DNA of 64,000 nucleotides. It comes from Gloeobacter kilaueensis JS1. Its GTDB lineage: Bacteria; Cyanobacteriota; Cyanobacteriia; Gloeobacterales; Gloeobacteraceae. Positions 1-64,000 of this stretch are shown piece after piece (the stretch's first letter is position 1; each line of letters begins with the position of its first letter). The stretch lies in assembly GCF_000484535.1 (NCBI RefSeq), contig NC_022600.1, forward strand, positions 3,100,001 to 3,164,000. Reading direction: 5' to 3'. The position numbers and the translations under genes are program-made. The notes under the pieces are model-generated. The model did no database searches. It saw nothing but the letters and a program-made list of their open reading frames with translations, and was not told the DNA's origin.

Positions 1-147
1 AGACGAATCGTCGAGGCTTGGCGGCTGGATTACAATCACTACCGTCCGCACAGTGCCCTGGCAGGAGCAACGCCGATGGAGTTTTTGCAACAGGTGAATG
101 CCATCGCGGCTCCGCTGTCGCCGCAACGGCATCCACCTGTACGATAA
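1..147 (+). CDS. IS3-family transposase OrfB, C-terminal fragment
   Basis: Open from base 1 to a TAA at 145-147, giving 48 residues. The stretch YNHYRPHSAL followed by ATPMEFL is the conserved end of the DDE integrase core in IS3-family OrfB transposases, where the motif surrounds the last catalytic glutamate region and the 'RPH' box. The product would cut and join the element ends. Only the C-terminus is visible, so whether the transposase is intact cannot be judged. Confidence 0.85.
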   Translation, partial: RRIVEAWRLDYNHYRPHSALAGATPMEFLQQVNAIAAPLSPQRHPPVR

Positions 148-202
148 GGAAAACCAAGCTGGAAACTCACATTCTCAGCGGATCATTATTCGGGGCCAAG
201 TC
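1..202 (+). mobile_element. Right end of an IS3-type insertion sequence (left part outside window)
   Basis: The first 147 bases encode the last part of an integrase-core transposase. The following bases (about 157-202) resemble the right terminal region of IS3-type elements, ending in a GGGGCC...GTCA sequence. The left end lies upstream of the window, so element size, group and target duplication cannot be read. The exact boundary at 202 is inferred from the terminal pattern and could be off by a few bases. Confidence 0.6.
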
Positions 203-277
203 AAACTGAAAGCCCTACCCGAAAGTTGGCGTGAATATTTCCAGGAACAGATCCGTCGCCAGCTCCCAGCCGATTAA
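203..277 (+). pseudogene. C-terminal remnant of a gene probably cut by the IS element
   Basis: Directly after the inferred IS end a frame reads KLKALPESWREYFQEQ and stops with TAA at 275-277. It looks like a natural helical protein tail and has no start of its own, so it is read as the 3' piece of a host gene interrupted by the insertion. The family was not recognised. The frame continues backwards into the IS terminus, so part of the apparent sequence may be IS-encoded. Low certainty. Confidence 0.3.
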
Positions 278-359
278 ACCGATTGTAATCATGTCTACCA
301 TTCCGACTTGACTTGCTGTAGAACAGTTCAGCTTCACCTCCACAACAAGGAGTAAATTC

Positions 360-1229
360 ATGACTACCTACCGCTCAGTCTCAATCGATGGTTTGGACAT
401 CTTCTACCGTGAAGCTGGCTCCCGCAGTAACCCCACGATTCTGCTGTTACATGGCTTCCCAACTTCCTCTCATATGTTCCGCCATTTGATTCCTGCCCTG
501 GCCGATCGCTTTCATCTTGTTGCCCCTGACTATCCAGGTTATGGCAACAGTTCAATGCCAACTGTAAATGAGTTTGACTACACGTTTGATCGCATAGCCG
601 AGATCGTAGAGAAGTTCATCGCCGCGATCGATCTGAAAAATTACAGTCTCTATGTCATGGACTATGGCGCACCTGTTGGCTATCGTATTGCTACAAAATA
701 TCCAGAGCGTGTACAAGCCTTGATCGTGCAAAATGGCAATGCCTACGAGGAAGGGCTGCGCGAATTCTGGGAGCCGATTAAGGCATACTGGCACGATCGC
801 TCCTCTGAAAATGCTGACAAACTCGGACACCTTTTCACCCTGGAAGCAACGAAGTGGCAATACACTAACGGCGTTCGCAATCTAGAGAAAATCAGCCCGG
901 ATACCTGGACTATAGATCAACTTTTCCTCGATCGCCCTGGAAACAAAGAGATTCAACTAGCTCTGTTTTATAGCTATGGCACGAATCCACCCCTATACCC
1001 GCAATGGCAAGAGTATTTCCGCCAATATCAGCCACCGACCCTGATAGTTTGGGGCAAGAACGATTACATCTTCCCTGTTGAGGGTGCCTATCCTTACCAG
1101 CGCGACCTGAAAGATGTCGAGTTGCATCTACTCGATACAGGACATTTCGCCCTGGAGGAAGAGGGAGAGACAATCGCAAACTACATCCGTCAATTTTTTG
1201 GAGCACGACTGCAGCCCATTCTTGCCTAA
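360..1229 (+). CDS. Alpha/beta hydrolase, haloalkane-dehalogenase-like
   Basis: 289 residues, the usual length of haloalkane dehalogenases and epoxide hydrolases. The oxyanion motif HGFPTSS is at residues 31-37. The nucleophile elbow VMDYGAP puts Asp101 where lipases have Ser, and the catalytic His is H262 in [11 protein letters not shown]235 in WGKND is the likely acid. An Asp nucleophile means hydrolysis through an ester intermediate, as in dehalogenases and epoxide hydrolases; the real substrate is unknown. A clear ribosome binding site (AAGGAG at 347-352) supports the ATG at 360. The gene stands alone between the IS remnant and an SRPBCC gene. A cytoplasmic location is expected, since no signal peptide is seen. 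Confidence 0.85.
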
Positions 1230-1399
1230 TCAAGACTGCTTCTTGCTAATTCTATCCGCATTGTAAACTGTCGGTTGCTCATAAATCCGCTTAAGAAGCG
1301 TAGTGCATTGGCCTCCTCGGACAATACTAAATCGTCTTGTCACTTGGAAAATCTAGCTACTCTACCTTTAGATAGAAACTGGAATGGCTCGTCAGTAAA

Positions 1400-1942
1400 G
1401 TGAAGCTATGCTGCTACTATTGCAGCAGTTGTCAACTGAGAACAACCAGGGATTCTGTCAACGAAAGTACGACAAGCCGGACTGATTTTGAGCAGTCAAT
1501 TATCGTCACTGCTCCTGCAGACGGCATCTTCGCTTTTGTGAGCGATGTCAAAAATGTTCCCCAATATCTACCTACCGTCGAGAATGCGCAACCCCAGCAG
1601 GGCGAGCGAATTCGCACCGAAGGGCAGGTTGGTGAAAAGCACTTTGAATCCGACGGTCATTTTCGCGTCGATAAGGCAGCGAAGCGTTTAGAGTGGGGCT
1701 CCGACGGTGAACACGAGTATAACGGTTGGCTGGAGGTCAAAGAAAACGGTGGTTCAACATCCGAAGTAAAGGTCCACATCCACTACAAGCCCCGACCGGA
1801 GGCGATGCAACGCATGGCCGAAAAATCTCCTGGGCACAGCTTTGAATCGGCGATGGCCGAAGGCATCGGCAAGACTCTCCAATCGATCAAGAACATCTGT
1901 GAAGGCACCGGCGGCAAGGAAGAAATAGCGCCGAACCAGTAA
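1400..1942 (+). CDS. SRPBCC-family (polyketide cyclase/START-like) protein
   Basis: Up to 180 residues. From about residue 33 it has the SRPBCC layout: a first strand (IIVTAPADGIFAFVSD), then VKNVPQYLPTVENA, alternating strands with EGQVGEKHFESDGHF and LEWGSD, and a long C-terminal helix. Proteins of this fold bind hydrophobic ligands in a deep cavity; no specific ligand can be assigned. The GTG at 1400 is the first start available, but residues 1-30 are Cys- and Ser-rich and unlike the family, so the true start may lie further in. A perfect inverted repeat follows the stop. Confidence 0.65.
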   Translation: MKLCCYYCSSCQLRTTRDSVNESTTSRTDFEQSIIVTAPADGIFAFVSDVKNVPQYLPTVENAQPQQGERIRTEGQVGEKHFESDGHFRVDKAAKRLEWGSDGEHEYNGWLEVKENGGSTSEVKVHIHYKPRPEAMQRMAEKSPGHSFESAMAEGIGKTLQSIKNICEGTGGKEEIAPNQ

Positions 1943-1958
1943 AGCCTGCTGTTTCTTG

Positions 1959-1993
1959 AACCCTGGCCAGGTTTTTTATATGGCCAGGGTTTT
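1959..1993. terminator. Bidirectional Rho-independent terminator
   Basis: A perfect 11-bp inverted repeat (AACCCTGGCCA at 1959-1969, TGGCCAGGGTT at 1981-1991) encloses an 11-base loop and is flanked by T on one side and A on the other. It sits exactly between the ends of two convergent genes (stops at 1942 and 2023), so it can serve both strands. Confidence 0.8.
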
Positions 1994-2022
1994 CCACAAT
2001 TCAAATATATTCCAGAGCAACT

Positions 2023-2955
2023 TTAGGGCAATGAAGCAGCAGGCAGTAATTGCTGTGCAGCCTGAACAAAATGTGCCCACTCGCACTCGCTTGCTATCTG
2101 GTTCAGGCGCTCTGACAGCTCTTCTTCGGAACTGTTTAGTATTTGAGCGAGTGCATTTTTGGCCATCGCATAGCCCTCAATCTTCTCACAACATTCGACG
2201 AGTAATGTGCTGGCACCTGGGCGCTTCAATAGATCGATGAGCGATACAGAGGCCCCTTGCTGCTTGTGCTCTTTGCCAGGCAGCTTGCTCGCTGTAACAT
2301 CCAAAAACTCACTCAACTCCTCGACATCCTGGGTGAAAATGTCGGAGGCCGCAGTGACGGTGAGCACCGCATCCACCAGTGCCCGTTTTTTTCCGATTTT
2401 CAAAACCGTGTTGTAGTAGTCGGCGGGGTTGTCGTGCTCGATTTTTTCACCGAGCTTCGCAACCTCCCAATCGCCCCCTGCGTTCTTGATCACCCCAAAA
2501 CCTCTGCCGCCGATGAGTTCCTGTGCCCGTGCCTTGTCCTGCTGGCGTAGATCCCAGTAGGCGCGGGGGACGGGCCTGCCGGTCGGCTCGCCCGGTGCTG
2601 TGCGATAACGGTACTTGCTCTCCAGCGTGCTGCAGCAACCTACCCCCGCTCCCAGGCGCAACCCAGACTCGATTGCGGTGAGGTGGCACTTGATGCGGTA
2701 CTCCCGGTGGCCACCCGCCAGGTCGGTTTGATCGATCTCAAAATCCGGTGCCATCCGAAAGGTGAAACAGAGCTTTTCTGCTCCTGCTTTGAAGAGGGCC
2801 GGTTTGTCGCCGCAGCCGGGGATCTTGCCAAAATGCTCCCCGTCGCGCATCACGGCCTTGATGAGCTGCTGGATATGAATGATCTGCTGAGCCACCCGCG
2901 CTACGGGCAAACCTTCAAGATCGTAGACAGGTCGAATCGGTTCGAGGTCGGACAT
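2023..2955 (-). CDS. Conserved protein of a type common on phages and mobile elements, function unknown
   Basis: 310 residues. The N-terminal half contains VMRDGEHFGKIPG, then KPALFKAGAEKLC and FRMAPDFEI, followed by GAGVGCCSTLESKYRYR and a lysine-rich KIGKKRALVDAVLT segment. From memory this pattern recurs in uncharacterised proteins on prophages, plasmids and integrative elements, sometimes near DNA-recombination genes; no function is firmly established. The C-terminal 80 residues are helical and less conserved-looking. The gene is alone here, without other phage genes, so it may be a leftover of a lost element. No membrane segment or signal peptide. Confidence 0.6.
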   Translation of the reverse strand: MSDLEPIRPVYDLEGLPVARVAQQIIHIQQLIKAVMRDGEHFGKIPGCGDKPALFKAGAEKLCFTFRMAPDFEIDQTDLAGGHREYRIKCHLTAIESGLRLGAGVGCCSTLESKYRYRTAPGEPTGRPVPRAYWDLRQQDKARAQELIGGRGFGVIKNAGGDWEVAKLGEKIEHDNPADYYNTVLKIGKKRALVDAVLTVTAASDIFTQDVEELSEFLDVTASKLPGKEHKQQGASVSLIDLLKRPGASTLLVECCEKIEGYAMAKNALAQILNSSEEELSERLNQIASECEWAHFVQAAQQLLPAASLP

Positions 2956-3098
2956 GGTTCATGCAGACTGGGCGTTTAACAATTTTTGAGGACTCCTGTC
3001 CATAATCTATCATTGATTGCCGCGCCCGGTGATTGCAGCAGGAGCGGCTGAACACCGCTCGATACCAGTGTATGGGCGGAATGCTTTTCAAGGCATGA

Positions 3099-4562
3099 AT
3101 GGATGAGATACAATCCTGCAAACTCTTTCGCGACAGCCAGGCGATGCTCCTCACTACAATGCCCAGAGTTCGAGTCCGCAACGCTGCCCTGGCCGTTGCC
3201 ACAGTGGCCGTGGCGACCGTTATTTTCTTTCTCGGACACCGCTCCGGTGGGGACCGGGACGGCAATGCGGCACCTGCAGCGACCGAAACATACGACCGAA
3301 TGGTGGCCAGTGGCCGACCGACGCTCATCGACTTCTATGCGGACTGGTGCCTCGGCTGCCAGATGAATGCACCGGTGGTCGAAGACCTCGAACAGCACCT
3401 GGCTGAGCAAATCAATGTTCTGCGCGTCGATGTTGATAAGCCAGAAAACGCTTCCTTCGTCCGCCGCTTTCACGTGGAGGGTATTCCCCACTATGTTTTC
3501 CTCTCCAGCAAGGGAACCACGGTCGATGTCAAGGTGGGCTGGCTGCGAGAAGCGGAACTGCGCGCCGCCGTCGATGCCCTCGTCGGCCTGCAGTCTACCC
3601 ATGACCGGACAGATGGACTGTACGGCTACATCGATCGTTCCGGTCGAATGGTCATCCCTCCCCGCTTTGTCCTGGCGGGTGAGTTCACGAACGGGGAGGC
3701 TTTCGTCCTGCTCGGTACCAAAGATGCGCTCATCGAGCGGACAGGGCGAGTCAAGCGCTACTTGAACCCGCAAGAAACCGCAGCTTTGACAACCGCAGAT
3801 CTGCAGCCCTTCGAGTTAAAGGGCAAATGGGGCTTTCAGCGTCAGGACGGCAAACCCGGCATTCCTGCTCGCTTCGACGAAGTGACGAATTTCACCAAAG
3901 ACCGGGCTGGAGTGAGAGTCGGCTCCAAGTGGGGTTTTATCGACAGGACCGGTACCCTGGTCATCCCGCTGCAGTTCGATGAAGTCCAGCGCTTTTGGGC
4001 AGGACGGGCGGCGGTGCACCTGGGTGAACGCTGGGGTTTTATCGATGAGCGTGGCAAAGTCGTCATCCCAATCCAATTTGAGCAGGTAGGCCGCTTTCGC
4101 AAAGCCGAACCGCTGACGGCGGTGCGCAAAGAGGGGTTGTGGGGGTTTCTCGATGCCCAGGGCCGCTGGGTAGTCAGGCCCCAGTTCGCAGCAGTGGAGA
4201 CGACCACTGAAGGCATGAGCCCCGTGCGCCAGGGAAAATTATGGGGTTTTATCGACAACAGCGGCAGGCTGAGCGTCCCCGCACGCTACGAACAGGTTGG
4301 TGCCTTCGCGGAGGGATTCGCCTGGGTTTTTGTGCAGGGCAAGTATGCCTTTGTCGATCGGACAGGCAAACAGATTACTGGCTTTCTTTTCGACCGGGTG
4401 CGCCCATTCAGTAGCGATGGGATCGCCCCCGTCGAGGTCAAAGGACGCTGGGGCTACATCGATCGCGGGGGCCGCTTTGTGCTCACTCCCCGCTTCGCGG
4501 ATGCGACGCCTTTTTCTCAGGGTCTGGCAGCAGTCAGGCCCGCGTTCAATCGCCGCCCGTAG
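3099..4562 (+). CDS. Membrane-anchored thioredoxin domain fused to eight WG repeats
   Basis: 487 residues. A hydrophobic segment at about 26-46 anchors the protein, with the rest expected outside the cytoplasmic membrane. Residues 62-165 form a thioredoxin fold with the active site DWCLGCQMNAP (C84, C87) and the cis-Pro at P130 in VEGIP. The site resembles the C-terminal domain of DsbD more than classic thioredoxin (WCGPC). Residues 172-480 carry eight WG-type repeats of the form WGFIDxxGxxVIPxxFxxVxxF, about 35-38 residues each. WG repeats are thought to form protein-binding solenoids. AAGG before the ATG supports the start; M16 and M21 are alternatives. Likely a periplasmic thiol-redox protein with its own client-binding arm (inference). 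Confidence 0.8.
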   Translation: MDEIQSCKLFRDSQAMLLTTMPRVRVRNAALAVATVAVATVIFFLGHRSGGDRDGNAAPAATETYDRMVASGRPTLIDFYADWCLGCQMNAPVVEDLEQHLAEQINVLRVDVDKPENASFVRRFHVEGIPHYVFLSSKGTTVDVKVGWLREAELRAAVDALVGLQSTHDRTDGLYGYIDRSGRMVIPPRFVLAGEFTNGEAFVLLGTKDALIERTGRVKRYLNPQETAALTTADLQPFELKGKWGFQRQDGKPGIPARFDEVTNFTKDRAGVRVGSKWGFIDRTGTLVIPLQFDEVQRFWAGRAAVHLGERWGFIDERGKVVIPIQFEQVGRFRKAEPLTAVRKEGLWGFLDAQGRWVVRPQFAAVETTTEGMSPVRQGKLWGFIDNSGRLSVPARYEQVGAFAEGFAWVFVQGKYAFVDRTGKQITGFLFDRVRPFSSDGIAPVEVKGRWGYIDRGGRFVLTPRFADATPFSQGLAAVRPAFNRRP

Positions 4563-4612
4563 AGCGAGCGGGACATCTTCGATGGTAAAGCGATTGTTCT
4601 GCTGGTAGCCGA

Positions 4613-5008
4613 CTAGCGCGGTGGCCAGCTCGCGTAGAAAAGTTCGACCAGCCGGGCAAGATCACAGCCGGTTTGGTGCCAGTCTGCGAGTCCTGCCACG
4701 AATTGCTCGATCGTCTGAGCGCTAAAAGCCATTGGGCAGAGCGATTCCAGTCGCAGCAGGTAGCGCTCGCAGCCGTAGAGGATCGTGGGGTAGCTTGCCA
4801 GCCGCTCCGTTCCGACGCCAAAAAATTGTGGCCCCTCGCGCGGCGTCCAGGGGAGGTTCCAGTAGTTGTGGTGGCGGAGGGCCGCCTCGCTCGTAAAACC
4901 CGCCGACTCACAGTGGGCGTGGACCCAGCCAAAGCGCGCCGCCCCTGGCCTGAGCACGTGCAGGGTGCGCAGAACGATGCCGTCGAGGGTGGTGTGGCCG
5001 CTCACCAT
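4613..5008 (-). CDS. Hypothetical protein coupled to the serine hydrolase, possibly frameshifted at its 3' end
   Basis: 131 residues; family not recognised. The start ATG overlaps the stop of the upstream hydrolase gene as TGATG, implying translational coupling. It contains the natural-looking, Trp- and Tyr-rich stretch HHNYWNLPWTPREGP and two possible Cys. The frame stops at 4613. In a neighbouring reverse-strand frame, starting near 4635, the translation continues as ELATALVGYQQNNRFTIED and remains open into the end of the WG-repeat gene. That suggests one base lost near 4630-4636, or a sequencing error. No signal peptide is visible. Confidence 0.55.
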   Translation of the reverse strand: MVSGHTTLDGIVLRTLHVLRPGAARFGWVHAHCESAGFTSEAALRHHNYWNLPWTPREGPQFFGVGTERLASYPTILYGCERYLLRLESLCPMAFSAQTIEQFVAGLADWHQTGCDLARLVELFYASWPPR

Positions 5009-6102
5009 CAGCCGGTACTGCCAGGGAACAACAGCTGAATGAACTGGCTGTCGAAGAAGCGACCGCCACTACCAGCTCCGCCCTGGCCGAACATTCGGCC
5101 TCCTCCCCGGCCCCGACCCGCCCCAAGGGTGGCAAAGCGCACGACGACCATGTCCTGGGATGGAATGACGTAGAGCCGCTGTCCGCCTGCTCCGGCGGCC
5201 ATAAAGAGATCCAGTGGACCCACGCCCCCCACCGGGTTGCTGCGCTGGCTGCGGCCCGTGCTGCTGGGGGCGTTGAGCCAGAAGGAAAGGCCGTAGGCCG
5301 GGTTGAGGGGCGAGCGGACAAAGCACTGCTGGAGGTACTTGCGCTCGATAATCTGACGGCCCTGCCAGCTGCCGCCGTTTTTGAGAAAAAGTCCAAATCT
5401 GGCCCAGTCGCGGGCGCTCATCACGCCGCCACCGGGCAGATCCGGGTCGTTGTCGTCGGTGGTCCGCCACTGGGAGACCGAGAGGCCCATCGGGTCGAAG
5501 ACGCGCCGCTGCAGGTAGGCGAGGGGCTGCTCGCGTCGGGGAGCGAGCTTGCGCCGCATCAACTCGCCAAAGGCTTGAAAATTGACCGGGTTGTAGTCGA
5601 AGGCCGTAGCGGGAGGAGCAACAGCCGGTACCTGCACCGCCTGGGCAAAGGAAACCGGATGGCCACCCCGCCCGGCTTTGCCCAACCCGCTTTCGAGGCT
5701 GAGCAACTGACGGACAGTCATCCGCGCCTTGAGTGGGTCCGCCTTCCACTCGGTGAGCGTGTCGCTCACCCGCTCGTCAAAGTCGAGCAGGCCGTCCTGG
5801 ACAGCAGCGGCGGCGATCACCCCCGAAAAGCTCTTGGTGCCGCTTGCCAGGATGTGGGGCGTATTGCTGTCGAAGCCGGGGGCGTACTGCTCAAAGACAA
5901 CCCGATCGCCCTGGAGGATCATCAGGGCAACGCCTCCCGTCGCCATCGCGTAGGCTGCCGCCTGCTCGAATCGGTTCTGGGGCACCTGCTGCGCCACCCG
6001 GCAATCCCTGCAATCTGCCGCCGCCAGTGGGTAGGCTCCTCCTGCAAGCATCCCTGCCAGTGCCGCCGATATGCCTGCCCTGCCCAAGTTTGTCCAATCC
6101 AT
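5008..6102 (-). CDS. Secreted beta-lactamase-fold serine hydrolase (class C / penicillin-binding type)
   Basis: 364 residues. The N-terminus (about 1-29) is a signal peptide ending near YPLAAA. The catalytic SxxK motif is S87-G-T-K90 in ILASGTKSFSG. A YN pair at 171-172 occupies the position of the YxN motif. The family covers class C beta-lactamases, DD-peptidases and esterases such as EstB; the substrate cannot be told from sequence. The tail is Gly/Arg-rich (GAGRGRGGGR). The small hypothetical gene that follows overlaps it by one base, so the two are probably translated together. Confidence 0.8.
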   Translation of the reverse strand: MDWTNLGRAGISAALAGMLAGGAYPLAAADCRDCRVAQQVPQNRFEQAAAYAMATGGVALMILQGDRVVFEQYAPGFDSNTPHILASGTKSFSGVIAAAAVQDGLLDFDERVSDTLTEWKADPLKARMTVRQLLSLESGLGKAGRGGHPVSFAQAVQVPAVAPPATAFDYNPVNFQAFGELMRRKLAPRREQPLAYLQRRVFDPMGLSVSQWRTTDDNDPDLPGGGVMSARDWARFGLFLKNGGSWQGRQIIERKYLQQCFVRSPLNPAYGLSFWLNAPSSTGRSQRSNPVGGVGPLDLFMAAGAGGQRLYVIPSQDMVVVRFATLGAGRGRGGGRMFGQGGAGSGGRFFDSQFIQLLFPGSTG

Positions 6103-6198
6103 CTACGATGTCGCACCCATGCTGTGAACTAGGACCAGATCCCGTCCCAGAAAGTTCAGCCGCCCGACGAGCCTTTCTTGTGGACTTGCTAGCTGTGC

Positions 6199-9100
6199 CT
6201 ATCGCGGTCCTCTAATCCGCCAGTTGAGGTCGCTCACCGTATTCAGGGCCACCGACGATCCATAGACTATGCCATTCATCTGCCAGATCTGGACAGAGCC
6301 CTGTTTACTGCCGCCGCCTTGATAGCGCCAGAGAATATCCGGCTCGCCGTCGCCGGTGAAATCTGCCACACCGCCAATCTGCCAGCTCAGATCGCTTTCA
6401 CTCTTCAAAGCTAAAGAAGCGACGTAACTTGTGCCATTCATCTGCCAGACCTGGACAGAGCCCTGCTTGCTACCCCCTCCTTGATAGCGCCAGAGAATAT
6501 CCGGTTTGCCGTCGCCTGTAAAATCACCCGCGCCGACGATCCGCCAGTTAAGGTCGCTGACCGAGTTGAGGCTGATCGCAGAAACATAACTGGTACCGTT
6601 CATCTGCCAGAGCATGTTCTGGCCAGTCACATAGTTGCGCCAGAGAATATCCGGCTTGCCGTCGCCACTAAAATCGCCCGTCGCCGCCATCTGCCAGTTG
6701 AGATCGTTCAGGTTCGGTAGCGAAATCGAAGTAACGTAACTCGTACCGTTCATCTGCCAGATCTGGTTGAGCCCCTGCTTAGAACCGCCCCCCTGATAGC
6801 GCCAGAGAATATCGGTCTTGCCGTCGCCACTAAAATCGGCGGTGCCCCCGATCTGCCAGTTGAGGTCGCTGACCGTATTGAGAGCGATGGCGGTGACGTA
6901 ACTGGTGCCATTCATCTGCCAGATTTGGACAAAGCCCTGCTTGGAACCCCCCCCCTGATAGCGCCAGAGAATATCTGGCTTGCCGTCGCCGGTAAAATCG
7001 GCAATTGGCCCGGTTGCGTTCTTCAAGACCGAGGCATTGTCAGAATCGCGGTTGGCAGTCACCACATCCTGATCGCCGTCTCTATCTAGATCGGCTAGAG
7101 CGACCGATTTGGGTCCGTGACCGGTTGCAAAGCTCACCGGTGCGCTGAAGCTGCCACTGCCGTTATTTACGAGTACTGACACATTGTCGGACTCGTAGTT
7201 GGCTGTAATCACATCGAGATCGCCGTCTCGATCGATATCTCCCACAGCCAGAGAATAAGGCCGATCCACAATGTTGATCGGAGTAACGGCTGTGAACGCA
7301 CCGTTGCCGTTGTTGCGCAATAGCCGGACATTGCCGTAGTAGCTGCTGGCGCTCACTATATCGAGGTCGCTGTCTTTGTCTACATCTGCCAGGGCAACTT
7401 GATCCGCGCCGGGGCCAACGACCGTCGGAGCGGCGAAACTGCCACTGCCGTTATTTTTGAGCACCTCCTGCCTGTTGTAGGTAGCAGCAACGATATCGAG
7501 ATCCCCATCTTTGTCTACGTCACCCAAAGCCACCGACACTGGACCTGTACCAGCAGCAAAGCTGCCTGCGGCTGCAAAACTACCGGTGCCGTTGTTCTTG
7601 AGCACCAGCACGGTGTTGTCGTCGCGGTTGGCCACGACGATATCGAGGTCGCCGTCTTTATCTACGTCTGCCAGGGCAACGGCGCTCGCCCCGTCGCCTG
7701 CCGGAACGGTGGCTGCTGTAAACGAACCGGTGCCGTTGTTTTTAAGTACGGACACGTTGTTGGAGGTGCTGTTGGCGGTTACGGCGTCGAGGTCGCCGTC
7801 TTTGTCGATATCGCCCACGGCCAGCGACTCTGGATCGACCCCTCCTAGAACAACGTTCGTCGGAGCAGCGAGGACGCCGCCGTTGTTTTTAAGCACGCTC
7901 AGGGTGTCCTGGTTGATGTTGGCAACTAGCACATCGAGATCGCCGTCATTGTCGATGTCGCCTGCTGCCACAGCCCGTGGGCCGAAGTCGGCTGCGTAGC
8001 TTTTGAAGCTGATGAACGTGCCGTCTCCGGCGTTGGCCAGGACCGAGACGTTGCTGGCATCGAGGTTGGCGGTGAAGTCGGAGTTGGCGGTCACCGCGTC
8101 GAGGTCGCCATCTTTATCGACATCGCCCAAAACTACCGAGCGCGGGCCGTCTGCTGCCGCAAAGAGGATCTGAGCGAAGGCACCGCCGTTGTTTTTGAGC
8201 ACCGAAACGCTGCCGCCGTAGCTGGAGAAGACGATATCCACATCCCCGTCTCGATCGACATCTCCCAGCGCCAGTGAACTGGGGGAATTGTCGTCAGCGA
8301 CAGCGATCGCGCTGGTAAGGCTAAAAGAACCGGTGCCGTTGTTCTTGAGCACCAGCACTTTTTCGTCGTCCGGCACACCGAAAAGCCCGATGTAGTTGCC
8401 AGTGATGATATCGAGGTCGCCGTCTTTGTCGATGTCGCCCAGCACCAGCGCGTACGGACGGTTATTGCCGCTCACCGCTGCAAAGTTGACAGCCGCGCCG
8501 AATGTCGCGTTACCAGCGTTCTTGAGCACCGAGACGTTGCTGGAGTAGGGGTTGACGGTGACGATATCCACATCGCCGTCTTTGTCCACATCCCCGAGTG
8601 CCAGTCTGACCGGTTTGGTACCGACAGCCAGGTTGGTGGGCGCAGAGAAGCTGCCACTGCCGTTGTTCTTGAGTACGGAGACCGTATCTTCGAGGGGACT
8701 GCTGGCGACGATGTCGAGGTCGCCATCCTTGTCGAGATCCGCGAGGGCGACATCTTCTGAACTGCCGTTGATCGCAAAGGCCGTCGGAGCAGAGAAGCTG
8801 CCCGTGCCGTTGTTTTTGAGAATACTGACTGTGTACTCCGTAAACGAGTTGGCCGCGACGATATCTTGATCCCCATCGCCATCTATGTCCCCGACGGCGA
8901 CGGCAAAAGGCGAATCGCCCGCAGCAAAATTGGCCGGGGCCGCAAAACCACCTGCTCCATCACTTTTAAGGACCGAGACGGTATCGGTGGTGAAGTTGGC
9001 GGTGACGACATCGAGATCGCCGTCCTTATCGATGTCTGCCAGCACTGCATCGACGCTGGGTGGCTGGGCGGCAAAGGTGCGCGGGGCTAATAGCCGCGTC

Positions 9101-9201
9101 TGCGCTCCCACCGGACCTGCTCCGACCAGAAGCGTCACCGCCAGACCCAACCAGCGACCGATCTTCTGGGCAAGAGGCCCGTACCCCGCCTCATCTGACA
9201 T
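6199..9201 (-). CDS. Large secreted FG-GAP/VCBS repeat protein
   Basis: 1000 residues. A signal peptide covers about 1-33 (LAVTLLVGAGPVGAQ). About 15 FG-GAP/VCBS repeats follow, each with a Ca-binding-type loop such as GDIDKDGDLDIV and a VLKNNGTGSF strand. From about residue 740 to the end, at least five copies of a second unit appear: GDFTGDGKPDILWR, often YQGGGSKQG, then QIWQMNGTSYV. The whole is expected to fold as Asp-rich beta-propellers outside the cell and to bind calcium. A role in adhesion or envelope structure is only inferred. DNA of the repeats is very similar, so recombination and assembly errors are possible here. Confidence 0.9.
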   Translation of the reverse strand: MSDEAGYGPLAQKIGRWLGLAVTLLVGAGPVGAQTRLLAPRTFAAQPPSVDAVLADIDKDGDLDVVTANFTTDTVSVLKSDGAGGFAAPANFAAGDSPFAVAVGDIDGDGDQDIVAANSFTEYTVSILKNNGTGSFSAPTAFAINGSSEDVALADLDKDGDLDIVASSPLEDTVSVLKNNGSGSFSAPTNLAVGTKPVRLALGDVDKDGDVDIVTVNPYSSNVSVLKNAGNATFGAAVNFAAVSGNNRPYALVLGDIDKDGDLDIITGNYIGLFGVPDDEKVLVLKNNGTGSFSLTSAIAVADDNSPSSLALGDVDRDGDVDIVFSSYGGSVSVLKNNGGAFAQILFAAADGPRSVVLGDVDKDGDLDAVTANSDFTANLDASNVSVLANAGDGTFISFKSYAADFGPRAVAAGDIDNDGDLDVLVANINQDTLSVLKNNGGVLAAPTNVVLGGVDPESLAVGDIDKDGDLDAVTANSTSNNVSVLKNNGTGSFTAATVPAGDGASAVALADVDKDGDLDIVVANRDDNTVLVLKNNGTGSFAAAGSFAAGTGPVSVALGDVDKDGDLDIVAATYNRQEVLKNNGSGSFAAPTVVGPGADQVALADVDKDSDLDIVSASSYYGNVRLLRNNGNGAFTAVTPINIVDRPYSLAVGDIDRDGDLDVITANYESDNVSVLVNNGSGSFSAPVSFATGHGPKSVALADLDRDGDQDVVTANRDSDNASVLKNATGPIADFTGDGKPDILWRYQGGGSKQGFVQIWQMNGTSYVTAIALNTVSDLNWQIGGTADFSGDGKTDILWRYQGGGSKQGLNQIWQMNGTSYVTSISLPNLNDLNWQMAATGDFSGDGKPDILWRNYVTGQNMLWQMNGTSYVSAISLNSVSDLNWRIVGAGDFTGDGKPDILWRYQGGGSKQGSVQVWQMNGTSYVASLALKSESDLSWQIGGVADFTGDGEPDILWRYQGGGSKQGSVQIWQMNGIVYGSSVALNTVSDLNWRIRGPR

Positions 9202-9378
9202 GCACTACTCCTCTGATTGTTCGTGGAGGGAACGAGGAGAGTATACGATCCTGTCTGTGTTATCTGGCTAACACTTCAGGCAGCAGAAAGCCGCTGATGC
9301 CCTTGCAGAGCGGCGATCCACTGTATATTTGAAAAGTTACTGTTTGTTAACCGCTACTTCCGGGCAGGGGGAAAGACG

Positions 9379-12300
9379 ATGGCGACGGCCTTCCAGGGCA
9401 AGACAGCGGACGATTCGAGTATTCGTCCCAAAAAAAGTTTTCTGGCGCGCTGGGTGTACTGGGCTCTGGGCCAGAGGCTACTGGCGCTATTGGCCCTTGT
9501 GGTGATCGTCGGCGTCGGCATCAATTCGCTCACCCGCTTTCCAATCGACGGCCTGCCGGACATCTCCAACGTCCAGGTGCAGGTGATCACAGAAGCGCCC
9601 GCCCTCGGTCCCCAGGAAGTCGAGCAGCTGATTACCTTTCCTCTAGAGATTGCCCTCACCGGTATGCCCCGGCTCACCCAGCTGAGATCCATCTCCAAGT
9701 ATGGCCTCTCGCAGATCACGGCGGTCTTCGAGGACGGCACCGATGTGTATTTCGCCAGAGCCCTGATCAACGAGCGGCTCAAGGGGGCCGAGAACCAACT
9801 GCCTGCTGGGGCCGAACAGCCGGTGCTGGGGCCGGTGAGCACCGGATTGGGGGAGATCTATATTTTTGAATTGCGCGGCGGCAGCCGCTACACGCCGATG
9901 GAACTGCGCACCCTCATGGACTGGACGGTGATCCCCCGCCTCAAGTCGGTCAAGGGGGTGGCAGAAATCAACCCGATGGGCGGCTTTGTCAAGCAATACC
10001 AGGTCCGCCTCGACCCTGAGCGCATGTTGGGTTACGGCATTACGCCCAAAAAAGTCTTCGAGGCGCTCGAAGCGAACAACGCCAACTCCGGCGGCGGCTA
10101 CGCCACCGACGCCGGGGGCGAGCAGACGATTATCCGGGGCGAAGGTCTGGTGGTGAGCACCGAAGATATCAGCGACATCATCGTCGATCGCAGTCACGGC
10201 ACCCCCGTCTACCTGCGCGATGTGGCCGAAGTGGCGATCGGCAACCAGCTCAGACAGGGTGTAATCACCCGCGACGGCACCGACGGAACGGTGGTGGCGA
10301 CAGTGCTGATGCGCGCCGGGGAGAACGCCAACGGCGTTGTAAAAGCGGTCAAGGCGCGGGTGGCCGAGATTGCCAAAGAATTGCCCGAAGGCGTCAAGAT
10401 CGTTCCCCACTACGACCGCACCGACCTCATCACCGCCGCGATCAAGACCGTCACCACCAACCTGGTCGAAGGGGCGCTACTGGTGACGGCGATCTTGCTC
10501 TTGATGCTGGGCAATATTCCTGGAGCGCTGATCACTGCCCTGGTCATTCCCCTCTCGATGCTGCTCGCGATCACCGGCATGATTGTGGGTGGGGTGAGCG
10601 GCAACTTGATGAGCCTGGGGGCGATCGACTTTGGCCTCTTAGTCGATGGGGCGGTCTTTATGGTCGAGAACATCATCCTCAGGCTCTCAGAAGAACGGCC
10701 CGCCGAGGGCAAGGAGCGCCTGGCGGTGATTGGCGCGGCGGCAGCGGAGGTGGCCAAGCCCGTCGCCTTTGCGATCACGATCGTCACCGTCGTCTATATC
10801 CCGATTTTTGGCCTCTCGGGGGTGGAGGGCAAACTCTTCCAACCGATGGCCTTCACCGTTATCCTGGCCCTTGTCGCCTCGCTGGTGCTGACCCTCTCCC
10901 TGGTGCCCCTGGCCTGTTACTTTGCCTTTGCCAAGAAGCTCCCGGAGGAGCGCGAGACGCTCATCGTCTCCTGGGTGCGTCCTCCCTACGAGTGGGCTGT
11001 AGAGCGGCTGATGGGCAAGTGGCTGCCGATATCGCTGCTGTGTGGAGGAATCTTTGCTGCCTCCCTCACCCTGGTACCGCTTCTCGGTTCCGAGTTCGTT
11101 CCCAACCTCTCGGAGGGCTCGCTCGTCATCAACATGCGCCGCCCCCCCGCCGCCTCCCTCGACGAAGGGGCCCGCCAGACAAAGCTGGTCGAAAAAGCGG
11201 TCCGCGAGTTCCCGGAAGTGGTGACCGCCTTTTCTTTTACCGGCCATCCGGAACTGGCCACCGACACCAACAAGTCCGAGAACTCCGATGTCTTCGTGAT
11301 TCTCAAGCCCCAAAAAGAATGGAAGAGCGCTAAGACCCAGCCGGAACTGGTGGCAAAGATCGAAAAGCGCCTCAAGGGCGTCGTGCCAGGAGTGACCGTC
11401 GCCTATACCCAGCCTATTCAGCAGCGGGTAAATGAACTGTTGTCCGGCGACCGGCTCGACATCGCCCTGCGCATCTTCGGCCCTGAAATCAACGAGCTGG
11501 ACCGCATCGCCAACCGCTCCGCCGCGATCATCAAAAAAGTGCCGGGGGCGGCGGACGTGCGCGCCGAGACCGTGCGCGGCCTGCCGGTCCTCAATATCAA
11601 AGTCGATCGCGCCCGGCTTGCCCAGAACGGCATCAACGTGCGCGAGGTGCTCGACACGATCGAGGCGACCCGCGCCGGTAAGATCGTCGGCACGATCTAC
11701 GAGGGCCGCCAGCGCTTCAGCCTGGCGGTCAAATTCGACGATGCGTCCATCGACGATCTCGAAGACACCCGCCGTCTGCCGGTCACCAGCCAGGATGGCC
11801 GGATCGTGCCCCTCGACGCGGTGGTCGATATCACCACCGACAACGGCATTGCCCAGATTTCTCACCGCGAGGGCGAGCGGGTGATCACCGTCGGCATGAA
11901 CGTGCGGGGGCGAGATCTGGGCTCCTTCGTCGCTGCTGCCCAGCAGGCGGTCGATGAGCAGGTAAAACTGCCCAAGGGCTACCGGATGGTCTGGGGAGGA
12001 CAGTTCGAGAATTACCAGTCCGCCCTCTCGCGGCTGCAGATCCTGGTGCCCCTTGCCCTGGCGCTGATCTTCCTGTTGCTTTACAGCAGCTTTGGCAACC
12101 TCAAGCCGGGCATCTTGATCTTCCTCAACGTGCCCTTCTCGCTGGTGGGTGGCCTGGTCGCCCTCTGGCTGCGCGGGATGCCGCTTTCGGTTTCGGCGGG
12201 CGTCGGCTTTATCACCCTGTTTGGCGTCGCCGTGCTCAACGGCATCGTTCTGGTGACGACGATCCGCACGATGCAGCAGGCAGAAGGGCTGAGCGCAGAA

Positions 12301-12633
12301 AAAGCAGCCCTCAAAGGTGCCCGTGAGCGCCTGCGGCCCATCCTCTCCGCAGCGCTCCTCGCCTCGATCGGTTTTATTCCGATGGCGACTGCTACCAGCG
12401 CCGGTGCCGAAGTACAGCAGCCCCTCGCCTCCGTCGTCATCGGTGGCCTGCTCACCTGCACCCTGTTTACCCTCTTTGCCCTGCCGGTCCTCTACCCGGT
12501 CATCTGCGGCGATCCGGGCGGACCGAACCGGCCCTCGCTCTGGGAGCGCCTGCGCAAGTTCCTGCCGGCACCTGCCGAGAAGCCCCGTTCCCGACCGCCC
12601 CAGGGCGACGGTTCCTACACTCCTCCTGCCTGA
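9379..12633 (+). CDS. czcA: Heavy-metal efflux RND transporter, CzcA/CusA type
   Basis: 1084 residues, the usual length for HME-RND inner-membrane pumps. The start has a cytoplasmic helix followed by TM1 and the family hallmark FPIDGLPDISNVQVQV. TM4 carries the proton-relay region AIDFGLLVDGAVFMVEN with two Asp. Two halves, each with a large periplasmic loop, are visible. Such pumps export divalent metals or Cu/Ag together with a membrane fusion protein (CzcB) and an outer-membrane channel (CzcC). Neither partner is adjacent: flanking genes are an FG-GAP protein and a Uma2 gene, so they must lie elsewhere. A purine-rich site (GGGGGAAAG) precedes the ATG. The metal cannot be assigned. Confidence 0.92.
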   Translation: MATAFQGKTADDSSIRPKKSFLARWVYWALGQRLLALLALVVIVGVGINSLTRFPIDGLPDISNVQVQVITEAPALGPQEVEQLITFPLEIALTGMPRLTQLRSISKYGLSQITAVFEDGTDVYFARALINERLKGAENQLPAGAEQPVLGPVSTGLGEIYIFELRGGSRYTPMELRTLMDWTVIPRLKSVKGVAEINPMGGFVKQYQVRLDPERMLGYGITPKKVFEALEANNANSGGGYATDAGGEQTIIRGEGLVVSTEDISDIIVDRSHGTPVYLRDVAEVAIGNQLRQGVITRDGTDGTVVATVLMRAGENANGVVKAVKARVAEIAKELPEGVKIVPHYDRTDLITAAIKTVTTNLVEGALLVTAILLLMLGNIPGALITALVIPLSMLLAITGMIVGGVSGNLMSLGAIDFGLLVDGAVFMVENIILRLSEERPAEGKERLAVIGAAAAEVAKPVAFAITIVTVVYIPIFGLSGVEGKLFQPMAFTVILALVASLVLTLSLVPLACYFAFAKKLPEERETLIVSWVRPPYEWAVERLMGKWLPISLLCGGIFAASLTLVPLLGSEFVPNLSEGSLVINMRRPPAASLDEGARQTKLVEKAVREFPEVVTAFSFTGHPELATDTNKSENSDVFVILKPQKEWKSAKTQPELVAKIEKRLKGVVPGVTVAYTQPIQQRVNELLSGDRLDIALRIFGPEINELDRIANRSAAIIKKVPGAADVRAETVRGLPVLNIKVDRARLAQNGINVREVLDTIEATRAGKIVGTIYEGRQRFSLAVKFDDASIDDLEDTRRLPVTSQDGRIVPLDAVVDITTDNGIAQISHREGERVITVGMNVRGRDLGSFVAAAQQAVDEQVKLPKGYRMVWGGQFENYQSALSRLQILVPLALALIFLLLYSSFGNLKPGILIFLNVPFSLVGGLVALWLRGMPLSVSAGVGFITLFGVAVLNGIVLVTTIRTMQQAEGLSAEKAALKGARERLRPILSAALLASIGFIPMATATSAGAEVQQPLASVVIGGLLTCTLFTLFALPVLYPVICGDPGGPNRPSLWERLRKFLPAPAEKPRSRPPQGDGSYTPPA

Positions 12634-12648
12634 GAATCTACCTGCCCC

Positions 12649-13206
12649 CTAGCGCAGCACATCGCGGGCGGTAACCACGAGCGCTGTGAAGGTGGCTGAG
12701 AGAATCCGCTCGTCGTCCCGAAATTCTGACAAGTCGTAGAAGCCCTCGACGAGAGTCAGGACCGTTACTTTTGCCGCGTCCGCATCGACGATCCAGTACT
12801 CTGGGATACCACAGACGGCGTACTCGGAGCGTTTCGCCCGGTAGTCCGTCTTTGTTGTGCTGGGACTGACCACTTCGACCACCAGCAAAGGCGGAGTTTG
12901 CAGAACCGCCGGCACATCGCGGACCGATTGCTCCTGCTCAAGGGTCATTGCGCACAGATCCGGGGTGCGCGAACTTTCAAGGCCCACCCGCACGCCGATT
13001 TCCCGCCGGGCAACCCAGGGCAACGCGAGGCGCTGGATCTCAGTCTTGAGGAGATCATGAATCCGCTCGACGATAATCGAATGTCGTCCGGTGGGCGGCA
13101 CCATCGCAATCAACCTCCCTGCCATCAGTTCGTACCGACAGTCGGTCCCATCGTCGTAGGTAACGTATTGCTCGAAGGTCAATAGCTTTGAGCGAGCCAG
13201 GGTCAT
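12649..13206 (-). CDS. Uma2-family protein (PD-(D/E)xK nuclease fold)
   Basis: 185 residues. Family signs are FEQYVTYDDGTDCRYELMAGRL near the N-terminus, TPDLCAM, then LLVVEVVSPSTTKTDYRAK (Glu of the nuclease core) and YAVCGIPEYWIVD. Uma2 proteins are extremely abundant in cyanobacteria; they have the restriction-endonuclease fold, but no cellular role is proven. The gene converges on czcA with 15 bp between stops. It is one of four Uma2 genes in this window. Confidence 0.88.
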   Translation of the reverse strand: MTLARSKLLTFEQYVTYDDGTDCRYELMAGRLIAMVPPTGRHSIIVERIHDLLKTEIQRLALPWVARREIGVRVGLESSRTPDLCAMTLEQEQSVRDVPAVLQTPPLLVVEVVSPSTTKTDYRAKRSEYAVCGIPEYWIVDADAAKVTVLTLVEGFYDLSEFRDDERILSATFTALVVTARDVLR

Positions 13207-13317
13207 TTCTCAAATCCTATCCTGCAACGATATTAGCCGCCGCCTGCAAGATCAGGAATCCGCCGTTACCTGGCAAAAATGGTGAACAGTAGCGGTGCAG
13301 GGGTATCGAGAGCCCGT

Positions 13318-14208
13318 TTAAGGATCTGCAGGTGGGGTAGGGGCGAGCCCTTCAGAGGCCGACGTGGGCGGCGCTTTCGGCGCTGCCGCTGGTGGAGCTG
13401 GGGCAGGAGGCGCACTCGCCGCCGGGGCCGCCGCTGCAGGCGGTGTCACAGGCGCGGGCGCAGCTGGGGCCGCTTTGGCTGTGCCCTTTGCCTCCAGATA
13501 ATCGAACGACGCCTTGGGGGCAATCAGCCGGATCTGGTTGAGTTTAGTATCGTTGCGCTCCTCCAGCGACTGCAGCATTTCTTCCAGACTCAGAACTTCG
13601 ATGCCGATCGGCGCATTGGGATCCTTCTGCTCGCGGCGGTACAGTTCGATAAATGCCAGCAAATCTGCCTTGGCAAGATAAAAGGGCACAACCGTTCCCT
13701 CGTCCTGCTTGAGGGTGAGGTATTTTTTTTGCTTACCCAGAACCGCGACGAATATCGGCGTTCCCTGCAGATCCCCCACCTTGCGGCCGGAAGTGAGTAA
13801 AAGCGTCTGGGCCCAGCTCACCTGATCCCGCGAGGGAATGAAGGCCAGCTGCACTTCCTGGGGCTGGCTCCGGCTCTGCTGCTGCAGCATGTAGAGGTTT
13901 GCCAGCGAAACCGGCAGCACCCGCAACTGGTTGCCCCGTTCGGCATCCTTGGCTTTGAAATTGTTGATAAACTGCTCGGCATCCTCAGGGGCAATAAAGA
14001 CCCCGGCAGTGAGCGCGCCCGATTCGCCGTCCGGTGGCCGCACCAGAAGCGGCTGATTGGTCTTATCGACGACCGTAAAGACAAGTACCGGCTTGAGCTT
14101 CTGCAGAATTTCTGCCTGGGTGAGAGCCGCTGCCTTTTCGATCGGCACCCCAAGCAGCAGAGCGCCGATCACTCCTGCCCCCACAAGCCAGCCTGCAAAT
14201 CGTCCCAT
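13318..14208 (-). CDS. tic22: Tic22-family periplasmic protein
   Basis: 296 residues from the ATG at 14208, chosen because a typical signal peptide starts there (MGRFAGWLVGAGVIGALLLG, cleavage after about AAA). The upstream in-frame region has no signal or family features. The body shows the Tic22 pattern: two halves, each with VPVFTV-like strands (LKPVLVFTVVDK, GTPIFVAVLGK) and EQFINNFKAKD. In plants Tic22 is an intermembrane-space import component; cyanobacterial homologues act as periplasmic chaperones for outer-membrane proteins. The last 60 residues are almost only Ala and Pro, probably an unstructured tail. This tail is unusual in length. Confidence 0.8.
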   Translation of the reverse strand: MGRFAGWLVGAGVIGALLLGVPIEKAAALTQAEILQKLKPVLVFTVVDKTNQPLLVRPPDGESGALTAGVFIAPEDAEQFINNFKAKDAERGNQLRVLPVSLANLYMLQQQSRSQPQEVQLAFIPSRDQVSWAQTLLLTSGRKVGDLQGTPIFVAVLGKQKKYLTLKQDEGTVVPFYLAKADLLAFIELYRREQKDPNAPIGIEVLSLEEMLQSLEERNDTKLNQIRLIAPKASFDYLEAKGTAKAAPAAPAPVTPPAAAAPAASAPPAPAPPAAAPKAPPTSASEGLAPTPPADP

Positions 14209-14357
14209 CTCGAATATTTCCAGTTCAAACTCTAATTTGCGTGCTCTGCCTCCCCCCGTCAACCGCCCCACCAGGAACCAGTTTTTATACAGTTTGCGCA
14301 TCTTGCAAATTATGTGCAAAACGAGTTGGCTATAGAAACCCGCCCGTCTGTTTTCGA

Positions 14358-15083
14358 TTAGGGCGAATCTGGATCAATTCCCAGTTTGCGCAAGCGCTCA
14401 GCCAGTTCAGCTGCTCGTTGCTCAGCCCGTCGTCTCGCCTGCTGTTCTTGCTCGACTCTTTGTTCGGCCTGCTCCAGCCTTGCTGCTGTTGCTCGTAGCT
14501 CTGAAGCCAACTCGGAGGGGATCAACAGCTTCTGGCCGTTGTCCAGCCGATAGAAACCGATCAACTCCCCCTCCACCTGCAAGCGCAACTGCAACCGCTC
14601 ACTGACGCTGTTCTCGATCGGCTGATAGCGGCTGAGCAGGCCATCTGCTTCCTCGATCACTTCTAGCCGATAGCCTCTGAGCTTTTCTTGGATCCACTCC
14701 CCCTTCGGATCAAACAGCCAGTACTCCTGCACCCCCAGAAACTCGTACAGCCTTAGCTTGTCGTCCTGGTCCTTGTGGCGCGTACTTTCGGAGGTGATCT
14801 CGAAGATGACTGCAGGCACCTGTCCTTCTTCCCAGGTCTTGTATTTGTCCCGTCCCCCCGGCTGGACGCCGAAGATGACCATCACATCGGGAGCGACGCG
14901 GGAGGTGCGCACGCCGGGAGCGTAGTAGAGAAACTGGTTGGCGAGCACGGTCGCCTGGTTGCCTTCGAGGTACTGGCGCAGGACTTCCAGAGTGGTGAGG
15001 ATAGCGTAGAGGTGCAGGAAGGTTTCGGCCACAGGCTGTCCGTCTCCGCTGGGATAGGTGACAGGTGAGAGTAGTGTAGTCAT
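14358..15083 (-). CDS. Uma2-family protein with C-terminal coiled coil
   Basis: 241 residues. Residues 20-165 are the Uma2 nuclease-fold domain: SRVAPDVMVIFG, PAVIFEITSESTRHKDQ and LGVQEYWLFDP. From about 195 to 235 there is a charged heptad region (ARLEQAEQRVEQEQQARRR) that should form a coiled coil and so mediate oligomerisation or partner binding. The two-part arrangement is a known subgroup of cyanobacterial Uma2 proteins. Function unknown. It is followed on the same strand, 149 bp downstream, by the Tic22 gene; no link is evident. Confidence 0.85.
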   Translation of the reverse strand: MTTLLSPVTYPSGDGQPVAETFLHLYAILTTLEVLRQYLEGNQATVLANQFLYYAPGVRTSRVAPDVMVIFGVQPGGRDKYKTWEEGQVPAVIFEITSESTRHKDQDDKLRLYEFLGVQEYWLFDPKGEWIQEKLRGYRLEVIEEADGLLSRYQPIENSVSERLQLRLQVEGELIGFYRLDNGQKLLIPSELASELRATAARLEQAEQRVEQEQQARRRAEQRAAELAERLRKLGIDPDSP

Positions 15084-15216
15084 CGCCAGAATTGATAGTG
15101 ATCTCTGTACTATTGTCCATTAGAAGCGCGACCAGAACCAGGACGAATGACGGTAATCGAAGTTTGTCCGCTCAATGTTCTAATAGGCTCAGTCGTTATG
15201 GAGCCGGATTCTGATA

Positions 15217-16209
15217 GTGCGGGGAAGCGGTACTGTGCGCTGGCCGTTGCTGTTATTCGTCGTTGCTGCTCTCGCCTGGCGGGGTATTCTGCCCGGTGCT
15301 GCCGCTGAGCAGGGCGTGACGATTCCTGAAAATAGAGACGATGATCTGCGCGTCTTCTACGCCGATGGCCGTCTGGTTAAAGGTGCTGCCGCCCTGCAGA
15401 AGATGGCGAGCGACGCGGAACTGGTGCTCTGGTTAGCCGGGAACCAGTACTTTGTGATGGAAGATCTCATCCACCGTTTTCAGCAGGACCACCCCGGCCT
15501 CGATGTGGGCGTAGTCACCCTGCCGGACGGGCTGCTTTTTAAAGCCATCCAAGCAGGCGGATTCAGTTACGCCGGCGCGGCCTATCCTGGCAAACCCGAC
15601 GTTTACGGTACGGTCGATCTGGGGAACCTCAAAGTGCTCAAGCAGGCGGGACTGGCCGATCGCTACTTGATCTACGCCCACAACGAACTGGAGATCATGG
15701 TGGCGAAGGGCAATCCAAAAAAGATTGCAAACCTGGAGGACATGCTGCGGCCCGGCATTCGCACCTCGATGCCCAACCCGGTCAACGAAGGGATCATGAA
15801 GTACGCCCGGCCCGTGCTCGAACGACACCACCTCTGGCAGGCACTCTCCGGCGGCAAAGAGTGCATCGCCTGCCAGAGCACGCCCAGCAACTGGTTTACC
15901 GCCGTCCACCACCGCGAGACCCCCGAGCGCATTGTCACTGGCTTATCAGACGCCGGTATCGTCTGGAAGACCGAGACCCTGGAGGCGATCCGCACGGGCC
16001 GGGCGGTAGAAGGAGTGGCCCTTCCGGCTGCCGATAGCCGTCGCGATGAGGCAATCTACGCCGCCGTCCCCCTGCTAACTGCTAAACACTCCCAGGCCGC
16101 AAGCCAGTTCGTGAGCTTCGTCGGCTCCCCTGCTGGTACGTCTATCTACACCCGCTTCGGTTTCGTCGCTGCCGGCCCTGCCGAGGCCCAGCTGAGCGCG
16201 ATTCCCTAG
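15217..16209 (+). CDS. Periplasmic solute-binding protein (ModA/iron-type fold), orphan
   Basis: 330 residues. A signal peptide ends near ILPGAAAEQ. The mature part follows the type II periplasmic binding fold: LVLWLAGNQYFVMEDLI, DVYGTVDLGNL, YAHNELEIMVAKGNPKKIANLEDM, PNPVNEGIMKYA and SDAGIVWKTE. The order and motifs are like molybdate or other anion-binding ABC receptors. A Cys pair (ECIACQ) lies in the second lobe, which is unusual. No permease or ATPase gene is next to it. The GTG at 15217 is the first start; the GTG at 15235, preceded by GGGGAAG, is a good alternative. The stop interlocks with that of the convergent gene. Confidence 0.7.
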   Translation: MRGSGTVRWPLLLFVVAALAWRGILPGAAAEQGVTIPENRDDDLRVFYADGRLVKGAAALQKMASDAELVLWLAGNQYFVMEDLIHRFQQDHPGLDVGVVTLPDGLLFKAIQAGGFSYAGAAYPGKPDVYGTVDLGNLKVLKQAGLADRYLIYAHNELEIMVAKGNPKKIANLEDMLRPGIRTSMPNPVNEGIMKYARPVLERHHLWQALSGGKECIACQSTPSNWFTAVHHRETPERIVTGLSDAGIVWKTETLEAIRTGRAVEGVALPAADSRRDEAIYAAVPLLTAKHSQAASQFVSFVGSPAGTSIYTRFGFVAAGPAEAQLSAIP

Positions 16210-17879
16210 AAACCTAGATCCTGATTGGCCAGCTCTGCTTCGCGAAACAGCTCTTCGTCGCCCATCTCCGCCGGGTCGGGGTTGCCCACTTCCTTGTAGA
16301 ATTGCTCGTCGTAGGAGCGGGTGCGCACGACCACCGGCATCGGTACGGCGTAGCCCAGGATCAACGTCTGCTGTTTGGGATCGAGCTGGGCGAGCACCGT
16401 GCGTAGGGTCTGGCCCCCTGAGACGCCGGTAAAGACCGCGTCGATATCTTTGTCGTCGTTGAGCAGGGCCGTGATCCGGGTGCCCAATTGGCTCATCACC
16501 TCGTTGTCGATGCCGGAGGGGCGCTGATCGACCACCAGCAGGGTCACGAAGTACTTGCGCATCTCGCGGGCGATCGTGCCGAAGATCGTCTGCCTGGCGG
16601 TCTTGGGATCGAGAAACTTGTGCGCCTCTTCGATCGTGATGATGAGTTGCCGGGGCTTGTCGCTGGGCTTTTTGGTCTGCAGGTACTGCTCGGCCTTGCG
16701 GACGTAGGCTTCGTGGATGCGGCGGGTGAGAATATTGGCCGCCAGCATGTAACTTAGAAGCGATCCCTGGGAGCCAAATTCGACGACGACGTTTTTGCCC
16801 GCCGAGAGTTGATCGAGAATTTCGCCGATGTAGTTGCCGGGGCAGACTGGCTTGATGTAGCGCAGGTCCTGCAATCTCAAGAGCTTGCGCTGCAGGGCGA
16901 TCGTCGAACCGAAGTGCGCCCCCTTGTTTTCGCAAAATTCCTGCAGCTCGCCGCCGCTCATGCTGAGCAGGGTGCCGATCCAGTTGCGCTGAAATTCGTG
17001 GCGCAGAATGTTAGCGTTCTCGATGCTCGCCTCCGAGAGATTGAGTTCACCGCGAATGAGCGAGAGATCTTCCACTTCGATCTGGTCGTAGGAGATATAA
17101 AGCTCTCGGGCGTCGCGCACCCCCCGCCTGCGGGTCGAATCGGGATCGAGGGTATACATCTGCACCTGCCCCGGAAACAGTTGCCGCAGACCCTTGACCG
17201 TCGAGACTTCCTTGCCCTCCCTTGCAGCTTCCCAGCCGTACTCCGAGTGCATGTCGAAGATCAAGTTGACCGCCGCCTGCTTTTTGATCACCCCCGAAAG
17301 AATCAGGCGGGTCAAAAACGATTTGCCGGTGCCGGACTTGCCAAAAATACCGTTCGATCTTTCGACGAAGCGCTCGAGGTCGAGGCAGACCGGCACATCC
17401 ATGTCGAGGGGCTGACCGATGTAAAAGTTCTTTTTTTCGAGATTTTCTTCGGAGCCGAAGACCATCTGAAAGTCGTAACTCGTCGCCTCGTGGACCTGAG
17501 AAAAGTGCGAGGGGATCGTCTTCACCGGTCGCAATTCCGACTGGCCGCCGATGGTCTCGAACATCAGCATCGGCGTCAGTTGCACCGTGCCGAAGGTGCT
17601 GGTACCGGCCAGCACCTCAAAAAGAAAATCGTCCTCGGGCGCGGGCGGGTTCATCAAGATCTTGGGGCTTGCCGTGCCGAGGGTCACATCCGTGAGCATC
17701 GAGAAGAACCGGGTGCGCCGCCCGTAGACGACGCAGAACTTGCCCACCCGCATCTCCTCGACCGAGACATCCGGGTTGAGGCGGACCTCCAGACCTTCGC
17801 TGAGCGATCCCTGCACCACTGTGCCCATCGGCTTGGCTGCACCGGGCTGGGGAAACTGATTCGGAAACTGGTCCGCCAT
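16206..17879 (-). CDS. HerA-like DUF87 ATPase
   Basis: 557 residues from the ATG at 17879; AGCAGG five bases upstream favours this start over the GTG two codons earlier. An N-terminal HAS-barrel-type beta region (about 10-150) precedes the ATPase core. Walker A is IFGKSGTGKSF and Walker B is LIITIEEAHKFL, followed by an arginine-rich segment with VVDQRPSGID, typical of the HerA/FtsK superfamily. In archaea HerA works with the nuclease NurA in DNA end resection. No nurA-like gene is adjacent, so the role here (DNA translocation or repair) is inferred from the family. Cytoplasmic. Confidence 0.85.
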   Translation of the reverse strand: MADQFPNQFPQPGAAKPMGTVVQGSLSEGLEVRLNPDVSVEEMRVGKFCVVYGRRTRFFSMLTDVTLGTASPKILMNPPAPEDDFLFEVLAGTSTFGTVQLTPMLMFETIGGQSELRPVKTIPSHFSQVHEATSYDFQMVFGSEENLEKKNFYIGQPLDMDVPVCLDLERFVERSNGIFGKSGTGKSFLTRLILSGVIKKQAAVNLIFDMHSEYGWEAAREGKEVSTVKGLRQLFPGQVQMYTLDPDSTRRRGVRDARELYISYDQIEVEDLSLIRGELNLSEASIENANILRHEFQRNWIGTLLSMSGGELQEFCENKGAHFGSTIALQRKLLRLQDLRYIKPVCPGNYIGEILDQLSAGKNVVVEFGSQGSLLSYMLAANILTRRIHEAYVRKAEQYLQTKKPSDKPRQLIITIEEAHKFLDPKTARQTIFGTIAREMRKYFVTLLVVDQRPSGIDNEVMSQLGTRITALLNDDKDIDAVFTGVSGGQTLRTVLAQLDPKQQTLILGYAVPMPVVVRTRSYDEQFYKEVGNPDPAEMGDEELFREAELANQDLGF

Positions 17880-18040
17880 GGTCACCTGCTCACGTTCCGC
17901 TAATTGTAGCGTGTGCAGGCAAAATCACACTAGCTGTACCCTGTATATTGCCGGGGGTTGCCCCCAGCCAGCTTCAGCAAGCCAGAGAAACCGCAGGGAA
18001 GCTCTGCTTGGAGCATGTGAAATTCGCGCACCAGTCGCTC

Positions 18041-20482
18041 TCAGGGCGTAACCGTAAAAGCAGTGGGACTCTGGGCTTTGCCGAAGGGCACGTACACGTC
18101 AATCTTGGCAGTTGTTGCTCCCGTCGGGACAGTAACCACCAGTTGGGTGTCCGAGACGATGGTGAAAGGAGCCTTCTTACCGTTGGCAAAGTAGACATAG
18201 GATGTCTTCGAGAAGCCAGTGCCGGTGAGGGTAATCGCTGTTCCGACGGAGCCACTCGCAGGAGAAAAGCTGTTAACTAAGGGTGTGGAGGGGTTGATCT
18301 TTGTGATGAAGGCGTCGAGATTGCCCTTGCGTGTTCCCTGCGGAGCACCGGGAGTGGCTGGGAAGTCTGCGGAAGCAGTAAACCCAGTTGCGTAAGCATT
18401 GCCTGCGCCGTCTACTGTAAGGCCGTAGCCGACATCGTTGCCTCCGCCTTTGAGGAGGGTAGAAAAAGCAAGCGCAGAGCCAGTGGGGTTTAGTTTGCTC
18501 ACAAAGATATTGTCATTCGCTGTATCTGGACTGAAGTAAATGGGATTGACCAGCGGGAAATTGGTGGAATAGGTTTCACCGATCACGAAGGCATTGCCAG
18601 CCCCGTCCAGCACAATGGTAGAGCCATAGTCAGTACCACTACCTCCCAGATAGGTGGAGTAGACCAAGGCAGTTCCCGCCGCATTCAACTTCGACACGAA
18701 AACATCCGTAGTACCACCTAATTTGGTCTGTCGTGCGCCGGGTGTGGTCGGGAAGTTGGAGGAATAGGTGTATCCAGTTGCGTAAGCATTGCCCGCACTG
18801 TCCACAGCGATGCCATTGCCATAATCAGTGTTCCCGCCTCCCAGATAGGTGGAGTAGACCAGAGCAGTTCCCGACGCATTCAACTTCGATACAAACACGT
18901 CGAGGTCACCACTGAGTTGAGTTTGCGGTGCATCGGGAGTAGTTGGGAAGTCGATAGCATCGGTGTAGCCGGTCACGTAGGCATTTCCCGCACTGTCTAC
19001 TACCAGGCTTTTGCCATAATCGCCATTCTCACCTCCTAAATAAGTGGAATAGACCAGGGCAGTTCCCGATGCATTCAACTTCGCTACGTATGTGTCGTAG
19101 GAGCCAGCAGATTGAGCCTGTAGGGCACCAGGGGTCGTCGGGAAGTTATCGGAAGAGGTATAGCCGGTCACATAGGCGTTGCCCGCATCGTCCACGGCGA
19201 CGTCGTAGTTGAACTCATCGTACCTGCCTCCCAAATAGGTGGAGTAGACCAGGGCAGCTCCCGCCGCGTTCAACTTCGCTACGAACGCATCGAAGTAAAA
19301 GCCACCGCTAATGGATTGAGTCTGCAATGCGCCAGGAGTAGTCGGGAAGTTGGTGGAATTGGTAAAGCCAGTCACGTAGGCATTGCCCGCATTGTCCACT
19401 GCAATGGAACGGCCGTAGTCAGCGTTCCCGCCTCCCAGGTACGTGGAGTAGACCAAGGCGGTTCCCGCTGCGTTCAACTTCGCCACATACGTGTCGATAC
19501 CACCACTGGATTGAGTCTGAAGCGAACCGGATATGCTCGGGAAGTTGGTAGAAGCGGTTTGGCCGGTTACATAAGCATTACCGCCCCCATCCACTGCGAC
19601 GGCGTAGCCATATTCGTCGCTATCGCCCCCTAGGTAGGTGGAGTAGGACAGCACCGGGTCGATGATTAACGTTCTATCCTGCCTACGTCCTTGTACTGCA
19701 AAACCTACTGTCTGCGCGTCCAGTTGCACATATCGACCCTGCAACTGCCTCTTACTGCCGGAACCGTACTCGTTGATTACAGGCGGCAACTGCCGAATTT
19801 GTCCCGCTTCGCTGTTGACGACTAGTCCGCCTTGCTTGTCGATGAAGACGCGCTGTGCTCCACTGAACCGTAAGCGGATGCGGCTCGGATCTGCTTTCGG
19901 TGCTACCACAAAGTCGTACTCTAGCTGCCCGTGCTCACTGTGGTAGATCAGGTCAACGCCAGGATACACACCCTTGCTTTCGACACGAGCATAGGTAGCC
20001 ACATCGGTGTGCCACTGGCTTGGGTCGTTGCCTTTCAGATAGTTGACCTTGCCTGGCAGGGCATCAATTCCTGCTAACTGTGCCTGACTGTTGGCTCCCA
20101 GCAGTTGCATCTGTACCAATGCAGTCTTTGTGTTTGTCTTTGGACGCAAGCGGGAAGGTTGGATTTTACCCTTGTCTTTGGTCAAGCCCGGTGTAGCGGA
20201 CTGAAAAGCAAACAGTGCCTCAGTCGGCAGCAAAGCCACTCTGTAGCCACCTGTACGCGCCAGAAAGCGCACAGCAGCAGGTGCTTGACCGACGTTGGGC
20301 TCGAAACTCACAGGCAACTGGCCGTACTGCTGATGAGCAACGCTCAGCTTCTCAGCCGAAGCAGGTACTGGTGCAGGAGAACTCTTTACCGCTACGACTG
20401 GTGGCAGCGGCGCAGAAAGAACCTGGGTCTGGGACAAGAGAGTAGCGACACTGAAAAAAGCAGCAGCGCGGCGGTAGAACAT
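18041..20482 (-). CDS. Secreted SBBP-repeat beta-propeller protein with C-terminal IPT/TIG domain (paralogue 1)
   Basis: 813 residues from the ATG at 20482, which has GAGG eight bases upstream and begins a signal peptide (ending near QVLSAPLPP). An N-terminal domain with LPVSFEPNVGQAP and VRFLARTGGYRVALL is typical for proteins carrying SBBP repeats. About nine repeats follow with the pattern YSTYLGG...DYG..IAVD.AGNAYVTG.T. The last 80 residues form an Ig-like IPT/TIG domain with TGTGFSKTSYVYF and VPFGKAQSPTAF. Probably cell-surface or secreted; function unknown. It is about the same length as its upstream neighbour, closely similar throughout, and preceded by the same promoter box. Confidence 0.85.
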   Translation of the reverse strand: MFYRRAAAFFSVATLLSQTQVLSAPLPPVVAVKSSPAPVPASAEKLSVAHQQYGQLPVSFEPNVGQAPAAVRFLARTGGYRVALLPTEALFAFQSATPGLTKDKGKIQPSRLRPKTNTKTALVQMQLLGANSQAQLAGIDALPGKVNYLKGNDPSQWHTDVATYARVESKGVYPGVDLIYHSEHGQLEYDFVVAPKADPSRIRLRFSGAQRVFIDKQGGLVVNSEAGQIRQLPPVINEYGSGSKRQLQGRYVQLDAQTVGFAVQGRRQDRTLIIDPVLSYSTYLGGDSDEYGYAVAVDGGGNAYVTGQTASTNFPSISGSLQTQSSGGIDTYVAKLNAAGTALVYSTYLGGGNADYGRSIAVDNAGNAYVTGFTNSTNFPTTPGALQTQSISGGFYFDAFVAKLNAAGAALVYSTYLGGRYDEFNYDVAVDDAGNAYVTGYTSSDNFPTTPGALQAQSAGSYDTYVAKLNASGTALVYSTYLGGENGDYGKSLVVDSAGNAYVTGYTDAIDFPTTPDAPQTQLSGDLDVFVSKLNASGTALVYSTYLGGGNTDYGNGIAVDSAGNAYATGYTYSSNFPTTPGARQTKLGGTTDVFVSKLNAAGTALVYSTYLGGSGTDYGSTIVLDGAGNAFVIGETYSTNFPLVNPIYFSPDTANDNIFVSKLNPTGSALAFSTLLKGGGNDVGYGLTVDGAGNAYATGFTASADFPATPGAPQGTRKGNLDAFITKINPSTPLVNSFSPASGSVGTAITLTGTGFSKTSYVYFANGKKAPFTIVSDTQLVVTVPTGATTAKIDVYVPFGKAQSPTAFTVTP

Positions 20483-20512
20483 GGGGAGACCTCGGTAAAC
20501 AGAATCGTGCGC

Positions 20513-20576
20513 ATTATAAGAGAACCACTTGGAGCCCAGTCGGTAACCTGCAAAACACTTTACATCTTGTAAGCAG
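20513..20576 (-). promoter_or_regulatory. Promoter with conserved 38-bp box, SBBP paralogue 1
   Basis: On the reverse strand, the box (20539-20576) contains a TTACA-N3-TGTAA inverted repeat (20560-20572) and the palindrome GGTAACC (20542-20548). Exactly 20 bases further lies TATAAT followed by GCG (20518-20513), then the ATG 30 bases on. The same box, spacing and -10 precede paralogue 2, while the 20 bases between them differ. No good -35 hexamer is present, which fits activator-dependent transcription. The box begins 27 bp after the stop of paralogue 2. Confidence 0.75.
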
Positions 20577-20603
20577 AGCCAATGCGCATCAGCTGTCAAC
20601 TGC

Positions 20604-23030
20604 TCAAGGGGTGATAGTGAAAGCGGTAGGACTTTGCGCTTTGCCGAAGGGCACATACACGTCGATCTTGGCAGTTGTTGCTCCGATTGGCACAGTAACG
20701 ACTAGTTGCGTGTCTGAGACGATGGTGAAGGGTGCCTTCTTACCGTTGGTGAAATAGACGTAGGAGGTCTTCAAGAAGCCGGTGCCGGTGAGGGTAATGG
20801 TGCTACCAACTGGGCCGCTGGTCGGAAAGAAGCTGGTGATCAAGGGCGTCGAGAGGCTGATCTTGGTTATGATTACATCGCTGTAGCCGCCCTTGAACGT
20901 TGCCTGCGGAGCACCAGGAGTTACTGGAAAGGTTGGCCCGGCATAGCCCGTTACGTAGGCGTTCCCCGACTTGTCTATTGCCAGGCTATATATGTACCCA
21001 CTGTTTTTGAGATAGCTAGAGAATAGTAAGCCGGAGCCTGTAGCATTCAGCCTACTGACGAAACCGCTACCGCCGCCAGTGTAAATACCGTTAACTGTTG
21101 GGAAGTAGGTTGAGTCGGTGAATCCGGCCACATAAGCATTGCCTACTTCATCCACCGCTATGCCAAAGCCATAATCAGTGCCATCGGCACCCAGGTAGGT
21201 AGAGTAGACAAGAGCAGTGCCCGTTTCGTTCAGCTTCGTCACAAATGCGTCGTAGGGAACACCGCCGCTATACCGAGGCTGGCGCACACCCGGCGTGGTC
21301 GGGAAGTTAGCTGACGAGGTGGAGCCAATCACATAAGCATTGCCCACTGCGTCTGTTGCTATTGCCGAGGCAAAATCTGTATCCTTACCCCCCAGGTAGG
21401 TAGAGTAGACGAAAGCTGTGCCCGTTGCATTCAGTTTCGCCACAAACCCGTCTAGGTAACCACCGCCATACTGAGTTTGTAGCGCACCGGGAGTCGTCGG
21501 GAAGTTTGGGCTTGTATAGGTTTCAATGTTAGTCTCACCAGCGACATAGGCATTGCCAGCGTTGTCTATTACGATGCTCTTTCCAGTTTCCTCTGCCCCA
21601 CCCCCGAGATAGGTGGAGTAGACAAGGGCAGTACCTGTTGTGTTCAGCTTCGTCACAAATGCGTCCTGGATGCCACCGCCAAACTGGGTCTGTGCTGCGC
21701 CGGGTGTGATTGGGAAGCCTGTTGAAGAGGCTTCTCCGGTCACATAAGCATTACCAGAAGTATCCAGTGCTATGCCATAGCCTACGCCATAACTGCCTGC
21801 CAGATAGGTGGAATAGACAAGAGCCGTGCCCGTCGCGTTCAGCTTTGTCACGAACGGACCGATAGCACTATTAGTCTGCAGTGCGCCGGGTGTAGTGGGG
21901 AAGTCACTTGACTGGGTAAAGCCAGTCACATATGCATTGCCAGCCTTGTCCACTGCTATGCCATAGCCGGAATCCCTATCACCGCCGCCAAGATAGGTAG
22001 AGTAGACAAGAGCGGTGCCCGTTTCGTTCAGCTTCGTCACGAATGCGTCTTTTGCGCTGGTAATGACGTTACTCTGGTTCTGCACTACACCGGGCGTGAT
22101 TGGGAAGTCTGTTGAAGAGGTTTCTCCGGTCACATAAGCATTACCAGAAGTATCCAGTGCTATGCCATAGCCATAGTCATCGTTGGTGCCCCCCAGGTAG
22201 GTGGAGTAGCTGAGCACTGGGTCGATCACTAACTGCGCTCCTTGCTCACGCCCTTCTACCACGAAACCTACCGTTTTACTGTCGAGCTGCACATAGTAGC
22301 CCTTTAGCTGCTGCCTGTGCCCGGCTTTGTTTTGATAGACCACAGGCGGCTTCTGGTGCAGTTGACCGGCCACGCTCTGGACTATTAGAGCACCCTGCTT
22401 ATCGATGAACACACGCTTGGCTCCCGCAAAGCGCAACTTGATCTGCTCTATTTGCGCTCCTGGTGCTACAACAAAGTCGTACTCCAGCTGCCCATGCTCG
22501 CTGTGGTAAATCAAGTCGATACCAGGATACACACCCTTGCTTTTGACACGACCATAAGTTGCCACATCGGTATGCCACTGGCTCCGGTCGTTGCCTTTTA
22601 GATAGTTCACCTTGCCTGGTAGAGCGTCGATTCCTTCTATCTGTGTCTGGCTATTGGCTCCTACCAGTTGCATCTGTACCAGTGCCGTCTTCGTCGAGCG
22701 AGGGGGAAGCTGTTGCTTATCCCTGCCCCTGGTAAGGGCTGGAGTTGCGGAGTGAAAAGCAAACAGCGCTCCTGTGGGTAGCAAGGCTACTCTATAACCG
22801 CCTGTACGAGCAAGGAAGCGCACAGCAGCAGGTGCTTGACCAACATTCGGCTCAAAGCTCACAGGCAACTGGCCGTACTGCTGGCGGGCAACGCTCAGCT
22901 TCTCAGCTGAAGCAGGGGACATAGCAGGAGGACTCTTTACCGCTACGACTGGCAGCGGTGCGGAAAGAACCTGGGACTGAGCAAGAAGGGCAACGGCAGC
23001 AAAAGCGGTGGCAACCGGACGCAAGAGCAT
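20604..23030 (-). CDS. Secreted SBBP-repeat beta-propeller protein with C-terminal IPT/TIG domain (paralogue 2)
   Basis: 808 residues from the ATG at 23030, chosen because the signal peptide starts there (LLRPVATAFAAVALLAQ, cleavage near VLSAPLP). It shares the N-terminal domain (LPVSFEPNVGQAP), the SBBP repeats (YSTYLGG, NAYVTGETSSTDFPITPG) and the C-terminal IPT/TIG domain (TGTGFLKTSYVYF) with the downstream paralogue, clearly by tandem duplication. The repeats differ more between paralogues than the two end domains do, suggesting repeat turnover. Predicted to be exported and to form one or more beta-propellers; partner unknown. An orphan response-regulator gene lies upstream on the same strand. 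Confidence 0.85.
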   Translation of the reverse strand: MLLRPVATAFAAVALLAQSQVLSAPLPVVAVKSPPAMSPASAEKLSVARQQYGQLPVSFEPNVGQAPAAVRFLARTGGYRVALLPTGALFAFHSATPALTRGRDKQQLPPRSTKTALVQMQLVGANSQTQIEGIDALPGKVNYLKGNDRSQWHTDVATYGRVKSKGVYPGIDLIYHSEHGQLEYDFVVAPGAQIEQIKLRFAGAKRVFIDKQGALIVQSVAGQLHQKPPVVYQNKAGHRQQLKGYYVQLDSKTVGFVVEGREQGAQLVIDPVLSYSTYLGGTNDDYGYGIALDTSGNAYVTGETSSTDFPITPGVVQNQSNVITSAKDAFVTKLNETGTALVYSTYLGGGDRDSGYGIAVDKAGNAYVTGFTQSSDFPTTPGALQTNSAIGPFVTKLNATGTALVYSTYLAGSYGVGYGIALDTSGNAYVTGEASSTGFPITPGAAQTQFGGGIQDAFVTKLNTTGTALVYSTYLGGGAEETGKSIVIDNAGNAYVAGETNIETYTSPNFPTTPGALQTQYGGGYLDGFVAKLNATGTAFVYSTYLGGKDTDFASAIATDAVGNAYVIGSTSSANFPTTPGVRQPRYSGGVPYDAFVTKLNETGTALVYSTYLGADGTDYGFGIAVDEVGNAYVAGFTDSTYFPTVNGIYTGGGSGFVSRLNATGSGLLFSSYLKNSGYIYSLAIDKSGNAYVTGYAGPTFPVTPGAPQATFKGGYSDVIITKISLSTPLITSFFPTSGPVGSTITLTGTGFLKTSYVYFTNGKKAPFTIVSDTQLVVTVPIGATTAKIDVYVPFGKAQSPTAFTITP

Positions 23031-23058
23031 GGGGCACCTAAGCGAGTGTGGTGCCCGC

Positions 23059-23122
23059 ATTATAGGGATGCACACTACAGCCGGGTCGGTAACCTGCAAA
23101 ACACTTTACATCTTGTAAGCAG
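23059..23122 (-). promoter_or_regulatory. Promoter with conserved 38-bp box, SBBP paralogue 2
   Basis: The 38-bp box at 23085-23122 is identical base for base to the one upstream of paralogue 1, including TTACA-N3-TGTAA and GGTAACC. TATAATGCG (reverse strand, -10 at 23064-23059) again lies exactly 20 bases downstream and the ATG 28 bases after that. The box starts 34 bp after the stop of the response-regulator gene, so the SBBP gene need not depend on read-through. Confidence 0.75.
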
Positions 23123-23155
23123 GACAAACCGCTTTGAGACAGCTTTGTGGATGTC

Positions 23156-23848
23156 CTACCGTACCAGACCCGTCCGCAGCGCAGTTACGGCTGCCTGGGT
23201 GCGGTCGTCGGCGCAGAGTTTGCTCAGGATATTGCGTACATGGGTCTTGACTGTTCCGACAGTGATGAATAATTCGTCGGCGATGTCCTGATTGGAGTGG
23301 CCCTCGACGATGTGCTGCAGCACCTCCAGCTCGCGCTCGGTGAGGGGCGAAGCTTCGAGAATCTGGGTGAGTTCTGGTCCCGCCGCTTCGATCTGCACGG
23401 TACTGCCGACCTCCCCGCCGGGTTGGCCGCGCACCTGGGTGAGTACCGTGCGGGCTATCGAAGGATCGATCCAGCTGTTGCCCTCGCGCGTCGTCTGCAA
23501 AGCGGTGAGCAAATCGGCAGAACCGATATCTTTCATACAATAAGAGTCGGCCCCGGCAGCGAAGGCGGCAAGAACGACCTGATCGTTGTCGCGCAGGGTG
23601 AGAATGAGTACGCGCACGTCAGGATCGTCGCTTTTGAGGCGGCGGGTCACCTCGATACCGTCGATATCGGGTAGACCGATATCGACGATTGCAACATCGG
23701 GATTCTGGGCATGGACGACGCGCAGGCCGTCTGTACCGTTGGCCGCCTCGCCTACCAGCTCTACATCCTGGTGCTGCTGGAGGGTCATCCGCATCCCGGC
23801 GCGGGTTAGATCATGATCTTCGATAAGTACAACTCGAATCGGAGACAT
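23156..23848 (-). CDS. NarL/FixJ-family response regulator (orphan)
   Basis: 230 residues. The receiver domain (1-125) has acidic residues E10-D11, phospho-acceptor D56 in VDIGLP, and K106 region YCMKDIG. After a linker, the LuxR-type HTH (about 165-228) shows LTERELEVLQHI, NQDIADELFITVGTVKTHVRNIL. It therefore binds DNA as a dimer, normally after phosphorylation. No histidine kinase gene is adjacent. It closely resembles the regulator at 52462. The conserved dyad box just downstream, in front of the SBBP genes, is a possible target (inference: TTACA/TGTAA dyads suit this class). Confidence 0.88.
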   Translation of the reverse strand: MSPIRVVLIEDHDLTRAGMRMTLQQHQDVELVGEAANGTDGLRVVHAQNPDVAIVDIGLPDIDGIEVTRRLKSDDPDVRVLILTLRDNDQVVLAAFAAGADSYCMKDIGSADLLTALQTTREGNSWIDPSIARTVLTQVRGQPGGEVGSTVQIEAAGPELTQILEASPLTERELEVLQHIVEGHSNQDIADELFITVGTVKTHVRNILSKLCADDRTQAAVTALRTGLVR

Positions 23849-23913
23849 AGCTTTCTGCTCCCGATACCACCTACAGGTTCATGGTAGTCCGGGTGGTGGG
23901 CAAAGCGGGGGGA

Positions 23914-24579
23914 CTAACGCCCGGTCATCAGCAGCCTTGCAAAGTAGAATTTGTCGTCGATCGCTGCCCGGCGAACAATTTTCCAGCCCTGCCGGAGCAA
24001 GATCGCTTCGATGTCTTCGCTGCGGTGCTGGTAGGCGCGGGTGGTCTTGTTTGCCCCTGGAAAAAACTCGCCGACTTTTTTGAGGGCAGCAAACAGCAGC
24101 GTCTTGGGGGCATAGGTGATGAGCAGGTGTTCCCCTGCCAGGGAGCTGAGATGGGCGAGCATCTTTTCGACCTGGGCAAGCGGGTAGTGGATGAGCACAT
24201 CCAGACAGATCACGATGTCGTAGTGGCCGCCGATGCGCTCGAGTTCGAGCACCTCGAAGTGGGGGTTGTCGGGCGGAAGTTGCAATTGCTGGCGGCGGTG
24301 GCTCGCTTCGAGGATCATCTTCTCAGAAATATCGGTGGCAAGGACCTGGGCTCCGCGCTGGGCAAGCGGCAGGCTCAAACTTCCCAGTCCGCAACCGGCA
24401 TCGCAGATCGACTTGCCGGAGATATTGCCCAGCCAGTCGAGCACCCGGTCGCAGGTGCGCTGGTGGCCCACCCGAATCGAATGCTGGATGCGGTTGACGG
24501 CCTCATCGCCGTAGATCCGCTTCCAGCGCTCGAAGCCGGTGTTGTTGAAGTAGTCGCGGACGATCAGCTTTTCTTCCAT
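23914..24579 (-). CDS. chlM: Mg-protoporphyrin IX methyltransferase
   Basis: 221 residues, normal for BchM/ChlM. It transfers a methyl group from S-adenosylmethionine to Mg-protoporphyrin IX, an early committed step of chlorophyll synthesis, at the membrane surface. The N-terminus VRDYFNNTGFERWKRIYGD is characteristic of the family; the SAM site is CDAGCGLGSLSLPLA, followed by ATDISEKMI and a conserved VICLDVLIHYP. The C-terminal region has TRAYQHRSEDIEAIL. The gene is divergent from the signalling operon at 24701. It confirms a chlorophyll-making organism. Confidence 0.92.
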   Translation of the reverse strand: MEEKLIVRDYFNNTGFERWKRIYGDEAVNRIQHSIRVGHQRTCDRVLDWLGNISGKSICDAGCGLGSLSLPLAQRGAQVLATDISEKMILEASHRRQQLQLPPDNPHFEVLELERIGGHYDIVICLDVLIHYPLAQVEKMLAHLSSLAGEHLLITYAPKTLLFAALKKVGEFFPGANKTTRAYQHRSEDIEAILLRQGWKIVRRAAIDDKFYFARLLMTGR

Positions 24580-24700
24580 GGGGGATATTTTAGGTTATTT
24601 CGACGGGCCAGAGGGTTCAGCAATTATCGAGGCTGTCGTTTGCCGGAACAGTTGGCTACCTTGAGAAAGTAAGCCGTGCAGTCTCTGGCGGAGGAGAACC

Positions 24701-26368
24701 ATGCCCAAACCCGTCATCCTCGCTGTCGATGACGACCCCGATGTGCTGCAGGCAGTCTCCCGCGATCTGCGCCACCAGTACGGCGAGCGCTTTCGGATCG
24801 TGCGCGCCGACTCCGGCAGTGCTGCGCTGCAGGCGGTGGAGCAACTGGCCGAGCGCAACGAGACGGTGGCAATTTTTCTGGTCGATCAGCGGATGCCCCA
24901 GATGAGCGGCGTCGAGTTTCTGGAGCGGGTGATCGAGCGTGCGCCACAGGCCAAGCGCGTCTTGCTCACCGCCTACGCCGACACCGAGGCGGCGATCCGC
25001 GCCATCAACAATGTCCGGCTCGACTACTACCTGCTCAAGCCCTGGGATCCGCCGGAGGAGCGCCTCTATCCGGTGCTCGACGATCTATTGGACGATTGGC
25101 TCGCGGCCTTCAAGCCGCCCTTCGAGGGCATCCGCGTCATCGGCAACCGCTGGTCGGCAGAGTCGCACCAGGTCAAAGATTTTTTAGCCCGCAACCAGGT
25201 GCCCTACCAGTGGATGGACCTCGACCAGGACGAGGAAGCGCGGCGGCTATTCAGCAGCGGCGAGACGGCCAGTGGGGTGCAGCGGTTGCCGGTGGTGCTC
25301 TTTACCGACGGCACCCGCCTCTGCCGGCCTTCTAACCTGGAGATGGCAGGCAAGCTCGGTCTGCGCACCCAGGCGGAGCGGCCCTTCTACGATCTGGCGA
25401 TCGTGGGCGGTGGACCGGCGGGACTGGCGGCGGCGGTCTACGGGGCTTCGGAGGGGCTAACGACGGTGATGATCGAGCGGGAGGCACCCGGCGGTCAGGC
25501 CGGTTCCAGTTCGCGCATCGAAAATTATCTGGGCTTTCCGGTGGGCCTGAGCGGGGCGGACCTGGCCCGCAGAGCCGCCATTCAGGCGCGCCGCTTTGGG
25601 GTCGAAATTCTTTCTCCCCAGTCGGTGGTGGACGTGCGCATTCAAGATCCGTATCGGATCGTCAAACTCAAGGACGGCAGCGAAATTAGCTGCCACGCGC
25701 TGCTTATTGCCACGGGCGTCTCCTACCGCAAGCTCGACGTGCCGGGGATCGCAGAACTCACGGGCCGGGGGGTCTACTACGGGGCGGCGCTCACCGAAGC
25801 CCTCGCCTGCTCGAACGAAGAAGTCTACGTCGTGGGCGGAGCCAATTCGGCGGGCCAGGCGGCGATGTATTTTTCGCGCTATGCCCAGAATGTGACGATG
25901 CTGGTGCGCGCCGATTCGCTTACCCAGAGCATGTCCCAGTACCTCATCGATCAGATTGCCGCCACCAGCAACATCGCCGTGCGCACCTGCACGAGCGTCG
26001 TCGAGGTCAAAGGCCGCGAGCGCCTCGAAGCGCTGGTGTTGGCGAACGCGGTGAGCGGCGAACAGGAGACCGTCGATGCCACTTCGCTCTTTATCTTTAT
26101 CGGGGCCAGTCCCCAGACCGACTGGCTTGAGGGGGTGGTCCAGCGCGACCGCCAGGGATTTATTCTCGCGGGGGCCGATCTGCTCACCGGCGGCCAGCGC
26201 CCCAAAGGCTGGTCGCTCGAACGCGATCCGTTCTTGCTGGAGACGAGCGTGCCGGGCATCTTTGTCGCTGGCGATGTGCGCTACGGTTCGGTCAAGCGCG
26301 TCGCCTCCGGCGTCGGCGAGGGGGCAATTGCTGTCCAGTTCATCCACCGCTATCTCAGTAAAGTCTGA
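24701..26368 (+). CDS. Receiver domain fused to a thioredoxin-reductase-like flavoprotein lacking the CxxC
   Basis: 555 residues in three parts. Residues 1-125 are a receiver with D10-D11 and phospho-acceptor D62 in LVDQRMP. Residues 143-222 look like a glutaredoxin/thioredoxin-type domain without a CxxC. Residues 229-555 are a thioredoxin-reductase-like FAD/NAD(P)H module: AIVGGGPAGLAAA (FAD), VVGGANSAGQAA (NADPH) and a C-terminal FVAGDVR. Where thioredoxin reductase has CATC, this protein reads GVYYGAALTEAL, so no dithiol can form there. Fused regulators of this kind are known next to cyclic-nucleotide-domain kinases. GGAGGAG precedes the ATG. Its stop overlaps the next start (TGATG). It may be a redox-reading output of the operon (inference). 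Confidence 0.88.
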   Translation: MPKPVILAVDDDPDVLQAVSRDLRHQYGERFRIVRADSGSAALQAVEQLAERNETVAIFLVDQRMPQMSGVEFLERVIERAPQAKRVLLTAYADTEAAIRAINNVRLDYYLLKPWDPPEERLYPVLDDLLDDWLAAFKPPFEGIRVIGNRWSAESHQVKDFLARNQVPYQWMDLDQDEEARRLFSSGETASGVQRLPVVLFTDGTRLCRPSNLEMAGKLGLRTQAERPFYDLAIVGGGPAGLAAAVYGASEGLTTVMIEREAPGGQAGSSSRIENYLGFPVGLSGADLARRAAIQARRFGVEILSPQSVVDVRIQDPYRIVKLKDGSEISCHALLIATGVSYRKLDVPGIAELTGRGVYYGAALTEALACSNEEVYVVGGANSAGQAAMYFSRYAQNVTMLVRADSLTQSMSQYLIDQIAATSNIAVRTCTSVVEVKGRERLEALVLANAVSGEQETVDATSLFIFIGASPQTDWLEGVVQRDRQGFILAGADLLTGGQRPKGWSLERDPFLLETSVPGIFVAGDVRYGSVKRVASGVGEGAIAVQFIHRYLSKV

Positions 26369-27750
26369 TGCTCCACGATCCCGAGCAACTTGAGTTGTTT
26401 CCAAAGCTCAGCGACGACGAGGTGCAGCGCCTGGCTGCCCACGGACGCCCGGTCGAATTTGCCCCTGGCGAGCTGCTTTTTAAAGAAGGCGATCCGGCCT
26501 GCCACTTCTACGTCGTGCTCGAAGGGCAGGTGCAGATCACCAAGCGCATCCACGGCAAAGAAAAGATTCTCATCACCCACGGGGCGGGCGAATTTACCGG
26601 CGACCTGCCGATGTTTGTGAGTGGCACCGCCACCGTCACCGCCCGCGCCATCGTCCCCAGCCGCGTGCTCGAAATCGAACTGGCGGCCTTCCGCCAGGCG
26701 CTGGCCGATTGTTCGCCGGGGGCCGCCTCGATTCTCACGGCGATGGCCGCCCGCGCCCAGGATCTGGAGACCCAGTTGCGCCATCAGGAGAAGCTGGCGG
26801 CCCTGGGCAAGCTCTCCGCCGGTCTTGCCCACGAACTGAACAATCCCGCCGCCGCCGGTCGCCGGGCCGCCCAGCAGTTGCGGGAGGCGCTACTCGCTGT
26901 CCAATCGCGGATGCTGGATGTCTGCGAGGGGCTTTTTCCGCCCCCCCAGCGGTTGCTCCTCGTCGAATTGCAGCAGCAGGCCCTCGCCCACCGCCTCGGG
27001 GCACCCCGGCTCGCCCCCCTTGAGCAGAGCGACCGCGAGGACGCCCTGGCCGACTGGCTGGCCGACCACGAGATCGCCGACGGCTGGAAGCTTGCCCCGA
27101 CTTTAGTGACCTCGGGCATCGGCCCCGACCAGCTTGCCCCTCTAGCCGACCAGTTGCCTGGCCTGGCATTTCCCGAGGCGCTGCGCTGGTTGAGTGAGAC
27201 TTTGAGCCTCACCGGGCTGGTGGACGAAGTCGAGCAGAGCACGGCCCGCATCTCCCAGCTCGTCAAGGCGATCAAGTCCTACACCTACATGGATCAGGCT
27301 CCCCTGCAGGAGGTCGATGTCCACGAGGGCATCGAGAACACGCTCACGATTCTCCACCACAAACTCAAGTACGGCGTTACGATCGTCCGTGAGTACGCTG
27401 AAGATCTGCCGCGCCTCTGCGCCTATGGCAGCGAACTCAACCAGGTCTGGACCAACCTGATCGACAATGCGATCGATGCGATGAACGGCAAGGGCCAGAT
27501 CACGATCCGCACCTCCCTCTACCCGGATACGGTCCTCGTCGAACTCATCGATACTGGCAGCGGCATTCCCCCGGACATCCAGCCGCGCATCTTTGAACCC
27601 TTCTTTACCACCAAAGGGGTGGGCCAGGGTTCCGGCCTCGGCCTCGACATCGTCCGCCGCATCGTCGCCCACCATCGCGGATCGATCCGCGTCGAATCCC
27701 AGCCGGGCCACACCCGCTTCAAAGTCTGTCTGCCCATTCGCCAACCTTGA
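26368..27750 (+). CDS. Cyclic-nucleotide-binding-domain histidine kinase 1
   Basis: 460 residues, no membrane segment. Residues 10-120 form a cNMP-binding-like domain (FAPGELLFKEGDPACHFYVV, EFTGDLPMF). The phosphate-binding cassette deviates from the FGE...R consensus, so cyclic nucleotides may not be the ligand. The kinase part has H155 in GLAHELNNPAA, then an unusually long helical insert before the ATP-binding domain with NQVWTNLIDNAIDAM (N box), DTGSGIP and a GSGLGLDI G box. The start overlaps the stop of the receiver-flavoprotein gene, making that protein the obvious phosphorylation partner. The next gene is a close paralogue 12 bp on. Confidence 0.9.
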   Translation: MLHDPEQLELFPKLSDDEVQRLAAHGRPVEFAPGELLFKEGDPACHFYVVLEGQVQITKRIHGKEKILITHGAGEFTGDLPMFVSGTATVTARAIVPSRVLEIELAAFRQALADCSPGAASILTAMAARAQDLETQLRHQEKLAALGKLSAGLAHELNNPAAAGRRAAQQLREALLAVQSRMLDVCEGLFPPPQRLLLVELQQQALAHRLGAPRLAPLEQSDREDALADWLADHEIADGWKLAPTLVTSGIGPDQLAPLADQLPGLAFPEALRWLSETLSLTGLVDEVEQSTARISQLVKAIKSYTYMDQAPLQEVDVHEGIENTLTILHHKLKYGVTIVREYAEDLPRLCAYGSELNQVWTNLIDNAIDAMNGKGQITIRTSLYPDTVLVELIDTGSGIPPDIQPRIFEPFFTTKGVGQGSGLGLDIVRRIVAHHRGSIRVESQPGHTRFKVCLPIRQP

Positions 27751-27762
27751 GCCACACACGCC

Positions 27763-29196
27763 ATGGAACTCATTAACCACGATTCTCCTCAGCCGGCAGT
27801 CCTTGCCACCGAGGAACTGCGCCGGGTACCACTGTTTGAGAATCTGCCGGAGGACCAGCTGTGCTGGCTAATCCGCCAGGGCCGCCTGCGGCTGCTCGAC
27901 ACGGGCGATATTGTGCGCGCTCAGGGGACGCCCGCCGATTACGTCTTCGTGCTGCTCGACGGTGCGATTCAGATTGTCAAGAAAAAAGGCAATCAAGAAA
28001 TTCTACTTGTCACCCACACCGAGCGCACTCTCTTCGGTGAGTTGCCGGTGCTCACAGGCGATCCCCATTACTGGGCAGAGGGCCGCGCCCTTGCCCCCAG
28101 CCGCATTCTTGAGCTGGACAAGGAAGATTTTTGGGAGCTTTTGTCTAGTTGCCGCTGTGTGACGACGGTTATTCTGCGCACGATGGCCCAGCGGATGCAG
28201 GAGGTGCAGGCGCTCGCCCAGCAGCGCGAACGGCTCATCGCCCTCGGTACCCTCGCCGCCGGTCTGGCCCACGAACTGAATAACCCCGCCTCAGCCGCGC
28301 GGCGGGCCGCCTCTCAATTGCGCGGCTCCTTTCAGAAGTTGCAGCCCGCTGCCCTCAAGCTCTGCCGCTACGCCAAAGACGAAGAGAAGCAGGCGGTGCT
28401 GAACGTCCTTGAGCAGGAGGTCGTCGAGCGGGCCACCGCCGCCCTTGCCCTCGATCCGATCACCCGCAGCGACCGCGAGGAACAACTGGCCGACTGGTTG
28501 CGGGAGCACAACATCGCCAACAGCTGGAATCTCGCCTCGACCCTGGTGGGGGCGGGCCTCGATACCGACTGGCTCGTCGCTCTGACGGGCCGCATCGCTC
28601 CGGAGTCGCTTCCCAGCGTCCTCAACTGGCTGGAAGTCACCCTCGACGGCGTTGGCCTGCTCAACGAACTCGAGCACTGTACCGAGCGGGTCTCCACCCT
28701 GGTGCAGGCGGTCAAAGATTACTCCTACCTCGATCAGGCTCCTTTGCAGGAGATCGATGTCCACGAAGGGCTCGAAAGCACCCTCACCATGCTGGGCCAC
28801 CGCCTCCGCAACGGGATCGCCATCTGCCGGGCCTACTGCGATTTGCCGCGCATCACCGCCTTCGGCAGCGAACTCAACCAGGTCTGGACCAACCTGCTCG
28901 ACAACGCCATCGACGCCGTGCAGGACAGAAGCGATCCCTGCGTGTGGCTTCGCACCAGCCGCGAGGACCGCAATATCCTCGTCGAGATTACCGACAACGG
29001 CCCCGGCATTGCCGCCGACGTTCTGCCCCACATCTTCGAGCCCTTCTTTACGACCAAAGATATCGGCAAGGGCACGGGCCTCGGACTGCACATCAGCTAT
29101 CGCATCGTCGTCGAACAGCACAGAGGTGATATTCGCGTTCACTCTGCTCCTGGCCGCACCTGCTTCCAGGTCCGCCTGCCCATTACCCCAGGCTGA
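27763..29196 (+). CDS. Cyclic-nucleotide-binding-domain histidine kinase 2 (tandem paralogue)
   Basis: 477 residues with the same architecture as the preceding gene. The cNMP-like domain covers about 20-130 (GRLRLLDTGDIVRAQGTPADYVFVLLDG, shortened here: LLDTGDIVRAQGTPADY) and contains FGELPVL but lacks the expected Arg. H170 lies in GLAHELNNPAS; the ATPase has NQVWTNLLDNAIDAV, DNGPGIA and GTGLGLHI. Both kinases are likely to feed the same receiver-flavoprotein, perhaps with different inputs because their sensor domains differ most. Third-position differences show an old duplication. A decayed copy of this gene's last codons is found at 29848. Confidence 0.9.
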   Translation: MELINHDSPQPAVLATEELRRVPLFENLPEDQLCWLIRQGRLRLLDTGDIVRAQGTPADYVFVLLDGAIQIVKKKGNQEILLVTHTERTLFGELPVLTGDPHYWAEGRALAPSRILELDKEDFWELLSSCRCVTTVILRTMAQRMQEVQALAQQRERLIALGTLAAGLAHELNNPASAARRAASQLRGSFQKLQPAALKLCRYAKDEEKQAVLNVLEQEVVERATAALALDPITRSDREEQLADWLREHNIANSWNLASTLVGAGLDTDWLVALTGRIAPESLPSVLNWLEVTLDGVGLLNELEHCTERVSTLVQAVKDYSYLDQAPLQEIDVHEGLESTLTMLGHRLRNGIAICRAYCDLPRITAFGSELNQVWTNLLDNAIDAVQDRSDPCVWLRTSREDRNILVEITDNGPGIAADVLPHIFEPFFTTKDIGKGTGLGLHISYRIVVEQHRGDIRVHSAPGRTCFQVRLPITPG

Positions 29197-29230
29197 ACCG
29201 GCTGTTTTGCCTGTAGGCTTTCAGGGAGTC

Positions 29231-29515
29231 TTACAGCTGATGCTGGGCGATATATTCCCGCAGCGCCCGGTTGATGCTGGTCTGGTAGCCCTCACCTTGA
29301 AGATGGTTGCGTTTGAACCAGTCGATCAGATCGGCGTCGAGCCGCAGCGTAATCTGCTGCTTGATCGGGCGATAAAACAAGCCGCGCCGGGCAGCGCTCC
29401 AGTCTCCAGTCGCCTCTGGGATGAGATCGGTGCGGATAGGTCTGTCCGCTGCCGCCAGGGCATCGATCTCCGCCTGTACTTCTGGCGGCACAGGGTTAGA
29501 GTGTTCCTTCTTCAT
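29231..29515 (-). CDS. brnA: BrnA-family antitoxin
   Basis: 94 residues from the ATG at 29515, preceded by GGAGG within brnT. The C-terminal part reads KQQITLRLDADLIDWFKR and GYQTSINRALREYI, the ribbon-helix-helix DNA-binding domain of BrnA. BrnA neutralises the ribonuclease BrnT and represses the operon. It overlaps the end of brnT by 20 bp, the normal toxin-first order of this system. Longer in-frame starts at 29530 and 29575 exist but have poorer ribosome sites. Confidence 0.88.
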   Translation of the reverse strand: MKKEHSNPVPPEVQAEIDALAAADRPIRTDLIPEATGDWSAARRGLFYRPIKQQITLRLDADLIDWFKRNHLQGEGYQTSINRALREYIAQHQL

Positions 29516-29792
29516 AAGCCCTCCGCTCATAAGGAGTTGCCTCGCGGGCACTAATGATTCTGCCTGTCTCTTCACCAGTATCCGGATCAGGGTCCGGCCA
29601 GGTATGCACGACGAAAATAGTCATGTTGCCGATCATGCCAATGGTCTGCCAGCGCTCCTCGTGTGGGTATGGATCAGGGCGACTCACCGCCAAAAGATCG
29701 CGGAAAACATACTGTGCACTTTCAAAACTTAAGCCGTGATCGCACTTATTGGTTCGGTTCTTCTCATTGTCCCAGGTCCACGCCAAAAACAT
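29496..29792 (-). CDS. brnT: BrnT-family ribonuclease toxin
   Basis: 98 residues. BrnT (RelE-like fold) cleaves RNA and arrests growth when not bound by BrnA. The family pattern is clear: WDNEKNRTNKCDHGLSFESA, VFRDLL, HEERWQTIGMIGN, VVHTW and RIISAREATPYERRAYEEG. Compared with most BrnT proteins a small acidic insertion (PDPDPDTGEE) follows the VVHT strand. An inverted repeat 14 bp upstream is a likely site for autoregulation. The pair is wedged between kinase 2 and a decayed kinase fragment, a typical position for a horizontally acquired toxin-antitoxin module. Confidence 0.9.
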   Translation of the reverse strand: MFLAWTWDNEKNRTNKCDHGLSFESAQYVFRDLLAVSRPDPYPHEERWQTIGMIGNMTIFVVHTWPDPDPDTGEETGRIISAREATPYERRAYEEGTL

Positions 29793-29805
29793 CCCCTACA
29801 CCAGA

Positions 29806-29827
29806 GTAGCTACATGATCGTAGCTAC
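29806..29827 (-). promoter_or_regulatory. Inverted repeat upstream of brnT, putative BrnA operator
   Basis: Two copies of GTAGCTAC, each itself palindromic, flank ATGATC (arms 29806-29813 and 29820-29827). The site is 14 bp before the brnT start. Ribbon-helix-helix antitoxins bind tandem palindromes near their own promoters, so this is the best operator candidate. No binding data. Confidence 0.5.
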
Positions 29828-29847
29828 CGTTATCCCTTGTCAAGGGA

Positions 29848-29916
29848 GACATTCGCGTTCACTCCGTTCCCGGTTGTACCAGCTTCGAGGTGCGCCTGTC
29901 CATCACTCCAGGCTGA
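29848..29916 (+). pseudogene. 3'-end remnant of a third histidine kinase
   Basis: Reads DIRVHSVPGCTSFEVRLSI then TPG and stop; kinase 2 ends DIRVHSAPGRTCFQVRLPI then TPG and stop. Over 73 aligned bases about 60 match, and most differences are at third codon positions. The match continues a few bases past both stops (AACCG). No kinase sequence is seen before it. It is best read as the last piece of a third tandem paralogue, lost when brnT/brnA arrived or by later deletion. Confidence 0.75.
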
Positions 29917-30012
29917 ACCGACCGGATCCTCCCCCAGTCTCTATCTAAAGAAAGAATGGCTGTTTCCACTCGCATCGGCCATCTTAGAAACAGACAATGG
30001 GAGGCCCAAGCA

Positions 30013-30408
30013 ATGAAAAGTGTACTGGCTGCCCTGGCGACCGCAGCGCTGCTTGCTGCTGCACCGACTGCCCTCTTTGCCCAGACAGGCGAACCGGGCA
30101 AGTCCGGTCCCGAGATCGACCCCAATCAGGTGCAATTTCCAGAAAAGTGCCGGGCGCTCACCAGTCCCGACATCACCGACCCGCTCAACTACAACAATCT
30201 CACCGACGCTGAAAAGATGCAGCGGGCCAAAAGTACGAGTCTGAGCAAGCCCATCGTCACAACGACCAACCTGGCAGATCGCCCGGAGGTCGTCAGCCGC
30301 TCCGACGAGGGATTGCTCATCGATCCGCCCAGCGGCTACACTGCCACTCCGACCCCGAGCAAGCCGGGGCCGGATGTCTACTGTTTCCCGAGCGCCTTCC
30401 GGCAGTAG
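30013..30408 (+). CDS. Small secreted protein of unknown function
   Basis: 131 residues from the ATG at 30013, selected because it starts a clean signal peptide (KSVLAALATAALLAAAPTA, cleavage after FAQ). The mature protein is short and Pro/Thr-rich with two Cys (EKCRAL and VYCFPS near the end), which could pair as a disulfide in the periplasm. Family not recognised. Its 3' end overlaps the end of the convergent acetyltransferase gene by 31 bp. Confidence 0.65.
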   Translation: MKSVLAALATAALLAAAPTALFAQTGEPGKSGPEIDPNQVQFPEKCRALTSPDITDPLNYNNLTDAEKMQRAKSTSLSKPIVTTTNLADRPEVVSRSDEGLLIDPPSGYTATPTPSKPGPDVYCFPSAFRQ

Positions 30409-30953
30409 TCTGAACATGACAGCCGATAGAGCACATGGCGTCGGAGGGGATGGCCTGATGGTAACAGCGGATGATCGAAGTCGTCCGCTTCTGAATGGTT
30501 CATGCCCAACCGCTCCATCACGCGCCGCGAGCGACGATTGGCCGGTACGGTGAAGGAGACAATTTCAGAAAGGCCCAATCGCTCGAACCCACAGGCGAGG
30601 GCGGCTCTGGCCGCTTCGGTGGCGTAGCCCTGGCCCCAGTAATCGAAGGCGAGCCGCCAGCCCACTTCGACGCAGGGGGTGAAGGGGGCGCTAAATCGCG
30701 GCACCGAGAGGCCGACGTAACCAATAAAATCGGCTCTACCCGGCACCTCGACTGCCCAGAGACCAAAGCCCCGCTGGGCAAATTGCTCGCGGATGCGCCC
30801 GGCCATAGCGTCGCTCGCCTGCCGATCGAGGCGACCCGGCAGGTACTCCATGACCTGCGGATCGGCGTTGAGGTCAGCAAAAGGCGCAAGATCGCTCTCC
30901 CGCCAGGCGCGGAGGATCAACCGCTCGGTGACGAGCTTGAGAATTGGACCCAT
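30378..30953 (-). CDS. GNAT-family N-acetyltransferase (RimJ/RimL type)
   Basis: 191 residues from ATG 30953 (an upstream ATG at 30983 is possible). Hallmarks are LVTERLILRAWRESDLAPF, the N-terminal signature of RimJ/RimL acetyltransferases, then VEVGWRLAFDYWGQGYATEAARA for acetyl-CoA binding and VPANRRSRRVMERLGM. Such enzymes acetylate N-terminal amines of ribosomal proteins or small molecules; the substrate here is unknown. Convergent with the small secreted-protein gene. Confidence 0.88.
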   Translation of the reverse strand: MGPILKLVTERLILRAWRESDLAPFADLNADPQVMEYLPGRLDRQASDAMAGRIREQFAQRGFGLWAVEVPGRADFIGYVGLSVPRFSAPFTPCVEVGWRLAFDYWGQGYATEAARAALACGFERLGLSEIVSFTVPANRRSRRVMERLGMNHSEADDFDHPLLPSGHPLRRHVLYRLSCSDYCRKALGKQ

Positions 30954-31309
30954 CGCAATAATTTCTAGGTAGACGAAGGCCATTAAACGTCAGATCAAGG
31001 CAGCCCTACGTCCCTTGCAGAAGAAAAATAAGACAAATCTGAAACCGACGTCACTTGGCCCGATGGCAGCCCAGTTACAGTGAACCCCCCCTCTTCTCCT
31101 CTGCCCGGCGGGGCAGGGGAGGAGAGCGGGGGGCAGGGGGGGTGTGGAGGGGTGGGGACGGTTTTAGCAAGTACCCAAAAGCAAAAGAACAACCGACTCC
31201 CAAAAATCTGATTCCTCCACTCCAGCCCAAAACCTGATGCTTATTTAGCTTCGTCTACTTAGAAAGCCAGCGCTACACTCAATAGTGCGCGATTTTACAA
31301 GTTGCTCCG
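30954..31309. other. Non-coding stretch between acetyltransferase and aroB
   Basis: About 350 bases between two divergent starts. It must hold both promoters, but no convincing -10/-35 pair was found by eye. The middle (31085-31146) is a GC-rich inverted repeat, and the aroB-proximal part is AT-richer. No gene or RNA was recognised. Confidence 0.6.
31085..31146. repeat. GC-rich dispersed inverted repeat
   Basis: A pyrimidine-rich arm (CTCCTCTGCCC) is followed by GGCG and a purine-rich arm (GGGCAGGGGAGGAG), with runs of C and G outside. A similar C-run/G-run unit occurs at 57636-57703. Such units are common as multi-copy intergenic hairpins in bacteria and cyanobacteria. It could also affect transcription between the flanking genes. 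Confidence 0.55.
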
Positions 31310-32395
31310 ATGATTCGCATTCCGGTTGCCCTGCCCTCCAGCCACTACGACATCCGCATCGAACCGGGCGGGCTCGATCAGCTGGGAGCGGCCCTCCTGG
31401 ATCTGGGCAAGGCGGACCGGGTGCTGGTGGTGAGCAACCCGACGATCTTGAAGCACTACGGCGCACGGGTGCAGCGCTCGCTCCTGCAGGCAGGTTTTGA
31501 GAGCGCCAGTCTGGCTCTGCCCGCCGGTGAGCGCTACAAGACCTTGCGGACGGTCGAACGCATCTACCAGGCTGCCCTCGACTGTCGCCTGGAGCGCTCC
31601 AGCATCATCGTCGCCCTGGGAGGAGGGGTCATCGGCGATATGACCGGTTTTGCCGCCAGCACCTGGCTTAGGGGCGTCCGGGTCGTTCAGGTGCCGACGA
31701 CGCTACTTGCCATGGTCGATGCAGCGATCGGCGGCAAGACCGGCGTCAACCACCCGCAGGGCAAGAATCTGATCGGTACTTTTTATCAGCCCAGCCTGGT
31801 GCTGGTCGATCCGGACGTGCTCGCCACCCTGCCCCGGCGCGAGCGGCGCTCGGCGATGGCCGAGGTGATCAAGTACGGCGTCATCTGGGATGCGGAACTG
31901 TTCCGCTGGCTGGAGACGCTCAGCGATCTCGACCGGCTGGAGCCGGCCCAGCTTACCCGGATCCTCGTGCGCTCCTGCCAGACAAAGGCGGAAGTGGTGG
32001 TGCGCGACGAGCGCGAGGGCGGCCTGCGCGCCATTCTCAACTACGGCCACACCGTCGGCCACGCCATCGAAAGCGTCACGAACTACCGCCGCTACCTGCA
32101 CGGCGAAGGAGTTGCCCTCGGCATGGTGGCAGCGGGCCGTCTGGCGGCGAACCTGGGCCTCTGGTCCGCGTCGGAGGCAGCCCGCCAAGAAGCACTGATC
32201 GCTGGAGCCCACCTGCCGGTGCGTTGGGCAGGCGACATTGCCACCGACGCTCTCATCGAGCGGATGCAGACCGACAAAAAAGTGGTCACAGGCCGCGTGC
32301 GCTTCGTGCTGCCGGAGGCGATTGGCCGGGCCAGCATCGGTGTCGAGGTACCCGAGGCTGTCCTGCGCTCTGTGCTGGACAGCCTGGCAGACTGA
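31310..32395 (+). CDS. aroB: 3-dehydroquinate synthase
   Basis: 361 residues, standard for AroB. It converts DAHP to 3-dehydroquinate, the second shikimate step, using NAD and a divalent metal. Visible motifs are [16 protein letters not shown] (NAD/glycine-rich region), [21 protein letters not shown], the metal ligand E in AEVIKYG and HTVGHAIE and HGEGVALGM with the metal-binding His residues. The DAHP synthase gene for the first step lies about 6 kb downstream on the other strand, not in the same operon. Cytoplasmic. Confidence 0.96.
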
Positions 32396-32401
32396 GAACT
32401 G

Positions 32402-33136
32402 CTATTCGTCTTCTTCGACGATCCGGGAGGCAAAAACGCCGTTATCCGGCTCGCTGGCAGAAGCGGCTGGCGCGGGGGCTGCCGAGGCAACCAGGACCGG
32501 CTCGGGCCGGTAACGATCGAGGCCCAGGGCACCGCGCTCGAAGAGGCGCTGTCCCAGTTCGGGATCGATGTCGCTGCGGTAGAAGTCCGCTCCCTGCACC
32601 TGGGTGCTCTCGGCGAGAACGGCTCCGCCCAGGGCAGCCCGGCTGAGGTCGGCATCGGAGAGAGTCGCCGATTCGAGCTGTACCTCTGTGAGCGTGCTGT
32701 CGCGCAGAACCGCTCCGCTGAGATCTGCACCGCTCAGATTCGCACCGCTGAGATCCGCGTAAGAAAGATCCGCTCCCCGGAGGTTGCTCTGGGCAAAATC
32801 CACCCCGCGCAGGTTGCTGCGCGAAAGGTCTGCCCCTTCCAGATTCGCCCCGCTCAGGCTGGCCGCTTCGAGGTTGGCATCGCGCAAACGGGCACCCCTG
32901 AGAGCGGCATTGCTGAGGTTGGCACCGATGAGGTCGGCGCGGGAAAGATCCGTTCCATTGAGATCCGCACCGCTCAGATCTGCCAGAACGAGGTGGACGC
33001 GGGCCAGATTGAGCCCGGCCAGATTCGCCCCGGCGAGGTTCGCCCGCAGCAGATCCGCCCCGTCAAAATCGATAGTGTCGGCCTGACCGCTGCGAATGCG
33101 GTCGATCAGGGTTTGTTTTTTAGAAAGCTGACTCAT
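32402..33136 (-). CDS. Pentapeptide-repeat protein
   Basis: 244 residues. From about 20 to 185 the sequence is an almost unbroken series of A(D/N)Lxx pentapeptides (such as ADLSGADLNGTDLSRADLIG), which should form a right-handed quadrilateral beta-helix. The short N-terminal helix (KQTLIDRIRSGQ) and the acidic C-terminus are not repeated. Such proteins are very common in cyanobacteria and mostly of unknown function; some mimic DNA and bind gyrase. No signal peptide, so probably cytoplasmic. It converges on aroB with 6 bp between stops. Confidence 0.93.
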   Translation of the reverse strand: MSQLSKKQTLIDRIRSGQADTIDFDGADLLRANLAGANLAGLNLARVHLVLADLSGADLNGTDLSRADLIGANLSNAALRGARLRDANLEAASLSGANLEGADLSRSNLRGVDFAQSNLRGADLSYADLSGANLSGADLSGAVLRDSTLTEVQLESATLSDADLSRAALGGAVLAESTQVQGADFYRSDIDPELGQRLFERGALGLDRYRPEPVLVASAAPAPAASASEPDNGVFASRIVEEDE

Positions 33137-33192
33137 GTTTTTGTCCTGTCCATGCGCTTTGCAATTATAGTCTCACTGGCCGGTGAAAACCT

Positions 33193-34470
33193 TCAAGCCG
33201 AAGGCAGGGTGGCCCGTGCCCACCGCAGACATTGAAGCGCTTGCTCGGCCCAAAAATCGCTGTCCCAGTACACAAAACAACTGGTCTCACAAAGAAGCAG
33301 GGCCCGTTCAGCCACAGCAAGCGCCTGAGCGGGCGGCAATTTTTGCGAGCGCAACTGTGCCAGGTCAAAGCTCAACTGCTCGACCCCTGCGAGAATCTGC
33401 TGCCTGCGGGTGCCCGCCTGCCAGCTCTGGTGGCCGCCGATCCAGGAGCCGCCCTCCGCCTTTAGGCGCACTGTGCTGGTAGGACCGTCCGGTAGATAGC
33501 GATCGATATACTCACTCACCGTCAAAAAGGCGATGTCCGGCCACTCCCCCCGCCGCTCGAACAGCGGCGCAAAGCCCTGAGAAAAGTACTCAAACATCAT
33601 CACGTTGCCGTTCTCGCCGTCGGAGGTGGGCACCACCAGTGCCGGTAGACTGGCCCCGGTGCCGCGCAGTGCCTCGCCCCGGTGGCGGGTACCGTCGATG
33701 CAGCCTTCGGCGGTCTGACCGCTCTGCTGCCGGATGCCCATCTCGGTGTCGCGCACGACGCAGCAGATCTCCTCGCGCTCACCTCCAACTTCAATCACCA
33801 GGCGGTGGACCTGATTTTCCAGTTGCTCGCGGCGACTGTCTGTCGGCAGGGCAAGAGCTGCCGCAGGCAAGATGAGCCACTCGTAGCCGCACTTTTTAAG
33901 GAGCCGCACAAAGCGCAGCGCTCCTTCGCCGTCACCCATCATTCCCATCTCCGGCAGCCAGAAACCCCGCACCCGCCCCAGTGCCGCTTCGCCGAACAGT
34001 TCAGAATAGACGCGCTGCCACTCGCGGATCTGCGCTTCGTGATCGCGCTCGGGGGTGGCCGGAAAGTAGCAGTGGCTGTAGGCGGTACCGGCCACCTCGA
34101 TCGCTTCTGGATAATCCGTGAGTGCCTGGCGCAATAGACCAACCACGTCGCCCAGCGCTTCATCCTGCACCCAGGTGCCGGCAAAGGTGCCGTCGCTTGA
34201 GAGGCGGGCCAGCTCCTCCAATAGCACCCCCGAATAGTCGAGCATCAACCGGGGAGCCAGCCCCCGCTCCGCCAGATTCAGGACATAGCGCGCCGGATTG
34301 ACGTAGGCGCGGGCGAACCAACCGGCATTCCAGCGCTCCTCAGAATTTTCTGGCCCGGCCAGCATCTTTGCCAGGTTGCCGGTGAGGCGCGCACTGGAGC
34401 CTTCTCCCACCCAGATTGGCGGCTGGTGCATGTGCAGCCAGGGAACGAACACGGCGGTTGGCTGTATCAT
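33193..34470 (-). CDS. Glycoside hydrolase family 57-like protein
   Basis: 425 residues. The N-terminus VPWLHMHQPPIW matches GH57 region 1 (HQP). Region 3 is GFWLPEMGM with the catalytic nucleophile Glu. YSHCYFPATPE and SYIDRYLP-like (SEYIDRYLPDG) segments also fit. GH57 includes alpha-amylases, 4-alpha-glucanotransferases and glycogen branching enzymes; this subgroup is found in cyanobacteria but its substrate is not known to me. Expected to be cytoplasmic and to act on glycogen-like glucans (inference). Divergent from cysE. Confidence 0.8.
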   Translation of the reverse strand: MIQPTAVFVPWLHMHQPPIWVGEGSSARLTGNLAKMLAGPENSEERWNAGWFARAYVNPARYVLNLAERGLAPRLMLDYSGVLLEELARLSSDGTFAGTWVQDEALGDVVGLLRQALTDYPEAIEVAGTAYSHCYFPATPERDHEAQIREWQRVYSELFGEAALGRVRGFWLPEMGMMGDGEGALRFVRLLKKCGYEWLILPAAALALPTDSRREQLENQVHRLVIEVGGEREEICCVVRDTEMGIRQQSGQTAEGCIDGTRHRGEALRGTGASLPALVVPTSDGENGNVMMFEYFSQGFAPLFERRGEWPDIAFLTVSEYIDRYLPDGPTSTVRLKAEGGSWIGGHQSWQAGTRRQQILAGVEQLSFDLAQLRSQKLPPAQALAVAERALLLCETSCFVYWDSDFWAEQALQCLRWARATLPSA

Positions 34471-34520
34471 CGCTTACACACCCACAGATCCAGCCTGCTT
34501 GCCCGGCTGGAAGGCTTAAG

Positions 34521-35291
34521 ATGAGGGTACACCCTGGGTATTACCTCGGCGAAGCTGTGTACAAAGCTCTGGTCCATTTTGGCGCGACGATCCGGGACGA
34601 TTTTCGGGCGGCCTTCGAGAAAGATCCGGCGGCCCGTTCCTGGCTTGAAGTTGTTACCTGCTATCCAGGATTGCACGCGATTGCCGTCCATCGCGTCGCC
34701 CATCTACTCTACCAGCGACGACTTTTCTGGCTGGCCCGCCTGCTCTCGCACCTGGCCCGCTGGCTCACCGGCATCGAGATTCACCCCGGTGCCACGATCG
34801 GCCCCGGCATCTTCATCGATCACGGCATGGGCGTGGTGATTGGCGAGACGGCGATCGTCGGTCGCGACGCCCTCATCTACCAGGGCGTCACCCTGGGCGG
34901 CACCGGCAAGCAAAAGGGCAAGCGCCACCCCACCCTGGGCAACGATGTCGTCGTCGGGGCTGGGGCAAAGGTGCTGGGCGACATCGAGGTGGGCGACAAC
35001 ACCCGCATCGGTGCCGGCTCGGTCGTCCTGCGCTCGGTACCGAGCGACTGCACGGTGGTCGGTGTGCCTGGCCGCGTCGTCTACCAGGCTGGTGAGCGCA
35101 TCGACCCGCTCGCCCACGGTCAGGTGCCTGACCCGCTCGCCGACGTTATCCGCACCCTCGTGCGCCGTATCGACGAACTTGAAACCGAAATCCAGCAGTT
35201 GCGCGGCGACAAGGACGGCACTCCCGCCGCCCCCGTCTGCTCAATTCAGTCGCGGGTTCTCGAAGACTTTTTGCACGGCACGGGAATCTAA
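34521..35291 (+). CDS. cysE: Serine O-acetyltransferase
   Basis: 256 residues from the ATG at 34521 (GGAAGG just upstream); the longer frame upstream has no family features. Transfers acetyl from acetyl-CoA to L-serine, first step of cysteine synthesis. The helical N-terminal part includes DPAARSWLEVVTCYPGLHAI, and the left-handed beta-helix has EIHPGATIGPGIFIDHGMGVVIGET and GVTLGGTGKQKGKRHPT, with the catalytic Asp/His pair (D and H of IDHG). The C-terminal extension (ELETEIQQLRG) is a short coiled coil. Its stop interlocks with the convergent fusion gene. Confidence 0.95.
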   Translation: MRVHPGYYLGEAVYKALVHFGATIRDDFRAAFEKDPAARSWLEVVTCYPGLHAIAVHRVAHLLYQRRLFWLARLLSHLARWLTGIEIHPGATIGPGIFIDHGMGVVIGETAIVGRDALIYQGVTLGGTGKQKGKRHPTLGNDVVVGAGAKVLGDIEVGDNTRIGAGSVVLRSVPSDCTVVGVPGRVVYQAGERIDPLAHGQVPDPLADVIRTLVRRIDELETEIQQLRGDKDGTPAAPVCSIQSRVLEDFLHGTGI

Positions 35292-38020
35292 CCGAGAATT
35301 TCTATCCTGCCGCTGCTGCCGTCCACCCGCACCCGCTGTCCGTCGCGCAGGCGCACGGTCGCTCCGGCAACGTTCATCACCGCCGGTAGGCCGTACTCGC
35401 GGGCGATGATCGCTCCGTGGGAGAGTTTGCCCCCGACTTCGCTCACGATCGCCGACGCCTGGGCAAGTAGCGGTGCCCAACCGGCGTCGGTGTAGGGCAC
35501 GACCAGCACGGTCCGGGTATCGAGGCGGGCGCTGGCGTTGAAGGTATGTAGCACGCGCACGGTGCCTTCTACCTGGCCCCGGCTCGCGGCGATGCCCCGC
35601 AGGTTATCGGCAGTTTCTACAGTTGGTGAGACTTCCTCCGGCATCTGCATCCCGTAGACGATCTGGGGTACGCGGCGCTGGCGCTGGTGCTCGAAGGCAG
35701 CCCGGCGCTCAGCCACCAGTGCCGCCGGATTCGCCTCAAGTCGCCCATCTACCAGGGCACGGACTTCTTCTTCGCCCAAAAAGAAAATGTCGCCCGCTGC
35801 CCGCAGCACACCCGCCTCGCGCCACTGCGCTTCGAGGGCGACGAAAGTCCAGCGCAGGTGAGCAAGCAAGCGGTCGTACCCTTCGGCCACCCTGGCGCGG
35901 GTGCGCGCACGGCGGCGCACCAGACGGCGGCGCAGGCGATCGAGAGCGGTGCGGGGTTGGGAACGGACGGCGAGCGGGCGCGGAATCTGCACCATCGCTA
36001 TAAAAAGTTCGCGGACAGTTTCCGGGTGCTCGCGCCAGGTGGGAACGGCAATGTCGGTGCCCACCTCGCTCAGGTAGCCGTAGCGCTCGATGAAGGCAGC
36101 GAGCTTTGCGTCCCTATCGAAGGCGGTCGGCTCCAGGCGCGCTTCGCTCGCCAGTTCCCCCAGCTCGCGCACCGCCTGCACTTCAGCGCTCGCCTCCTCC
36201 CCCAGCCAGTCCTCGGGTACCGCCAACAGCGCTCGTCTGAGCGCCAGGCCCAGGGGCGCGAGGATATTGAAGTAGGTGACGAGGCGCAGGCCGACGACGA
36301 TCCGCTCGGCGCGCCCGATGAGCTGTCCGGGGGTGAGCGCCTCCGGCTTTTCTGCCGCCAGTCCCGCCAGCAGCGGTGCGAGCACATCTTGATCGATGAC
36401 TCGAAAATCTTTCTCAAGCTCCAGATCGCGGCCTGCCAGCCGCAACAAACCCGGCAGGTTGGCCATCACACTCGTGAGGGGCGGACGAGAGAAGCGGCTG
36501 CCCCGGTAGAGAAAATCGAGGCTCTCCGGCGGCAGGCCCATGCGCTGGAAGATCTCGGTAAGCAGCGTGGCGTTGAAGTAGGCCCAGCCCTCCAGGAGCG
36601 TCGCCGTCTGGTTGAAGTCGATGCCCCGCGCCCGCCCGCCCAGAACGATTTTGAAGATCTCGCCCCAGACGCCGCAGGTGAGGGGCTGATTGATCGACCA
36701 GGTGAGCGGTCGGATCGTGCCGGGGATGACTTCGGCGGCGATCGTGCGCGTCCAGACCGGCTGCAGGGTCGTGATGGGCCGCGCCTGGAGAACCCAGATC
36801 CGCTCGCCGTCGAAGGTCCATTCGATGTCCTGGGGTTTTCCAGCAAAGCAGCGCTCGACCGCCAGAGCCACATCTCTCAGCGCTTCGAGCACGTTCGCTG
36901 GAATCTCGCCTGTCGGGACGGCAGTGTCGCTGCGATCGACGATGGCCCGCAGGGGGGTGATCTGGCCGCCCACCACCGCCGCTGCCCCGCCCGCCACCGC
37001 TTCGACAACCAGGGCTTCATCGCCGCTTACCGGGTCGCGGGTAAAGACGACGCCCGAATACACCCCCTGAATCTGGGGCTGGACGAGGACCGCCATCGCG
37101 CTCTTTTCGATCCCCCGATCGCGGCGGTACTGAACCGCTGCCGGTGCGTCGTGGCTGGCGCGCACCTGATCGACCGCCGCCAGGAGTTCTTTAGCCGTGG
37201 TCAGATTGGCGACGCTCAAATATTGACCGGCGGCAGAAGCAGTGCTGCCATCCTCGCCGGTGGCCGAGGAGCGGGCGATCCAGGGCCTCTGGGCGCTGGG
37301 GAAGACAAGGGCAAGCAGCGCTTCGGCGGCTTTTCCTGCCGGAAGCACCCAGCCTGCGGGTGCGCAAACCCCGGCCCGCCTGAGCTGCGCTAGGTTCGCC
37401 GCCTTAAAACCTGCCACCTCGGGATCGAGGGGCTGATCGAGGTTCAACACTGTGTTCCACTGTTCGCGCTCCATGTCATCCGGCAGCCGCACCAGCGCAT
37501 ATCCCAACCACAGCGCGAGCAGAGCTGCCGCCGCTGTTACCGGCAACGAGCCGCTCTGCCCGTAAAAGACGAGCGGCAGGGCGATGAGTGTCGCGAGCTG
37601 CGACCGCCGCCGTCCCCTTCTGCCGCGCCAGATCACCAGAGGCACCAGCCAGATCAAACCCACCAGATACGTGACCGTCGGCGCGTAGACGAGGAGTCCC
37701 CAAAAAGCGTTCGTCACCCCCGCTCCCCGCCCCAGCCAATAGCGGCCCGCCACCAGGGCGCTGAGCGCCAGAAGCGGCCAATCCGGCTCCCCCGCCACGC
37801 CGCTTGCGATCAAGACGACGACGATGCCCCTCGCCGCTTCAGCTAGAGCCGCGAGGATTCCCACCCACCGGCCAGCGTGAATAAACGCCGCTGAGACGCC
37901 GACGTTGCCCGTGCCCAGGCGACGCAGGTCCTTACCTGTGAGGGCGCGCACCAGCCAGCCGCTCAGGGGCAGCCCTCCCAGCAAAAAAGCGCCAGCGAGC
38001 AACAGAACCGGCAGCACCAC
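35288..38020 (-). CDS. Membrane PlsY-like domain fused to a PEP-synthase/rifampin-phosphotransferase-type dikinase
   Basis: 910 residues. Residues 1-185 hold about five membrane helices and resemble PlsY acyltransferase: GGLPLSGWLVRALTGKDLRRLGTGNVGVS matches motif 1 (key part GKDLRRLGTGN). The later PlsY motif GH....F is replaced by AGRYWLGRGAG, so acyl transfer is doubtful. Residues 190-430 are a PPDK-type ATP-grasp (ARSSATGEDGSTASAAGQY, VFTRDPVSGDE, EWTFDGERIWVLQARPI). A long helical middle follows, and the C-terminus is the swivelling phosphohistidine domain with H868 in GGKLSHGAIIARE. There is no C-terminal PEP-binding barrel. The order is that of rifampin phosphotransferase, so an unknown acceptor may be phosphorylated at the membrane. 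Confidence 0.8.
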   Translation of the reverse strand: MVLPVLLLAGAFLLGGLPLSGWLVRALTGKDLRRLGTGNVGVSAAFIHAGRWVGILAALAEAARGIVVVLIASGVAGEPDWPLLALSALVAGRYWLGRGAGVTNAFWGLLVYAPTVTYLVGLIWLVPLVIWRGRRGRRRSQLATLIALPLVFYGQSGSLPVTAAAALLALWLGYALVRLPDDMEREQWNTVLNLDQPLDPEVAGFKAANLAQLRRAGVCAPAGWVLPAGKAAEALLALVFPSAQRPWIARSSATGEDGSTASAAGQYLSVANLTTAKELLAAVDQVRASHDAPAAVQYRRDRGIEKSAMAVLVQPQIQGVYSGVVFTRDPVSGDEALVVEAVAGGAAAVVGGQITPLRAIVDRSDTAVPTGEIPANVLEALRDVALAVERCFAGKPQDIEWTFDGERIWVLQARPITTLQPVWTRTIAAEVIPGTIRPLTWSINQPLTCGVWGEIFKIVLGGRARGIDFNQTATLLEGWAYFNATLLTEIFQRMGLPPESLDFLYRGSRFSRPPLTSVMANLPGLLRLAGRDLELEKDFRVIDQDVLAPLLAGLAAEKPEALTPGQLIGRAERIVVGLRLVTYFNILAPLGLALRRALLAVPEDWLGEEASAEVQAVRELGELASEARLEPTAFDRDAKLAAFIERYGYLSEVGTDIAVPTWREHPETVRELFIAMVQIPRPLAVRSQPRTALDRLRRRLVRRRARTRARVAEGYDRLLAHLRWTFVALEAQWREAGVLRAAGDIFFLGEEEVRALVDGRLEANPAALVAERRAAFEHQRQRRVPQIVYGMQMPEEVSPTVETADNLRGIAASRGQVEGTVRVLHTFNASARLDTRTVLVVPYTDAGWAPLLAQASAIVSEVGGKLSHGAIIAREYGLPAVMNVAGATVRLRDGQRVRVDGSSGRIEILG

Positions 38021-38104
38021 GGCAATTCGTTCTGAGTGACACCTGCCTCACACTAGCTCAGCTTCCGGTGCTATCTGGGCCGCAGCAGGAGTAAGCGATT
38101 ACTC

Positions 38105-39220
38105 TCAACCGCCAGTTGAGCGCCGTCGGCCCGCCGAGCGGTACAGAAGTTGCAGCAACTGCTCGGTTTCCTCCCAGCCGATGCAGGCATCGGTGATGCT
38201 CTGGCCGTAGCAGAGGCGGGTGCCGTCCCCCAGTTCCTGCCGCCCGGCAACGAGGTGGCTCTCGATCATCAAGGCGGCGATCCGGCTATCGCCCTCGCCG
38301 ATGCGGGAGGCCAGTTGTTCGCCCACCGTCAGCTGCAGGCGGTGGTCCTTGCCGCTGTTGGCGTGGCTGCAGTCGATCATCAAGCGCTCGGTAAGCCCCG
38401 CCTTTGCCAGAGCCCGGCAGGCATCATCGACCTGAGCGGGCAAATAGTTGGGGCCATTCTTGCCGCCGCGCAGGATGATGTGGCAGTCCGGGTTGCCGGC
38501 GGTGACGATGATCGCGGTTCTCCCCTCGCGGGTGTGGGACAAAAACTGGTGGCCGCGCCGGGCGGAGAGCACCGCCTCGATGGCGACGGCGACATCCCCG
38601 GCGGAGTTGTTCTTAAAGCCCACCGGGCAGGAGAGGGCCGAGGCGATCTGCCGGTGGACCTGGCTTTCGACCGTCCGCGCCCCGATTGCTCCCCAGCTCA
38701 CCAGATCGACGATATATTCCGGCGTAATCGGATCGAGAAATTCGGTGGCGGCGGGCAGCCCCAGCCGGGCAATGTCGAGGAGCAGTGCCCGAGCCAACTC
38801 TAGACCTTCGCCGATCCGGCAACTGTTGTCGAGGCCGGGATCGTTGATGAGCCCCTTCCAGCCGACGGTGGTGCGCGGCTTTTCAAAGTAGACGCGCATC
38901 GCGATCAAAAGCGCGTCCTCGAACTTTTGCGCCAGAACGGCAAGCCGCCGGGCGTACTCGCGGGCCGCCTCAGGGTCGTGTACGGAGCAGGGACCGACCA
39001 CCACCAGTAGCCGCCGGTCCTCACCGGAGAGCACCTGGCGAATCTGACGGCGACCGGCGCGCACGGTTTTTTGGGCCACAGCGTCTATCTGGCAGCGCTC
39101 GCGCAAGGAGGCAGGCGATGGAATTTCGCTGACCGCCAGAATCCGAATATCGTCCAGCGGTTCGCCAGGGTCTGTCGCCTCCATCGCTGCCGGGTGGGAC
39201 AGCCGCTCGGTCTCGATCAT
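38105..39220 (-). CDS. aroG: 3-deoxy-7-phosphoheptulonate (DAHP) synthase, class I AroG/F/H type
   Basis: 371 residues. Condenses PEP and erythrose 4-phosphate in the first shikimate step. Conserved blocks are VVVGPCSVHDPEAAREYA, RVYFEKPRTTVGWKGLINDP, ATEFLDPITPEY, WGAIGARTVESQ, VGFKNNSAGD, DCSHANSGKDH and MIESHL. The metal-binding Cys is in GPCS. Close to the E. coli isozymes, including the N-terminal region used for feedback control, but which aromatic amino acid inhibits it cannot be told. The symbol is by family only. aroB is nearby. Confidence 0.93.
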   Translation of the reverse strand: MIETERLSHPAAMEATDPGEPLDDIRILAVSEIPSPASLRERCQIDAVAQKTVRAGRRQIRQVLSGEDRRLLVVVGPCSVHDPEAAREYARRLAVLAQKFEDALLIAMRVYFEKPRTTVGWKGLINDPGLDNSCRIGEGLELARALLLDIARLGLPAATEFLDPITPEYIVDLVSWGAIGARTVESQVHRQIASALSCPVGFKNNSAGDVAVAIEAVLSARRGHQFLSHTREGRTAIIVTAGNPDCHIILRGGKNGPNYLPAQVDDACRALAKAGLTERLMIDCSHANSGKDHRLQLTVGEQLASRIGEGDSRIAALMIESHLVAGRQELGDGTRLCYGQSITDACIGWEETEQLLQLLYRSAGRRRSTGG

Positions 39221-39309
39221 CTTTTTGGCTGAAATCCAGGTATTTTCTTGATTGTAGGCATCCTGGCATAGCGTTGGCTTACTCTGGAGAGAGCCTGCAG
39301 GGCAAGCGG

Positions 39310-39867
39310 ATGAACGTTACCGAATTGCGGCCCTGGACGATCGAGGAATACCACCGCCTGATCGCTGCGGGCATTCTCACCAGCGACGATCAGGTGGAAC
39401 TGCTCGCCGGTCAGATCGTGCAGATGAGCCCCCAGTACCCGCCCCACGCCGCCACAACCCAGCGCACCTTTAACTATCTGAGCAGACTACTGGGCGATCG
39501 GGCCTTCCTGCGGATGCAACTGCCCATCACCCTGCTACCGGCTTCGGAGCCGGAGCCGGATATTGCCGTAGTGAAAAGCGATCCGGGAGAGTACGCGGAT
39601 CGCCACCCGACAGCAGCGGATATTTTTTTGCTCGTTGAGGTTGCCGACACGACGCTCGCCCGCGACCGGACCCAAAAAGCAGCGATCTACGCCCGAGCGG
39701 GCGTTGCCGATTACTGGATTCTGAATGTGAATCAAAAACAGGTTTACCTCCTGCGCCAGCCTGCAGGAGACACCTACACTCAGATCTCTACCTGGGTTAG
39801 CGGCGCTGCGCTCTCACCGCTGCTTTTCCCGGATGTCAGCATAGACGTGAGCGCACTATTTCCGTGA
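39310..39867 (+). CDS. Uma2-family protein
   Basis: 185 residues from ATG 39310 (a start 36 bp upstream is also in frame). Uma2 features are WTIEEYHRLIAAGILTSDDQVELLAGQIVQMSP, EPEPDIAVV, FLLVEVADTTLARDRTQKA and GVADYWILN. The nuclease-fold core residues D, E and the trailing K/R are present. Its last four bases (GTGA) overlap the first possible start of the decarboxylase gene, so the two are likely co-transcribed. No role is known for the family. Confidence 0.88.
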   Translation: MNVTELRPWTIEEYHRLIAAGILTSDDQVELLAGQIVQMSPQYPPHAATTQRTFNYLSRLLGDRAFLRMQLPITLLPASEPEPDIAVVKSDPGEYADRHPTAADIFLLVEVADTTLARDRTQKAAIYARAGVADYWILNVNQKQVYLLRQPAGDTYTQISTWVSGAALSPLLFPDVSIDVSALFP

Positions 39868-41327
39868 GCGCTATGGAGGCTGAAGAATTTCGGCGCTTGG
39901 GCTACCGGCTGGTGGACATGGCCGCCGATTATCTGGAACGACTGCCTGGGGGACCGGTCTTTCAGCCGATGCCCGATGAGGCGCGCCAGACGCTCCTGAA
40001 CCAACCGCTGCCCGAGGCGGGACTGGCCGCCGATCGCATTCTTGATCGCCTGGCCGACACGGTGCTCCCTTACCCGATGGGCAACGGCCATCCGCGCTTT
40101 TTTGGCTGGGTCAACTCGCCCCCGGAGCCCCTGGCCGCCCTGACGGAACTGTTGGCCGCCACGATGAACCCGAGTTGTGCCGGTGGCGATCACGCCGCTA
40201 TCTACCTTGAGCACTGTGCTGTGCGCTGGCTGATGGAACTGGTCGGTTACCCCACTGCCAGGAGCGGCGGTCTGCTGGTGAGCGGTGGCTCGATGGCTTC
40301 GCTCACCTGCCTGGCGGCAGCCCGCCACTGGGCCGCCACGACGAACGGTTGGGATGTCCGCTCCCAGGGACTCAGTTCGGATCATCCGCCCCTGGTGCTC
40401 TACGTCTCTGAGGAAGGCCACAGTTGTCTGCGCAAGGCTGCCGAACTGCTGGGCCTGGGCAACCGTCAGGTCCGGACTGTGCCGGTGGATGATCGCTACC
40501 GCCTGATGGTACCCGCCCTGGCCGAAGCCGTTGCCCGCGACCGCAGCGCGGGCTATCAGCCTTTCTGTGTCGTCGGGAGCGCCGGAACGGTGAATACGGG
40601 CGCTATCGATCCGCTCTCACAGCTGGCTGACTTTTGCGGGAGCGAAAATCTCTGGCTGCATGTGGACGGAGCTTACGGGGCGGTGGGCATCCTCGATACT
40701 CGTATCGAGGCGTGCTACCAGGGCCTTGGGCGGGCCCACTCCCTCGCCCTCGACCCGCACAAGTGGCTGGCGGTGCCGGTGGAGTGTGGTTGCGCCCTGG
40801 TGCGCGAGGGTGAGTTATTGCGCGATGCGTTCGCTCTGGTACCCGCCTACCTGCGCACCGAGGAGGGCAAAGGGTTTGGTGGCCTGCCCTGGTTCTCGGA
40901 GTACGGCTTTCAGCAGACGCGCGGCTTTCGGGCCCTCAAGCTCTGGACGACGCTGCTTTATAAGGGCCGCGATGGACTGGCGGCGACGGTTGCTCGCCAC
41001 AACACCCTCGCCTGTTTGCTTGCGCGTTTGATCGAGCAGGCAGAAAATCTCGAACTGCTCGCTCCCGTCCAGCTCTCGATCGTCTGCTTCCGCTTCGTTC
41101 CTGCCGCTTTAAAGGATGTTCCAGAACAGCTGGAAAACCTCAATCGACAGATCGTTCTTCAGATTCAAGCCGGTGGCCGGGCTTTTTTAAGCAGCACCAC
41201 ACTGCAGGGCCGCTTCGCGCTGCGCGCCTGTATCCTGCACCCCCAGACCAGCGAGGCGGATCTTACCGAGTTGATTTCGCTTGTGCGCGCAGTCGGGGAA
41301 CAACTGGTTGCCGCAGCGGACAGTTGA
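39864..41327 (+). CDS. PLP-dependent group II amino acid decarboxylase
   Basis: 487 residues, family of aromatic-amino-acid, glutamate and aspartate decarboxylases. The cofactor lysine is K300 in LDPHKWLAVP; WLHVDGAYG carries the Asp that contacts the pyridine nitrogen, and LVSGGSMASLTCL is the phosphate-binding region. N-terminal GHPRFFGWVNSP and NPSCAGGDHAA are typical of the aromatic L-amino acid decarboxylase branch. Exact substrate unknown (Trp, Tyr, Phe derivatives or diaminobutyrate are options). Start GTG 39864 overlaps the previous stop; ATG 39873 is an alternative. Confidence 0.88.
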   Translation: MSAMEAEEFRRLGYRLVDMAADYLERLPGGPVFQPMPDEARQTLLNQPLPEAGLAADRILDRLADTVLPYPMGNGHPRFFGWVNSPPEPLAALTELLAATMNPSCAGGDHAAIYLEHCAVRWLMELVGYPTARSGGLLVSGGSMASLTCLAAARHWAATTNGWDVRSQGLSSDHPPLVLYVSEEGHSCLRKAAELLGLGNRQVRTVPVDDRYRLMVPALAEAVARDRSAGYQPFCVVGSAGTVNTGAIDPLSQLADFCGSENLWLHVDGAYGAVGILDTRIEACYQGLGRAHSLALDPHKWLAVPVECGCALVREGELLRDAFALVPAYLRTEEGKGFGGLPWFSEYGFQQTRGFRALKLWTTLLYKGRDGLAATVARHNTLACLLARLIEQAENLELLAPVQLSIVCFRFVPAALKDVPEQLENLNRQIVLQIQAGGRAFLSSTTLQGRFALRACILHPQTSEADLTELISLVRAVGEQLVAAADS

Positions 41328-41335
41328 CTGCGATT

Positions 41336-41371
41336 GGCCTGCCGATTACCCTGAAAATCGGTGGTGAGGCC
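41336..41371 (+). promoter_or_regulatory. Stable hairpin in front of crcB
   Basis: GGCCT (41336-41340) and CCGATT (41342-41347) pair with AATCGG (41356-41361) and AGGCC (41367-41371), giving a two-tier stem just 8 bp after the decarboxylase stop and 76 bp before crcB. It does not show the conserved bases of the known fluoride riboswitch, and there is no T-run. It may end the upstream transcript or shape the crcB leader. Confidence 0.45.
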
Positions 41372-41447
41372 CACCTTTCCAGTCCCCTGGAAGAACCGCC
41401 CTCTGGCCAACGGTCTCTGGCACACAGTCGCACGGAGAGAAGCTGTC

Positions 41448-41822
41448 GTGTTGGAGTCGATTCTGGTCATGGTGGGTGGGGGGCTCGGCAGCCTGGCCCG
41501 CTACTGGGTAGGAACAGCCGTCGTTCAGCGCTTTGGAACGGTTTTTCCGGCAGGAACATTGCTCATCAACGTTGCAGGTTCATTCGTTCTGGGCGTGCTT
41601 TTTGCTCTGGGCGTGCTGTCGCTCGTCGGTTCACGGACCCGGCTACTTTTGGGGGCGGGGTTCTGCGGCGGATTTACGACTTTCAGCACCTTCAGCGTCG
41701 AGAGCCTGAACCTGCTGCAAAAAGGCAGTGTCCTCCCAGCGATGGTCTATCTGCTGGGCAACGTTCTGGGGGGTCTGGCAGCGGCCTGGCTCGGCTTTGG
41801 CCTCACAAAAGCCCTCAGCTAG
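41448..41822 (+). CDS. crcB: Fluoride channel CrcB/Fluc
   Basis: 124 residues from the GTG at 41448, which gives the normal Fluc length; GGAGAG lies about 10 bases upstream. Four membrane helices are visible. Signature residues include GGGLGSLARYW in TM1, N41 in LLINVAGSF and the fluoride-path motif GFCGGFTTFSTFSVE in TM3 (about 71-85). The protein works as an antiparallel homodimer that lets fluoride leave the cell. It is a single-gene version, as in most bacteria. A hairpin is present in the leader. Confidence 0.95.
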   Translation: MLESILVMVGGGLGSLARYWVGTAVVQRFGTVFPAGTLLINVAGSFVLGVLFALGVLSLVGSRTRLLLGAGFCGGFTTFSTFSVESLNLLQKGSVLPAMVYLLGNVLGGLAAAWLGFGLTKALS

Positions 41823-41922
41823 TTCCCTGGGTTATTACAGAGTGTGAGCAAGCTGATCCGATGGGGATCGCGCTCTCTATAATGTCGCAAACTACCCCCC
41901 AGACATCGCTGAGGAGTGCGGC

Positions 41923-41951
41923 CCGCAACTCTTTCTTGCGGTGGAGTTTTT
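41923..41951 (+). terminator. Possible terminator or attenuator hairpin before gene 42006
   Basis: CCGCAA (41923-41928) pairs with TTGCGG (41936-41941), loop of seven, followed after five bases by TTTTT. A TATAAT sequence at 41878-41883 lies just upstream, so the hairpin may either end the crcB transcript or attenuate a transcript starting near 41890. Stem is short; assignment is tentative. Confidence 0.4.
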
Positions 41952-42005
41952 GCTCTTGTAAGTTCTGCCATTCTCACGCTACCGGCACTGCCCGTTGGAG
42001 GCGCT

Positions 42006-42287
42006 ATGCTCTCGCAAAAACGCAAGATTGCCGTCACGATCAGCCCCGAACAGTACCGGCGGGAATGGCGTCTGGTCGGCAAGTTTCATCGCCGCACCAA
42101 CGAGCTATTAGAACTGGTGGCGATGCCCCCCGAGACGACCTGCCCCGCCAACGCCAGGGACTATTATTGCCTGCTCCTTACCGGTGGCTCGATCCGTGAA
42201 AGTCTGCACCTGAGGGGAGTGAACGCCCTCGAACAACCGCTCACCTGGACCTTCGACTCCTTCGGTCACGAACTAGGCTGGTGTTGA
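42006..42287 (+). CDS. Small hypothetical cytoplasmic protein
   Basis: 93 residues from ATG 42006 with GGAGG 8-10 bases upstream, which is why this start was chosen over a longer frame. The protein reads as a natural, charged sequence (QYRREWRLVGKFHRRTNELLELV) with conserved-looking CPANARDYYCLLL and ends WTFDSFGHELGWC. Three Cys are present. No family recognised and no membrane segment. It is followed after 22 bp by the phosphorylase-like gene on the same strand. Confidence 0.6.
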   Translation: MLSQKRKIAVTISPEQYRREWRLVGKFHRRTNELLELVAMPPETTCPANARDYYCLLLTGGSIRESLHLRGVNALEQPLTWTFDSFGHELGWC

Positions 42288-42309
42288 ACTGTCCGGTGAG
42301 TGCGTATCC

Positions 42310-42990
42310 GTGCCGATCGATGCTGTGCTGGTGCCACGGGGAGCTGAGTATCAGGTTGTCCGCCAGGGCTTTGGTGGCGGTGGGACTCGTGCCCGGATCG
42401 TCGCTATTCCTGCCGGATTGGCGGCGGGGGCTTTTTTAGAAACCCTGCCCTACCGGAGCTGGCAGCGCGTCTGGGTACTGGGACTGTGCGGCAGTATGAG
42501 CCGCTATCTGCCCGTAGGAACCATCGTCATCTACCGCCACTGCCGGCAGCTGGGCGCGCCGGAAGCGCTCCTGGCCTGCGACCGGCAGCCGATCCAGCTG
42601 TTGCAGGCGTACCTGCCCGAAGCAAAGCTGGTGGGTGCCCTCACCAGCGACCGGGTGATTACCGCCGCCCGCGAAAAGCGCCGCCTCGCCGAGGCGTACC
42701 AGGCCCAGGTGGTCGATATGGAGGGCTTCGCGCTCCTGCAGGTTCTTGCTGCCGCCGGTGTCGAGGTGGGCATGGTGCGGGTGGTGAGCGACGGCAGCGA
42801 CCACGATCTGCCTGCCATCGGGGCGACAATCGCCGACGGTGCCATTCAACCCTTGCCTTTAGCCCTGGCGCTGCTCAAAGATCCCCTCGCCGCTACCCGG
42901 CTGGTCGGTGGTTCGCTGCAGGCCCTCGGGGTGCTCAAAGAAATCTCGGTCCGCCTGTACGCCACGAACCAAACTCCGCCAGATCGGTAA
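42310..42990 (+). CDS. Nucleoside phosphorylase / MTA-SAH nucleosidase-like protein
   Basis: 226 residues, GTG start. PNP/UDP superfamily marks: VWVLGLCGSMSRYLPVGTIVIY (phosphate-site strand-turn), QVVDMEGFALLQVLAAAGVE (ribose-binding Met-Glu) and VRVVSDGSDHDLP (catalytic Asp). The layout is similar to the small phosphorylase-like proteins that include HpnG of hopanoid synthesis. Substrate not assignable; a purine or methylthioadenosine-type nucleoside is expected. Cytoplasmic. Confidence 0.78.
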   Translation: MPIDAVLVPRGAEYQVVRQGFGGGGTRARIVAIPAGLAAGAFLETLPYRSWQRVWVLGLCGSMSRYLPVGTIVIYRHCRQLGAPEALLACDRQPIQLLQAYLPEAKLVGALTSDRVITAAREKRRLAEAYQAQVVDMEGFALLQVLAAAGVEVGMVRVVSDGSDHDLPAIGATIADGAIQPLPLALALLKDPLAATRLVGGSLQALGVLKEISVRLYATNQTPPDR

Positions 42991-43070
42991 TTGCAGAACC
43001 GACTGACGGAACCATCTTCGGCACTATAGAACACAAATCGCTTTCGAATCTCTTTATTTCGGACGATTTT

Positions 43071-43100
43071 CTCTTCCTTCCGGAAGAGTAACTTTGTTAC
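43071..43100 (+). promoter_or_regulatory. Double hairpin in the leader of the fasciclin gene
   Basis: CTCTTCC-TTCC-GGAAGAG (43071-43088) is a perfect 7-bp stem with a four-base loop, followed directly by GTAAC-TTT-GTTAC (43088-43100). Both lie 30-60 bases before the ATG at 43130. A TATAGA sequence near 43025 could be the -10. The structures could stabilise the mRNA or control its translation. Confidence 0.4.
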
Positions 43101-43129
43101 GTCCAATACCAAATTCAAGGGAGAAGCGC

Positions 43130-43543
43130 ATGGCAACGATCGTAGATACGGCTGTACAGGCAGGCACCTTTAAGACCCTCGCTCAGGCGCTCAGCGCCGC
43201 TGGCCTGGTCGATACGCTCAAAGGCAGTGGACCTTTCACCGTCTTTGCGCCGACGGACACCGCCTTCCAGAACCTGCCGTCCGGCACTCTTGACGACCTG
43301 CTGCGGCCCGAGAACAAGTCCAAACTCGCCGACATCCTCAAGTACCATGTCGTGTCGGGCCGGGTCCGCTCCAACGAGATCCAGAGCGGCAACGTGCAGA
43401 CGGTGGAGGGCCAGAGCCTCAACATCCAGAAGCAGGGCCAGCAGGTGCGCGTCAACGACGCCAACGTGACCCAGGCGGATATTGCCGCCGACAACGGCGT
43501 GATCCACGTCATCGACCGGGTGCTGCTGCCCAACAACCGGTAG
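43130..43543 (+). CDS. Fasciclin (FAS1)-domain protein
   Basis: 137 residues from ATG 43130 behind AAGGGAG. One complete FAS1 domain: TIVDTAVQAGTFKTLAQAL, the H1-type motif FTVFAPTDTAFQNLP, LKYHVVSGRV (YH motif) and NGVIHVIDRVLLP. FAS1 domains mediate adhesion when secreted. No signal peptide is seen here, so the protein is either cytoplasmic or exported by another route, as for several small cyanobacterial FAS1 proteins. Followed by a weak GC hairpin (43562-43577). Confidence 0.93.
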   Translation: MATIVDTAVQAGTFKTLAQALSAAGLVDTLKGSGPFTVFAPTDTAFQNLPSGTLDDLLRPENKSKLADILKYHVVSGRVRSNEIQSGNVQTVEGQSLNIQKQGQQVRVNDANVTQADIAADNGVIHVIDRVLLPNNR

Positions 43544-43580
43544 TGCCCTTGTAACCGGCACCCCCCGGCCTCGGGGGCTC

Positions 43581-43835
43581 TCAGTAGCGGGCGGTGCTGG
43601 GCTGGAGAATAAAACCGAACTCCTCCTGCACCGCCCGGTCCGCCGGGTGCTCGCAACGATAAAAGTAAGCTTCCAGATGGGCGCTGTAGACCAGCTCAGC
43701 GGTACGCACTTCGCCCCTCGCCTGTAATAGCCAGTCGGCAATATCTCTGGCCGGAGTGTAGTGAACCTGGCGTCCGTGGGCAGCCTGATCGGGATGGGCA
43801 AAAGTTTGAAACAGAAATTGCGGCAAATTTGACAT
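43581..43835 (-). CDS. Small hypothetical protein
   Basis: 84 residues. The sequence appears natural (LPQFLFQTFAHPDQAAHG, DIADWLLQARGEVRTAELV, YFYRCEHPADRAVQEEFGF) with a mixed helix pattern and one Cys. No family recognised; no membrane segment. It is the first gene after the fasciclin gene, convergent to it, with only 37 bp between the stops. Confidence 0.55.
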   Translation of the reverse strand: MSNLPQFLFQTFAHPDQAAHGRQVHYTPARDIADWLLQARGEVRTAELVYSAHLEAYFYRCEHPADRAVQEEFGFILQPSTARY

Positions 43836-43904
43836 CTTCGCGCTTCAGTTCAACGTGTTCCCATCACCGATACAGCAATGTTTTGGCCCTGTCGGATGCA
43901 TTCG

Positions 43905-44696
43905 CTACGATTTGCATTTAATCAGTTCCAGGCAGTAGATCATATAGAGCGTCCAGCCCAGGGGGCCGACGAGTCTGAGGGCAAGTACACCCCCAGCCAA
44001 ACCCGGATTGCCGGGCAACAACAGCGGCGCGAGGCCGGTGGGGCCGACCAGCAGGCTGAGGGGTAGACCGAGCGCAAGGACGAGCAGCCCAAGGGGCAAA
44101 AACGCGACCGCCGCCGACCACCAGCGCCCCCGCGTCAACTGCCAGCTGCGGGGCAGGGGCGAGAGCGGACCGTGGGATTCGCCAAAGTGCAGGGGCACGG
44201 TGACGAACAGGCGCACCCCCAGGTAGATGCCCGGCACCGCCAGGACGATCATCAGGGCGAAGGGCAGAGCCACCGCCACCAGCCCTTCGTGCCCCTGGAA
44301 AGCCTGCTCGAAGCGCCTGTAGGCAAAGTAAAACAGCCAGCCCGTCGGAGCAATCGCCGCAAGCACGGTAAGAATGCTGGTGGCGATGAGTACGGGCCAG
44401 GTGCGCACCCCCCTGGTGAGCGCCGCCCCAAAATCGGGAACGGCAGCGGTGAGCACCTGACAGGCAAAGGCGAGGCTGGTGCCGGTGAGAATCGGATCGA
44501 GGACGAGGGGGACCAGGGCTGCCGCTGCCCCGCGCCCTGGACCGTCGGCGAGGCTATTGACGCCCAAATTGGCAACCAGGGCCACCAGTTGCAGGACCAG
44601 TAAAGGCCAGTAGATGCGGGGAGTGACCGCCAGCAGGCGAGGGTAGAGACTCTGAAGCGACAGGGACGACTGGGGCATGGGTGGTGTGAGAATCAT
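43905..44696 (-). CDS. Integral membrane protein, unknown function
   Basis: 263 residues with about six hydrophobic segments (such as PLLVLQLVALVANLGVN, WPVLIATSILTVLAAIAP, ALPFALMIVLAVPGIYLGV, FLPLGLLVLALGLPLSLLV). A conserved-looking SWQLTRGRWW between helices and two glycine/proline-rich bends are similar to the DUF975/GlpQ-membrane-domain group of proteins, but the match is weak. ATG 44696 or the ATG 18 bases later may be the start; neither has a strong ribosome site. Divergent from the small secreted protein at 44730. Confidence 0.65.
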   Translation of the reverse strand: MILTPPMPQSSLSLQSLYPRLLAVTPRIYWPLLVLQLVALVANLGVNSLADGPGRGAAAALVPLVLDPILTGTSLAFACQVLTAAVPDFGAALTRGVRTWPVLIATSILTVLAAIAPTGWLFYFAYRRFEQAFQGHEGLVAVALPFALMIVLAVPGIYLGVRLFVTVPLHFGESHGPLSPLPRSWQLTRGRWWSAAVAFLPLGLLVLALGLPLSLLVGPTGLAPLLLPGNPGLAGGVLALRLVGPLGWTLYMIYCLELIKCKS

Positions 44697-44729
44697 TAAC
44701 TACAATGTAAGAAAAACTGCGAGGCTCGG

Positions 44730-45026
44730 ATGCAGTCATTTCGTCGTCTGGTCGTGCTGTTGCTGAGCTGGCTTGTCGCCGCTCAGCCCGTTCTGCCCGC
44801 CGATCCTAAAAAGCCACCGACCGACCCGCTTCTTGAGCTGAACCGGGCAATCTACGGCCCCAATTTTCTGGGCGGTCCCCAGGCCAATCCGCCCGTTCCG
44901 CCCCTTGCCACACCCACCAGCCCGATCGTCGCACCGCCCGGCAACGGCTCCACCCCACCGGGGATGCCCTTCGGCATGAACGTGCCCACTCCCCAGAGAC
45001 ACTGCATTCAGAACCACTGCTGGTAG
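44730..45026 (+). CDS. Small secreted proline-rich protein
   Basis: 98 residues. A signal peptide (RRLVVLLLSWLVAAQPVLPA) is followed by a low-complexity Pro/Asn/Gly-rich chain (PLATPTSPIVAPPGNG) ending CIQNHCW. The paired Cys at the very end and the Pro-rich stalk suggest an envelope-exposed peptide. Family not recognised. GAGG upstream of the ATG supports the start. Confidence 0.6.
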   Translation: MQSFRRLVVLLLSWLVAAQPVLPADPKKPPTDPLLELNRAIYGPNFLGGPQANPPVPPLATPTSPIVAPPGNGSTPPGMPFGMNVPTPQRHCIQNHCW

Positions 45027-45142
45027 CCCGGCGACACTTCCGCAAACATCCAATACGAATTGTGTAAGGGCCGCGAAGATCGTTGTAAAGAACGTATCGG
45101 CTGATACATTTTGGGTAGGGTAGTTTTTGGAGGTTGATCGCG

Positions 45143-46663
45143 ATGGTACTGGCAACCCCGGCAACATCGGGAAGTGAAGCGATTTTCAAATCCCGCTACG
45201 ACAACTTTATCGGCGGCAAATGGGTACCGCCAATCAAAGGGCAATACACCGACAACATCACCCCCATCAGCGGCAAGGTGCTCTGCCAGGTGCCGCGCTC
45301 GACGGTCGAAGATATCGAGCTGGCCCTCGACGCCGCCCACGCTGCCTTCGAGCGCTGGAGCCGCACGACGGTGAGCGAGCGCTCGAATCTGCTCAATAAA
45401 ATTGCCGACCGCATCGAGCAGAACCTGCACAAACTGGCCCTCGCCGAGACCTGGGACAACGGCAAGCCGATTCGCGAGACGACCGCCGCCGACATTCCCC
45501 TGGCCGTCGATCACTTCCGTTACTTCGCAGGCTGCATCCGCGCCCAGGAAGGGGCGATAAGCCAGATCGACAACGACACGGTGGCTTACCACTTCCAGGA
45601 ACCGCTCGGCGTAGTGGCCCAGATCATTCCCTGGAACTTTCCGCTGCTGATGGCCGCCTGGAAACTCGCCCCGGCCCTCGTCACCGGCAACTGCGTGGTG
45701 CTCAAGCCCGCTGGTCCCACCCCGGCCTCGATTCTCGTCTTGATGGAGCTGATCGGCGATCTGCTGCCGGCGGGCGTGCTCAACGTCGTCAACGGCCCCG
45801 GCCCTGAGATCGGTAGAGCCCTCGCCACCAGCCGCCGCGTCGCCAAGATTGCCTTTACGGGCGAAACCGAGACCGGGCGGCAGATCATGCAGTACGCCTC
45901 CCAGAACCTCGTGCCCGTCACCCTCGAACTGGGGGGCAAGTCGCCCAACGTCTTTTTTGAAGACATTCTGCTGCGCGACGACGACTTTCTGGATAAGGCG
46001 GTCGAGGGCTTCGTGATGTTTGCCTTCAACCAGGGCGAAGTCTGCACCTGTCCGTCGCGGGCGCTCATTCAAGAGTCGATCTACGAAAAATTTATCGAGC
46101 GGGCGATCCGCCGGGTGGCGGCGATCAAGCAGGGCAACCCCCTCGATCCGGCGACGATGGTCGGAGCCCAGGTCTCCCGCACCCAGCTTGAGAAGATTAC
46201 CCGCTACGTGGCCCTCGGCAAAGAAGAAGGAGCCCAGGTGCTCATCGGCGGCGAACGGCTCGACGCCGGGCCCGAGTTCGCAGAAGGCTTTTACTTCAAG
46301 CCGACCGTCTTCAAGGGCACCAACCAGATGCGCATCTTCCAGGAAGAGATCTTTGGTCCCGTGCTTGCCGTCACCACCTTCAAGGACACCGACGAGGCGC
46401 TGCGCATCGCCAACGACACCCACTACGGCCTCGGTGCCGGCGTCTGGACCCGCGACATCAACACCGCCTACCGCATGGGCCGGGGCATCCAGGCGGGCCG
46501 CGTCTGGGTCAACTGCTACCACCTCTACCCGGCCCACGCCGCCTTCGGCGGTTACAAATCCAGTGGCGTTGGTCGCGAGAACCACCGGATGATGCTCAAC
46601 CACTACCAGCAGACCAAGAACATGTTGGTGAGCCACAACCCGAAACCCCTTGGTTTCTTCTAA
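45143..46663 (+). CDS. Aldehyde dehydrogenase (acetaldehyde / ExaC-AcoD type)
   Basis: 506 residues from ATG 45143, placed nine bases after GGAGG. Oxidises an aldehyde to the acid with NAD(P). NAD site [14 protein letters not shown] (161-174), [11 protein letters not shown], general base E262 in LELGGKSP and nucleophile C301 in [11 protein letters not shown]; a second Cys lies two residues on. The sequence is most like the short-chain aldehyde dehydrogenases that deal with acetaldehyde in alcohol breakdown. A strong terminator follows, so it is a single-gene unit. Cytoplasmic. Confidence 0.93.
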
Positions 46664-46698
46664 ACGTCCGACTTCGCTCTCCGTCGAGTCTTCCTTCT

Positions 46699-46726
46699 CA
46701 CCCGCCTGTGCGGCGGGTGTTTTTTT
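46699..46726 (+). terminator. Rho-independent terminator of the aldehyde dehydrogenase gene
   Basis: CACCCGCC (46699-46706) and GGCGGGTG (46712-46719) form a perfect 8-bp GC-rich stem with a five-base loop, followed by seven T (46720-46726), 36 bp after the stop codon. Confidence 0.92.
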
Positions 46727-46898
46727 ATACAGTCTCCGGCAGGAACTTACCGGTGAGTCCAAAGAAGAATGCTTACAAGCAGGCAGAAGCGGATTATTTG
46801 ATTGATAATCAGATAGTTAGAGAAGAAGCGCTACTCAGGCAACTCGTCACGGTCAAGACTTTAGAAGTTGTGTATGGGGCAGAGTATAAGTATTCTGC

Positions 46899-47597
46899 GT
46901 GTTTGCGTCTATGCAGGACATCAAAAATCTGGAAGGATCTCAGTCCCGCCTGTTTAGCGCCTCCGAGTACTATCGGATGGTCGAGGCCGACATGGTGATG
47001 CAAGGAGAGCAGTGGGACGGACAGCGGGGCCGGATTGTCACCGCTCATGCCCAACGAGAACACCTCTGGAGCGTCGATGCATACTATCGATTAGCAGCGT
47101 TAGGCATCCTGCATCCAGAGGAGCGCTTAGAACTGATCAATGGACAGATCTTGACTATGAGTCCGCAGGGCCCTTTGCATGCTGAGACCGTAGAGTTGAT
47201 CGCTGCATATTTGCGGGTAGCCCTGGCAGGCCGTTTTCTCATTCGCAATGAAAAACCGGTTCATCTCAGCGATCTAGATGAACCAGTACCGGATCTGGCT
47301 GTGGTAGAAGTACTGCGCTACAGCGCGCAGCATCCAGTGCCGGACCAGATCCGTCTCATTATCGAGGTCGCCGACAGCAGCCTGGACTTCGACCGCAAGG
47401 TCAAAAGTAAGCTATATGCCAGAGCCGGTATACAGGAGTGCTGGGTGGTCAACATCAGACAGAGGCAACTGCATGTGTTCACTCAACCAACAGATTTGGG
47501 CTATCAGAGTGAAAACGTCCTCACAGAAAACACCATGACCTTGCCATGTCTGGGAGGTGTGAGTGTCGCTGTGAGCGAGTTGCTGGTCCCAAATTGA
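46899..47597 (+). CDS. Uma2-family protein with N-terminal extension
   Basis: 232 residues; ATG 46911 is an alternative start. Residues 55-225 are a normal Uma2 domain: LWSVDAYYRLAALGILHPEERLELING, PVPDLAVVEV, RLIIEVADSSLDFDRKVKSKLY and GIQECWVVN. Residues 12-40 (RLFSASEYYRMVEADMV) look like a second, partial copy of the first helix of the domain, an unusual internal duplication. Upstream DNA is AT-richer than the surroundings. The gene converges on the PstS-like gene with 15 bp between them. Confidence 0.85.
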   Translation: MFASMQDIKNLEGSQSRLFSASEYYRMVEADMVMQGEQWDGQRGRIVTAHAQREHLWSVDAYYRLAALGILHPEERLELINGQILTMSPQGPLHAETVELIAAYLRVALAGRFLIRNEKPVHLSDLDEPVPDLAVVEVLRYSAQHPVPDQIRLIIEVADSSLDFDRKVKSKLYARAGIQECWVVNIRQRQLHVFTQPTDLGYQSENVLTENTMTLPCLGGVSVAVSELLVPN

Positions 47598-47612
47598 GGA
47601 GTTCTTGTCCAC

Positions 47613-48737
47613 CTAAAAAACCCGCAGAGGCACGAGCCCGGCTTGCTGGATGAGCTTCTGGCCCTCATCGCAAAGCAGCAGGTTGACGTAGGCGAGCCCG
47701 GCCTGCTCGTCTAGCTGTCCATCGCGGCGGATGACGACGAACTGTCGCAGCGCCAGGGGATAGGTGCCGTCTCGAACCGCAGCGGCGTTGACCTTCCCAT
47801 CGGGGCCGACCGGTGAGATCCGCTCGCCGGAGGTGGTCCTGATCGCGAGCAGCCGCACGCTTTTTTGACCGGCGACGAGGGCGGCGGTGCTCTGGCTGAT
47901 TCCGCCTGGGGTGGTGGCCACCTTGCGGATCGCAGCGGTAAAGTCGCGCACCGGCTGCATATTGGTACCGGCCCCCTGGGCCTTGAGACTCTTGCCGGAG
48001 TAGGACGGGAAGAAGGGCCGGATGGCCAGGTCCGGGCCGCCGACTTGCTTCCAGTTGGTGATCGTGCCCCGGAAGATGGCGCGGGCCTGCTCGACGCTCA
48101 GACTGTCGATGCCCAGGGCCGGATGGACAAAGTAAACGCGGGCGTCGTAGGCGATCGGGATCTGCTGGAGGACGAAGCCGTGATTTTGGGCTCTTGCGTA
48201 CTGGGCGTCGGTGACAGGCATCGACGCCTGGGCAAAGGCCAGCTCGCCTGAGAGCACTTTCTCGGTGCCCCAGTTAGAATCGCCACTGCCGCTCACAGGC
48301 TCGGTGTAGCGCAGGCGAAATTTAGGATAAGCCTTCTGAAACTGGGCGAGGGCCACCTGTGAGCGCAGGGGAGCGAGGGGCCGCGAGCCTCCGTAGGTAA
48401 ACAAGCCCTCCGGCACACCCGGTACATCGCCCATGGTCGGGTAGATCTGAACGCCGTTGGGTGGGGTGCGGTTCAGACTGGCGGCAGCGATCGGTCCAGC
48501 GGGCAAGATGCCTGTGTCCACCGCCGGAGAAAGCTGTTTCCAGAGCCAGTAGCCGCCCCCGGCCACTGCCAGGGCAACCGCCAGGCTGACTCCTAGAGTG
48601 ATCGGGCTTCGGGCGTCAGCAATGGGGACGGGCCTGGCTTTAAAAGGGTTGTTGCAAATTTCGCAGCGCAACTGGTCTGGGGCGTTGTACTCGTAGCCGC
48701 AGTTGCGACAGGCAACTCTGGAGAGATTTGAAGTCAT
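47613..48737 (-). CDS. PstS-like phosphate-binding protein with N-terminal zinc ribbon and membrane anchor
   Basis: 374 residues from ATG 48737. Residues 8-29 form a zinc ribbon (CRNCGYEYNA, then LRCEICNNPF; four Cys). A membrane helix follows (about 45-65, LGVSLAVALAVAGGGYWLW), and the rest is a PstS/PBP-type fold: VSGSGDSNWGTEKVLSGELAFAQASMP, YDARVYFVHP, IFRGTITNWKQVGGPD and PGGISQSTAAL. The topology places the zinc ribbon in the cytoplasm and the ligand domain outside. This is not a free receptor for an ABC transporter but looks like a sensor or anchored binder. No pst transporter genes are adjacent; phoU is 4 kb away. Confidence 0.8.
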   Translation of the reverse strand: MTSNLSRVACRNCGYEYNAPDQLRCEICNNPFKARPVPIADARSPITLGVSLAVALAVAGGGYWLWKQLSPAVDTGILPAGPIAAASLNRTPPNGVQIYPTMGDVPGVPEGLFTYGGSRPLAPLRSQVALAQFQKAYPKFRLRYTEPVSGSGDSNWGTEKVLSGELAFAQASMPVTDAQYARAQNHGFVLQQIPIAYDARVYFVHPALGIDSLSVEQARAIFRGTITNWKQVGGPDLAIRPFFPSYSGKSLKAQGAGTNMQPVRDFTAAIRKVATTPGGISQSTAALVAGQKSVRLLAIRTTSGERISPVGPDGKVNAAAVRDGTYPLALRQFVVIRRDGQLDEQAGLAYVNLLLCDEGQKLIQQAGLVPLRVF

Positions 48738-48979
48738 AGCAGTCCTCTTCGGTACCGTGGAAGAGAGTGCCGTGCCATTTTTGAAGGCACGACCAGAGAT
48801 ACACGGAAATTCTGGGGTGGAATGGCGCGAATGTGCGAGCCAGGTTATCACAGCTGCTTTCGCGGCGATGTATTGGCTATCACTCTCTACCGCCCGCCTG
48901 TTCCTGCCTGCAGCAAGAGTCTTCCGCGATTTGCGGCATCTTTTGCGGTAGAATTGGTCACTCTATACTGGGCAGGCTC

Positions 48980-50896
48980 GTGAGCGCCCCGCAGCTGCAT
49001 CCGCGCACCATCGACGAAGTCCGCACGCGGGCGGAACTGGTCGATGTCGTCTCCGAGCGGGTCGTCCTGCGCAAGGCCGGGCGCGACTTCAAGGGGCTGT
49101 GTCCTTTTCACGAGGACCGCAACCCGAGCTTTTTTGTCTCGCCCACCAAGCAAATTTACAAGTGCTTCAGCTGCGGTGCTTCGGGCGATGTCTTCAAGTT
49201 CGTCATGGAACTGGACAAGTCCAGCTTCTCGGAGGTGGTGCTGGAGTTGGCCCGCCGCTACGGCGTGTCTGTCCAGATGCTGGGGGGCGAACAAAAGGCC
49301 GAGTACACCCGCCGTCTTTCTAAGCGCCAGCAGTTGGGCGAGATTGTCGAACTGGCGGCACAGTTTTACAGTTATGCCCTCTGGGGCGAGCGGGGCAGCG
49401 AGGCACGGAGCTACTTGCTTGCCAAGCGCGCCCTGACAGAAAAGACCATCCGCGACTTTCGCCTGGGCTACGCTCCCCAGGGCTGGCAGACCCTTTATAC
49501 CTACCTCGTCGAGCAAAAGCGCTTTCCCGCCGCCCTGGTAGAAGAAGCAGGACTCATCGTGGCGCGCACCAGCGGATCGGGCTACTACGACCGCTTTCGC
49601 CACCGGCTGATGATCCCGATCTGCGATGGCAAAGGCCAGGTGATTGCCTTCGGGGGCCGGGCGATGGGCGACGACGAGCCCAAGTACCTCAACTCGCCCG
49701 AGAGCGAACTGTTTGACAAGGGCCAGACCCTTTTTGCCCTGCACGCCGCCCGCGAGGCGGTGAGCCGCACCGATACAGCGATCGTGGTCGAGGGCTACTT
49801 CGATGCGATTGCCCTGCACCAGGCGGGCATTGCCCAGGTGGTGGCAACCCTGGGCACCGCCCTGCGCGCCGATCAGATCAAGCAGCTGTTGCGCTACAGC
49901 GAATCAAAGCGGGTCGTACTCAACTTCGACGGCGATCAGGCGGGCATCAAGGCAGCGGAGCGGGCGATAGGCGAACTGCGGATGCTCGCGGTCAAATCCG
50001 GCGTGCAGCTGCGGATTTTGACTTTGCCCACTGGCAAGGACCCGGACGAATTTTTGCGCGCCCATCCGCCCCAGGAGTATCTCAGGCTCGCCGGTGAAGC
50101 ACCGCTGTGGGTCGATTGGCAGATCGAGCGGTTTTTTGCCGGGCGGGATCTGACTTCTGCCGCCGAGCTGCAGCAGGTGAGCCAGCAGTTGGTCGAACTG
50201 CTCTCGGGCCTGATGGGTTCGATCACCCGCACCCACTACATTCACCTGATTGCCGGCAGGCTCTCTGGCGGCAACGGTCGGCTCGCCTCCCAGCTCGAAG
50301 ACGAGTTGCGCCGCCGCATCCGCACCCACCGCTGGGGCGGTGACAGCCAGCGGGCCAAAAAGCGCGAGCCTTTCCCGCCTGCCTGCTACCAGGCGGAGGT
50401 ACAGCTATTGCAGATTTATCTGCATTTTCCTGAGTACCGCGAAGACATCCACCAGGGCCTCGAAGAGAACGAACTGGAATTTTCGGTGCTCCACCACCGT
50501 CAGCTCTGGCAAAAAATTCTCGAATTGCGCGAGCAGATGGGCAGCGACGAGGATGTCGTCGTCGCCCTGCGCACCCTCTACGCGGGCGATCCAGAATTGA
50601 ATGGCCGGTTGGGACAACTGCTCTGGCTCAACGAGCACAACCGCATCGCCCTGATGCGCCCGCGCATGGTGATTCGCGCCGGACTTGCCACCTTGCAACT
50701 CGATCGCTGTGAGCGGCGCTATGCCTACTTAAATCAGCTGTGCGACGAAGCTGAGCAGCGCGGAGCCTGGGAAGAGTCGGATTACTTCGTCGAGCAGCGC
50801 AACGAAGAGTACCATCGTATCAACGCCCTCAAAAGCCATCTCACCCTCAAGCTGGGCGAAAGTTCCGAGACAGTTCTCTGGCAAGAAAGTCCATAG
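48980..50896 (+). CDS. dnaG: DNA primase
   Basis: 638 residues from GTG 48980, where the canonical N-terminus begins (HPRTIDEVRTRAELVDVV). Synthesises RNA primers for replication. The zinc finger ligands are C41, H44, C62, C65 (CPFHEDRNPSFFVS, KCFSCGASGD). The TOPRIM catalytic core has VVEGYFDAIALHQAG and NFDGDQAG. The C-terminal third, with EDELRRRIRTHR and a helical domain, is the DnaB-interacting region. No rpsU or rpoD neighbour is present, unlike in enterobacteria. Confidence 0.96.
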   Translation: MSAPQLHPRTIDEVRTRAELVDVVSERVVLRKAGRDFKGLCPFHEDRNPSFFVSPTKQIYKCFSCGASGDVFKFVMELDKSSFSEVVLELARRYGVSVQMLGGEQKAEYTRRLSKRQQLGEIVELAAQFYSYALWGERGSEARSYLLAKRALTEKTIRDFRLGYAPQGWQTLYTYLVEQKRFPAALVEEAGLIVARTSGSGYYDRFRHRLMIPICDGKGQVIAFGGRAMGDDEPKYLNSPESELFDKGQTLFALHAAREAVSRTDTAIVVEGYFDAIALHQAGIAQVVATLGTALRADQIKQLLRYSESKRVVLNFDGDQAGIKAAERAIGELRMLAVKSGVQLRILTLPTGKDPDEFLRAHPPQEYLRLAGEAPLWVDWQIERFFAGRDLTSAAELQQVSQQLVELLSGLMGSITRTHYIHLIAGRLSGGNGRLASQLEDELRRRIRTHRWGGDSQRAKKREPFPPACYQAEVQLLQIYLHFPEYREDIHQGLEENELEFSVLHHRQLWQKILELREQMGSDEDVVVALRTLYAGDPELNGRLGQLLWLNEHNRIALMRPRMVIRAGLATLQLDRCERRYAYLNQLCDEAEQRGAWEESDYFVEQRNEEYHRINALKSHLTLKLGESSETVLWQESP

Positions 50897-50971
50897 ACTA
50901 GAAAGAATAGTACTATCTATGAAACACCTGACTTTCGCAGAGAGTCAGCCACTTTTCCGACGCAACACCTG

Positions 50972-52465
50972 ATGCTGACCCTGTTGAAGACCCGCCTGCT
51001 GGCACCGCTCTACCTGAGCCTGGTGCTGCTTGCAGCATTTGTCATCCTGCGCATGTTCTTGAACGCCCAACTCAGCCACCTGCGCGGCGTCGCCAGCGAG
51101 CAGATCAAGCACACCCTGCTGGTGCAGCGCGAGGCTGACCGGTTGATGGCCGTCGCCTTTCAGGAGCAGGCGGACCTGCGCAACTATCTGCTCACTAAAC
51201 AGATAGCGAACCTGTCGGATTTTGAGCAGGACCGGACGAGTTTTGAGAGCAGCCTGACGATCTTGAGTGGCCTGATGCAGGACAATCCGGTGCAACTCGA
51301 AAAGCTCGACGATATCGATCGGCTGCACCAGCGCTGGCTCGACACCTTTGCCCTGCAGGCGGTAGACGGCAAACCTACCCGCCGCGACAGCCGTCCGGTC
51401 TTTGAACTGATGCGGCAGCTGGTCTCGACTTTGCAGTGGGAGGAAGAGCGCCTGCAGGGCGAACGGGACAACCGCTACCAGTCGCTGGTGCGGCTGTCGG
51501 AGAGCACCGACGTACTGGGCAGCCTGCTGATACTGATCGGTATTGGCTTCAACGGCTGGCTGTTGCGCCGCCGGGTCGAACAGCCGCTGGTGGCGGTGAC
51601 CGAAGTCGGACGCTCCTGGCGCAGCGGCAAGCTCGAGCAGCGCATCGGCTATCGCTCACCCGATGAAATTGGCACCCTCGCCCGCGTCCTCGATTCAATG
51701 GCCCTTGAACTCAAGATTCGTCAGCAACAGGCCGAAGAGCACGCCCAGCAACTCGAAGATCTGATCGCTGCCCTCTCGCACGATCTGCGCACGCCGCTAC
51801 TGGCTGCCCGTGCCACCCTCAACTCGCTGATCAGCGGTGCCTACGGCCAGGTGAGCGCCGAGTGGCAGGATATTTTCCGGGAATACCAGCAGACCAACGA
51901 GGATCTGCTCAAACTGGTGAACAACCTGCTCGAAGTCTCGCGCTACGAGGCCGGGCGCAAGGTGCTGGTACCCGAGATCCTTAACTGGCAAAACCTCGTC
52001 GCACGAGTCATCACCCAGGTCAAAAAAAGCAGTGCGACGACCGTGACAATCGTTCAGTGCCTTGAGCCGGCCCTGCCCAACACCTTCGGCGACGAGGTCG
52101 AGATTCGTCGAGTCATTCAGAATTTGCTGGAGAACGCTGTCCGGGTGAGCCCTGCCAGGGGACAGGTCGAAGTTGCCGTCAGCGCCGCTCATCGGCAGGT
52201 GCGCGTCAGCATTCGCGACGGCGGACCCGGCATCGCCGCTTCCGAGCGCGAAAAACTCTTTCATCGCTTTATCCAGGGCCGGGGCCGCCGGGGTGGAGCC
52301 GGGCTGGGTTTGTACTTGTGCCGTCAAATTGTGCAGTTTCATGGCGGTAGTATCGGTGTAGAGAGCACGCCCGGTTCCGGCAGCACCTTCTGGTTCACCT
52401 TGCCGTGCTCGCTGGAACCGTCGCAGACATTCGCATCTATCGAAACAGGTGGGGGAGAAAGATGA
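50972..52465 (+). CDS. Membrane histidine kinase (CHASE3-HAMP-HisKA-HATPase)
   Basis: 497 residues. TM1 at about 10-29, a helical periplasmic sensor region of CHASE3 type (about 35-175), TM2 at 180-198, HAMP (200-250, EQPLVAVTEVGRSWRSGKLEQRI) and HisKA with H270 in ALSHDLRTPL. The ATP-binding domain has NLLENAVRVSP, RDGGPGIA and GAGLGLYL. Its stop (TGA) overlaps the start of the regulator gene as ATGA. The signal is unknown; CHASE3 domains detect envelope conditions in other bacteria. Confidence 0.92.
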   Translation: MLTLLKTRLLAPLYLSLVLLAAFVILRMFLNAQLSHLRGVASEQIKHTLLVQREADRLMAVAFQEQADLRNYLLTKQIANLSDFEQDRTSFESSLTILSGLMQDNPVQLEKLDDIDRLHQRWLDTFALQAVDGKPTRRDSRPVFELMRQLVSTLQWEEERLQGERDNRYQSLVRLSESTDVLGSLLILIGIGFNGWLLRRRVEQPLVAVTEVGRSWRSGKLEQRIGYRSPDEIGTLARVLDSMALELKIRQQQAEEHAQQLEDLIAALSHDLRTPLLAARATLNSLISGAYGQVSAEWQDIFREYQQTNEDLLKLVNNLLEVSRYEAGRKVLVPEILNWQNLVARVITQVKKSSATTVTIVQCLEPALPNTFGDEVEIRRVIQNLLENAVRVSPARGQVEVAVSAAHRQVRVSIRDGGPGIAASEREKLFHRFIQGRGRRGGAGLGLYLCRQIVQFHGGSIGVESTPGSGSTFWFTLPCSLEPSQTFASIETGGGER

Positions 52466-53148
52466 CCGAAGAGGGTTCTGTTATCCGTGTATTGCTGGTC
52501 GAAGACCACGCCCTGATGCGCCGGGGCATCAAGGGCCAGTTTGCCTTGATCAAGCGCTTCGAGATCGTCGGTGAAGCCGCCGACGGTGCGCAGGCAGTGG
52601 AGATGGCTACCCAGTACGAACCGGATATCGTCTTGATGGACATCGATCTGCCGGTGCTCGATGGCATCGGTGCCACCCAGCAGATCAAAAGCGCCCGGCC
52701 CCAGGTGCGGGTGCTGGCCCTCACCGCCTTCGACGAGGACACCCAGGTAGTCGGAATGCTCGCCGCTGGGGCGGACGGTTATTGTCTAAAAAGCGTCGAA
52801 TGGGACCAGTTGATGGCGGTCATCGACCTGTTGATGGGAGGCGGTGCCTACCTCGACCCGCAGGTGGCGCAGAAGGTGGCGCGGTTACTGAAGCCCGGAG
52901 CCCAGGCTGCCGCCCCGTCTGCTCCTGTGGGTGCGGCGCATTCGAGCTTTCAAGGCCCTGCCTTGAGTAGCCGCGAGCGCGAGATCTTAAAGCTCATCGC
53001 CGAGGGTGAATCCAATCAAGAAATTGCCGACAAGCTCTACCTGTCGCTCGGCACCGTCAAGTCCTACGTGCGCATGGTCCTCAACAAACTGAGCGTCGAT
53101 GATCGGGTGCAGGCGGCAGCCAAGGCCGTGCGCGAAGGGTTGATCTAA
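52462..53148 (+). CDS. NarL-family response regulator, partner of the kinase at 50972
   Basis: 228 residues from ATG 52462. Receiver with E14-D15 and phospho-acceptor D60 in LMDIDLPVLDG, K109 region YCLKSVE; C-terminal LuxR-type HTH with LSSREREILKLIAEGESNQEIADKL and VKSYVRMVLNKL. An Ala/Pro-rich linker (QAAAPSAPVGAAH) joins the domains. Gene overlap of four bases with the kinase shows a true pair. HTH sequence is very close to that of the orphan regulator at 23156 (TVKTHVRNIL vs TVKSYVRMVL), so they may read related sites. Confidence 0.93.
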   Translation: MTEEGSVIRVLLVEDHALMRRGIKGQFALIKRFEIVGEAADGAQAVEMATQYEPDIVLMDIDLPVLDGIGATQQIKSARPQVRVLALTAFDEDTQVVGMLAAGADGYCLKSVEWDQLMAVIDLLMGGGAYLDPQVAQKVARLLKPGAQAAAPSAPVGAAHSSFQGPALSSREREILKLIAEGESNQEIADKLYLSLGTVKSYVRMVLNKLSVDDRVQAAAKAVREGLI

Positions 53149-53780
53149 GGGGCAGCAAAGGCGGCCTGCTCGGCGACGTTGACGGCGTGATCGGCGATGC
53201 GCTCCAGGAATTTGCACACCAGCACCAGATTGAGAGGAACGGCGCTGTCGGGGGGTGGCTCCTGCTCCAACAAAGCACTCAAGTTCGAAAAAAGCCGCAG
53301 ATAATCGGCATCGACCGCATCGTCCATCGCCCTCACCCCCAGGCCGGTCTGCCGGTCGAGGTGTACCCAGCTTTCGCGGGCGGTGCGCAGCATTTCTGCG
53401 GTCCGCTCGCCCATCGCCGCAAATTGATCGATAAAGGGCGGCAACGGTTTACCGCTCAGAGCCAGGGCAACATCGGCAATATCGTCGGCATAATCGCTCA
53501 CCCGCTCCAGATCGACGATCGCTTCGAGGATGGCCGTGATGTAGCGCAGGTCGCGGGCGACCGGTGCCTGCAGGTTGATAAGCGCCAGACACCGCTCGTA
53601 GATGGTGCGGTTGAGCGCGTCCACCTCCGCTTCGAGCTGCTTGACCCGCTGTGCTGCCGCAATATCCGAGCGCACCAGGGCCGTCAGGGCGTCGTCGAGC
53701 GCCATCAAGGCGAGCGAACCCATCCAGATAAGCTCGCTGCGCGTATCGTCGAGATCCTGCAGAAAATGCTGGCGGGTCAC
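53145..53780 (-). CDS. phoU: PhoU-like phosphate regulator
   Basis: 211 residues, two PhoU three-helix bundles with the pattern E/DxxxD. Motifs include LEAEVDALNRTIYERCLALI and DLRYITAILEAIVDLERVSDYADDIAD in the first half, then VCKFLERIADHAVNVAE in the second. PhoU links the Pst transporter to the PhoR kinase and represses the phosphate regulon. No pst genes are adjacent here. Its stop interlocks with that of the response-regulator gene, so the genes are convergent and not an operon. Confidence 0.9.
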   Translation of the reverse strand: MTRQHFLQDLDDTRSELIWMGSLALMALDDALTALVRSDIAAAQRVKQLEAEVDALNRTIYERCLALINLQAPVARDLRYITAILEAIVDLERVSDYADDIADVALALSGKPLPPFIDQFAAMGERTAEMLRTARESWVHLDRQTGLGVRAMDDAVDADYLRLFSNLSALLEQEPPPDSAVPLNLVLVCKFLERIADHAVNVAEQAAFAAP

Positions 53781-53852
53781 ATCGCCTGACGATGATTTTC
53801 TTTAGAATAACGACTGAATAGAGAGTTTTCCAGAGAAAATAGGCGGCAATCC

Positions 53853-54884
53853 TCAGTTTGCCACCGCCTTGAGATCGTCGGTCAGATGCAGGATGTAGGT
53901 ACCGCCGCCCTGGAGGACGACCGCCTTCGGGGGCGGCGGGGCATTAAAAAGTCCGCCCAGCAGGCCACCGACGATCGCGCCGAGGCCGCCGCCCAGTACG
54001 GTGCCCAGCATTCCACCGGCCAGGGTGCCGTTCGCTCCCGTAGATTGTCGGTAGGCCGGGATCATGGGTGTCGCCGCCGACAGTGTGAGCTTTCGCTCGC
54101 CGGTGTCGATCTGCTGGAGGACCAGCCTTGCCCCCTCCGGATTGGACTGCACCTGGCCCTCGCCGATGCTGCCGCTCGGGATCAAGATCGATCCGAGTTC
54201 GTCGAGGACGCTCCAGACGACGACGAACCGCACCGGCACACTTTGATCGCCGCTCACGGTCAGGCCCTTTTCGAGGGTGACGGTGATCGCACTGCCTGTG
54301 CGCAACAGCGTGCCGTCCCCCCGCGCCGGATCGGCCACCGGCTGCCCGGCTGTGAGCGGTTCGCCGATCACCGGCAGATTGGCTGCCCTCGGGGCGACGA
54401 CGACGCGCCTTTGATCGAGCTGGGTTCGGGGGAGGACGGCCATCTGGGGAAGGGCTCCGGCGTAGAGCACGATCGCCATCCGCGCCAGTCCCGCCCCGTT
54501 TGCCTTGAGCAGATGGCCTGCCTGCCGGGAGGTGACGGCGCACTGCACCGGGCCGGGCCTGCCCAGTAAGCGGGCGCGCAGCGTCACCTGCAAATTCCGG
54601 TCTTCTCTGGTGGCCAGCAACCGGGCCACCTGGACGAGCGAGAGCTTCAGCTCCTCGGCGCTGGTATAGAGCTGGTTGCTCTCCACCAGCCAGTTCTGGC
54701 CCTGGCGGCTGAGGCGAAACTGATCGCCAAGCAGCCCGGTTTCTAAAAGTGCGCTCTGCAACTGGATGAGGGTGGCTGCCCCTGCCGCCGCCGGCTGGAG
54801 AACCAGCATCGCCACCAACAGATAGATGAGCCTGCTGTACCGCTTTTGTCGATCGCCGCTTCGAGCCCCTAGGATGGAAACCAC
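53853..54884 (-). CDS. Secreted hypothetical protein with glycine-zipper C-terminus
   Basis: 343 residues from GTG 54884, which has GGAGG six bases upstream and starts a signal peptide (LIYLLVAMLVLQPAAAGAA); a much longer frame exists upstream but overlaps the divergent gene and is not believable. The central part, about 230 residues, is rich in strands and contains PVIGEPLTAGQPVADPARGD and LDELGSILIPSGSIGEGQV. Near the C-terminus a glycine zipper (GTLAGGMLGTVLGGGLGAIVGG, quoted in part: GGMLGTVLGGGLGAIVGG) suggests insertion in a membrane or oligomerisation. Resembles TrbI/VirB10-like or slime-coat-type proteins only vaguely. Family unassigned. Confidence 0.7.
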   Translation of the reverse strand: MVSILGARSGDRQKRYSRLIYLLVAMLVLQPAAAGAATLIQLQSALLETGLLGDQFRLSRQGQNWLVESNQLYTSAEELKLSLVQVARLLATREDRNLQVTLRARLLGRPGPVQCAVTSRQAGHLLKANGAGLARMAIVLYAGALPQMAVLPRTQLDQRRVVVAPRAANLPVIGEPLTAGQPVADPARGDGTLLRTGSAITVTLEKGLTVSGDQSVPVRFVVVWSVLDELGSILIPSGSIGEGQVQSNPEGARLVLQQIDTGERKLTLSAATPMIPAYRQSTGANGTLAGGMLGTVLGGGLGAIVGGLLGGLFNAPPPPKAVVLQGGGTYILHLTDDLKAVAN

Positions 54885-54908
54885 CGTGGACCTCCGGGTA
54901 CGCAAAAG

Positions 54909-55520
54909 ATGATGCTGCCTACATGGTACGTACAGGCTACCCTCGCCGGGGCACTCATCGCACCGGGCCTCCTTCTGGCCCAATCGGTTCCTGATCCGTC
55001 CTCTGAGCCGTCGCTCTCGACGCGGCTGGAGGTGCTGCAGGTCGTGCCGGAGTGGGTGCGCGGGACCTGGCGCTACACGTCGATCGTCGTCAAAGAGCAG
55101 GGTTTTGCGAACCTGGGCCGCTACCGCCAGGAAGAGCTGACCCTGCCGGGGGATCTTTCGGCGTTCTACTACACCCACTACGACAGTGGCGAGCGCCTGC
55201 AGCGGCTCTGCTGGCAGGTCAACCGCCACACCGACCGCTTTTTTAGTTTTACCGAGCGCCTGCGCGACCAGCGCGGGGCCATCCTTGAGAGCACCGCCGA
55301 GATTACCCGCGTTGCGCCGGGCCGCTCTGCCATCCGCCAGCGGACCCTTGTGCTCAAAGCCGGTGGCTGGACCGGCACCAGGGCGCGGGGCGGTCTTTTT
55401 GAGTTTGCCGACGGCAAAAGCGGCGCATCTCACCTGCGCACCGGCCTGATGATCCGCGATCCCGGCACCGAGAACCAGCCCGGTGCCGGGGTGGATCTGC
55501 AGAAGTTGCGCTGCACCTGA
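54909..55520 (+). CDS. Secreted hypothetical protein (cyanobacterial type)
   Basis: 203 residues. A signal peptide (QATLAGALIAPGLLLAQ) is followed by a compact domain with WVRGTWRYTSIVVKEQG, RYRQEELTLPGDL, FSFTERLRDQRGAILESTAEI and IRQRTLVLKAG, a pattern of strands like a lipocalin-type or DUF barrel. I do not recognise the family. Divergent from the glycine-zipper gene with only 24 bp between the starts, so both promoters must overlap the genes. Confidence 0.65.
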   Translation: MMLPTWYVQATLAGALIAPGLLLAQSVPDPSSEPSLSTRLEVLQVVPEWVRGTWRYTSIVVKEQGFANLGRYRQEELTLPGDLSAFYYTHYDSGERLQRLCWQVNRHTDRFFSFTERLRDQRGAILESTAEITRVAPGRSAIRQRTLVLKAGGWTGTRARGGLFEFADGKSGASHLRTGLMIRDPGTENQPGAGVDLQKLRCT

Positions 55521-55572
55521 AGCCGGAGCGTTCTTTAGATTTCAAAATTGCACCCGACGCAAGAAAACGACC

Positions 55573-56835
55573 ATGCCCCATCCCCTGGCGCTCCTGATTT
55601 TCGTCGCCGTCCTGCTCCTGGTGCTTGCCCGGCCCTACCGGTTGCCGGTCGCCTACCCGGCGGTGGCCGGGGCTGCGCTGATGCTACTGCTTGGAGCTGT
55701 CCAGCCTGCCGACGTCCTTCAGGTGGTGCGATTGAGCTGGGATGCGGTGCTCACCTTGATTGCGCTGGTGATTCTCTCGATGGCGCTCAGGGCAAACGGC
55801 TTTTTTCGCTGGGCCGCCCTGCAGGTGGTGCGCCGCTCCGGCGGCAATGGCCGCGTCCTGTTGGTGGTGCTCATCGCCCTCACGGCCCTGGTCGCTGCGA
55901 TTCTCGCCAACGACGGGGCGGTGCTCATTCTTACCCCCCTCGCCTGGGAGCTGATGGACGAACTGGAGGTAGACCCACCGGGCCGCTTTGCCTATCTCTT
56001 TGCCGTTGGCTTCGTCTGCGACGCAGCGAGCACCCCCCTGCTGGTGAGCAACCTCACCAATATTCTCTTTGCCGATGCCTTTGGCCTCGATTTTCTCTCC
56101 TTTGCCCGCACGATGGCGCTACCCACTCTTTTTGCCCTGACAAGCAGCGCCGTTACGCTGTTGGCCTTGTTCTGGTCCGCCCTGCCCGAGCGCTATGCTG
56201 CTGGGACCCTCGCCGTCCCCGGCGCTGCCCTGCGGGACCGGCAGGCTTTTATTACCGCCTGGCTGGGCCTGGCTGCGATGGCCGTCGGTTATCTGAGTGC
56301 TTCTGTTATCCACCTGCCGGTTTCGCTGGCAGTGATGCCTGTGAGCACCGTTCTTTTGGTGCAGGCCGTGCAGCGCAAGTTGCTCACTCCCCGCCAGATC
56401 TTCAGCGAAGGACCCTGGGGCATCCTCTTTTTTGCCGTCGGTCTATTTGTCGTCGTCGTCGGCCTCTACCGCGCCGGGGGGCTGCAACCGCTCGTCGCCG
56501 CCCTCGAACAACTGAGCCGTAGCGGGCAGTCCTTTGGCGTCGGAGGGCTGGTCACCGGTCTTTCTGCTATTTTTAATAACCTGCCTGCCGCTCTGGTCGT
56601 CCTTCTGGGCCTCAAATCCGCTGCCGCCCCTCCCCACGAGCTGCAGCGAGCTGTCTACGCGAGCATCCTGGGCACCAACATCGGCTGCAAACTCACCCCC
56701 ATCGGCTCGCTCTCTACCCTGCTGTGGCTCGAACTGTTGCGCGCGCGCGGCCTTGTCATCCGCTGGGGACAATACCTGCGCTACGCCGTGCCCCTCACCT
56801 TGATTGTCCTGTTCAGCAGTCTGGCCGGACTTTAA
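55573..56835 (+). CDS. ArsB/NhaD-superfamily ion permease (ArsB-like)
   Basis: 420 residues from ATG 55573, about ten membrane helices. Superfamily motifs are VAAILANDGAVLILTP (first re-entrant loop) and ASILGTNIGCKLTPIGSLSTLLWL near the end, which is typical of ArsB arsenite permeases (GxxLGxxLTPIGSLxTLLW). No ArsR, ArsC or ArsA genes are adjacent, so substrate is open: arsenite/antimonite export is likely by family, but other anions are possible. Located in the cytoplasmic membrane. Stop interlocks with that of the convergent phosphatase gene. Confidence 0.85.
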   Translation: MPHPLALLIFVAVLLLVLARPYRLPVAYPAVAGAALMLLLGAVQPADVLQVVRLSWDAVLTLIALVILSMALRANGFFRWAALQVVRRSGGNGRVLLVVLIALTALVAAILANDGAVLILTPLAWELMDELEVDPPGRFAYLFAVGFVCDAASTPLLVSNLTNILFADAFGLDFLSFARTMALPTLFALTSSAVTLLALFWSALPERYAAGTLAVPGAALRDRQAFITAWLGLAAMAVGYLSASVIHLPVSLAVMPVSTVLLVQAVQRKLLTPRQIFSEGPWGILFFAVGLFVVVVGLYRAGGLQPLVAALEQLSRSGQSFGVGGLVTGLSAIFNNLPAALVVLLGLKSAAAPPHELQRAVYASILGTNIGCKLTPIGSLSTLLWLELLRARGLVIRWGQYLRYAVPLTLIVLFSSLAGL

Positions 56836-57599
56836 CTGCCGTGCAGCCGCCGCAACAGTGCCAGATCGACGTAGCGCGACCCGCCGGCGTCGCCTGCGAG
56901 CACCGCGAAGGGAGCGTCCGCTTCGCCGAACTGATCGACTACCAGAGCAGCCCCGTCGAAATTCTGGCCGCGCGTATAGTCGTTGATCGTGACGATCGTC
57001 TTGAGATCCGCGCCCCTCGAAGAGCGCACCCCGTTCGCCGAATCTTCAAAAGCCAGGCACTCCTCCGCCGGCCAGCCTGTCTGCTCTAATACATAAAAAT
57101 AAATGTCCGGTGCAGGTTTTTTGGCCGGGACGATATCGCCTGCCCCGATGCAGGCGAACCAATCGAGGGCATCCTCTCCGAGCGTACTGACAAGCAGTGC
57201 CTCGACATTTTTGGGCGTCGTCGTCGTCGCGATGGCGAGTTGCACCCCGGCCTGCCGCGCCTCTTCAAAAAGTCGCCCGACCCCAGGCCGCAGCGGAATC
57301 GCCCCCCCCTCCAGAATCTCGACAAAATGCCGCGTCTTGGCGGCGTGCAGCGCGGCGATAAAACCATCGAGATCCTGCGGTGCGTCAAAATCGGGCCGGT
57401 AGCGATCGATGAAATAGCGAATGCGCTCTTTGCCACCGGTCACACTCAACAACTCGCCGTACAAGGGCACCGTCCAGTCCCAATCCAGCCCCGCATCCGC
57501 AAACGCCCGGTTGAAGGCAACCCGGTGGCCATCGCGCTCGGTATCGGCCAGCGTACCATCCACATCGAAGATCAACGCGCGCAGCTCACCCATGCCCAT
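56832..57599 (-). CDS. cbbY: HAD-superfamily sugar phosphatase, CbbY type
   Basis: 255 residues. HAD motif I FDVDGTLADTERDGH with two Asp, motif II T in IATTTTPKN, motif III K in VPAKKPAPDIY and motif IV EDSANGVRSS. The cap domain insert and the DTE-x-DGHR sequence match CbbY/CbbZ, which in phototrophs dephosphorylates xylulose 1,5-bisphosphate, an inhibitor of Rubisco. That role is inferred by family. Cytoplasmic. Confidence 0.9.
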   Translation of the reverse strand: MGMGELRALIFDVDGTLADTERDGHRVAFNRAFADAGLDWDWTVPLYGELLSVTGGKERIRYFIDRYRPDFDAPQDLDGFIAALHAAKTRHFVEILEGGAIPLRPGVGRLFEEARQAGVQLAIATTTTPKNVEALLVSTLGEDALDWFACIGAGDIVPAKKPAPDIYFYVLEQTGWPAEECLAFEDSANGVRSSRGADLKTIVTINDYTRGQNFDGAALVVDQFGEADAPFAVLAGDAGGSRYVDLALLRRLHGS

Positions 57600-57635
57600 C
57601 TCGATCGAAGCCCGGCGCTCATCCTATCACGCAGC

Positions 57636-57703
57636 CACCCCTTCCCCTGGAGAGCGCCCTACTCCCCCTCCCCCTGGGGGGGACGGGGCTGGGGGGAGAG
57701 GTT
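57636..57703. repeat. GC-rich dispersed repeat overlapping the 3' end of lspA
   Basis: C-rich runs (CCCCTTCCCCTGGAG, CTCCCCCTCCCCCTGG) followed by G-rich runs (GGGGGGGACGGGG, GGGGGGAGAGG) form an inverted repeat of the same type as 31085-31146. The last 15-20 codons of lspA are made from it, giving the non-family tail SPQPRPPQGEGE. Confidence 0.6.
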
Positions 57704-58198
57704 CGATTTTGATCGCTGCTCGCTCAAAAAAGTACCGATGAGTAGACAGGCGAGGCCGAGGTTGATGGCGATGTCGGCCCCGTTAAAGACCGGAAACTGG
57801 ATAAAGCGAAATTCGAGAAAGTCGGTCACCTCACCGAAGGCAAAGCGGTCAAAGCCGTTGCCGATCGCTCCGCCCAGGAGCAGGCCAAAACCAATCTGCT
57901 CCCAGATGCCAAAGCGCGGGCCGACAAGACCGTAGATGAGCAGGGCAACGCTGACAATTAGCGAGATCCATTTGAGCCAGTCGCTGCCTCCGGCAAACAG
58001 GCTGAAGGCGGCACCGCTATTTTTGGTGAGGGTGAGGTGGAGAATATTTGGCAGCAGGGGAACGCTTTCGCCGGTGAGAAGCTGGCTTGCCGCCCAGAAC
58101 TTGGTGAGCCGGTCGATGGCGATCGCAAGAGCGGCCACCAGCCAGAACCAGGGATTTTTCCATCTCACGGGCGCTGCTCCTACCAGTTGTACGTTCAA
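57659..58198 (-). CDS. lspA: Lipoprotein signal peptidase (signal peptidase II)
   Basis: 179 residues, four membrane helices. Cleaves lipoprotein signal peptides after lipidation. Conserved boxes are DRLTKFWA in TM1, HLTLTKNSGAAFSL, GGAIGNGFDRFAFGEVTDFLEF with catalytic D126 and FPVFNGADIAINLG with D142. The C-terminus (from about 160) departs from the family and is encoded by a GC-rich repeat; this tail is probably dispensable. It follows hemL on the same strand with 18 bp between them. Confidence 0.95.
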   Translation of the reverse strand: MNVQLVGAAPVRWKNPWFWLVAALAIAIDRLTKFWAASQLLTGESVPLLPNILHLTLTKNSGAAFSLFAGGSDWLKWISLIVSVALLIYGLVGPRFGIWEQIGFGLLLGGAIGNGFDRFAFGEVTDFLEFRFIQFPVFNGADIAINLGLACLLIGTFLSEQRSKSNLSPQPRPPQGEGE

Positions 58199-58216
58199 GG
58201 GTAACTGTAAACGGTC

Positions 58217-59515
58217 CTACAGGGTCGCCAGTACCGTGCGCGCCGCTGCGATCGTGTAATCGATGTCAGCCTCGGTGTGGGCGAGGGACATGAACCCGGC
58301 CTCGAACTGCGAAGGGGCAAGGTACACGCCCCGCTCCAGCATTCCCCGGTGGAAGCGGGCGAATTTTTTAAGATCCGAGTGCCGGGCATCGGCGAAGCTG
58401 TCGATCGGTCCCCCGGCGAAAAAGAGGGTAAACATTGCCCCGACCCGGTTGCCGGTGACAGTATGGCCCGTCTCCTGGGCCGCTTTGATGAGGCCGTCCG
58501 CCAGACGGGCTGAGAGGGCTTCGAGGCGCTCGTAGGTACCGGGGCGAGCAAGAATTTCGAGGGTCTTGATCCCGGCAGTCATCGCCAGCGGATTGCCACT
58601 CAGGGTACCGGCCTGGTACATCGGCCCGGCGGGTGCGACCAGTTGCAAGATCTCGCGCCGACCGGCGTAGGCACCGACCGGCAGACCACCGCCAATAATC
58701 TTGCCCAGGCAGGTGAGATCCGGTTCGATGCCGAAGCGGGCCTGGGCACCGCCGTAGGCGAGCCGAAAGCCGGTCATCACCTCGTCAAAGATAAGCAGCG
58801 CCCCGTAGCGGCGGGTCAGATCCCTCAGCCCCTCCAGAAAACCGGGCTTGGGGACAAGACAACCGGCGTTGCCGACCACCGGCTCCAAGATCACCCCGGC
58901 GATCGTGTCCGGGTACTGGCCAAAGAGCGCCTCGACGGCAGCCAGATCGTTGTAGGGAGCCGTCAGCGTCGAGGCAGTGGTCGCTTTGGGTACACCGGGC
59001 GAATCGGGCAGTCCGAGGGTGGCGACGCCGGAACCGGCCTGCACCAGGAGCATGTCGGCGTGGCCGTGGTAGCAGCCTTCGAACTTGATAATCTTTTCGC
59101 GCCCCGTAAAGGCGCGGGCCAGGCGCAGGGCCGACATCGTTGCCTCGGTGCCGGAATTGACGAAGCGGACCATCTCCACCGCCGGAATCGCCTCGATCAC
59201 TGTGCGGGCGAGTTGATTTTCAAGCCGGGTCGGCGCGCCGTAGCTGGTGCCTTTCGGAAGGGCGGCGGCGAGGGCTGTGATCACCTCGGGGTTGGCGTGC
59301 CCGACGATGGACGGCCCCCAGGTATTGATGTAATCGATGTAGCGGTTGCCATCGACGTCCCAGATATACGCCCCCTCGGCCCGCTCGATAAAGACCGGCT
59401 CACCGCCCACCGACTTGAAGGCGCGCACGGGCGAGTTGACGCCACCCGGCATCAACTGCTGGGCCTCGGCAAACAGTTCGTGGGACCGGGTGGTTTGAAA
59501 GGCACTGCTGATCAT
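58217..59515 (-). CDS. hemL: Glutamate-1-semialdehyde 2,1-aminomutase
   Basis: 432 residues, the full family length. Converts glutamate 1-semialdehyde to 5-aminolevulinate, the precursor for heme and chlorophyll by the C5 route. N-terminal [28 protein letters not shown] (PLP phosphate), [11 protein letters not shown] and cofactor lysine K272 in [14 protein letters not shown], followed by [13 protein letters not shown]. Product joins the chlorophyll path that includes chlM in this window. Cytoplasmic. Confidence 0.97.
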
Positions 59516-59617
59516 GGCGCTCCCGCTGCGGACGTTTTTGCTCAGACCAGATTAACCTACCGCACGCATCGCCCGGCAGGGCGTACAATGCAGGCTGCCT
59601 GCATCCGCCAAGAAGCA

Positions 59618-59956
59618 ATGAGCCTCGTGAATCTGACCGTTAACTTTGCCGGTGGCAACTTTAGCGCGGTCCTGCCCGCCTCTGCCCTGCACGAGCTTGA
59701 TGCGAGTCTCCTGCAACTGCTCGAACATTTGCGCACAGCGACGAGCCAGAGTGGCCGCCGCATCCCTCAGCCCGCCACCGAGTACCGCTACAGCGGCGAG
59801 ATTTTCCTGGAAGTCTTCTGCAATCCCAACCTCTGGCCCTCGCCCTTCGCCGCTAAAGTACTCGTTACCCTCAGAGCAAGCGAGGTGCGCCTGTCGGTCG
59901 AAGTGGACCTCAGCCAGCTGCGGGAGGACGTTCACCTGTCGCTGCAGGCGGTCTGA
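59618..59956 (+). CDS. Conserved hypothetical protein upstream of proB
   Basis: 112 residues from ATG 59618 (ATG 59588 is another option). The sequence alternates strands and helices: VNLTVNFAGGNFSAVLPASAL, YRYSGEIFLEVFCNPNLWP, VLVTLRASEVRLSVEVDLSQL. No signal peptide or membrane segment. Unknown family, probably restricted to cyanobacteria. The gene is 5 bp in front of proB, so co-transcription is nearly certain. The start is divergent from hemL. Confidence 0.65.
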   Translation: MSLVNLTVNFAGGNFSAVLPASALHELDASLLQLLEHLRTATSQSGRRIPQPATEYRYSGEIFLEVFCNPNLWPSPFAAKVLVTLRASEVRLSVEVDLSQLREDVHLSLQAV

Positions 59957-59961
59957 AGGCG

Positions 59962-61071
59962 GTGGCGACCCTCGTAGTCAAGATCGGCACCTCGAGCCTG
60001 AGCGACGCTGCCACAGGCGATCTGCGCCTTGCCACCCTCGGAGGACTCGCAGAAACGCTCACCCGCCTGCGGCGCAAGGGCGAGCGGGTATTACTCGTCA
60101 GCAGCGGCGCGGTCGGCATTGGCTGTGCCCGCCTTGGCCTCAAGGAGCGGCCAGCGAGCGTGGCGGGCAAGCAGGCAGCGGCGGCGGTCGGTCAGGGGCT
60201 TTTGATGAGCATCTACGACCGCTTCTTTGGAGCGCTGGGCCAGCCGGTGGCCCAGGTGTTGCTCACCCGCCAGGATCTGATGGACCGCACGCGCTACCTC
60301 AACGCCCGCGAGACCCTGGGCGAGTTGCTGCGCCTCGGGACGATCCCGATCGTCAACGAAAACGATACGGTCGCCACCGAAGAACTGCGCTTCGGCGACA
60401 ACGACGCCCTTTCGGCCCTGGTGGCGGGGCTTATCGAGGCGGACTGGCTCATCTTGCTCACCGATGTCGCCGGTCTCTATTCGGCCAACCCGCGCCTCGA
60501 CCCGGCAGCCCACCTGCTCCCCGAAATCTCCGAGATCTCCGAATCGCTGCTTCTATCGGCGCGGGGCAAGAGCACCTGGGGCAGCGGCGGGATGGCAAGC
60601 AAACTCGAAGCCGCCCGGATCGCGGCGATGGCCGGGGTGACTACCGTGATCACAGAAGGAAGCACCCCGCAAAATATTGTCCGCATCCTGGCGGGCGAGG
60701 CGGTTGGCACCCGCTTTCGCCTGAGCGGGCCCAGAGGCCGCGCCTCATTGCGCAAGCGCTGGATCGGCCACGGGCTGGTGCCGACGGGTACGCTGCAGCT
60801 CGACGCGGGCGCAGTGGAGGCGGTGCGCAGCGGCGGCAAGTCGCTTTTACCTGCCGGAATTGTCGCCATCGACGGTAATTTCGAGGCCGGTGCCCTTGTT
60901 CGGCTCACCGACACCGGGGGGCACGAATTTGCCCGAGGACTGGTCAACTATTCAAGCAGCGAACTCGCAAAAATTCGCGGCCACAACAGCCAGCAGATCG
61001 CAGCGATCTTAGATCAGCAGGGACCGCCCAAAACAGCCGTACACCGCGATAACCTGATCGTCTGGAGCTAG
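59962..61071 (+). CDS. proB: Glutamate 5-kinase
   Basis: 369 residues, GTG start. Phosphorylates glutamate in the first step of proline synthesis. Amino-acid kinase fold: VVKIGTSSLSD, SSGAVGIGCARLGLKERP, NENDTVATEELRFGDNDALSALVAGL and GKSTWGSGGMASKLEAARIA. From about 280 a PUA domain follows (LPAGIVAIDGNFEAGALV). The end of the gene, NLIVWS, is repeated downstream at 63561-63581 as QLIVWS; the present 3' end is at the border of the restriction-modification island and may have been supplied by the element. Confidence 0.95.
   Translation: MATLVVKIGTSSLSDAATGDLRLATLGGLAETLTRLRRKGERVLLVSSGAVGIGCARLGLKERPASVAGKQAAAAVGQGLLMSIYDRFFGALGQPVAQVLLTRQDLMDRTRYLNARETLGELLRLGTIPIVNENDTVATEELRFGDNDALSALVAGLIEADWLILLTDVAGLYSANPRLDPAAHLLPEISEISESLLLSARGKSTWGSGGMASKLEAARIAAMAGVTTVITEGSTPQNIVRILAGEAVGTRFRLSGPRGRASLRKRWIGHGLVPTGTLQLDAGAVEAVRSGGKSLLPAGIVAIDGNFEAGALVRLTDTGGHEFARGLVNYSSSELAKIRGHNSQQIAAILDQQGPPKTAVHRDNLIVWS
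61054..61069 (+). repeat. Left direct repeat (att-like), within the proB 3' end
   Basis: CTGATCGTCTGGAGCT, codons for LIVWS of ProB. Identical to 63564-63579. Confidence 0.8.
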
Positions 61072-61101
61072 GACGCAAGGATAAGCAAAAAAACCTGCGT
61101 C
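61072..61101 (+). other. Hairpin just inside the left border of the island
   Basis: GACGCAAGG (61072-61080) pairs with CCTGCGTC (61094-61101) with one bulged A; loop is ATAAGCAAAAAAA. It begins at the stop codon of proB. It could end proB transcription or be an arm site for a recombinase. No similar copy at the right border was seen. Confidence 0.45.
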
Positions 61102-61135
61102 AAGATCATGTCAATTGTGCCTCAGGAGCCCTGTA

Positions 61136-62056
61136 GTGAATTCAACAAACAATCCAGCGGTAGATGCGTTGATTTCATTTTTCGCTTCTGAATTGGAACA
61201 GAGGCGCGGACTTGGAGATTACCAAACCATGCTCGCTGCCCTCTGGAACAAGCGCAAGCAACCTCAGTTGATTCAGAAACAGAATGCACTGCCTTATGGC
61301 TATCGCTCGACGGTTATGCCCACCTATGTTCGACAAAAATTTGGCGCGGTGCTGCTGCGTTGGGGAGCGACGGCAATCCGTGGAGATCTAACCGCTAAAA
61401 AGGCGCATATCAGCACATTTATTGAACTGGTCAATGAATTGCCTCAACAAACGAATTTGCTTGAAGAAGCATTCGATCGCATAGCGTTCATGCTGACTGA
61501 ATATCTTCAGGCTCGCAGTCCCATTATCACGATTCCCTCGGCGAGCCGCAGCCAGCAAGTGCTTACGGCAATGCTGAATCAACCAAGCGGCGGCAGGGTC
61601 CAGCAGGGTCTGGTTTATGCGCTGGTTAAAACGTTATACGACGAGCCACTGCGTACACTGGTGAGAACCAAGCCTGTTTTCGCAGGCGACAGGCAAAGCG
61701 GCCAGCTTGGAGACGTGGAGGTGATTGATATTCCCTCTGGGAAAATCATTACCGCTGTCGAAGTCAAAGCGCAAAAACTAGATCAGCTGACTTACGACGA
61801 TGTTGTTCGGACCCATTCTGCTCAAGATCGTGCATATTTGCTATTGATTCTCGTCGAGGCTATTAAAGCACGGATTGTCTCGAATGATGACAGTGTATTC
61901 ATTATCAGGTTGCCTGATTTCTGCTATACAATACTAGCCGAAATTATTATCCATAAAAAATTAAGCGCAGAGGAAGCTATTCATCAGGTGCTAGTAATTT
62001 ATAACGACTTCTGTGACAACATCCAGAAGGATTCCACTCTGCGCATTGACAGCTAA
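61136..62056 (+). CDS. Probable type II restriction endonuclease (SacI-like)
   Basis: 306 residues from GTG 61136, with AGGAG seven bases upstream (a TTG at 61115 is also in frame). Catalytic PD-(D/E)xK candidates are D193 in LGDVEVIDIP, E209 and K211 in AVEVKAQ. Helical N-terminal half with ALPYGYRSTVMPTYV and LLRWGATAIRGD. Overall look and partner methyltransferase match the SacI family of enzymes as I remember it, which cut GAGCTC; this is a moderate-confidence guess. It faces the methyltransferase tail to tail, overlapping by 66 bp, so both can be controlled separately. AT-richer than the chromosome around. Confidence 0.7.
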   Translation: MNSTNNPAVDALISFFASELEQRRGLGDYQTMLAALWNKRKQPQLIQKQNALPYGYRSTVMPTYVRQKFGAVLLRWGATAIRGDLTAKKAHISTFIELVNELPQQTNLLEEAFDRIAFMLTEYLQARSPIITIPSASRSQQVLTAMLNQPSGGRVQQGLVYALVKTLYDEPLRTLVRTKPVFAGDRQSGQLGDVEVIDIPSGKIITAVEVKAQKLDQLTYDDVVRTHSAQDRAYLLLILVEAIKARIVSNDDSVFIIRLPDFCYTILAEIIIHKKLSAEEAIHQVLVIYNDFCDNIQKDSTLRIDS

Positions 62057-63211
62057 ATACTTTGCAATCGCCCTACCAAGCCATTCGACCACGGGAACAG
62101 CGACTGCATCGCCGAATGCCTTTAGACCGATGTGTTGGGATGCTGGCAGCAGGAATCCGTCGGCCCCCTGCAATCTAGCGTACTCCCGGACGCTCATATA
62201 GCGCATGTGTATCGTGCCGTCCGGCTGCACCGCGATCAGCACTTGCCGGCTACTGCCGCCTACCGGAGTGCGTAGGCACCCAGCGATCCCATCGTCGCGG
62301 GTCTCTAGACAGACAAGGCCGGAGCGCATTCTCCGATAGGCTGTGAGGTAAACAATATTTCCTGACTGCCTGGCGTTGCGCTGCGCTTTATGCAGACGCT
62401 CGCAACTGCCATTACGAACATAGGCTAGCTCCCGCTCTAATTCTTGCTGGTTGAACCACCGGTGATCAGCGTCGGTCTCCACAATGTCTGCTAGTGACTT
62501 CGTCCGGCAATTCTTTAAAGATGGCAGCTGCATGAAGTGCCAGAAAAGATCAGGATTATCCAGGATCACCTTTAAGACGGCCCTGGTTCGACATGGGTGA
62601 GACTGGGAGGCGACATCTAGCAACTTGTCGGTGCCAAGACCGTCACAGCGGGCTAGCAGCGCATTCTGGAACGCCGTTAGGTACACGCGTGGTCTGCTCT
62701 GGGGCAGAAAATGCACCGCGTCGATGAGCAGTAGGTCGCAGGCGTAGCCCCGCTCGTTAAGCGAAGAGAGTACTGCTCGAATGTCCGCGCCGCAGTGGGA
62801 GGTGAGCAAGCCGACCACATTCTCGAGCATGATCACCTTGGGTAATCTCCCTTTTTCGGCAAGCTGGTCGAGTACATTCAAAAACCTGTAGAAAGCACTA
62901 CTGTGTTGACCAGCCAGACCTCTGCGTTTGCCTGCCAGCGACAGGTCGATGCAGGGAAAGGAGGCTGTGACAAAATCCACTCCAGGAGGAACGTCCTCTC
63001 CCTGCACTTGTGCCACGTCAGCTATCAGCAGATGCTCAGCCCTGAAATTATTTCGATAGATTTCTCCTTTTTCTGGATCGATGTCGTTAGCGAAGACGCA
63101 CTGGAAGCGCACTTCCTTCACCCGCTCAAGACCAAGCCGAACTAGGCCGATGCCACAGAAAAACTCGGCGAAGAAAATTTCGGGTTGCTGGCTTGATGGT
63201 GAGAGGTTCAT
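61991..63211 (-). CDS. DNA (cytosine-5-)-methyltransferase
   Basis: 406 residues. All main motifs are present: I FFAEFFCGIGLVRLGLE, IV with catalytic C87 in ASFPCIDLSLAG, VI with E130-N131-V132, VIII QSRPRVYL, IX RTPVGGSSRQVL-like region and X FGDAVAVPVVEWLGRAI (GD instead of the usual GN). A target-recognition region lies between VIII and IX (about 190-310). It protects host DNA from the neighbouring endonuclease. GGAGGAG stands before the ATG, and a 22-bp palindrome occurs 28-49 bp upstream. An HTH gene precedes it on the same strand. Confidence 0.95.
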   Translation of the reverse strand: MNLSPSSQQPEIFFAEFFCGIGLVRLGLERVKEVRFQCVFANDIDPEKGEIYRNNFRAEHLLIADVAQVQGEDVPPGVDFVTASFPCIDLSLAGKRRGLAGQHSSAFYRFLNVLDQLAEKGRLPKVIMLENVVGLLTSHCGADIRAVLSSLNERGYACDLLLIDAVHFLPQSRPRVYLTAFQNALLARCDGLGTDKLLDVASQSHPCRTRAVLKVILDNPDLFWHFMQLPSLKNCRTKSLADIVETDADHRWFNQQELERELAYVRNGSCERLHKAQRNARQSGNIVYLTAYRRMRSGLVCLETRDDGIAGCLRTPVGGSSRQVLIAVQPDGTIHMRYMSVREYARLQGADGFLLPASQHIGLKAFGDAVAVPVVEWLGRAIAKYLAVNAQSGILLDVVTEVVINY

Positions 63212-63238
63212 GGTGGACTCCTCCAGGCTCGATCCCAG

Positions 63239-63260
63239 TGTATCGCGATATCGTGATACA
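63239..63260. promoter_or_regulatory. 22-bp palindrome in front of the methyltransferase gene
   Basis: TGTATCGCGATATCGTGATA followed by CA reads the same on both strands except for one central-flanking pair (G/T). It fills the 51-bp gap between the HTH gene stop (63263) and the methyltransferase start (63211). It is a strong candidate operator, most simply for the HTH protein encoded just upstream. Confidence 0.7.
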
Positions 63261-63262
63261 TG

Positions 63263-63508
63263 CTAGTGAGAAGAACGCCTACGGTACGGCACTTTAGTAG
63301 CGTCGCGTGATTGAAGATATTGGCGCACGGCTCCCCTGGTAGTAACCCAGTTGCGTCCAATTTTCTTCGCCTGAAGCCTGCCGTTAATCGCATACTTGCG
63401 CAGAGTATTCTGGGACAGACCGACCTCGGCGGCAGCTTCAGCTAAGCTTAGCCAATCTTCTATGGGCAGTTCACTTGAAGCGGAGTGCTCAGAATCCTGC
63501 TCTTCCAT
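63263..63508 (-). CDS. Excisionase/MerR-type helix-turn-helix protein
   Basis: 81 residues from ATG 63508 (a GTG at 63532 would add eight). The HTH_17/excisionase pattern is plain: DWLSLAEAAAEVGLSQNTLRKYAINGRLQAKKIGRNWVT, of which the turn AEVGLSQNTLRKYA and the wing KKIGRNW are the key parts. Tail is basic (KVPYRRRSSH). Proteins of this type act as phage excisionases or as small transcription factors. Here it may control the methyltransferase, or help excise the island, or both. It is the gene nearest the right border repeat. Confidence 0.82.
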   Translation of the reverse strand: MEEQDSEHSASSELPIEDWLSLAEAAAEVGLSQNTLRKYAINGRLQAKKIGRNWVTTRGAVRQYLQSRDATKVPYRRRSSH

Positions 63509-63563
63509 AGCGCTAAAAATAGCACCTTCCACTGTGAGAACACTACACGTAGAGAGATTGCAA

Positions 63564-63579
63564 CTGATCGTCTGGAGCT
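63564..63579 (+). repeat. Right direct repeat (att-like)
   Basis: Identical to 61054-61069. In frame it reads QLIVWS followed by TGA at 63579-63581, that is, a proB-type ending; upstream codons (V-E-R-L) partly match ProB (V-H-R-D). Six bases later the convergent pepN gene ends. It therefore probably marks the original proB terminus. Confidence 0.8.
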
Positions 63580-63587
63580 GAGAAGTC

Positions 63588-64000
63588 CTACTGCACCCCG
63601 ACGCAGAAGCTGGCGTTGGCGGTGCCGCTACCCAGTGTCTGCTTGCAGGACCAGGCGTCGATCTTCGGTAGCTCCCGCTGCTGCAATTCGTCGCGAAAGG
63701 CGATGCGCTCAGCGATCTTCTTGATCTCGATCATCGCTTCAGGAGGGAGGCTGGTCCTGGCAAAGTCGAGCAATTCCTGGGCGTGGGCATCGTCGTTGAA
63801 GTTGTTGGCCACATTCGCCACGTAGGTGTAGCGGCTAAAGAACGCCTGCTTGGCTAAAAGCGGCTGCAGGTTGGCTTTTAGAAATTCCCAGGCCAACTGC
63901 GGGTGTTCGCCGACGTCGGCCACCCGGCGCACGAGGTTGGAGGCGGCTCCTGGCTCCAGTTCGTCGCCGAGCGAGAGGGCCAGAGTCTGCTGGGCCAGCT
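63588..64000 (-). CDS. pepN: M1-family aminopeptidase, C-terminal part (runs off the window)
   Basis: 137 residues visible; the start lies beyond base 64000. The sequence is the end of the ERAP1-like helical C-terminal domain of membrane-type M1 aminopeptidases: EHPQLAWEFLKANLQPLLAKQ, ANNFNDDAHAQELLDFA, KIAERIAFRDELQQRELPKI. The catalytic HExxH domain is outside the window, so activity cannot be judged. It ends SFCVGVQ and was originally convergent with proB. Confidence 0.8.
   Translation of the reverse strand, partial: LAQQTLALSLGDELEPGAASNLVRRVADVGEHPQLAWEFLKANLQPLLAKQAFFSRYTYVANVANNFNDDAHAQELLDFARTSLPPEAMIEIKKIAERIAFRDELQQRELPKIDAWSCKQTLGSGTANASFCVGVQ

Follow-up and report, generated by a model that had tools for sequence, protein, structure and literature searches.

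Organization of the locus

The window, a 64,000-nucleotide stretch of Gloeobacter kilaueensis JS1 DNA (contig NC_022600.1), contains a gene cluster for a response-regulator flavoprotein and two soluble histidine kinases, K1 and K2 (Table 1). The flavoprotein consists, in order, of a receiver domain (REC; Pfam Response_reg, residues 6–118), a glutaredoxin-like (Grx-like) domain, and a thioredoxin reductase-like (TrxR-like) module (Pyr_redox_2, residues 230–541). The ORF coordinates give a 1-nt overlap at the flavoprotein/K1 junction and a 12-nt gap at the K1/K2 junction, as a previous sequence-only reading had noted for the tandem kinases. A ribosome-binding-like GGAGGAG precedes the ATG of the flavoprotein gene. 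No sigma-70-like match was found in the intergenic region shared with the divergent neighbor.

Table 1. Coordinates of the genes and features discussed, as positions in the window
Feature	Position	Strand	Basis or remark
chlM, divergent neighbor	23914..24579	-	
Intergenic region, 121 bp, common to flavoprotein gene and chlM	24580..24700	.	
RR-flavoprotein, REC–Grx-like–TrxR-like, 555 aa	24701..26368	+	ORF, Pfam
Phospho-acceptor Asp62 codon	24884..24886	+	D62, T90, and K113 in 88/88 receiver-headed proteins
Thiol-less Grx-like domain, residues about 143–222	25127..25366	+	Pfam, Foldseek
TrxR-like FAD/NAD(P)H module, residues 228–555	25382..26365	+	Pfam, alignments to solved TrxRs, Foldseek
Place of the missing dithiol, residues 361–364, GAAL	25781..25792	+	HMMER alignments; 361 Gly in 88/88, 364 never Cys
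Ala381 codon, second-glycine position of NAD(P)H GxGxxA	25841..25843	+	Ala in 90/90 receiver-headed, Gly in 13/13 other-headed
K1, soluble CNB-fold histidine kinase, 460 aa	26368..27750	+	ORF, Pfam
CNB (cNMP_binding) domain of K1	26452..26706	+	Pfam; cassette Arg missing
Predicted phospho-His155 codon of K1 (AHELNNP)	26830..26832	+	His in 40/41 aligned kinases
Helical insert of ~70 residues, DHp hairpin tip of K1, residues 192–262	26941..27153	+	AF2, mean pLDDT 79.7
K2, second soluble CNB-fold histidine kinase, 477 aa	27763..29196	+	ORF, Pfam
CNB domain of K2	27895..28149	+	Pfam

The receiver has the DD/D/T/K residue set, and its combination with the TrxR-like module is the architecture of TrxB-type response regulators (Pfam, 88 proteins). 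Pfam found no DNA-binding domain in the flavoprotein, consistent with the proposal that the output is an enzyme-like module instead. The Grx-like domain gave a Glutaredoxin match at residues 155–199 slightly below threshold (21.4 versus 22.9 bits); sub-threshold Pfam and NCBIfam matches together with Foldseek point to a glutaredoxin-like fold. AF2 models the flavoprotein with moderate confidence (mean pLDDT 73, pTM 0.49, FAD-site loops below 50). The arrangement of the domains is therefore tentative.

Both dithiols are missing

The flavoprotein has at least 80 relatives of 67–78% identity over the full or nearly full length. Residues were counted by column in 92 proteins, 88 of them receiver-headed, and further relatives were read in a multi-phylum alignment. 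When the window protein is aligned by HMMER to solved TrxRs, Gly361 falls in the column of the first redox cysteine and Leu364, or Thr365 in one case, in that of the second; none of these residues is a cysteine. Among the receiver-headed proteins, position 361 is Gly in 88/88, position 364 is Q, M, L, K, or T, and position 365 is T, A, or V. CxxC is likewise missing at this place from another two receiver-headed and another nine other-headed relatives, so that none of 103 proteins has it (90 receiver-headed, including that of the window, and 13 with another head or none). One of these additional relatives (L167) carries a single Cys there, at 363. The loss of the redox-active dithiol noted earlier for the window protein thus holds across the family. 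An intact CxxC in orthologues had been named as the observation that would overturn that reading; none turned up among the 103 proteins, which rules out a sequencing error or local mutation.

A CxxC occurs elsewhere in 27 of the 92 proteins, around residues 426–436 in all 20 of those listed. The window flavoprotein contains no CxxC anywhere in its sequence, and a shifted CxxC was rejected as a replacement dithiol.

The Grx-like domain is likewise thiol-free. The place of its CxxC reads W-S-A-E-S in the window flavoprotein, as expected from the earlier description of a CxxC-less thioredoxin-like domain fused to the receiver. W151 (88/88), S152 (87/88), S155 (83/88), and Pro197 (88/88) are conserved among the receiver-headed proteins, and the CxxC or CxxS active site of glutaredoxins is lacking.

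The FAD motifs are intact and the NAD(P)H motif is altered

The glycines, Q, and D of the FAD motifs GxGxxG, GGQ, and GD are invariant in the 88 receiver-headed proteins, suggesting that the flavoprotein binds FAD. Y360, NSAGQ, R403, KRV, and the FAD glycines are identical in all 27 family rows of the multi-phylum alignment, where the FAD glycines of rows beyond the 92 proteins were judged by eye. This conservation bears on the possibility that the protein is a degenerate former thioredoxin reductase serving as a non-redox scaffold with structurally bound FAD: the missing dithiol and the changed NAD(P)H motif would fit, but the invariance goes beyond what a cofactor with a purely structural role would appear to require, and we consider a scaffold very improbable.

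The pyridine nucleotide site differs. GxGxxA has become GxAxxA, with Ala381 at the second glycine in 88/88 proteins of the column count and in the fuller receiver-headed set of Table 1; the alteration is confined to the receiver-headed branch. HRRxxxR is reduced to a single arginine: R403 is kept and two of the three 2'-phosphate arginines are lost. The combination argues against an unmodified NADPH dependence. The claim that both FAD and NADPH sites are kept therefore stands for the FAD motifs and holds only in part for the NADPH site.

The accessible text of PMC9025218 gives the thioredoxin-binding motif of TrxR as GR/KG plus FF. The corresponding column reads GAG in 80/88 receiver-headed proteins, with R or K at 356 in 7/88, among them the window protein (GRG). 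The FF is missing in 88/88.

The kinases contain CRP-fold domains with an altered cassette

K1 and K2 each contain cNMP_binding and HATPase_c domains, and a sub-threshold HisKA match was obtained for K2 only. K2 is 46% identical to K1 over residues 7–457, and its predicted phospho-histidine is H170. The family has the hallmarks of histidine kinases: besides the predicted phospho-histidine, the N and G box residues N358, D366, N367, D395, G397, G423, and G425 are present in 41/41 aligned kinases, and the spacing between the H155 and R294 columns is 134–142 residues in 41/41.

The phosphate-cassette slot of the CNB domains was located with control motifs that we take to define the cyclic-nucleotide phosphate-binding cassette. 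Of 79 kinases, 3 have its arginine and 76 do not; Glu occurs in 66 of 79. The Glu plus Arg pair of a cyclic-nucleotide-responsive CNB domain is thus not the rule among these 79 kinases, and the cNMP domains are indeed altered, as the sequence-only reading had it.

The kinases accompany the flavoprotein

A family kinase (coverage of at least 50%) lies in the flank of 57 of the 81 flavoprotein loci, the window included, in flanks of up to 6 kb per side, several of which end at a contig end. The other 24, out of 80 relative loci, have no kinase in the examined flank, and several of these flanks stop at a contig end. Neighbor clustering gave 61/81; the lower count leaves out four loci (L025, L055, L085, and L086) that had clustered via short pieces or a 1003-aa kinase. 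The L025 piece probably entered the kinase cluster via a kinase/zf-UBP fusion.

Full-length receiver-flavoproteins and full-length CNB-kinases occur in the identical 8 genomes among 194 of the phylum (Fisher 2e-14, relatedness ignored); eight first-look kinase candidates were scored per genome, so that a weaker kinase could escape. Five of six Gloeobacteraceae genomes have both flavoprotein and kinases and one has neither; in three, the kinase pair is located away from the flavoprotein gene. By neighborhood and co-occurrence, the K1/K2-type kinases look cognate to the flavoprotein. Shared neighbors were also considered as pointers to an electron acceptor: besides the kinases none is common in the cyanobacterial loci, and the next commonest family occurs in 15/81.

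An interchangeable head and a zf-UBP companion

The same thiol-free core occurs under a receiver, under a CNB domain, or with no head, and a zf-UBP gene adjoins it in all three contexts. On plasmids, 48 of 60 listed zf-UBP genes lie within 2.5 kb of a member of the flavoprotein family, a count that covers 60 of 87 records; many of the 48 come from Rhizobium and Rhodococcus plasmids that are nearly the same. One of the other 12 is part of a gene annotated as a cation:proton antiporter. Two cyanobacteria have zf-UBP fused to a kinase. No zf-UBP was seen in 23 of 49 flavoprotein-bearing cyanobacterial genomes, which we picked from 80 loci and whose lineages are unmatched to the 194-genome draw; zf-UBP is therefore not essential everywhere. 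Among 36 cyanobacterial zf-UBP places, 14 are of the T2 type (CGKMLCC-like) and seven are without a locus or untyped. A system gene lies in the 1.5-kb flank of only 1 of the 14 T2 zf-UBPs (L141, 385 bp from a kinase of L013), and the co-occurrence of zf-UBP calls for caution.

The zf-UBP fold binds ubiquitin in human cells (USP5, USP16, HDAC6). The companion, a small zinc-finger protein, shares this fold, but a vicinal CC (CC[DN]) replaces CGR in 44 of 44 distinct cores matching W-x-H-L. The CGR arginine presumably holds the ubiquitin C-terminus; it is therefore missing in the companion, as seen in the 44 cores and in alignments to USP16 and USP49. The closest solved relative is PDB 2ida_A ('Hypothetical protein'; E 2e-36).

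Possible mechanism

The best reading of the observed anatomy, invariance, thiol absence, kinase co-occurrence, and zf-UBP linkage is a phosphorylation-controlled, thiol-free flavin redox switch in a cytosolic two-component system, and not a thioredoxin reductase. We give this tentative reading a probability of roughly 0.45. K1 and K2 would read an internal signal via their CRP-fold domains, which lack the cyclic-nucleotide cassette, and pass a phosphoryl group to Asp62 of the receiver. Once phosphorylated, the receiver would turn against the Grx-like/TrxR-like flavoprotein. The orientation of the receiver may then set whether FAD takes up electrons, from NAD(P)H or some other donor, and what receives electrons or a conformational change from it. 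Since both dithiols are gone family-wide, that acceptor would not be thioredoxin via the TrxR route. In one-component relatives the CNB domain would control the same core directly, and the zf-UBP protein, where present, may be the natural partner or adaptor.

Alternatively, the module may be a redox or NAD(P)H sensor, its flavin reporting the redox state of the cofactor with little net electron transfer and altering receiver phosphorylation or the kinase/phosphatase balance. The loss of both catalytic dithiols beside invariant FAD glycines would suit a sensor, as would an NAD(P)H glycine altered solely in the receiver-headed branch and the lack of an acceptor-suggesting neighbor family. However, the headless and CNB-headed forms keep the core and have no receiver to report to, which suggests that the core has an activity of its own, and makes a pure sensor rather unlikely.

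The flavoprotein could also be an oxidoreductase whose flavin passes electrons to outside thiols or small molecules, such as a partner cysteine (in zf-UBP or a separate thioredoxin), a quinone, or O2. Consistent with this, trxA occurs within the chaperone operons that hold CNB-headed forms, thioredoxin-domain and DsbA genes precede the headless form of Gloeocapsa, and the 44 zf-UBP cores all carry the vicinal CC. The Streptomyces regulator SCO7298 (see below) is, according to the accessible parts of PMC9952706 and PMC2631018, induced by polysulfide and acid shock in S. coelicolor. The degraded thioredoxin-binding motif and the many genomes without zf-UBP argue against such an enzyme, which we regard as unlikely.

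A bolder and quite improbable proposal is that the whole 'thioredoxin reductase' family lost the cysteines of its active site and acts instead on one provided in trans. The change of CGR to CC[DN] would have placed an additional cysteine next to a zinc ligand of zf-UBP, which would be the redox partner of the flavin or a redox-reporting adaptor. The head would be exchangeable, with one sensor fold, CNB, acting on one output either in cis (one-component) or via a phosphorelay from CNB-kinases to a receiver (two-component).

If the preferred reading, a phospho-controlled flavin switch, holds, a multi-phylum signaling output has been misnamed, and two-component signaling gains a thiol-free, phospho-controlled flavin redox output type, for which the literature searched contained no assay. 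Through its linkage to the core, zf-UBP, a ubiquitin-finger of bacteria, gains a concrete candidate partner.

Comparison with known systems

By architecture, the window flavoprotein belongs to the TrxB-type response regulators, a known, little-studied class. In the accessible portions of the papers, the receiver-TrxR architecture is a named class, 'TrxB' (PMC9739842, PMC9953108), and REC with thioredoxin reductase is a listed architecture (PMC5847659). SCO7298, a member paired with kinase SCO7297 (PMC9739842) and named trxB3 (PMC9952706), is likened to the window protein by description rather than sequence: both have a receiver, a TrxR-like module, and a paired kinase gene. The available text of PMC9739842 and PMC5847659 lists the class and says nothing of a lost dithiol, a Grx-like domain, an exchange of heads, or zf-UBP. 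Elsewhere in the literature searched, nothing turned up on the absence of thiols, the exchange of heads, or a connection to zf-UBP, and cyclic-nucleotide, thioredoxin, and zinc-finger terms are absent from the review PMC8534201. The class is named, in databases too, and studied as thioredoxin reductases, yet every member read lacks the defining dithiol of that enzyme; the name is therefore probably wrong.

The window flavoprotein shares the fold, FAD motifs, and two-subdomain layout of low-Mr thioredoxin reductases (TIGR01292, PF07992), but it lacks their CxxC, the GxGxxA with HRRxxxR, and the FF of the thioredoxin-binding motif, and its NADPH clamp is weakened. Its TIGR01292 score, 228.4, falls below the equivalog cut-off of 343.45 bits. 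The two best Foldseek matches are AhpF, which also joins an N-terminal thioredoxin-fold domain to a TrxR module. Unlike AhpF, the window protein lacks both dithiols and has a single Grx-like domain and a receiver in front; it scores 168.6 against the 502.9-bit cut-off of TIGR03140.

The protein called 'Cyclic nucleotide-binding domain-containing thioredoxin-disulfide reductase' in databases has the same thiol-free Grx-TrxR core. Its head is a CNB domain instead of a receiver, so presumably no kinase is needed, and its residue 381 is Gly rather than Ala. FFTR and DDOR, described in the accessible text of PMC9025218, are cyanobacterial TrxR relatives with changed donor sites that are present in Gloeobacter. 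Both keep the CxxC and lack the NADPH motif; the window flavoprotein is the reverse, with an altered NADPH motif and no CxxC.

The RR-flavoprotein and its missing dithiol

The operon encodes a flavoprotein composed of a receiver, a glutaredoxin-like domain and a thioredoxin reductase (TrxR)-like module (RR-flavoprotein), followed by two CNB-fold histidine kinases, K1 and K2. The chlM gene is divergent and lies upstream, with a start-to-start distance of 121 bp. A NarL/LuxR-type response regulator adjoins chlM near the operon. A BrnA antitoxin homologue (PF14384) lies 34 bp past the operon; in window 29501-30000, upstream of this gene, no frame was recognised by eye as BrnT.

Features of the window, its genome (contig C1) and related loci
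Feature	Sequence	Positions	Strand	Remark
RR-flavoprotein	window	24701-26368	+	first gene of three
K1	window	26368-27750	+	1-nt overlap with RR-flavoprotein
K2	window	27763-29196	+	12-nt gap after K1
NarL/LuxR-type regulator	window	23156-23848	-
831-aa protein	window	20604-23099	-	DUF7948, seven SBBP beta-propeller stretches, IPT/TIG domain
BrnA homologue	window	29231-29575	-	strand opposite to operon
zf-UBP	C1	2230747-2230950
Kinase/zf-UBP fusion of G213	L037	8807-10498		by Pfam
Streptomyces flavoprotein	L167	4983-6587		Gly at 381, lone Cys at 363
zf-UBP match	NZ_CP092191.1	145075-145290		Deinococcus plasmid; within gene annotated cation:proton antiporter

In the window protein, Pfam recognises a receiver followed by a pyridine-nucleotide disulfide oxidoreductase. 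The middle domain gives a Glutaredoxin match just under the cut-off and a mycoredoxin match also under its own. The best Foldseek matches of the AF2 model (mean pLDDT 73, pTM 0.49) are AhpF and TrxRs; the TM-scores, taken across the full query, are low. Gly361 and Leu364 (Thr365 in one alignment) take the CxxC place of solved TrxRs.

We compared 88 receiver-headed proteins: the window protein, 80 cyanobacterial relatives among the matches listed, and seven plasmid-borne proteins from Deinococcus, Streptomyces, Caballeronia, Nostoc, Tsukamurella, Nocardia and Nonomuraea. All 88 share D10-D12, D62, T90, K113 and the FAD glycines. Position 361 is glycine in all 88 and position 364 is cysteine in none. 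The same loss is seen in two additional receiver-headed and nine additional other-headed relatives; with four other-headed proteins from the first alignment, the totals compared are 90 receiver-headed proteins and 13 others. Among the 27 family rows of a wider alignment, Tyr360 and Ala367 are invariant and residue 366 is Glu in 26, so the dithiol place was remodelled and did not simply decay.

The sequence-only reading held that the TrxR-like module keeps its FAD and NADPH sites. For NADPH this proves too strong: R403 is kept, but it is all that remains of the HRRxxxR clamp, and 90/90 receiver-headed proteins have Ala at position 381, where the GxGxxA motif has its second glycine. The CNB-headed, headless or degenerate-receiver proteins have Gly there in 13/13.

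One core with several heads

Relatives with differing heads share a core spanning about residues 138-555. The core carries a CNB head at L099, L100, L102, L111, L169, L172, L174 and L175, assigned by Pfam for L175 and by alignment or record name for the other seven, and is headless at L101, L170, L171 and L177. The L167 receiver looks degenerate, its acidic pocket being lost as judged by eye; Pfam does not detect Response_reg in it, and no kinase is annotated in its 5-kb flanks. In a tree of the TrxR module the headless proteins have a single origin (100/100) and the receiver-headed proteins one or two; the rooting is uncertain, since a very long branch leads to the outgroup. In L102 and L169, the CNB-flavoprotein adjoins a plasmid-borne chaperone operon with genes for a J-domain protein, cbpM, clpB and trxA; Hsp20 is also close by in L102.

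The probable partner kinases

The kinases combine a CNB head with a HELNNP phospho-acceptor box; inspection by eye shows no transmembrane part. Arg occupies its slot in the CNB cassette in 3/79 kinases, and the cassette Glu is present in 66/79. The phospho-His lies 134-142 residues from the second DHp helix in 41/41. The AF2 kinase model has a first helix of 70 residues and a helical insert at 192-262, which would explain why HisKA matches stay sub-threshold; its Foldseek matches include ZraS, HK853 and CckA.

A kinase of this family occurs in the fetched flank at 57/81 flavoprotein loci, the window included; the next most frequent neighbour family occurs at 15. In a draw of 194 genomes from the phylum, 10 matches came from the flavoprotein search (E 1e-100). 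Eight are full-length with a receiver head; of the other two, that in G167 is a fragment and that in G038 has a CNB head. The K1 search gave 13, eight of them full length including the CNB and in the same eight genomes as the full-length flavoprotein; the other five begin only at residue 123 or later. In G039, G116, G129 and G172, larger frames of 717-2185 aa share the DHp with its insert and the ATPase part, the similarity starting at residue 123-134; these parts presumably sit under other sensor heads. Five of six Gloeobacteraceae genomes have both flavoprotein and kinase, and one (G246) has neither. In G243, G244 and G245, the stretch of 9.5-10 kb surrounding the flavoprotein gene contains no kinase.

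Proposed mechanism

Read from sequence, the kinases carry a CRP-fold sensor of non-canonical type, the receiver is complete, and the flavin module is predicted to be incapable of TrxR dithiol chemistry. Receiver phosphorylation would shift the two-subdomain flavoprotein between states and thereby gate flavin reduction or hand-over. Since the same core is driven in cis by a CNB head, the kinases may put the same kind of sensor upstream via a phosphorelay. S. coelicolor SCO7298 is reported to be induced by polysulfide (PMC9952706) and by acid shock (PMC2631018); together with the chaperone-operon context of the one-component relatives, this points to protein or redox stress.

The zf-UBP companion and known systems

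A small UBP-type zinc-finger protein (zf-UBP) is found in 26/49 flavoprotein-bearing cyanobacterial genomes, versus 6/194 in the phylum draw, where four of the six are among the eight flavoprotein bearers. At 15 loci (L122-L136), 12 zf-UBP proteins are of sequence type T1, two are close to T1 and one is not typed. Ten are either fused to system genes or at most 3 kb away from them; of the remaining five, two share the contig at a greater distance and three are on a different contig. One T2 copy is also adjacent to a system gene. In L130 (G240) and L135 (G213), zf-UBP forms the C-terminus of a K2-like kinase. The single zf-UBP of the window's own genome is far from the operon, the window covering positions 3100001-3164000 of C1, the genome's one contig (4,724,791 bp).

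Streptomyces and Tsukamurella plasmids carry overlapping genes in the order RR-flavoprotein, kinase, UBP-type zinc finger, and zf-UBP also adjoins CNB-headed and headless forms. Five plasmid records were searched from end to end: four contain one zf-UBP each, always at most 1.6 kb from the flavoprotein, and that of Deinococcus aetherius contains none. A flavoprotein lies within 2.5 kb at 48 of the 60 plasmid zf-UBP places listed (of 87 records), on the same strand in 46; at the other 12 it is not within 2.5 kb or not in the lists. In three of these 12, from Arthrobacter, Variovorax and Streptomyces NBC_01558, the flanking 4-5 kb carry no gene annotated as the flavoprotein. The match in the antiporter gene of NZ_CP092191.1 indicates that zf-UBP occurs outside the flavoprotein system too. 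A zf-UBP/CNB-flavoprotein pair lies on a plasmid of Agrobacterium pusense GV2 (L174), a strain recorded as a Gloeobacter violaceus culture contaminant.

PMC9739842 and PMC9953108 file the receiver-TrxR architecture as a TrxB-type output, and PMC5847659 notes REC with thioredoxin reductase; the open-access listings and passages covered do not discuss the loss of the dithiol, the exchange of heads or the zf-UBP link. The solved structure closest to the companion zf-UBP is 2ida. Where eukaryotic ubiquitin-binding fingers have CGR, 44/44 distinct companion cores matching a W-x-H-L pattern have CC[DN].
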